Positions 1-22,104 of a DNA stretch of 22,104 nt are shown piece by piece. Made by a program: the position numbers and the translations under genes. How positions within the stretch are numbered: the first letter of the stretch is position 1; every line of letters begins with the position of its first letter. This DNA comes from a virus. The DNA is taken from positions 1 to 22,104 of IMG/VR virus record IMGVR_UViG_3300044678_003434; one strand, 5' to 3'. The notes beneath the pieces are model-generated. The model was not told where the DNA came from. It did no database searches and saw only the letters and a program-made list of their open reading frames with translations.

Positions 1-152
1 ATATCCTTCTCTACGACAATCCATCGAAGCAATTTGTATTTGCTCTGTTCTGTATATATACAGCGACGAATAACACTTTCCCTTTCTTCATAGGAAGGGT
101 CGAACTTAAACTGAACCGTCTTAAAGTAAACAGTTTCTTTTCGTTTAGACAT
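1..152 (-). CDS. Hypothetical protein, C-terminus outside the window
   Basis: An open frame of 50 codons starts at the ATG at 152 and runs off the left edge, so only the N-terminus is visible (begins MSKRKETVYFKTVQFKF). It is basic and contains RRCIYTEQSKYKLLRWIV near the edge. No family is recognised. Its start overlaps the end of the upstream gene by 8 nt (ATGTCTAA), the same type of overlap as between the dUTPase-like and clamp loader genes in this window. That supports both the start and co-transcription with the minus-strand cluster. Confidence 0.6.
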   Translation of the reverse strand, partial: MSKRKETVYFKTVQFKFDPSYEERESVIRRCIYTEQSKYKLLRWIVVEKD

Positions 153-354
153 ATATTTCAGTTTTTAATTCTTCGATACAACCATCAATCATTTTGATTG
201 CTTCTTTTTCCGTTTGACCTTCCCACCAGACATCATCTATGCAGATAAGGTCTGGCAAATCATTTAGTCCTAATCCAAGATCCTTGTGACAACGGAGGTT
301 AAGAGCTCGTCGAAACTCAGATCTTGTGATACAAGGTTCCTTAAAAAGGCTCAT
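145..354 (-). CDS. Hypothetical 69-residue protein
   Basis: I place the start at the ATG at 354 (MSLFKEPCITRSEF), not at the upstream in-frame ATG at 411, because 354 forms an ATGA overlap with the stop codon of the preceding gene. The product is a small soluble protein with a Trp pair and an acidic C-terminal half (VWWEGQTEKEAIKMIDG). Two Cys and one Cys-His pair are scattered without a clear metal site. No family is recognised. It lies in a chain of overlapping small genes typical of phage early or middle regions. Confidence 0.6.
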   Translation of the reverse strand: MSLFKEPCITRSEFRRALNLRCHKDLGLGLNDLPDLICIDDVWWEGQTEKEAIKMIDGCIEELKTEIYV

Positions 355-521
355 CGGTGTTGAGCACTTAATATGAGGGAAACAAAGAAAGTAACTATAG
401 CAATAAACCAAATAGAATAAACCAACGTAAAAGTCAGGTCTTTAATTTGACGCAATTCGTCAAGAATGAGTTGATGAGGAGTGGGTTCGGTTGTTTTTGG
501 GCGTTTGGTGTTTGTCTTCAT
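351..521 (-). CDS. Small single-pass membrane protein (56 residues)
   Basis: The start is the ATG at 521 (MKTNTKRPKTTEPTPHQ). The frame is open further upstream, but that extension runs through intergenic-looking sequence. The N-terminal half is hydrophilic with several Lys, Thr and Pro. The C-terminal third is one hydrophobic stretch (TLVYSIWFIAIVTFFVSLIL) followed by a short polar end, so a single C-terminal transmembrane helix is predicted. The stop overlaps the next start (ATGA). Function unknown; small membrane proteins of this kind in phages can act on the host envelope, but nothing here shows that. Confidence 0.55.
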   Translation of the reverse strand: MKTNTKRPKTTEPTPHQLILDELRQIKDLTFTLVYSIWFIAIVTFFVSLILSAQHR

Positions 522-565
522 ATAGTATATAATCAAGCCTTCGGTCGGACAGCACAACTCTTATA

Positions 566-706
566 TTAGGATATTTTGATTTGTTTTCTACGTTTGTCAA
601 GATCTCTCTTGAAATTGTCGCCATAACATTTAGAACATACGGGCTTGTCCGTTGTTCCGTATTGCTGCTGACTCCAAACTTTTTTGTTGCAGTGAATGCA
701 ATTCAT
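566..706 (-). CDS. Zinc-ribbon microprotein (46 residues)
   Basis: The frame reads MNCIHCNKKVWSQQQYG then VCSKCYGDNFKRDLDKRRK and ends at a TAA at 566. Two CxxC pairs (C3/C6 and C24/C27) separated by 17 residues form a standard zinc-ribbon or treble-clef type site, and the C-terminus is strongly basic. This suggests a nucleic-acid-binding or protein-binding microprotein, as often seen in T4-like early regions. No Shine-Dalgarno sequence is visible. It fills what would otherwise be a gap of about 190 nt between neighbouring genes on the same strand. Confidence 0.65.
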   Translation of the reverse strand: MNCIHCNKKVWSQQQYGTTDKPVCSKCYGDNFKRDLDKRRKQIKIS

Positions 707-747
707 CGTGCAATCACGATCTCAAACTATCCAGGACACGTCAACTA

Positions 748-1044
748 TTAATAAGCTAAATAACTTTCAGCATCAAATTCAGCAAGGAGTTCAATTTCTT
801 CAGAAACTCCCTCGTTGTTAATGAGGGTTAAGAACTGTCCATTTACTTCTACGTTTTCATTGTCTCCTTCTTCAAAGAGGACTTCAAAATCTAAACCTTT
901 ATCGTGCCAAAACAAACGAAAAAATACATTATCTGGTTCTCCGTTAAGGTCGTAAAGCTCTGGTTCTAAAGCTCTTCCTTCAAGAATGATTGCAGGGCTT
1001 TGGACTAAAAATTCAAAAGCGTTTTGTAGGTTTATTGTTTTCAT
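748..1044 (-). CDS. Hypothetical acidic protein (98 residues)
   Basis: Begins MKTINLQNAFEFLVQSPAI and ends FDAESYLAY. It is strongly acidic (many Glu and Asp, including the EEGDNENVEVNG stretch) with aromatic residues in the middle (VFFRLFWHDKGLDFEVLF). It has no membrane segment and no cysteine. No family is recognised. The leader carries TACAGT and ACTGTA as an inverted pair 20 nt apart, just before the start, which could be an operator or simply part of an AT-rich promoter. Transcribed with the other minus-strand small genes. Confidence 0.6.
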   Translation of the reverse strand: MKTINLQNAFEFLVQSPAIILEGRALEPELYDLNGEPDNVFFRLFWHDKGLDFEVLFEEGDNENVEVNGQFLTLINNEGVSEEIELLAEFDAESYLAY

Positions 1045-1096
1045 TTGTACAGTAATACTTAATGAAATACACTGTAAAAATTACACAAACGAGAAA

Positions 1097-1333
1097 TTAA
1101 AGTCGGCAGGATGGTGTTAAATTAACTTCTTTTCTACAGTCAAGACAGCGAGTTCTATACTCATATTCGTCCTGAATCATTTCAAGAAGAGTTGCAGTTC
1201 CAAACTCATATCGAAGATGCTTTTTTTGCACTTCGTCAAGTTCTGACACAGTATCATATATAGTTGAAAGAGTTTCAAATGAACAATCTTCAAGAAGCTT
1301 ACCAATCGTTTTGATAACAAATGAGTGCCACAT
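1097..1333 (-). CDS. Hypothetical protein with C-terminal Cys motif (78 residues)
   Basis: Begins MWHSFVIKTIGKLLEDCSF. The first two thirds look helical (LSTIYDTVSELDEVQKKHLRYEF). The C-terminus has RCLDCRKEVNLTPSCRL, a single CxxC plus a further Cys, so at most a partial or shared metal site. No family is recognised. It sits 38 nt downstream of the RadA-like gene in the same direction. A TATAAG sequence about 15 nt before the start is a possible -10 element, but I see no matching -35. Confidence 0.6.
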   Translation of the reverse strand: MWHSFVIKTIGKLLEDCSFETLSTIYDTVSELDEVQKKHLRYEFGTATLLEMIQDEYEYRTRCLDCRKEVNLTPSCRL

Positions 1334-1371
1334 AAGCAGATTGTCTTATAGAAGAAAAGAAAAGCAACAGT

Positions 1372-2271
1372 CTACTTTTTAGAGTAGATTGCACTTGGTC
1401 CTCGTCCATCCTTTTTGATCTTGCCGTCATTCGTCAGATCTCGGAGGATCGTGACCATGTAGCCAGATGAGATCTCTGTGTCGTTGATCAGAGTCTGAAT
1501 TGACTTTGGTTGGTCAAGAGCCTCCAGAACGAGATCCTTCTTTGAAGGACCTTGCTTCTTTGAACCTGGTCGCTCTGTCTCAACAGCTTGAAAGTCGAAT
1601 CCAGTCTCCGTAATAGGAAAGCTGACAAAAGATGTACCACCAAAGCGGTTCTTCGTAATATCAATATCTCGAAGACCATCGTCCTCCTTATTCTTCGTCA
1701 TGATCAAATTACAATCGACACTATGAGGAAGAAGAGTAGACCCCTTATAGGAACCAGCCTTAGTAAAGTGCAGAATCGTTCCAATTACGACCTCATTCTC
1801 CTTTGCACACTGAATGATCTTCGTCGCAACGTACTCCTCCATCTCCCGCTTATTCAGGTTCTTCTTGGACGTCAGAGCCGGCAAGCTATCAAGAACAACA
1901 AAGTCAAACTTATGTTCAACAATCTGTTCACAAATCTCATCGATATCGGTGATATTCGCAAGAGGAACACGAGTCACTCCAAGACGCTTCGAAGTAAATC
2001 CAAGCTGCTCAATACCCTCTTCTCCGGAAATATAAGCCGTCTTCTTGCCAGTACGCTCAAGAAGTTCAAGGATCTGGATGAGCATCGAGGTCTTACCAGT
2101 ACCAGGAGCAGCAGCCAGAGTAAAAGCAAATCCAGGAACAAAACCAGCTCCACCAAAGACGTTATCAAGATCAGCCTTTCCGGTTTTAAATCTGCGGTTA
2201 TAAACATCAGGAATCTTAACGTCCTGAGCTCGAGTAAACTGCTTATTGATTGTATTTGTGAGGATGTTCAT
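1372..2271 (-). CDS. radA: RadA-like RecA-fold ATPase with C-terminal winged-helix-like domain
   Basis: RecA-fold ATPase of the RadA/Sms branch (299 residues). Visible motifs: the entry segment TGKADLDNVFGGAGFVPG (30-47), Walker A APGTGKTS (55-62), the RadA-type YISGEEGIEQLGFTSKRLG (80-98), Walker B FVVLDSL (124-130), an HFTKAGSYKGSTLLPHSVD segment matching the RadA HVTKEG...LEHxVD region, and KNRFG (207-211), the motif that marks RadA. Bacterial RadA is about 450 residues, with an N-terminal C4 zinc finger and a C-terminal Lon-like domain. Both are absent here. The last 60 residues instead look like a winged helix (SSGYMVTILRDLTNDGKIKK). RadA drives branch migration in recombination, so a role in phage replication or recombination is likely. 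A DnaB-like or recombinase role cannot be excluded. A sigma70-like promoter lies just upstream. Confidence 0.85.
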   Translation of the reverse strand: MNILTNTINKQFTRAQDVKIPDVYNRRFKTGKADLDNVFGGAGFVPGFAFTLAAAPGTGKTSMLIQILELLERTGKKTAYISGEEGIEQLGFTSKRLGVTRVPLANITDIDEICEQIVEHKFDFVVLDSLPALTSKKNLNKREMEEYVATKIIQCAKENEVVIGTILHFTKAGSYKGSTLLPHSVDCNLIMTKNKEDDGLRDIDITKNRFGGTSFVSFPITETGFDFQAVETERPGSKKQGPSKKDLVLEALDQPKSIQTLINDTEISSGYMVTILRDLTNDGKIKKDGRGPSAIYSKK

Positions 2272-2292
2272 GTGTTGTTTGATTGTTCCTAT

Positions 2293-2321
2293 AGTATCCG
2301 GATTCTATGCGGACAGGTCAA
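2293..2321 (-). promoter_or_regulatory. Sigma70-like promoter for the RadA-like gene
   Basis: On the minus strand TTGACC (2321-2316) is followed after exactly 17 nt by GATACT (2298-2293). The predicted transcription start falls about 15-20 nt before the ATG at 2271. It matches the host-type consensus at 4 of 6 positions in each box and is unlike the NATAAATA octamer used elsewhere, consistent with early or middle expression. Confidence 0.45.
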
Positions 2322-2327
2322 GGTTTA

Positions 2328-2540
2328 TCAGAGGGGACAGCCATCGACGTGAATAAAGTCGATGTCTGTGGACACATCTCCGTTGACCAAAAGTCGATCA
2401 GCATAATCAAGAGTGGCCTCGTAGATCTCTTCTTTGGAGGGTGGTCCAGAGAACTCCAATTCAGTATCGATAAGGACACTGTAAATAACTCGAGACTGAA
2501 CTTTGACCTTTACTGTGTTTTCACTTTTCATGGTGTTCAT
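2328..2540 (-). CDS. Hypothetical protein (67-70 residues)
   Basis: The conserved-looking part begins MKSENTVKVKVQSRVIYSVL and contains a KEEIYEATLDYADRLL helix followed by an acidic beta-like end (VSTDIDFIHVDG). This resembles many short phage proteins of unknown function. Two in-frame ATGs are close together (2540 and 2531). I give the outer one, but a sigma70-like promoter overlaps the ATG at 2540 and would favour 2531. The open frame extends to 2627, but that would overlap the divergent tail operon and its late promoter, so I reject that start. Confidence 0.55.
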   Translation of the reverse strand: MNTMKSENTVKVKVQSRVIYSVLIDTELEFSGPPSKEEIYEATLDYADRLLVNGDVSTDIDFIHVDGCPL

Positions 2541-2567
2541 TATGCAGACACTCGTAGGACAACTCAA
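2539..2567 (-). promoter_or_regulatory. Sigma70-like promoter at the head of the minus-strand cluster
   Basis: On the minus strand TTGAGT (2567-2562) is followed after 17 nt by CATAAT (2544-2539; 5 of 6 matches to TATAAT). The predicted start is near 2532, almost at the ATG at 2531, which would give a leaderless mRNA. It lies back to back with the late promoter of the plus-strand operon. Confidence 0.4.
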
Positions 2568-2606
2568 GCAAACCTTTTGTGTGTTGTAGTTTTCTTGTGC
2601 TGTTGC

Positions 2607-2614
2607 AATAAATA
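2607..2614 (+). promoter_or_regulatory. T4-type late promoter octamer of the tail operon
   Basis: AATAAATA is an exact match to the NATAAATA form of the T4-like late promoter (T4 consensus TATAAATA). Only 5 nt separate it from the ATG at 2620. With the T4 geometry (octamer at -13 to -6) transcription would start at or next to the A of the start codon. Confidence 0.65.
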
Positions 2615-2619
2615 AGTAT

Positions 2620-3153
2620 ATGAGCAAAAAGTTTGATGTAATTTACGAGAATATCCTATGGTCGTTGAGAGAGCAAGAGAGCGACCACTCAGCTTATATT
2701 GGTTCTAATTTTTCAGACGATCTTTCCTCTCTTGTTAAAGTATTGATTGACAACGGTTACGTAAAAGGAAATGTAGAGAGTATCGTAGCTCAACTAATGC
2801 ATCAACAAAATCCAATTAAAGAGCTGAATTTGGACATGCAGGACGGCGCAATTCCTCCTTTGAAGCTGAAAATAACAGGTGGAGAGAAGCCTGCTGATAG
2901 TCAAGAAGACGAAAACTTTGGTGTAACAGTTATCCCCATCGAAAAGCCACAAGAACAAAAAGAATTTAAAAATACAATGCTTGAGACTATCTTTGCAGAC
3001 GTTTTAGCTTTTATCAAAACACAAACCCTGCAGAAAATAGCTCCTGAAGCTGCTGTCGAAACTCTCCTTGCTTCTTCAGGAGCTGCTGCTCAACCTGCTG
3101 GAGAGACCACTCCCGCTCCTACTGAAGGAGAGAGCGCTCTGCCTGGCGTTTAA
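2620..3153 (+). CDS. Unknown first protein of the tail operon (177 residues)
   Basis: Begins MSKKFDVIYENILWSLREQ. A helical N-terminal part (LVKVLIDNGYVKGNVESIVAQLM) is followed by an acidic linker, a hydrophobic helix (TMLETIFADVLAFIKTQTLQ) and a low-complexity Ala/Pro/Thr/Glu tail ending ALPGV. No family is recognised. Being first in a late operon of tail genes suggests a virion or assembly role (chaperone or structural). The N-terminus resembles that of the 14636 gene product (pattern F-D-x-[IL]-[YF]-E-x-[IV]), the only other such start in the window. The stop is 2 nt before the next gene. Confidence 0.7.
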   Translation: MSKKFDVIYENILWSLREQESDHSAYIGSNFSDDLSSLVKVLIDNGYVKGNVESIVAQLMHQQNPIKELNLDMQDGAIPPLKLKITGGEKPADSQEDENFGVTVIPIEKPQEQKEFKNTMLETIFADVLAFIKTQTLQKIAPEAAVETLLASSGAAAQPAGETTPAPTEGESALPGV

Positions 3154-3155
3154 TC

Positions 3156-3845
3156 ATGGCTGAAATTTACGAATTTCGTATACCCCATTACATCAACAAG
3201 ATTTTAAGTTCTCCTGTTGGATCTATCAACAGAGGTTCTTTGTGGGTTGTTGCATTTGAAGATCCTAAAAGTATTTTGAATGCTATTAATCTGGCTTTAA
3301 CATACGAAAAAAAGGAATGGCAAATAGAAAAAGCTGCGAATGCTGTTCTTGGAGAGAATTTTCAAAACAATAGTGGTTGTGTTTTTGTTCAAGCTATTGA
3401 TATTCCAGGAGAGTCAGTTGTTGTTAATCCTGAGGGAAACATTATGTCTAATGCTTTTAGACGTCCTTATGTAGGTCAGGGAATTAATCAATTGCCGGAA
3501 ATGCGTATGACGTTTGTCGATACCAATGTTAGTTTTGCTGATAATTTTTTAAGACCTTGGGTTGTTGCAACTGGAAATTTTGGAATGATAGCTAGAGACA
3601 GAAACGATCAGAAGAATTATAGAACAAATATACAATGTTATAAGCTTGGAGCTTACAGTCCCGATCGTCCTCCAGCTGTTACTCAAAAGATTACTTTCTT
3701 TGATGCTTGTTGTACTTCTGTAGCCAATGAGGAACTTAATTATGCTCCGATGAGTACTCCTGTAATGAGAGAAGCTCGTTTCATCTACAACTATTATAGT
3801 GTAAGTGATGCAAGCGATGGTGGAAATTTCTTCTTAAACAGTTAA
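3156..3845 (+). CDS. Tail tube-fold protein (gp54/gp19-like)
   Basis: 229 residues, beginning MAEIYEFRIPHYINKILSS. The order of features matches the T4 tail-tube fold: IDIPGESVVV near the middle, an RRPYVGQGINQLPEMRMTF strand pair, FLRPWVVATGNFG, then YRTNIQCYKLGAY, a VTQKITFFDACCTSV strand and a final beta strand EARFIYNYYSV. In T4 this fold is shared by gp19 (tube), gp54 (tube initiator) and gp48. The length lies between gp19 (about 160) and gp54 (about 320). Its position in a baseplate operon rather than next to a sheath gene makes a gp54-like tube initiator somewhat more likely, but a major tube protein is possible. No Shine-Dalgarno sequence precedes it. Confidence 0.6.
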   Translation: MAEIYEFRIPHYINKILSSPVGSINRGSLWVVAFEDPKSILNAINLALTYEKKEWQIEKAANAVLGENFQNNSGCVFVQAIDIPGESVVVNPEGNIMSNAFRRPYVGQGINQLPEMRMTFVDTNVSFADNFLRPWVVATGNFGMIARDRNDQKNYRTNIQCYKLGAYSPDRPPAVTQKITFFDACCTSVANEELNYAPMSTPVMREARFIYNYYSVSDASDGGNFFLNS

Positions 3846-3853
3846 GCTAATTA

Positions 3854-4729
3854 ATGAAGTTTCAGTTGCAGGTATCCGAACAAGTTGTATCTTGTGAGGA
3901 ATTAACAGTTTCTCTATATAAAGATCTTCTTAAAAGTATTTATGGAGATGAGCCTGATATTCAAGTGTTTATACAAACGGTTAGTAATATTCTTTCCTCA
4001 TTAACTGATAAACCTCTTTCCTTTTTCGAGAACTTATCTGTGATGGATTTAATGTCTTGTCTTTTGCAATTAAGAATGAACTCTCTTGGAGATAGAGTTA
4101 TCGTAAGTCTTAATTTAGATGATGCTAAAAGGTCTTTGGAACTAAGATTGGATTGGGTTAATGAAGAAATTTTAGATTTTAATAAAAGCAATATCAAGAA
4201 TACTATAAAAGTAGGTACAATTGAAGTAGAGATAGATTCTCCTTCTCCTATCAGGCTTATTGAAAAAATTAGTGATGAATATTTATATTTTGTAAAAAGT
4301 ATCAAAATAGATGATAAAATTTTAGTTATAGAAACAAATGATGAAGCGAAGAATATTACAGAAAGGCTTCCTATCAAGGTAACTTTTGCTATCATTGAAC
4401 ACTTTGAAAAAATTATAAAAGAAATAAAAAGCTTAAACTTTTTAAAGAGATATAAAATTACAGAACACAATCTAGGATTCATTCCTTCAAACGATTCTCT
4501 TTTATGGTTTACAAAATTAATCTTTAATGAGTCTTTGGAATCCTTTTATGACAACATCTTCTATCTAGCAAAGTTGGCTAATATTCCTCCAAGCTATACT
4601 GAGAGTTGTAGTGTAGGAGAATATTTTGTATATACTGGAACTCTACAGAGAACATTAGCTCAACAAAATAGTGAACAACAAGACTCATCTATGTTGCATA
4701 ATGAGGCAACGAGCGATTTTCCTAACTAA
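3854..4729 (+). CDS. Baseplate hub/assembly protein, T4 gp26/gp28 family-like
   Basis: 291 residues. The N-terminal 100 residues follow the T4 baseplate gp26/gp28 pattern: a short beta start (MKFQLQVSEQVVSCEELTV), a helix ending in a count-and-partition segment (VFIQTVSNILSSLTD), then the typical LSVMDLMSCLLQLRMNSLGD, matching the family's DxxxLFLxLRxxSxGE. The C-terminal part is helical and acidic or Lys-rich, with an aromatic stretch (SLLWFTKLIFNESLESFYDN). In T4 such proteins belong to or assist the central hub. The next gene codes for a second protein of the same pattern, as gp26 and gp28 do in T4. Which is which cannot be told from the sequence. Confidence 0.6.
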   Translation: MKFQLQVSEQVVSCEELTVSLYKDLLKSIYGDEPDIQVFIQTVSNILSSLTDKPLSFFENLSVMDLMSCLLQLRMNSLGDRVIVSLNLDDAKRSLELRLDWVNEEILDFNKSNIKNTIKVGTIEVEIDSPSPIRLIEKISDEYLYFVKSIKIDDKILVIETNDEAKNITERLPIKVTFAIIEHFEKIIKEIKSLNFLKRYKITEHNLGFIPSNDSLLWFTKLIFNESLESFYDNIFYLAKLANIPPSYTESCSVGEYFVYTGTLQRTLAQQNSEQQDSSMLHNEATSDFPN

Positions 4730-4756
4730 TTTAAGGTTGTCTTTTGTTCTATTAGA

Positions 4757-4764
4757 TCTAAATA
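4757..4764 (+). promoter_or_regulatory. Late promoter-like octamer before the second gp26/gp28-like gene
   Basis: TCTAAATA differs from TATAAATA at one position and lies exactly 5 nt before the ATG at 4770, the same spacing as the exact octamer at 2607. It sits in the only gap of some 40 nt within the first half of the operon. Confidence 0.35.
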
Positions 4765-4769
4765 TCTAA

Positions 4770-5552
4770 ATGGATACATCTTCAAACAAAGAGTTTTACG
4801 ATCTTTTAAACTCTGTAACTACTACTGAGTCTTTCAGTTTAACGCTTACAGACGGAAAGGAATATACTTTTAAACAGCTTTCTACTTCGCAATTAAAAGA
4901 TCTTATCAAGACCGTTGTCGATAGCCCATTGACTCAGGCTGTATTCAATAATACTATTTCAAGAATCATGAGAGAATCTCTTGTTACAGAGGGAATTGAT
5001 GCATCTCTCTTTAATGTTGTAGACAGACTTCTTTTCACATTAGAAACAAGAATTCAATCCATTTCTCCAAGAATTACTCTTTCCAAAGAAGATCTTATAG
5101 AAGAAGTTGATCTCCAAAAGGTTAAACAAAAACTTACAGAAAATATAAAGAATAATTCTACTTTATTTGCTGATGATTCTAATATTTCTAATCAGGTAGA
5201 GCTAACATTTGGTGTTCCTCTCATTAAAACAGAAACTCAACTTAATGACGAACTCTACAAGGACATTAATTTAAACATCGAAAACCAAGAGGAACTTCGT
5301 AAAATTCTTGGAGAAACCTTTATCAACGAGCTTGCAAAGAGCATTAAAGTAGTTAAAGTGCAAGATAAGGAATTAGACCTCTCTACTGTAACATTCAAGT
5401 CCCGCTTAAAAACGGTTGAGTCGCTTCCTGCTTCTCTTATCAGTAATGTAATTTCTTATATCGAAAAATATAGAAAAGTCTTGGATGACAGCTTGTTAGT
5501 TAAGGAAGATCTTTCTGTTCCCATAGACGGCTCACTCTTCTCTCTACGATAG
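4770..5552 (+). CDS. Second baseplate gp26/gp28 family-like protein
   Basis: 260 residues, beginning MDTSSNKEFYDLLNSVTT. After a beta start (FSLTLTDGKEYTFKQLSTSQL) it has the helix and core FNNTISRIMRES...ASLFNVVDRLLFTLETRIQSIS, the same arrangement as in the preceding gene and in T4 gp26/gp28/gp51-type baseplate proteins. The conserved Arg of the LR motif is replaced by ETR. The C-terminal half is charged and helical (RKILGETFINELAKSIKVV). It is likely a hub or assembly partner of the preceding protein. Assignment to one T4 gene is not possible. The 40-nt gap upstream carries a late promoter-like octamer. Confidence 0.5.
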   Translation: MDTSSNKEFYDLLNSVTTTESFSLTLTDGKEYTFKQLSTSQLKDLIKTVVDSPLTQAVFNNTISRIMRESLVTEGIDASLFNVVDRLLFTLETRIQSISPRITLSKEDLIEEVDLQKVKQKLTENIKNNSTLFADDSNISNQVELTFGVPLIKTETQLNDELYKDINLNIENQEELRKILGETFINELAKSIKVVKVQDKELDLSTVTFKSRLKTVESLPASLISNVISYIEKYRKVLDDSLLVKEDLSVPIDGSLFSLR

Positions 5553-5558
5553 GTTCGC

Positions 5559-5566
5559 AATAAGTA
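5559..5566 (+). promoter_or_regulatory. Late promoter-like octamer before the tape measure gene
   Basis: AATAAGTA differs from NATAAATA at one position and lies 7 nt before the ATG at 5574. The leader from TAAGTAAT to GACGATG is nearly repeated before the next gene at 7698, suggesting a shared expression signal. Confidence 0.3.
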
Positions 5567-5573
5567 ATTGACG

Positions 5574-7676
5574 ATGCCTGATACATTGTCAATCGAACAG
5601 TTTACAGCGGATGTTGCTGCTCAAATTGCTTCTCAGCTAAAGATCGATACTTCTGTCTTAGTAGAAAAGCTCGTAACTTCTCTGTCTAAAAACCTTGTTG
5701 ATAAAATCCTTATTAACAAGGCAGCTGTTCCTATTACTCAAGAAAAATCAAAAACGACCGAACCAAGACAAAAAGAAGTTCAGGACACAACGGTTGCTGC
5801 TCCTATAATGAGCAGAGCAGCAGAGCAGGCCATCGCAAAAATTCCTGTACTAGCATCTATTTTAGCAGAAGTTGCAAAAAACACAAAGGAAGTACAAACT
5901 AAAAAAAGCGATGATGTTAACATAACAAGCATACTTAAAAGACCACTTGACTTTTTAACAAACAAACTAAATGAAGTAGTTCAACCAGACGAACGCGAAA
6001 GAGATAAGGAACTACAGGCTGCTGAGAAACCTAAAACATTTTTACAACAAGAGGAAAAAGATCAAAAGGTTCTATTCGACGGGTTTACTGAAAACGGACT
6101 AAGACAGTTAATGGAAAAACTACCTGTTATTATTAAGACTGGTTTACATGACCTGAGTGAAAGTCTTGTTAACAGGAAAGGTGGAAAAGACGGAGGAGAT
6201 GGGTATTCCCAAAGAGTTAGTCCAGGAGGTTTGTTAAAGGAATTAAAAGGACTGGGTAGTTTATTGACTGGCCTTACTGGAGTTGGAGCTTTAATATTTG
6301 GTTTAGAAACAGACGGTCCTTTTAAGGGACTTGCAAAAATTGCATCCGAGGGCCTATTGAGTATTTCAGGATGGACAAAGAGCATTAATAAATTTGCATC
6401 CGGACTCGTAAACAAACTTTTAAATTTTCCTTTTAAACTTATTAAAAGTTTTGAAAAATCTTTTGCTGGTCTTATAGGAAAAGAAGTGGGTGGTGAGGTT
6501 GTTAAAACAGGACTCGGAAAGCTCACGGGATTCACAACAACCTTTTTAGCTGGAGCAACAAAAATACTCAAAAAGGTTCCTATTGTTGGTTCTTTGATTA
6601 GTTTAGCGTTTGCGTTTTCTCGCTTCAAGCAAGGAGATATAGTTGGCGGAGGGTTGGAAATACTGTCTGGCATTGCTAGTTTGTTTCCTGGTATAGGTAC
6701 TGGTATTTCGATTGCAGTTGACGGTTTAACTGCTTTTCTCGACTACAAGGCTGGTGGAACTCCTGAAGGAGGAGGTAAAGGCAAGGGAGCGATGTTAACA
6801 AACTGGGTTAAGGATTTTAGTGGATGGGCATTCAAAAAGTTTGAAGAAAATATTAGAAACATACCTGTAGTTGGACCTCTTATCAAATCTTTTGAAGAAT
6901 TTAAAGCTGGTAATTGGGTAAAGGGCCTCAAACAACTAGCCTATACCTTTCCCTTATTCGACATGTTAGGAGAGATCTTAGGTGATACGGAAACGACAGG
7001 AAGTATTGAAACAACTAAAGAAGGGGCATTTAAAATTGGAGACTTCTTTAGCAATCTTACAAACGCTTTTATGTCAAAGGTTAGACAGTGGTGGAAGAGT
7101 ATTTCTTCTGGATTAAGATACATTATTGAAAAGGCATTGCCTACAGGTATCGTACAAAGTCTTAATGAAGGCAAAACTATCGAAGAAACAACTCCAAAAA
7201 CTGTTTATCCTAAAGGAACTGAGGCTCCACAAACAACTCCAAAAACTATTGGCTCTGTACTAACAACAACTAAGTTGTCTGATGCAACAACTCAAACGAG
7301 CGCGATAGGTGAAGAACAGAAAGAGAGTACAGAAACAAACAACGCTACAATTGCTCCTGAAGAAAGTACGTCTCCGGCTGTTACTCCAGAATCTGATAAA
7401 TCTTTAGACCATCTCAGCAAGCTTGCTGCAAATTCTGACAAGACAAACGAAACTCTATCAAATCTTGTATTAGGATTTAATACTCTTGCAAAGGCTTTAG
7501 AGAAACTCGGAGTTTCTGTCGCAGAAAATCCAGGAAATACTACAAACATTTTTGGTTCAAATAAAAGTCCAGGACCCGTAGCGACAGGAAGATCATCAGA
7601 ATTTGCAAAGGCTGGCGACCCAACGATTTCTCAATTCCGAAGCTTTATTGAACAAGCAAGACAACAAACATTTTAA
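5574..7676 (+). CDS. Tail tape measure protein (gp29-like)
   Basis: 700 residues from the ATG at 5574; an in-frame TTG at 5568 is less likely. Charged, coiled-coil-like N-terminal third rich in Lys, Glu and Gln (ADVAAQIASQLKIDTSVLVEK). The middle is unusually hydrophobic and Gly-rich, with several possible membrane segments (GLGSLLTGLTGVGALIFGL; LEILSGIASLFPGIGTGIS), as in tape measure proteins that must cross the host membrane. The C-terminal part is a Thr/Glu-rich linker and a short helical end (FRSFIEQARQQTF). It contains an internal repeat: VPIVGSLI...FKQGDIVGGG and, about 95 residues on, IPVVGPLI...FKAGNWVKGL. Placement before a gp48-like gene matches T4 gene order 29-48-54. It sets tail length and is ejected with the DNA. 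Confidence 0.75.
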   Translation: MPDTLSIEQFTADVAAQIASQLKIDTSVLVEKLVTSLSKNLVDKILINKAAVPITQEKSKTTEPRQKEVQDTTVAAPIMSRAAEQAIAKIPVLASILAEVAKNTKEVQTKKSDDVNITSILKRPLDFLTNKLNEVVQPDERERDKELQAAEKPKTFLQQEEKDQKVLFDGFTENGLRQLMEKLPVIIKTGLHDLSESLVNRKGGKDGGDGYSQRVSPGGLLKELKGLGSLLTGLTGVGALIFGLETDGPFKGLAKIASEGLLSISGWTKSINKFASGLVNKLLNFPFKLIKSFEKSFAGLIGKEVGGEVVKTGLGKLTGFTTTFLAGATKILKKVPIVGSLISLAFAFSRFKQGDIVGGGLEILSGIASLFPGIGTGISIAVDGLTAFLDYKAGGTPEGGGKGKGAMLTNWVKDFSGWAFKKFEENIRNIPVVGPLIKSFEEFKAGNWVKGLKQLAYTFPLFDMLGEILGDTETTGSIETTKEGAFKIGDFFSNLTNAFMSKVRQWWKSISSGLRYIIEKALPTGIVQSLNEGKTIEETTPKTVYPKGTEAPQTTPKTIGSVLTTTKLSDATTQTSAIGEEQKESTETNNATIAPEESTSPAVTPESDKSLDHLSKLAANSDKTNETLSNLVLGFNTLAKALEKLGVSVAENPGNTTNIFGSNKSPGPVATGRSSEFAKAGDPTISQFRSFIEQARQQTF

Positions 7677-7697
7677 CAATATTAAGTAATATAGACG

Positions 7698-8759
7698 ATG
7701 AGCAACGCAACCCCAACTACTGTATCTGTTGCCCCTACGAATAATATGGATTTGAAATCGCCAAGAGCTGGCTTCAAACTCAACTACCCTAAACAAGATT
7801 ATAGAGGAGGTTTGGCTGGTAATTTTGATAATACTTCTGAAGCTCAAAACGTAGACATAGTGCGAAAATATCCATGGACTTCCTCAAACACAAATAGAGA
7901 GGATATTCCGTATATTCAATTGACAGAGTTTAGAAATGATGAAAGTATGCTTAAGAGACAAGCAATGTTTTATGGACAAGGAGCGTTTGATACTCTTACA
8001 GGAGTTATAGGAGGTACTTTGCCTGAAAACAATGGAGGTAGCCCAATGCAGAGAGGTCAATTAGCAGTATATGATGAAATCTGGTCGTCAGACAATCCTA
8101 CGGGTTGGAGTTATACGCTTCCGTATTTTTCTAAAACTCAATACGAAATTAATACTCCTACTTGGGAAAAGGTTGATGGAATAGGACAGGCAATGTCTGA
8201 TGCTGCAGGAGGAGCTGCAGACATAGCAACAAAGATAGGAGGAGAAAGATTAGCAAGTCTTATTAAAGGTACTACTGCAGCTGCAAATGCTGTAGCCGCT
8301 GGAGCTGAATTAGCTCTTAAAGGAGTATCTCCTCTCGTAGGTGTTGTTGATAGGCCAAGAATATTTACTCAACACTCGGAAAGATCTGTTACTATCCAAT
8401 TTCCTTTATATAATACTTTTAATGCTCGTGATTGGAAATGGAATAAAGAATTTTATTATGTATTTGCAACACAAAACCTTTTTAACAAAAGAGATTTTGT
8501 CACAGGACTTCCTCCTGTATGGTACCGAGTGCTTGTTCCAGGACAATACTTCAGTCATGCAAGTTGTGTAACTAATTTTAATGTAGAAAATTTAGGAAAC
8601 GTAAGAACGATTCAAGATGATAACGGAGTGCTCTGTGTTGTTCCAGATGCTTATCAGATTAGTATCACATTAACAGAAATGTTAATGCCAAGCGTTAATC
8701 AGTTTCAGGCTCTCATTAACGGCGATGCTAGAAGCAGAGTAACAGTAAGAACAACCTAA
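7698..8759 (+). CDS. 48: Baseplate tail tube cap-like protein (gp48-like)
   Basis: 353 residues, close to the 364 of T4 gp48. The N-terminus is Ser/Thr-rich and probably flexible. A central helical, Ala/Gly-rich insertion (AAGGAADIATKIGGERL and AAANAVAAGAELALKG) precedes a conserved-looking block, RPRIFTQHSERSVTIQFPLYN, and WYRVLVPGQYFSHASCVTNF. The C-terminus PDAYQISITLTEMLM parallels the end of T4 gp48, where a strand of the form TFTLEITMREI closes the tube-like domain. It follows the tape measure gene directly, as 48 follows 29 in T4. The family call rests on pattern and position and should be treated as probable. Confidence 0.55.
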   Translation: MSNATPTTVSVAPTNNMDLKSPRAGFKLNYPKQDYRGGLAGNFDNTSEAQNVDIVRKYPWTSSNTNREDIPYIQLTEFRNDESMLKRQAMFYGQGAFDTLTGVIGGTLPENNGGSPMQRGQLAVYDEIWSSDNPTGWSYTLPYFSKTQYEINTPTWEKVDGIGQAMSDAAGGAADIATKIGGERLASLIKGTTAAANAVAAGAELALKGVSPLVGVVDRPRIFTQHSERSVTIQFPLYNTFNARDWKWNKEFYYVFATQNLFNKRDFVTGLPPVWYRVLVPGQYFSHASCVTNFNVENLGNVRTIQDDNGVLCVVPDAYQISITLTEMLMPSVNQFQALINGDARSRVTVRTT

Positions 8760-8777
8760 GGCTAATAGATAATATAA

Positions 8778-9119
8778 ATGAAACAAAATCAAATACCAGC
8801 TCTGGACAGATTAAATTCTGATAGAATGGAAAACATTTTTAATGTTTACCAAGAAGCAGATGGTATGTATTATTATAATTTGCTTCAAACTATTTCATTT
8901 CCTCAGGATTTACCTCCTACTTTGTTTACAACATATACTGTCAAATACGGAGACACTTGGCCTTTTATTTCATTTAAGACTCTCAATACACCAAACCGTT
9001 GGTGGATGATTCTTCTCGCTAATAACATACAAAATCCTCTGGAACCTCTCGTTCCTGGAACTACTATTAAAATTCCAATTGAAGCCGTCGTAAGGGAAAT
9101 TCTTTCTAAAATAGCTTAG
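8778..9119 (+). CDS. 53: Baseplate wedge gp53-like (LysM-like) protein
   Basis: 113 residues. The C-terminal half shows the gp53 pattern: TTYTVKYGDTWPFISFKTLN, then RWWMILLANNIQNPLEPLVPG and TTIKIP. This is the LysM-like arrangement (YTVKxGDT...W..I...N.I.nP..l.PGT.i.iP) used by T4-type wedge protein gp53 and by tail LysM proteins of other phages. T4 gp53 is about 196 residues, so this version keeps mainly the LysM-like core. In the baseplate gp53 clamps neighbouring wedges together. It is 18 nt after the gp48-like gene and 7 nt before the hub gene. Confidence 0.65.
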   Translation: MKQNQIPALDRLNSDRMENIFNVYQEADGMYYYNLLQTISFPQDLPPTLFTTYTVKYGDTWPFISFKTLNTPNRWWMILLANNIQNPLEPLVPGTTIKIPIEAVVREILSKIA

Positions 9120-9126
9120 TAATAGT

Positions 9127-10911
9127 ATGGCTCCTCCGTTTAATTTTAATAATCCATTAGGTTTAGAAACCGTATCGAGTATTGTTAATACTCCTGAACA
9201 AACTTTTTCTCAATACAAAGCTTCGCAAACTTCATTGCCCGGGCCATTTTCCTCTGGAAAGATTTACAAACAGAAATACAATGAACTGTTTCATGATGTA
9301 GAGTTATACCTTGATAATAGTGGGGATTTTGTTGCAAACGATAATACTAAAAGATACTTTATAAATCCTTCAGCAGTAATGAATTTGACGATGTCTGATA
9401 CCGTTAATGATTGGATTGTCGATGGAACAATTACGATCATGTATCTTCCAGAAGATGCTGATCCAAAGCAATTAAAAACTTTAGGAACAGATAGTAAAAC
9501 AAGAACCGGTGCTGAAGAAAACGCTGAAACTCTTAGGAGCTATCAGTTTCGTACAGACGGGTTTGACTTGCTGAGAGTAATGGTTGTACCAAAAACTGAC
9601 TATAAATCTGGTGTACAAATTCCAGAAAACGATCCATTCTGGTATCTGTCTTATTTATTTTCTATATATAATGTTGAGGACGTTACAGGAAAAGTTCCAG
9701 GAATGGATGGAAACCTCTCTAGTTATATGAAATGCGTTAAGATGTATTTCAGAGATGTTAGATATCAAATTCTAAAAACCTCTAATATAGAATACTCCAC
9801 AGCTCTTAGTCCAAACGCAATTGTAGATTCTACACTAGCTAATGGAGACATTGGCACAGGTACAGGTAGAGTTTTATACACCGGAGATGCAATTAAAGAA
9901 GTGTTTCAAAAAGCATTTAGTGTTGCCTTGGATAACAAGGGCAGTGACAAGCTTGACTTGTTTGGAACGGGATTTGATTGGGATAAAGGAGCTGGCAAAG
10001 TATTTTATACTTCCCCTGCTAATTGGCATGCCGATGATGACATTCAGTATTTATTTTCCCATCATGTCAGTAGTGCTAAAAAATTATCCACTGGAGCCAA
10101 CGACCTTTGTTTAATGCATACAAACAGAGCAACTACTAAAGAACATCTTGAGCCAATTTGTATTACTCCCGTTTCAGACTTCTTTGAAAAAGCTGGTAAA
10201 GATGCACAATCTCCTGGTGCATTGCAACTCGAACACTTTTTTGTTACTAATCTCACAAAAGAGAATGCTCCAACAAGAAACTTCAGAGCTCCTATAACCT
10301 CAGACATCAACAGTAAAACGGATTTAAAAACAGCGAAGTACGGACAGATATTAAATTATAACTTTGTAGATATGTCTGCAGATATTAATAGTTCTTTATT
10401 CAAAAGTACTCCCGTGTATTCTGTAGATATTGGTAAAAGAACTTTCAACATGGAGTTCAAAAACAACAATGTTGAAACAGCTCGAACAGCTATTGCAAAT
10501 ACATACATCAAAGAACTTTACAAAAAAGGTTCAGGAGAAAGTTTATTTCTTCCTATTATACACAAATCAAAAAAGAACGTAAACGTATTTCCAACATTTT
10601 CTCTTAACGGAGATAATGAAATAGTGAGACAAAGGAATGGTATATTAGATCTTATATACACAGGCCTTTTCCAGAATGCTTGTATATGCTTTAAAACTTT
10701 TGGTCTTACTCTGAGAAAGAGTGGAACGTTTATTGGTATAGATAGAGCTGATGGATGTGAAAATACTGATTTTAGTAACAAATTATATGGTCAATGGTTT
10801 GTTGTAAAGGTCGATCACGTGTTTGAAGCAGGAGCATATATGAATATAATATACGCTGTAAAAATTCACAGACACGAAAAGGCTAATGCTGCATTTGGAG
10901 AAATGCTCTAA
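9127..10911 (+). CDS. Baseplate hub protein (gp27-like)
   Basis: 594 residues, starting MAPPFNFNNPLGLETVSS. The early part has beta-rich segments typical of hub domains (ELFHDVELYLDNSGDF; VNDWIVDGTITIMYLPED). The C-terminus has KLYGQWFVVKVDHVFEAG followed by YMNIIYAVKIHRHE, a close match to the end of T4-type hub proteins (W.V..V.H.F..G.Y.N.I.AVK). T4 gp27 is 391 residues, so this protein carries about 200 more, mainly in the middle. Last gene of the plus-strand operon; its stop overlaps the stop of the convergent clamp loader gene by 4 nt, leaving no room for an intergenic terminator. Confidence 0.6.
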   Translation: MAPPFNFNNPLGLETVSSIVNTPEQTFSQYKASQTSLPGPFSSGKIYKQKYNELFHDVELYLDNSGDFVANDNTKRYFINPSAVMNLTMSDTVNDWIVDGTITIMYLPEDADPKQLKTLGTDSKTRTGAEENAETLRSYQFRTDGFDLLRVMVVPKTDYKSGVQIPENDPFWYLSYLFSIYNVEDVTGKVPGMDGNLSSYMKCVKMYFRDVRYQILKTSNIEYSTALSPNAIVDSTLANGDIGTGTGRVLYTGDAIKEVFQKAFSVALDNKGSDKLDLFGTGFDWDKGAGKVFYTSPANWHADDDIQYLFSHHVSSAKKLSTGANDLCLMHTNRATTKEHLEPICITPVSDFFEKAGKDAQSPGALQLEHFFVTNLTKENAPTRNFRAPITSDINSKTDLKTAKYGQILNYNFVDMSADINSSLFKSTPVYSVDIGKRTFNMEFKNNNVETARTAIANTYIKELYKKGSGESLFLPIIHKSKKNVNVFPTFSLNGDNEIVRQRNGILDLIYTGLFQNACICFKTFGLTLRKSGTFIGIDRADGCENTDFSNKLYGQWFVVKVDHVFEAGAYMNIIYAVKIHRHEKANAAFGEML

Positions 10912-11852
10912 TTTAAGATCTGAGAAAGCTTAAGTAATGCTGTAAAGCAATTTATCTCTTTATCAACGATCATACAATCAAGCTCCAAACCCTTGGAGAC
11001 AGATAATAGAGCGTTTGTTTTACAATCGTGAGAAAGATCACTCCTAAATACTATCTCAAACATCTCTTTGAGAAGGTGTCGATAATCATTAGAAAATTCC
11101 TTTTCGTTTTCAATGATCTCTTTTCTTATTGCCATAAGATCTTTTCTTTCTCTGATTTTATTAAAGATGTTATTAACAAATTCTGTAGATACTTCATCTC
11201 TAATCTGAAGAATTCCCGAAACACTGTACTTCTGAATGTCGTTAATGATGCGACGCAGATCGGGTAGGTTTTTACGAATATGTTCAAGCAACAATGGCTT
11301 TTGATCTTGAGGTATTGTTACTTCTTCTTTTTTAAGAATTTCGACAACCCTTTGAACAACCCCCTCGACAGGAGGAAGAAGATTCACAATCGTGCATCGC
11401 GACTGAATTGGAGCGATTACTTTGAATAGATAGTTGCACGTCAAAATGAAACGACTCGAACCTGAGTATTCCTCCATTACGTTTCTTAAAGCTTTCATTG
11501 CTTCTCCGCTAAGTCCATCAAACTCATCTAAAAGAATAATTTTGGTTTTGCCATCAAACGATTTGGTTTTTGCAAATCCCATAATTTTGCCTCTAATTGT
11601 ATCGATACCATTTTCGTCAGAGGCATTGATATACAAGTAGTCTGGGTTTCCTAATACGTCATTAATAATAATCTTTGCTAGAGATGTTTTACCAACACCA
11701 GGAGTTCCTGCAAAAAGCAAATGAGGAATATCTTGTTTGGACCTAAGGGATTCAAAAAACTCTCTATCTTCTTTAGAAAGAACAATATCCTCTAGTGTCG
11801 TAGGTCTAAATTTTTCGACCCATAACCCAGTAAAGGGATTATTATCAGACAT
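10908..11852 (-). CDS. 44: Sliding clamp loader large subunit, T4 gp44-like
   Basis: 314 residues from the ATG at 11852 (MSDNNPFTGLWVEKFRP); T4 gp44 has 319. AAA+ motifs are complete: the N-terminal W-x-E-K-[FY]-R-P motif, Walker A GTPGVGKT (49-56), Walker B ILLDEFD (106-112), sensor 1 FILTCN (135-140) and the SRC arginine-finger motif (151-153). The DEFD form rather than DEAD is typical of gp44. With a small subunit (gp62, not in this window) it loads the gp45 clamp on primer-template DNA for the phage polymerase. In T4 it is also needed for clamp-coactivated late transcription, which fits the late octamers here. The start overlaps the preceding gene by 8 nt (ATGTCTGA); an in-frame ATG at 11936 lies inside that gene. 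Confidence 0.92.
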   Translation of the reverse strand: MSDNNPFTGLWVEKFRPTTLEDIVLSKEDREFFESLRSKQDIPHLLFAGTPGVGKTSLAKIIINDVLGNPDYLYINASDENGIDTIRGKIMGFAKTKSFDGKTKIILLDEFDGLSGEAMKALRNVMEEYSGSSRFILTCNYLFKVIAPIQSRCTIVNLLPPVEGVVQRVVEILKKEEVTIPQDQKPLLLEHIRKNLPDLRRIINDIQKYSVSGILQIRDEVSTEFVNNIFNKIRERKDLMAIRKEIIENEKEFSNDYRHLLKEMFEIVFRSDLSHDCKTNALLSVSKGLELDCMIVDKEINCFTALLKLSQILN

Positions 11853-12336
11853 ACTTCTTATCGTGATCAGACTTAAGTCCATAAGACCCATTATACTCGT
11901 GCAGCGATTCGGAATCAAATGAAAGATACTGAGCAACTCTTGTACCTTTCTTTACTCGCATTGGTCCAACGTTAACATGCATACATCCAGCCATAACTCC
12001 ATTATATCCAGCATCATAGAGTCCACTGGTAATAAAAACTCCATTTCGGTTAAGAGTACTCCTTGTGATAGTCCAACCAGCTTCATCTTTTCCTACCTTA
12101 ATAATGTTTTCCATCACAACTTCGTAACTTCCTACTTCAAGATTAAAAAAGCCATTATCGTCAGGAAAAATTTCTTCTGAACCTCTATGCTTTTTGGTCT
12201 CATTTGTAATCTCAAAGAGATTTGGAAGAATACGAAATATTTTATCCAAACGAAGGTCTACAGCGTTTGGCTGACAATCTCCTTCCTGAACATTAGTAAG
12301 AGTACTCCTTGATTCTGAACCTAAAATGTGCTTCAT
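11845..12336 (-). CDS. dUTPase/dCTP deaminase-fold enzyme
   Basis: 163 residues from the ATG at 12336 (MKHILGSESRSTL), 1 nt after the stop of the upstream gene; an in-frame ATG at 12363 lies within that gene. Family motifs: CQPNAVDLRLDKIF (as the QPxSxDLRL of Dcd), TITRSTLNRNGVFI (the RSSLxRxG substrate loop), SGLYDAGYNGVM (the dUTPase motif with the conserved Asp and aromatic residue) and GTRVAQYLSF near the end. The Glu that serves as general base in dCTP deaminase, shortly after that motif, is not evident (VMAGCMHV), which favours dUTP hydrolysis over deamination. Either way it acts on pyrimidine dNTPs during phage replication, in line with its clamp loader neighbour. Confidence 0.75.
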   Translation of the reverse strand: MKHILGSESRSTLTNVQEGDCQPNAVDLRLDKIFRILPNLFEITNETKKHRGSEEIFPDDNGFFNLEVGSYEVVMENIIKVGKDEAGWTITRSTLNRNGVFITSGLYDAGYNGVMAGCMHVNVGPMRVKKGTRVAQYLSFDSESLHEYNGSYGLKSDHDKKYV

Positions 12337-12337
12337 G

Positions 12338-12514
12338 TTAAAACTCTCTCCCTTTATCCTCATTAATCAACTGACGAATATTAGGATCTGAGCTGACGTG
12401 TTCTCTTACTTGACCAGCCAGAATAGCGTTTTGCTGAAGCCATGAAATAAGAGCTGCTTCTTTTTCTTGGGATACTATGAAAGTCCCTTCGCGGGTGTGT
12501 ATAACAATTGACAT
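12338..12514 (-). CDS. Hypothetical 58-residue protein
   Basis: From the ATG at 12514: MSIVIHTREGTFIVSQEKEA, followed by a helix (LISWLQQNAILAGQVREHV) and a charged end. The frame continues upstream only through a TTG at 12553, in the divergent promoter region. The sequence AGGA just before this start is one of the very few Shine-Dalgarno-like matches in the window, though the spacing is short. It precedes the dUTPase-like and clamp loader genes in one minus-strand unit. No family is recognised. Confidence 0.55.
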   Translation of the reverse strand: MSIVIHTREGTFIVSQEKEAALISWLQQNAILAGQVREHVSSDPNIRQLINEDKGREF

Positions 12515-12558
12515 AATTCCTATCTTACTGTAATTTGTTTCACTTTCAACCAAAAATC

Positions 12559-12566
12559 CTTAAATA
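12559..12566 (+). promoter_or_regulatory. Late promoter-like octamer of the internal-protein cassette
   Basis: CTTAAATA differs from NATAAATA at one position and ends exactly 5 nt before the ATG at 12572, the same geometry as at 2607 and 4757. It lies in a 57-nt region between divergent genes, where a promoter is required. Confidence 0.4.
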
Positions 12567-12571
12567 CTTCT

Positions 12572-13372
12572 ATGTTGAAGAAGAAGGACTTTGAGTTAAT
12601 TGCCGAGGCTTATGAGTTAGTTTGTTTAAATGAAAGAGTGTATCAGCTTTCTAACACTGAACAGGAAGATGTTCTTAAAGCTGTTAAAAACTATATGAAT
12701 ATTTTCGATCCAAAGAGGCTCAAAATGCCAATTGTAAAGATTATCTCACTAGGACCTGAAAAAGTATATGCAAAGTTTATCAACGATAAAGGATTTATTG
12801 CAGTGGGGAATATAAAGTTCCACGATGAAAGATTAGACGAAGAGAGGGAGTTACCTGTATATGTTGGTTTTGATAAAGAATCAAAGGACAAAGGTACATA
12901 CATATATCAGACAGATAAAGAAGGAAATAAGATAGCTGAATATATTCTTCTTCACTATTACAAGCTAAAGTATGATAGTGATGTTATTGAAGATGCTATT
13001 GTTCACGAGCTTTTCCATGCTAAACAACCTTATAAGTTCGTAGGTAAGCATTATGAAAGAAGTAAGCTTGATTATTACACTGATCCTGTAGAAGTTCATA
13101 ATTACGTTTCAAACATCGTTAAAACTATCGAGAACGCATATTTACAAAGCGAAGATCCTTCTAGTATTTTAAAGTTTCTTGAAGTTTTCGCTAGAGAAGG
13201 AAAGCTTCCTAACCTTCCTGAAAGCGACATTATTAAAAAGATAGGCAAAGATGAGTTTGTGAATTATCTGTATCATAATAGAAACAATCCAAAAGTAGCA
13301 AAAGAACACAAGAAACTTGTGTCAAAGCTCCACTGGTTGTATAATACCTTAAAAGATTACGAAAATAGATAA
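12572..13372 (+). CDS. Putative head-packaged HExxH metalloprotease with CTS-like N-terminus
   Basis: 266 residues. The N-terminus KKDFELIAEAYELV matches the T4 capsid targeting sequence (IPIII starts MKTYQEFIAEA), with a gp21-type cleavage site I-A-E/A after residue 12. A zinc protease motif H-E-L-F-H is at 145-149, within the helical context DAIVHELFHAKQ, and a plausible third ligand, E174, in YYTDPVEVHNYV. This is the gluzincin-like layout (HExxH, then a downstream Glu in a second helix) seen in many uncharacterised phage peptidases. The first 120 residues are mixed alpha/beta with a FIAVGNIKF strand; the C-terminus is helical and basic. Seen: the motifs. Inferred: packaging in the head and injection. 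Substrate unknown. First gene of a tandem set sharing the same N-terminus. Confidence 0.65.
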   Translation: MLKKKDFELIAEAYELVCLNERVYQLSNTEQEDVLKAVKNYMNIFDPKRLKMPIVKIISLGPEKVYAKFINDKGFIAVGNIKFHDERLDEERELPVYVGFDKESKDKGTYIYQTDKEGNKIAEYILLHYYKLKYDSDVIEDAIVHELFHAKQPYKFVGKHYERSKLDYYTDPVEVHNYVSNIVKTIENAYLQSEDPSSILKFLEVFAREGKLPNLPESDIIKKIGKDEFVNYLYHNRNNPKVAKEHKKLVSKLHWLYNTLKDYENR

Positions 13373-13375
13373 GTA
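13368..13375 (+). promoter_or_regulatory. Late promoter-like octamer at the gene junction
   Basis: GATAAGTA differs from NATAAATA at one position, overlaps the stop codon of the preceding gene and ends 6 nt before the ATG at 13382. Weak on its own; it is listed because the same spacing recurs at other starts. Confidence 0.25.
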
Positions 13376-13381
13376 AAAGAT

Positions 13382-14248
13382 ATGATCAAAAAGAAGGACT
13401 ACGAACTCATTGCTGAAGCGTATGCTCGCATTGGAACCATTAACGAATGCTGGGAGAAGATGTCTGCTCCACAGAAGGCTAAAGTTGAAGAGATTCTCAA
13501 GAAAACAAATGGTTATAAGCTTGGGGATAATGCTTGGAATGATTCCAAAAAGACCGTAACTCTTACTAATGAACTTAACGGAAGTGAGACAGGCGGTGAG
13601 GTTGAAAGAGACATCGAAGTCGATGAAAAGGGAGAGCAAGTTGCTTACGTTCATAGCGGTCCTCACAACGAATCTATTGAATCTCAAGCAACCTTCGATC
13701 CTGACCAAAAGGCCCGTGAATTTATTGACATGGCTCGTAAGGATCCAACCAATCACAAAGCTCATGGAAGTTTAGCAGCCTGCTGGTATTGCAAGGGTGG
13801 CAAAGATGGAATTGTTCCTTCCAATCCTCATGTTACTGGGTCCCCTGCTGCAAAGGATTGGGCTGAAGGATTTAACGAAATCTTAAAAATGGATGACGAA
13901 GCTGGCAAGAAAGAAGTTCAAGCCGGCAAAGTCCACACAACACCTGCTGCCTCTGCTCCAGGACACAACGTTATAACAAACGCTGTCAAAGAATCCACTG
14001 AAGCTCTTGAAGAAAAGAAGATGGCTTGTGGCAAGGGTTGTGTATGTGAAGAGTGTCCCAAATGCATGCCTAAGAAAAAGACTCTTAAGAAGGCTCTCGA
14101 AGAAGCTTATGAAGCAGTTATCGAAGAAGCTAAGAAAAAGAAGCACGTCTTTACAAAAGTAGAAAAGGCTGCTGAAGAAGCTGGATATTCTAAGAAAGCT
14201 GCTGAAAAAATCGCTGGAGCAGCAAAAGCCAAAGCCACAAAGAAATAA
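13382..14248 (+). CDS. Putative internal head protein with CTS-like N-terminus, Cys cluster and basic tail
   Basis: 288 residues. The N-terminus KKDYELIAEAYARI carries the same CTS-like motif as its neighbours, with the I-A-E/A site after residue 12. The middle is hydrophilic and acidic, with a CWYC pair. Near residues 214-233 a dense Cys cluster (C216, C220, C222, C225, C228: CGKGCVCEECPKC) could bind metal. Directly after it, KKALEEAYEAVIEEA resembles a second copy of the targeting motif with further L-E-E/A and I-E-E/A sites. The last 40 residues are Lys/Ala-rich (SKKAAEKIAGAAKAKATKK), like DNA-binding histone H1-type tails. Likely a DNA-associated core or internal protein, cleaved during head maturation. 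No homologous family is recognised. Confidence 0.6.
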   Translation: MIKKKDYELIAEAYARIGTINECWEKMSAPQKAKVEEILKKTNGYKLGDNAWNDSKKTVTLTNELNGSETGGEVERDIEVDEKGEQVAYVHSGPHNESIESQATFDPDQKAREFIDMARKDPTNHKAHGSLAACWYCKGGKDGIVPSNPHVTGSPAAKDWAEGFNEILKMDDEAGKKEVQAGKVHTTPAASAPGHNVITNAVKESTEALEEKKMACGKGCVCEECPKCMPKKKTLKKALEEAYEAVIEEAKKKKHVFTKVEKAAEEAGYSKKAAEKIAGAAKAKATKK

Positions 14249-14253
14249 CATTT

Positions 14254-14592
14254 ATGAAAATAGACAAAGACTTAGATTTAATTGCTGAAGCTTATAAGAA
14301 AGTTCTTAACGAAGAAGAACGTCCTCCTGCTTTAGAAAGAGATGAAGAAACCTATGGAGAAGAAAAGCCCGAAGTAGGTATTAGCGACGAAGATGCAGCT
14401 CCTTATGAAGAGGCAAAAGAAGAACTTTTATACGTAGGAAATAAAATTGTTCATTGCTTGTATAATTCTCCTACAAACGCGTGTGAAGAGGCAGACGTTC
14501 AAGAAGATTCTAGTTCAGCAGAAAAGTGCATTATCCATGTTGTTTGTGAAGGTAAAGGATATACACTAACGCTCGAACAAGCTAAGTGGTAA
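14254..14592 (+). CDS. Putative small internal head protein with CTS-like N-terminus (112 residues)
   Basis: MKIDKDLDLIAEAYKKVL aligns without gaps to the two preceding genes over K-D-x-[DE]-L-I-A-E-A-Y (5-14), again with a possible prohead protease site after residue 12. A very acidic stretch follows (ERDEETYGEEKPEVGISDED). A compact C-terminal part contains four cysteines in pairs (VHCLYNSPTNACEE; CIIHVVCEGKGYTLTLEQ). It starts 5 nt after the preceding stop. The body shows no similarity to the neighbours, so only the leader is shared, as in T4 IPI, IPII and IPIII. Function unknown. Confidence 0.6.
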   Translation: MKIDKDLDLIAEAYKKVLNEEERPPALERDEETYGEEKPEVGISDEDAAPYEEAKEELLYVGNKIVHCLYNSPTNACEEADVQEDSSSAEKCIIHVVCEGKGYTLTLEQAKW

Positions 14593-14635
14593 TTCTAATA
14601 GCTTAAAAGCCAATCCTTTTACAGCAAAAAACGGT

Positions 14636-15010
14636 ATGGAATTCGACAGACTCTTCGAAAAGGTTATAGCAAACGAAACAGAAGCTGAGAAAGCTTTTGA
14701 TGAGTTTCTTGTAAAGAGAGCTGCAGGTGCTGCAAAACTTGCCAAAAGCGCCTATGAAAAAGGAGGATACAGTCTCTTAACAGCTATCCATTTTGCTGCA
14801 AAAGAAAAACCTTACGCTGAGTCTGAAAGATGGGCTGAGAAAGAGGGTAAGGAAGAACACTTCAAAGCCAAGGCTAAAGAAGTATACGAAAAGCTAAAAG
14901 ATTTAGATTCGATGTCACAAAGACAGTTTCAAGCTCTCATGGGTGAACTTGAAGTTTGGGGAGAAGTTTACATTAGAGCAATCAAGCCAAATAGCATTAA
15001 ACTCCCTTAG
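14636..15010 (+). CDS. Helical Ala/Lys-rich protein, possible virion component (124 residues)
   Basis: Begins MEFDRLFEKVIANETEAEKA. The N-terminus differs from the three genes before it but resembles the start of the 2620 gene product (F-D-x-[IL]-[YF]-E-x-[IV]). The rest is mostly helical, rich in Ala, Lys and Glu (AAGAAKLAKSAYEKGGYS; KEEHFKAKAKEVYEKLKDL), ending with a conserved-looking LEVWGEVYIRAIKPNSIKLP. No family is recognised. Its place at the end of the putative internal-protein cassette suggests a late, virion-related role, but this is only inference from position. Confidence 0.6.
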   Translation: MEFDRLFEKVIANETEAEKAFDEFLVKRAAGAAKLAKSAYEKGGYSLLTAIHFAAKEKPYAESERWAEKEGKEEHFKAKAKEVYEKLKDLDSMSQRQFQALMGELEVWGEVYIRAIKPNSIKLP

Positions 15011-15013
15011 TTG

Positions 15014-15042
15014 TTGACTTGTCCTTATATCCATACTAGGAT
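15014..15042 (+). promoter_or_regulatory. Possible sigma70-like promoter of the microgene chain
   Basis: TTGACT (15014-15019) and TAGGAT (15037-15042) are separated by 17 nt. The same segment forms a small hairpin, TATATCC/GGATATA (15026-15032 with 15039-15045). A transcript would begin just before the 15064 gene. Confidence 0.3.
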
Positions 15043-15063
15043 ATATGAATGCTAAACAAATAC

Positions 15064-15195
15064 ATGCTTGCTCGCGTATTAGTAAAATTCTTTTATAAAA
15101 AGAGTTACGCAAAAACGTTTCTTTTAGAAGACATTAACGACGAAGAGTATCGGGAGTATATTAGTAAATTTATGAATAGGACTTGGGACACATGA
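15064..15195 (+). CDS. Basic microprotein (43 residues)
   Basis: Reads MLARVLVKFFYKKSYAKTFL then EDINDEEYREYISKFMNRTW and ends at a TGA that overlaps the next ATG (ATGA). The first half is basic and aromatic, the second acidic and helical. No family is recognised. The overlap and the absence of any other sensible frame between 15010 and 15192 support it. Another ATG at 15045 opens only a 17-codon frame. Confidence 0.45.
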   Translation: MLARVLVKFFYKKSYAKTFLLEDINDEEYREYISKFMNRTWDT

Positions 15196-15473
15196 GAACA
15201 TACATGGCTCATAAATACAAACCGAAGGTTGTTTTCTCTTCCGGATTTGTTGTAGAACGTTGGACAGGAAAAGCATGGTATCCTTCTCTTTGTTCCCCAT
15301 ATAAAACAATGGCTGAAGTACGCAAACATTTATCAGACTATTGGTGGCATTACACCGATGAAAATTCATATCGCATCAAAGACTACAAACCAAAGGTCCA
15401 AAAGTATGTTCCAAAGTATAAAAAATCAAATTGGAACACAGATGATGAAATGGTAGTTTGCTATGGACAATAA
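15192..15473 (+). CDS. Hypothetical Tyr/Trp/Lys-rich protein (93 residues)
   Basis: Start at the ATG at 15192 in an ATGA overlap; an upstream in-frame TTG at 15183 is less likely. MRTYMAHKYKPKVVFSSGFV is followed by ERWTGKAWYPSLCSPYKTM, an antiparallel-sheet-like sequence, then HLSDYWWHYTD and a repetitive basic end (IKDYKPKVQKYVPKYKKSNW). Such WxGxxWxP-type small proteins are frequent in phages but unassigned. It overlaps the next gene by 11 nt. Confidence 0.55.
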   Translation: MRTYMAHKYKPKVVFSSGFVVERWTGKAWYPSLCSPYKTMAEVRKHLSDYWWHYTDENSYRIKDYKPKVQKYVPKYKKSNWNTDDEMVVCYGQ

Positions 15474-15636
15474 TTACGGCCAATTTGGGGAAGAAAGGGA
15501 AAGGTTTTTTTCGGACACGTACGCTCCCTTGGACACCCCTGCTGGTTGGAATAAGTGGTATCAAGAGTATAGAAGATATATTTTAAAACTTCCAAAAGAA
15601 CCTAAACCTAAATATAAAAAATTTACCAAACGATGA
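15463..15636 (+). CDS. Hypothetical 57-residue protein
   Basis: MDNNYGQFGEERERFFSDTY, then LDTPAGWNKWYQEYRRYIL and a Lys/Pro-rich end (LPKEPKPKYKKFTKR). It begins inside the preceding gene and ends in an ATGA overlap with the lipoprotein gene, which supports it as a coupled gene. It is aromatic and basic; no family is recognised. Confidence 0.5.
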   Translation: MDNNYGQFGEERERFFSDTYAPLDTPAGWNKWYQEYRRYILKLPKEPKPKYKKFTKR

Positions 15637-15872
15637 AAACACTACTAACAATGATTGCAGCGCTGGGACTAACCTCTTGTGCTTATTACCAAGATGGCTC
15701 AGCAAATAATTCAGTAAACATAACCCCTCAATATAACTACGGTGGTTACGGATATGGTTATGGGGGTTATGGATACGGAGGATATTATCCAGCATACGGA
15801 GGATATTATCCGGCTTATGGAGGATATTATGGTTGGGGCGGTGGATGGGGTTGGGGAAGATGTGGATGGTAG
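15633..15872 (+). CDS. Gly/Tyr-rich lipoprotein (79 residues)
   Basis: MKTLLTMIAALGLTSCAYYQ has a Lys, a hydrophobic core and the lipobox L-T-S-C, so signal peptidase II cleavage before C16 is predicted. The mature part begins with a short polar spacer (DGSANNSVNITPQ) and is then almost only Gly, Tyr, Trp and Pro, including three 7-residue units of the type GGYYPAY, ending GWGGGWGWGRCGW. It is probably lipid-anchored in the host envelope or outer membrane. In phages such proteins may serve superinfection exclusion or lysis. The sequence is also like small bacterial outer-membrane lipoproteins, so capture from a host is possible. Confidence 0.65.
   Translation: MKTLLTMIAALGLTSCAYYQDGSANNSVNITPQYNYGGYGYGYGGYGYGGYYPAYGGYYPAYGGYYGWGGGWGWGRCGW
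15777..15839 (+). repeat. Three 21-bp tandem repeats coding GGYYPAY
   Basis: Units start at 15777, 15798 and 15819 with GGAGGATATTATCC as the shared core; the third unit diverges after GGAGGATATTATGG. They code for the Gly/Tyr repeat of the lipoprotein and could expand or contract by slippage. Confidence 0.7.
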
Positions 15873-15876
15873 TAAT

Positions 15877-16218
15877 ATGAAAGAGTTTTTAAAGCAATTT
15901 TCAGGAGCAGCTATGGTGATATCTTTTATGCTTTGTTATCTTCCTCAAATTTATAAGATTATCAAAACTAAAAGTGCTTCAGATGTATCGGTGTTAATGA
16001 TCTTTCTTGGTATATCAGGATATGTGTTTGGACTAATTTATATGATGTCCACGTCTTTTGGAATTTGGTGGTTTTTAAATTATACTTCTGGGCTTGTCAC
16101 GTCCGCTTTTTTATTGTACTATTGGTACAGACATAAAGATGAAAAACCTAGACATAGAAAAAATTGGAACAGATTTAGTTATCGCTTACGAAAAGGCACA
16201 AGGTCGCGAACCTTTTAG
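15877..16218 (+). CDS. SemiSWEET/PQ-loop family membrane protein
   Basis: 113 residues from the ATG at 15877; the open frame extends upstream to 15742 only through the lipoprotein gene. Three hydrophobic helices: about 9-24, leading into the PQ motif (LCYLPQIYKIIKTKSASDVS, P23-Q24), about 36-56 (MIFLGISGYVFGLIYMM) and about 62-82 (WWFLNYTSGLVTSAFLLYYW). The proline of helix 1, the basic loop and the SxxxVS end of the loop match the bacterial SemiSWEET half-transporters (about 90 residues, dimeric, sugar uniport). The C-terminal 26 residues (basic, RHRKNWNRFSYRLRKG) lie entirely within the overlap with the downstream gene remnant, so they may be a run-on tail. Phage function is unknown; sugar or other small-solute flux in the infected cell is the direct inference. 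Confidence 0.75.
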   Translation: MKEFLKQFSGAAMVISFMLCYLPQIYKIIKTKSASDVSVLMIFLGISGYVFGLIYMMSTSFGIWWFLNYTSGLVTSAFLLYYWYRHKDEKPRHRKNWNRFSYRLRKGTRSRTF

Positions 16219-16285
16219 ACCAAAGTATAAAGGGTGTGGTTGGACAACGATTAATACGAATCGCTCTTGTTTCGATTATCAGTAG
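16139..16285 (+). pseudogene. Truncated 5' copy of the PD-(D/E)XK-like nuclease gene
   Basis: From the ATG at 16139 the first 35 residues (MKNLDIEKIGTDLVIAYEKA... ending KYKGCGW) align without gaps to the start of the intact gene at 16981 (MKNLDIERIGTEIVKQYEES...). Similarity stops abruptly after W35 (16243); 13 unrelated residues follow before a stop. The HNH gene on the other strand ends at 16251, 7 nt past the break. The lost part includes the presumed catalytic Asp and ExK. DNA identity is moderate (14 nt identical at TATAAAGGGTGTGG), so the two copies are old paralogues or came from different sources. Probably not a functional protein. Confidence 0.7.
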
Positions 16286-16868
16286 CCCATAAAGGCTGCA
16301 AATTTGAAATATGATTCATTAAATGAAGTTCTTCTTGTTTGAAGTCTGCTACAGGTCTAATGTGATCGATGTGCCAGCCGTGTGTTCCATGATTTTCCCA
16401 CGTCATACCTTCCTCAAACAAGCTCTCAATATGAGCCTTCGCTTTTTCCCAACTACATCCCAAAAGTACTAATGTGTTAGTAGGCTTTTTTTGTTTAATT
16501 CGTCTGAACGAACTATTAACACTTTGGCGCAATTTTGTTTTAGCCGCAAATAAAGGATCTTCTTTTAACTTCCTCTTACGCCATGCTAAATTTGATCGAT
16601 TATTAGAATCTCTATAACGAGCATAAAGTTCTTTATTCTTTTTGTTCAATTCTTCTTTAGGCGTGTTTTTTCTTTTTTCCTTACGTCTTTCGTAGACACT
16701 TTCTTTATTCTTTTTGTACCAGTCTGCATTAGCTTTATTCGAACGCTCTTTGTTTTTCTCGTGCCAAGCAGAGCTCCACTCATTGTGCCTTTCTTTGTTT
16801 GCTAGGCGCCATTTTTTGTTATATTCTTTTCGTGAAAACGTAGTTTGATTATTGTTATTCATAGACAT
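16251..16868 (-). CDS. HNH endonuclease, homing-type candidate
   Basis: 205 residues from the ATG at 16868 (203 from the ATG at 16862). A long, very basic N-terminal part with repeated K-x-R/N-K-E units (RLANKERHNEWSS; WYKKNKESVYERRKEKRK) probably contacts DNA. The C-terminal nuclease domain has GWHIDHIRPVADF, then LMNHISNLQPLWATDNRNKSD, giving the H-D-H...N...N metal finger of HNH enzymes. Free-standing HNH genes of this build are common in T4-like phages, where they act as homing endonucleases. It is oriented against its neighbours, abuts the truncated nuclease gene and has its own late promoter octamer 3 nt (or 9 nt) before the start. Confidence 0.9.
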   Translation of the reverse strand: MSMNNNNQTTFSRKEYNKKWRLANKERHNEWSSAWHEKNKERSNKANADWYKKNKESVYERRKEKRKNTPKEELNKKNKELYARYRDSNNRSNLAWRKRKLKEDPLFAAKTKLRQSVNSSFRRIKQKKPTNTLVLLGCSWEKAKAHIESLFEEGMTWENHGTHGWHIDHIRPVADFKQEELHLMNHISNLQPLWATDNRNKSDSY

Positions 16869-16913
16869 AAATATTTATGCTCTAGGAGCTCAAAATTTAG
16901 TTATTCATAGACA
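16854..16913 (+). repeat. 14-bp direct repeat flanking the HNH promoter
   Basis: GTTATTCATAGACA occurs at 16854-16867 (start of the HNH gene) and again at 16900-16913, 46 bp apart, inside the loop of the terminator-like hairpin. It probably reflects a local duplication when the HNH unit arrived. Confidence 0.6.
16872..16879 (-). promoter_or_regulatory. Late promoter octamer of the HNH gene
   Basis: The minus strand reads CATAAATA (16879-16872), an exact NATAAATA match, followed by TTT and then two in-frame ATGs (16868 and 16862). It is part of a 14-bp palindrome CATAAATATTTATG (16866-16879). T4-like geometry puts the start of transcription near 16866, favouring use of the second ATG or a leaderless start. 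Confidence 0.5.
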
Positions 16914-16942
16914 GAATACTGTTGAGCTCTTAGAGTTTTTTT
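16881..16942 (+). terminator. Hairpin with T-run, probable terminator
   Basis: TCTAGGAGCTCAA (16881-16893) pairs with TTGAGCTCTTAGA (16922-16934) over 13 bp with a single G-T wobble. After one G there are seven Ts (16936-16942). The 28-nt loop is longer than usual. It would stop plus-strand transcription coming from the SemiSWEET region before the intact nuclease gene. Confidence 0.5.
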
Positions 16943-16980
16943 GTTGCAAGGTTTAGACTTTGTGTTATTATTTCTTTGGG

Positions 16981-17352
16981 ATGAAAAATTTAGACATTGA
17001 ACGTATAGGAACCGAAATAGTAAAACAATATGAGGAATCTCAAGGAAGATTTCCGTTTCGCCAGAAATATAAAGGGTGTGGGTGGGATTTGAATTTTGGA
17101 AACAACAAAGAGACTCGTTATATCGAAATTAAAACAACTAGGTCCAAGAAGTTGACTGGCCGTTGGTTGGAAAAAGCTGGTTACAACCAACTACGAATTA
17201 ATCCAGACTTCTATGTTTATGGTGTAACGGATATCAAAGACGATGGAACAGGTACGTTGACGATTTATACCGCTGCTGACATAACAATCGAAGAAGACAT
17301 CAAATACGTTTTAAAATTTAAAAATAGTAGAATAACCGAAAATAAACTATAA
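16981..17352 (+). CDS. Small PD-(D/E)XK-like nuclease (DUF3883-like)
   Basis: 123 residues from the ATG at 16981 (MKNLDIERIGTEIVKQYEES); the open frame starts at 16960 but the shorter start matches the truncated copy at 16139. The layout fits the restriction-endonuclease fold: a helix, then GCGWDLNF with the Asp, RYIEIKTT with ExK, an LTGRWLEKAGYNQLRIN helix segment and a final strand DFYVYGVTDI. This G-x-D...ExK...(Y/L)-x-(V/L)Y-x-V pattern is shared with DUF3883 and Mrr-type domains. Single-domain nucleases of this type could degrade host or rival DNA or act in recombination; no direct evidence. A hairpin terminator lies upstream, so it may have its own transcript. Confidence 0.6.
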   Translation: MKNLDIERIGTEIVKQYEESQGRFPFRQKYKGCGWDLNFGNNKETRYIEIKTTRSKKLTGRWLEKAGYNQLRINPDFYVYGVTDIKDDGTGTLTIYTAADITIEEDIKYVLKFKNSRITENKL

Positions 17353-17363
17353 AATATTAATAC

Positions 17364-18302
17364 ATGGACAAATACGTTATTTTTCATATTGATGGTGGCT
17401 GTGGCAAGAACATTGTTGCTACCTCTGTTATTAAGTCAATTAAAGCTTCTCACCCTGATCGTAAGCTGATTGTTGTGACAGCTTATCCGGAAGTCTTTAT
17501 TCACAACCCAAACATTCATAGAGTATATAAGTTCGGCAATATTCCTTATTTCTATGATGATTATATTGATAAGAAGGATTCTATAGTTTTGAGAATGGAA
17601 CCTTATCATTCTGGAGATCTTTTATATAAACGTAAATCATTGGCAGAGATTTGGTGTGATGTTCTCAATATTCCATGTATTGATAAGGAACCGGAGATAT
17701 TTCTAACCGAACGAGAGTTAATCTTCGCTAAAAATAAGCTACAGAAAGAAGGTCCAATTCTTGTAGTTCAGTCATCAGGTGGAGCTGAACAACAAGGACA
17801 TCCTTATTCATGGTCTCGAGATCTACCACCTACATTTGCTCAAGATGTTGTAAATGAAGTTAAAGATAATTTTAATAAGGTTCTTCATATTCGTAGAGAT
17901 AACCAGCCAGCTATTGAAGGAACAACTCAGGTATCAGATAATTTTAGAAATTTATTTTGCTATATTGCTCTCTCTGATAAGTTCCTCACTATTGATTCGT
18001 TTATGCAACATGCATGTGCTGCATTTAAGAAGAAAGCTACTGTAGGTTGGATTTCTAATTCTCCAGTTGTCTTTGGACATAAATTACATGACAATATTCA
18101 AGCAACAGGTGTTGAGTCGTTTAGACATAGAATTGATAGCTATCTAGAATCAGATGATTGGACTGGTGGTAGATTTCATGAATGCCCATACGATAATATT
18201 CAAGACATGTTCAATAAGGAGCAATTTGTAGAATCTATTTTAGGTACTAAAGGCGGAGATAATTTATTTGAAATCGCTAAGCAGCCAATTATTACATTTT
18301 AA
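17364..18302 (+). CDS. GT9-like glycosyltransferase (heptosyltransferase fold)
   Basis: 312 residues, with the GT-B architecture of the ADP-heptose:LPS heptosyltransferase family. N-terminal Rossmann half: VIFHIDGGCGKNIVATSVI (5-23), then PDRKLIVVTAYPEVF (31-45) and the NPNIHRVY segment. The C-terminal half starts around PILVVQSSGG (131-140), and the donor-site part reads FCYIALSDKFLTIDSFMQHA (198-217) followed by KKKATVGWIS, the usual GT9 pattern of a conserved Ser/Asp-hxHxAAA region and G-x-(S/T). The family transfers sugars in the cytoplasm, typically heptose to LPS core. Here it could alter host surface glycans or decorate a phage protein. The next gene begins immediately after its stop codon. 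Confidence 0.65.
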   Translation: MDKYVIFHIDGGCGKNIVATSVIKSIKASHPDRKLIVVTAYPEVFIHNPNIHRVYKFGNIPYFYDDYIDKKDSIVLRMEPYHSGDLLYKRKSLAEIWCDVLNIPCIDKEPEIFLTERELIFAKNKLQKEGPILVVQSSGGAEQQGHPYSWSRDLPPTFAQDVVNEVKDNFNKVLHIRRDNQPAIEGTTQVSDNFRNLFCYIALSDKFLTIDSFMQHACAAFKKKATVGWISNSPVVFGHKLHDNIQATGVESFRHRIDSYLESDDWTGGRFHECPYDNIQDMFNKEQFVESILGTKGGDNLFEIAKQPIITF

Positions 18303-19127
18303 ATGAAAAATATCTTTTTTAATTCATCAATGCCAAGAAGTATGAGTACACTTATGCAGTGTATTCTTAATCAGAATCCAGAAATTCATGCTACTCAAAC
18401 TGATCCAGTTCTAGAGTATCTTTATGGTGCTAGAATGAACTTTACTAATACCCCAGAGGTTAAAGCTATGGATTCGGATTTAGCTTTGAAGACTTGGAGA
18501 GGCTTTTGTCTTGGTGGGTTAAAGGGGTATGCAGATACCTATACAGATAAACCTAGTCTCTGTATTAAGACTAGAGGTGGAACAATTCATTATAAGTGGT
18601 TTGAATCATTTATGCCTTATAAGCCAAAGATGATTTGTATGGTAAGAAACCTTAAGAGTGTCTTTTCATCGATGGAAAAACTCTATAGAGCAAATCAAGA
18701 ACATCATCAAGAGATTCAAAACCATGCTGAAATGAAAGGAACGAGTACAGCTAAGAGAATTGATTCCTGGGTTGCTGGTCCTCCTGTTGGTTTAGCTTTA
18801 GAGAGATTGCAGCAATGCTTTCTTGAAGGGATTAATAAGGATATCCTCTATATTAGAGCAGAGGATCTATCTAGCTATCCAGATAGAGAAATGAATAAGG
18901 TTTATGATTATCTAGGACTAGAGCCATTTAAGCATGACTTTGATAATGTTGAACAGACAATTAAAGAAGATGATTCTGTCTATGGTTTAACTAATGATCT
19001 TCATACTATCAAAAGAAAGGTTCAACCTTTAACTCCTGATTATAATACAATTTTAGGAAAGCAAATTTGTGATTGGATTGATAACCAATTTGCTTGGTAC
19101 CAGCAAGGATTTGGTTATACGAAGTAA
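18303..19127 (+). CDS. Sulfotransferase family protein
   Basis: 274 residues. The 5'-phosphosulfate loop is PRSMSTL (11-17), directly after the first strand (NIFFNSS), and the 3'-phosphate site is VRNLKSVFSS (114-123), with R115 and S123 spaced as in the family (R-x7-S). The C-terminal half has ILYIRAEDLSSYPDREMNKV, a typical late strand-helix. It should transfer sulfate from PAPS to a hydroxyl or amine of a glycan or small molecule. Such genes occur in marine and freshwater T4-like phages beside sugar-modifying genes. Coupling to the GT9-like gene (no spacer) suggests that the two act on the same glycan. The acceptor cannot be inferred. Confidence 0.8.
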   Translation: MKNIFFNSSMPRSMSTLMQCILNQNPEIHATQTDPVLEYLYGARMNFTNTPEVKAMDSDLALKTWRGFCLGGLKGYADTYTDKPSLCIKTRGGTIHYKWFESFMPYKPKMICMVRNLKSVFSSMEKLYRANQEHHQEIQNHAEMKGTSTAKRIDSWVAGPPVGLALERLQQCFLEGINKDILYIRAEDLSSYPDREMNKVYDYLGLEPFKHDFDNVEQTIKEDDSVYGLTNDLHTIKRKVQPLTPDYNTILGKQICDWIDNQFAWYQQGFGYTK

Positions 19128-19136
19128 ATTTCAATA

Positions 19137-19376
19137 TTAGACAGGTAATTCTTCGTTTGGAACACTCTCTGGGTTAAAATATATTAACCCGTTATCAATT
19201 ATATATTGATCACACTCTTCTTTTGTACCAACAAAAAGGTTTTCCTGAGTTGAAGTAATTCCAATAGATTCAAATAATGTAATAACATTTTTATTGTTAT
19301 CAAATATTAAATGCCATAGACCATTCTGTTCTTCTGTACTAAATGACCAATTGTATATATCTCTTTGTGTAAGCAT
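19137..19376 (-). CDS. Small protein downstream of the adhesin (79 residues)
   Basis: MLTQRDIYNWSFSTEEQNGL, then WHLIFDNNKNVITLFESIGI and FVGTKEECDQYIIDNGLIYF, ending in an acidic tail (PESVPNEELPV). It follows the adhesin gene with a 1-nt gap, so it is translated from the same message. The build (short mixed alpha/beta protein with a KEECDQYIIDNGL helix) is that of the small proteins often found after tail-fibre genes, some of which assist fibre folding or attachment. No family is recognised. Confidence 0.55.
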   Translation of the reverse strand: MLTQRDIYNWSFSTEEQNGLWHLIFDNNKNVITLFESIGITSTQENLFVGTKEECDQYIIDNGLIYFNPESVPNEELPV

Positions 19377-19377
19377 A

Positions 19378-20922
19378 TTATGAAATTACTGATAGGGTTG
19401 ATGTTGTTGAATTATATGATGCTGTTCTACCAGTGGCATTTATTAGCGAAACAGCAGGATAAGAATTAATAGTTCTTCCAGGGAGTAAAATAAATGAATC
19501 TCCAATCGATGGCGGTGTTGTAAAATAGACTGTTAATGTTGTAGGTAGAAAATCAACATAATTTACCTTATTAGAAGGATTAGATGATAATGCATGAACT
19601 CTTAATATACCACCAGATATAGCTGTAAAGCCTGTGTACCTTGGACCAATATTTAAAGCAGGGATACCAGAAAGAGTTAATGTACTAAATTGATTTGTTT
19701 TAATTAAATTAATATTACCAGAAATACTTCCATTGTATATTGAGTTTGTGGCATTTCGAGGATTGATTGTTAAATTAGCAAACGTTGAAGAATTATTGAA
19801 TATATTATTACCCGTCCCTCCGTTGTTCATACTTCTAAAGATTTGATCATATCCATTTAAATTAATGGTTTCCGTACCACCAAAAGTTATATTATCATCA
19901 TTGATTGCAAATGGAACATCACATCTAATATTACTGCCAATATTTCTTATGGTTTGAAACCTATTCCCACTAACAGCTATAATTGCTGTTGTCACGCCTA
20001 TAAACCCAAAATTAACAGCTGTACTATTAAAAATTACAGGAGAGTTACTTAAAATAACAGTTGTATTAGTACCTCCATTAATATTTACAAGAACTGATCC
20101 CCAAGTTGGTGTTCCTGAAATACCACCATTAAATGTTAAAGTAATGGATGGAGCACCGAGAGTAAACTGAACATTTTGATTAGGTATACCTGAATTAGTA
20201 ACAAAGGTAATCGGACCATTAAATGTTGTAGACTTTCCTACATAGATTAATGACAGAGTGCCGCCGCCACCAGCAACATAAGACGAATAAATTGGATTGT
20301 TGATAACAACTGTTGCTGGTGCAGCAGTTGGTTGTACTAGAATAGGCCACTGCGCTGTTGTTTGTAAATAAACACTTCCAGTTCCAAATGGGTTGCTATT
20401 AAAAACGCTCACAAAACCATTATTAATAAATGTATTTCCTGTATAAGAATTATTACCACTTAGTGTTAAAGAGGATGAACCAGTTTTTGTTAAATTACCA
20501 GTACCACTTATATTTCTATTAAGAAACATCGGAGCACTATTACAATTTATATTTCCAGCACTAGAACCTAAAACTATATCATTATTAATTTGTTGAGTAT
20601 TACTAGAATTGTTTGTAATATCACCGGCGTTTAAAATAAATCTATTTCCAGATATTGCAAAGGCTCCAGCACCTGCATTAAATGCAACTCCGTTTAAATT
20701 AGTATCAACTGCTAAATCATTAAAAGGCGTTAATCTTGTTGTACCTGCAAATTGTAATATATCAAAATTTATAGGTGTTCTTAAATTCCAGTTAGTAGTT
20801 GTACTCCAATTATTATTAATACCTAAACCACTCCAAACAAGAGTATTAGTTATTATATTTGTTGTTATATAAAGCCCCCCCTGAACCTTCATACTCCCTT
20901 GTATTTTTAATGTATTAGGCAT
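19378..20922 (-). CDS. Adhesin/tail-fibre protein with autotransporter-type beta repeats
   Basis: 514 residues. The start MPNTLKIQGSMKVQGGLYIT is a phage-fibre-like opening without a signal peptide. It is followed by WSGLGINNNWSTTTNWN (30-46), the lead-in seen in autotransporter beta-repeat proteins, and a clear passenger-associated repeat at about 137-172 (ISGTGNLTKTGSSSLTLSGN, then SYTGNTFINNG). A weaker repeat lies near the C-terminus (LIKTNQFSTLTLSG; YTGFTAISGGILRV). The rest is Asn/Thr/Ser-rich beta helix. In bacteria these repeats build secreted beta-helix passengers. Lack of a signal peptide and of a beta-barrel, with the phage context, points to a tail fibre or virion adhesin that recognises the host surface. 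A late promoter octamer lies 9 nt upstream. Confidence 0.7.
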   Translation of the reverse strand: MPNTLKIQGSMKVQGGLYITTNIITNTLVWSGLGINNNWSTTTNWNLRTPINFDILQFAGTTRLTPFNDLAVDTNLNGVAFNAGAGAFAISGNRFILNAGDITNNSSNTQQINNDIVLGSSAGNINCNSAPMFLNRNISGTGNLTKTGSSSLTLSGNNSYTGNTFINNGFVSVFNSNPFGTGSVYLQTTAQWPILVQPTAAPATVVINNPIYSSYVAGGGGTLSLIYVGKSTTFNGPITFVTNSGIPNQNVQFTLGAPSITLTFNGGISGTPTWGSVLVNINGGTNTTVILSNSPVIFNSTAVNFGFIGVTTAIIAVSGNRFQTIRNIGSNIRCDVPFAINDDNITFGGTETINLNGYDQIFRSMNNGGTGNNIFNNSSTFANLTINPRNATNSIYNGSISGNINLIKTNQFSTLTLSGIPALNIGPRYTGFTAISGGILRVHALSSNPSNKVNYVDFLPTTLTVYFTTPPSIGDSFILLPGRTINSYPAVSLINATGRTASYNSTTSTLSVIS

Positions 20923-20931
20923 ATTCTTATA

Positions 20932-20939
20932 TATTTATT
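20932..20939 (-). promoter_or_regulatory. Late promoter octamer before the adhesin gene
   Basis: The minus strand reads AATAAATA (20939-20932), an exact NATAAATA match that overlaps the stop codon of the upstream gene and ends 9 nt before the ATG at 20922. The predicted transcription start is about 4 nt before the start codon. Confidence 0.55.
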
Positions 20940-22104
20940 ATGCAATTGCAGAACGTACAATAGCAAATTGTAATACAGGAGCTTCTGATGGTGAATTAGA
21001 AGCTGAATTGTTTCTAATAGTAATAGTTGCTGATCCCGTATTCGGTGTTGCTGTGATGTTATATAAACCTAATGTACCACCACTTACATGTTGAACAAGT
21101 ATTAAATCTGTAGATGTTACAAAGCTATTAGTTAATGTAAAAGAGGTAGATGTATTAGCATTTAGTGTAGCAGTAACAAGAGTTATACGTCCAGTAGGTG
21201 TATTAGCAATAACTGTAGAAGTTCTACTTCCACTTTGCGCTACACTAGATCCTGCTCCCTGTCTATAACCTAAACCCGATAACGCAAGTATACTATTTGT
21301 GTATACGCCGTTCTGGTAATTAAACGTTAATGTATTATTTCCATTACCTACTAAACTAGAACCATCTGTAAATACAGTTTCTTCTGATTGTCCAAAAATA
21401 TTATTAGCAGAAATTGACGATGTGCTTACAATACCCTGCGAACTTAAATTATTAACATAGGTAAAGTTAGCTTGTGATGCACTTAATCTTGTACCTAATA
21501 TAAAAGTATTAGCAAAACCTCTTGTATCATTAGCAGAACCACCAGCTACAAAAGAAAAACTTCCTGATGCTCTATTTAAACCACCACCAGTAACATTAGA
21601 ATAATTGCCCGAAGCTGTATTACATCTTCCACCAGCTACATTGGAACTAGATGCTGAAGCAGTATTAGTAAAGCCTCCAGCTACGTTAGAACAATTTCCA
21701 GAAGCAATATTACTACGTCCACCTGCAATATTTGAATAACTCCCTGAAGCTGTATTACATCTTCCACCTGCTACATTGGAATAACTTCCAGAAGTAGTAT
21801 TATAGCGACCACCAGCTATAGTTGTACGACATCCAGAAGCACAATTTTGACCACCACCAGCTATATTGGAAGAACAACAAGCAGTATTATCATTACCACC
21901 TGTTACAATACCGTCAGTATGAGAAGTATTAAAAAACCCAGTTGCAATACTAAAATCCCCAATAGCACAATTGCCAATACCACCACCTACATGTGAACCA
22001 TATCCAGAAGCAGTATTGGAAGCACCACCAGTTATATTAGAACCCCAACCAGAAGCACAATTATTCTTACCTCCAAGAATTGATGAACAATCCCCAGAAG
22101 CTAT
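20938..22104 (-). CDS. Tail fibre/adhesin with YadA-head-like repeats, N-terminus outside the window
   Basis: The last 388 codons of a longer gene; the frame is open to the right edge. The visible N-terminal half is a run of 15-residue repeats of the type N-[VI]-[AT]-G-G-x-x-N-x-A-S-G-x-x-S, as in the left-handed beta roll of YadA/Hia-type trimeric adhesin heads. A region of mixed sequence follows, with ANTFILGTRLSASQAS. A small C-terminal beta domain comprises STSFTLTNSFV, DLILVQHVSGGTLGLYNITA, SATITIRNNS and SEAPVLQFAIVRSAIA. That domain is common at the end of fibre proteins of aquatic T4-like phages. The protein is likely a trimeric receptor-binding fibre. Some repeats carry Cys (RCNTASG, NNCASG), unusual for an extracellular roll. 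Confidence 0.75.
   Translation of the reverse strand: MASGDCSSILGGKNNCASGWGSNITGGASNTASGYGSHVGGGIGNCAIGDFSIATGFFNTSHTDGIVTGGNDNTACCSSNIAGGGQNCASGCRTTIAGGRYNTTSGSYSNVAGGRCNTASGSYSNIAGGRSNIASGNCSNVAGGFTNTASASSSNVAGGRCNTASGNYSNVTGGGLNRASGSFSFVAGGSANDTRGFANTFILGTRLSASQANFTYVNNLSSQGIVSTSSISANNIFGQSEETVFTDGSSLVGNGNNTLTFNYQNGVYTNSILALSGLGYRQGAGSSVAQSGSRTSTVIANTPTGRITLVTATLNANTSTSFTLTNSFVTSTDLILVQHVSGGTLGLYNITATPNTGSATITIRNNSASNSPSEAPVLQFAIVRSAIA
21530..22104 (-). repeat. 45-bp tandem repeats in the fibre gene
   Basis: CCACCAGCTA-type cores (plus strand) recur exactly every 45 bp, for example at 21542, 21587, 21632, 21677, 21722, 21767 and 21812, continuing to the window edge, about a dozen units in all. 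They code for the 15-residue YadA-head-like repeats. Units differ at many bases, so this is an old array, not a CRISPR or a recent expansion. Confidence 0.8.

Follow-up and report, generated by a model that had tools for sequence, protein, structure and literature searches.

A probable internal head protein of a T4-superfamily phage, read as a fusion of leader-tagged modules with a second, internal leader

The protein P0001, encoded on a 22,104-base stretch of viral DNA (a single IMG/VR record, here called the window), is probably an internal head protein, or cargo, of a T4-superfamily phage that arose as a fusion of leader-tagged modules and would be cut by an S77 protease. Its start belongs to a family of leaders, a second copy of the leader lies within the protein, its modules recur in other leader proteins, and the protease is encoded in sister contigs. 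Re-reading the open reading frame (13382-14248, plus strand) returned the 288-residue translation as first described, and the leader, the five-Cys cluster, the second leader-like segment and the basic tail which a first-pass annotation had read from it were all borne out. The features of P0001 and of the genes around it are as follows.

12572..13372, plus strand: upstream leader protein MLKKKDFELIAEAYELV..., 266 aa, with HELFHA (HExxH), a predicted metallopeptidase-like cargo
13382..13447, plus strand: N-terminal capsid-targeting-like leader MIKKKDYELIAE↓AYARIGTINE of P0001, residues 1-22, with a predicted protease cut (↓) after E12
13694..13897, plus strand: body module HxAxGxLAxxxY...NPH...AxxWxxGF, residues 105-172, with similarity to L045 and L014
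14027..14065, plus strand: five-Cys cluster CGKGCVCEECPKC, residues 216-228, a probable metal-binding mini-module by its Cys spacing
14066..14131, plus strand: internal second leader MPKKKTLKKALEE↓AYEAVIEE↓A, residues 229-250, with predicted cuts after E241 and E249
14129..14245, plus strand: basic Lys/Ala-rich two-helix tail module, residues 250-288, recurrent by HMM
14254..14592, plus strand: downstream leader protein MKIDKDLDLIAEAYKKVLNEE..., with homologues in L014
14636..15010, plus strand: next gene, with an F-type leader MEFDRLFEKVIANE; in L059 this body is joined to a KD/AEAY-type leader

The net charge of the whole protein is only +1, residues 13-211 being mildly acidic (-10), and further Cys residues outside the cluster occupy positions 23, 134 and 137. 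P0001 gave no Pfam match over the cut-off and none in PHROGs or in 50,697 phage records, and its profile found no match in the PDB. A direct search against viral contigs returned no match either, the relatives being reached only via the leader pattern, and an alignment scan of genome contigs found no relative of P0001. A PADLOC run gave no hit, and AlphaFold models were of low confidence, with mean pLDDT values of 42 and 54.

The leader family and its phage group

The start of P0001 contains KDYELIAE↓AYARI, in which IAE12↓A13 forms an L/I-x-E↓A prohead-protease site, and the family to which it belongs has the consensus M..KDxxL[LI]xEAYxx[VI]. Scanning viral contigs with the degenerate pattern KDxxL[x][A/E/G]EAYxx[V/I/M], we obtained 94 distinct ORFs, and in 92 of them the motif lay within 8 residues of Met. 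Because the pattern did not require an N-terminal position, this placement is informative; the E-A-Y was demanded by it, so that the invariance of E↓A across the 92 leaders is partly built in and not informative. After trimming of the leaders, 91 bodies fell into 67 unrelated families. Moreover, one body was found with swapped leaders: the window gene at 14636 and L014 8499 begin with M[ED]FDRLFEKVI and L059 3464 begins with MDKELQYLAEAYSSI, at 75% body identity. The many body families together with the leader swap are what an exchangeable targeting leader would be expected to show. The N-terminal targeting-like motif reported by the first-pass annotation is supported: it is a genuine N-terminal signal, exchangeable between proteins, in a T4-superfamily phage group that has an S77 prohead protease. 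A search of annotated phage records with the leader peptide gave no match, the 31-aa query having little power.

As many as nine leader matches lie within one 66-kb contig. Among the carriers are a NUDIX protein (L047 5418-6641, NUDIX match at E 6.5e-19) and a DUF2201 putative metallopeptidase (L123 8487-9506, E 2.2e-23), which suggests the presence of enzymes in heads. Some related leaders lack the cut site (LLEKAY in G001 52530, TLSGLY in L029), indicating that targeting and cutting may be separable.

The assignment to the phage group comes from the contig L014, which was found by the leader pattern D[YF]ELIAEAY and is part of the 125-kb record G001. Eight window genes, from 13382 to 19127, match G001 at 32-87% identity. 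Among the genes of G001 are those for a T4-type gp23, with about 33% identity to that of cyanophages, and for a gp21-type S77 prohead protease, the latter at about 29.1-29.8 kb. The presence of both in a syntenic record places the phage group in the T4 superfamily, uncultivated as far as records show. The window itself, a 22-kb contig, contains no S77 protease gene; of the 26 related fragments examined besides it, 8 encode one, namely G001, G004 and six other contigs with leader genes. At 17364-19127 on the plus strand, the window also carries adjacent genes that were judged by eye to resemble those of a glycosyltransferase and a sulfotransferase; their L014 counterparts are about 85% identical, and the pair is a candidate for surface modification.

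L014 encodes the only full-length homologue of P0001 that was found (38% over 194 aa). It keeps the second leader and the Cys cluster in the opposite order and is devoid of the Lys/Ala tail. The earlier expectation that homologues would retain the cluster and the second motif applied to this protein and failed for relatives of single modules: L045 comprises only the body with a leader-like start of its own, and L226 has the Cys module and the tail but no second leader. Such relatives, together with the reordered L014 protein, favour a fusion of modules over a single fixed design.

The internal leader copy and the predicted cut sites

The second leader-like segment of P0001 spans residues 233-250 (ALEE↓AYEAVIEE↓A) and begins from Met229 if taken as 229-250. 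We scored it with a PSSM derived from 86 leaders, those of the window and L014 being held out, and against shuffles of window residues 31-288. The internal copy of the window reached 12.0 bits (shuffle p 5e-5) and that of L014, NSLLSEAYFKVISEASEK, reached 13.9 bits, a value attained in 0 of 20,000 shuffles, while no other leader protein of the set scored above -3.8 internally. The second targeting-like motif postulated earlier is thus confirmed, and it is kept in the closest homologue.

Strict [LI]-x-E-[AGS] sites occur in P0001 at exactly E12, E241 and E249 (3 vs. 0.70 expected by composition, P=0.03), which are the three cut sites named beforehand and match the T4 cutting rule; the L014 homologue has them at E12, E220 and E228 (P=0.014). 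The full [LI]xE↓A consensus is present at both sites of the internal copy in the window as well as in L014. For comparison with the internal leader, the start of the L068 protein, MRSKDQILLEEAYGQILEEAKKK, shows a nearly equal junction between leader and AKKK: 12 of 16 positions are equal in the leader-AKKK stretch between MRSKDQILLEE↓AYGQILEE↓AKKKVNPWA of L068 and ALEE↓AYEAVIEE↓AKKKKHVF of the window. The combination [LI]xE↓AKKK is also found ahead of unrelated basic modules, namely the NPWA type (L068/L126) and the AQKK type (L115). Because both sites are kept and this combination recurs before unrelated basic modules, internal cutting at E241 and E249 appears likely.

Further internal leaders were detected in L029 7111 and L262 409, where SKDQDMLAEAYxVx is followed by a Cys module and then by [LI]xE↓AKK, and in L115 3544. 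In L045 and L059, the body that makes up the C-terminal ~120 residues of the last protein is a protein of its own, headed by an N-terminal leader; in L115 3544, another leader-plus-basic module precedes this body. This arrangement shows the fusion step by which internal leaders arise. In P0001, residues 229-250 probably headed the product of an independent gene for a leader and a basic tail before that gene was fused on downstream, since Met229 still opens the segment. Met214 and Met229 are candidate internal starts; the true gene starts that were read also had weak-looking ribosome-binding sites.

We propose that the first ~12-20 residues of P0001 would serve as a capsid-targeting leader, docking the protein in the prohead core, where the S77 (gp21-type) prohead protease would remove the leader after E12. 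The remainder would be a mosaic of a body domain, a Cys-rich and probably metal-binding module and the basic two-helix tail. Cuts at E241 and E249 are probable too, because the L/I-x-E↓A sites are kept, and would free the basic tail peptide from the body-plus-Cys part in the maturing head. The cleavage products would be packaged and probably ejected together with the DNA.

Modules of P0001 and neighbouring leader genes

The body of P0001 is 40% identical over 55 aa (E 2e-7) to the product of L045 1599-1862, a stand-alone protein of ~84 aa with its own leader-like start. Its NP..W..GF pattern had suggested a likeness to ribosome modulation factor (RMF), which was discarded after finding no Pfam match and only noise in the PDB.

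The five-Cys cluster claimed earlier is present at residues 216-228 (C216GKGCVCEECPKC228) with the spacing C216-x3-C220-x-C222-x2-C225-x2-C228. Its first loop is shorter than in the common C-x6-CxCxGCxxC module, which was found in about 20 proteins, and against a general Cys-module HMM the window cluster was not significant relative to Cys-preserving shuffles. A short-loop twin, CGKGCTCGECEKC, occurs in the leader protein L296 6636-7193 (43% over 49 aa, E 4e-4). Scanning for the long-loop Cys pattern yielded about 18 genuine proteins, most of them with KD-type or F-type leaders: a leader PSSM score of at least 4 was reached by 8 of 18 Cys-pattern proteins vs. 2 of the 482 remaining ORFs of these loci, and these two exceptions are the leader genes beside the L226 protein. 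Searching Pfam with the C-terminal 75 residues alone, as had been proposed, gave only noise and no metallothionein or zinc-binding family, and no published phage metallothionein was found in the literature searched. Judging from its Cys spacing, the cluster probably binds metal.

The Lys/Ala-rich tail at residues 250-288 carries a charge of +9 and was confirmed as a recurrent module. It is 84% identical over 37 aa to L296 6251-6361 (gene L296 6008), an HMM of the tail matched L226, L296, L293, L307, L272 and L317 at E values of about 2e-7 or better, and it also occurs within four proteins of another type with MSKQNDF-like starts. In L226 (6378), a Cys module is followed by a near-identical tail in one gene without an internal leader, and in L296 the Cys module (6636) and the tail (6008) reside in neighbouring leader genes. 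A low-confidence model predicts tail helices at 254-266 and 271-287, and together with the charge these would be consistent with DNA binding. The 'histone-like' character assigned to the tail did not hold beyond composition: we rejected membership in a histone or nucleoid-protein family, finding no Pfam match and a likeness of composition and two predicted helices only. The earlier reading as a whole is partly supported: the leader, its second copy, the cut-site matches and the separate modules bear it out, cleavage, metal binding and DNA binding are predictions, and the histone likeness is one of composition.

The genes flanking P0001, at 12572 and 14254, begin with the same kind of leader. 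The protein encoded at 12572-13372 contains DYYTDPVEVHNY downstream of HELFHA and is 35% identical over 262 aa to L115 8039-8806, which matched the DUF2268 predicted Zn protease at an E value of 0.0014, below the cut-off. It is possibly a head-packaged metallopeptidase. Elsewhere, F-type leaders occur on a small high-potential iron-sulfur-like protein (L059 4307-4537 and L045 945-1214, C..C..PP..C..GWC.W); the Pfam HIPIP match of the L059 copy (E 0.001) was just below the cut-off. A zinc-knuckle-like CX2CX3HX4C pattern, C..CGGDH....C, ends the leader proteins L045 570-938, L059 4954-5310 and L115 3544-4059. Another C-terminal basic module, AKKKVNPWAIEKSIEKKTGKKF..., recurs on leader proteins of L041, L048, L055, L066, L068, L073, L075, L091 and L126, always with an [LI]xE↓A site ahead and with a varied sequence in L048 and L073.

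Alternative readings and relation to known head proteins

In the most far-reaching form of the proposal, P0001 would be a true head polyprotein whose body, Cys peptide (loaded with metal) and basic peptide are split apart by the prohead protease, all kept in the head and ejected, and such precursors would have been made repeatedly by fusion of cargo genes; we hold this form only tentatively. The opposite view, that only the N-terminal leader targets and is cut and that the internal one is a fusion relic or an avidity helix in a mature protein left whole, agrees with the leader helices without an E↓A site in G001 and L029 and with the union of Cys module and tail in L226. We regard it as unlikely, given the full [LI]xE↓A consensus at the internal sites of both the window and L014 and the recurrence of [LI]xE↓AKKK before unrelated basic modules. 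Long propeptides are known from the giant phage SPN3US, where 111-254 residues are removed by multiple cuts (PMC10052503), and by this precedent everything up to E241/E249 might be a disposable, scaffold-like propeptide, leaving only the basic tail, or nothing, in the head. This is highly improbable, as the body and the Cys module are both kept elsewhere as short proteins of their own (L045, L059 3188, L115 1547), which argues for cargo.

The shared N-terminus might also be another exchangeable signal, such as a chaperone-docking or a translation/regulatory leader, with P0001 acting in the infected cell. The tie of the KDxxLLEEAY family to virions rests on sequence, and some carriers are enzymes (the NUDIX and DUF2201 proteins); however, a protease site lies within the leader, an S77 protease is present, the analogy to the leaders of T4 internal proteins (IPs) is strong, and T4 Alt, which is packaged in the head, is likewise processed by gp21 (PMC9026906). 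We therefore consider such a signal very unlikely. A chance origin of the second motif and the Cys cluster in a Lys/Glu/Ala-rich C-terminus is strongly disfavoured: the composition is of low complexity and the cluster alone was not significant by HMM, but the shuffle result, the conservation in L014 and the near-identical module pairs in L226, L296 and L068 speak against it.

The proposed cargo role can be compared with known systems. In T4, ten residues of the IPIII leader are enough, gp21 cleaves behind L/I-x-E and divides core proteins into several fragments, and T4-like phages are thought to package varied proteins by means of the leader (PMC9026906). Like T4 IPI, IPII, IPIII and Alt, the P0001 group combines a short leader and a [hydrophobic]-I-A-E↓A site with unrelated bodies (IPIII MKTYQEFIAE↓A, P0001 KDYELIAE↓A; the IPIII start MKTYQEFIAEA was confirmed in T4 records), and an S77 prohead protease and a T4-type gp23 are present, here in the sister contig. 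In contrast to these proteins, P0001 has the KDxxL[LI]xEAYxx[VI] leader, no homology of the body, an internal second leader, a Cys module and a basic tail, and many leader genes occur per genome in its phage group. Because body homology to the named T4 head proteins (IPs, Alt, gp22, gp67 and gp68) was absent in the 50,697 phage records and PHROGs, we class P0001 as working like an IP, outside those protein families. T4 gp22, gp67 and gp68 resemble the proposal for P0001 in being internal to the head and cut at several L/I-x-E sites, but they are scaffold that is mostly removed, whereas the P0001 fragments would equal cargo modules which exist separately. The ejection boluses of phiKZ/SPN3US-like phages similarly involve many head proteins with protease-cut N-terminal propeptides, but these are long, the cut sites in phiKZ are S/A-x-E, and the lineage is diverged. 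The nearest relatives in design (L226 6378, L296 6636 and 6008, L068 599, L084 3741, L029 7111 and L262 409) share the leader, the Cys module, E↓AKKK and/or the tail, each in another subset and order, and none has the exact combination of P0001. Capsid targeting of the T4 type is established, and the double-leader mosaic adds a new variant to it.

If the proposed reading is true, head cargo in a large uncultivated group of T4-like phages can be recognised directly from sequence by a short, readable leader, and this cargo covers dozens of families, among them a NUDIX protein, putative metallopeptidases and Cys modules. The concrete prediction for P0001 is cutting at E12, E241 and E249, and the head cargo of this group would evolve via shuffling and fusion of leader-tagged modules.
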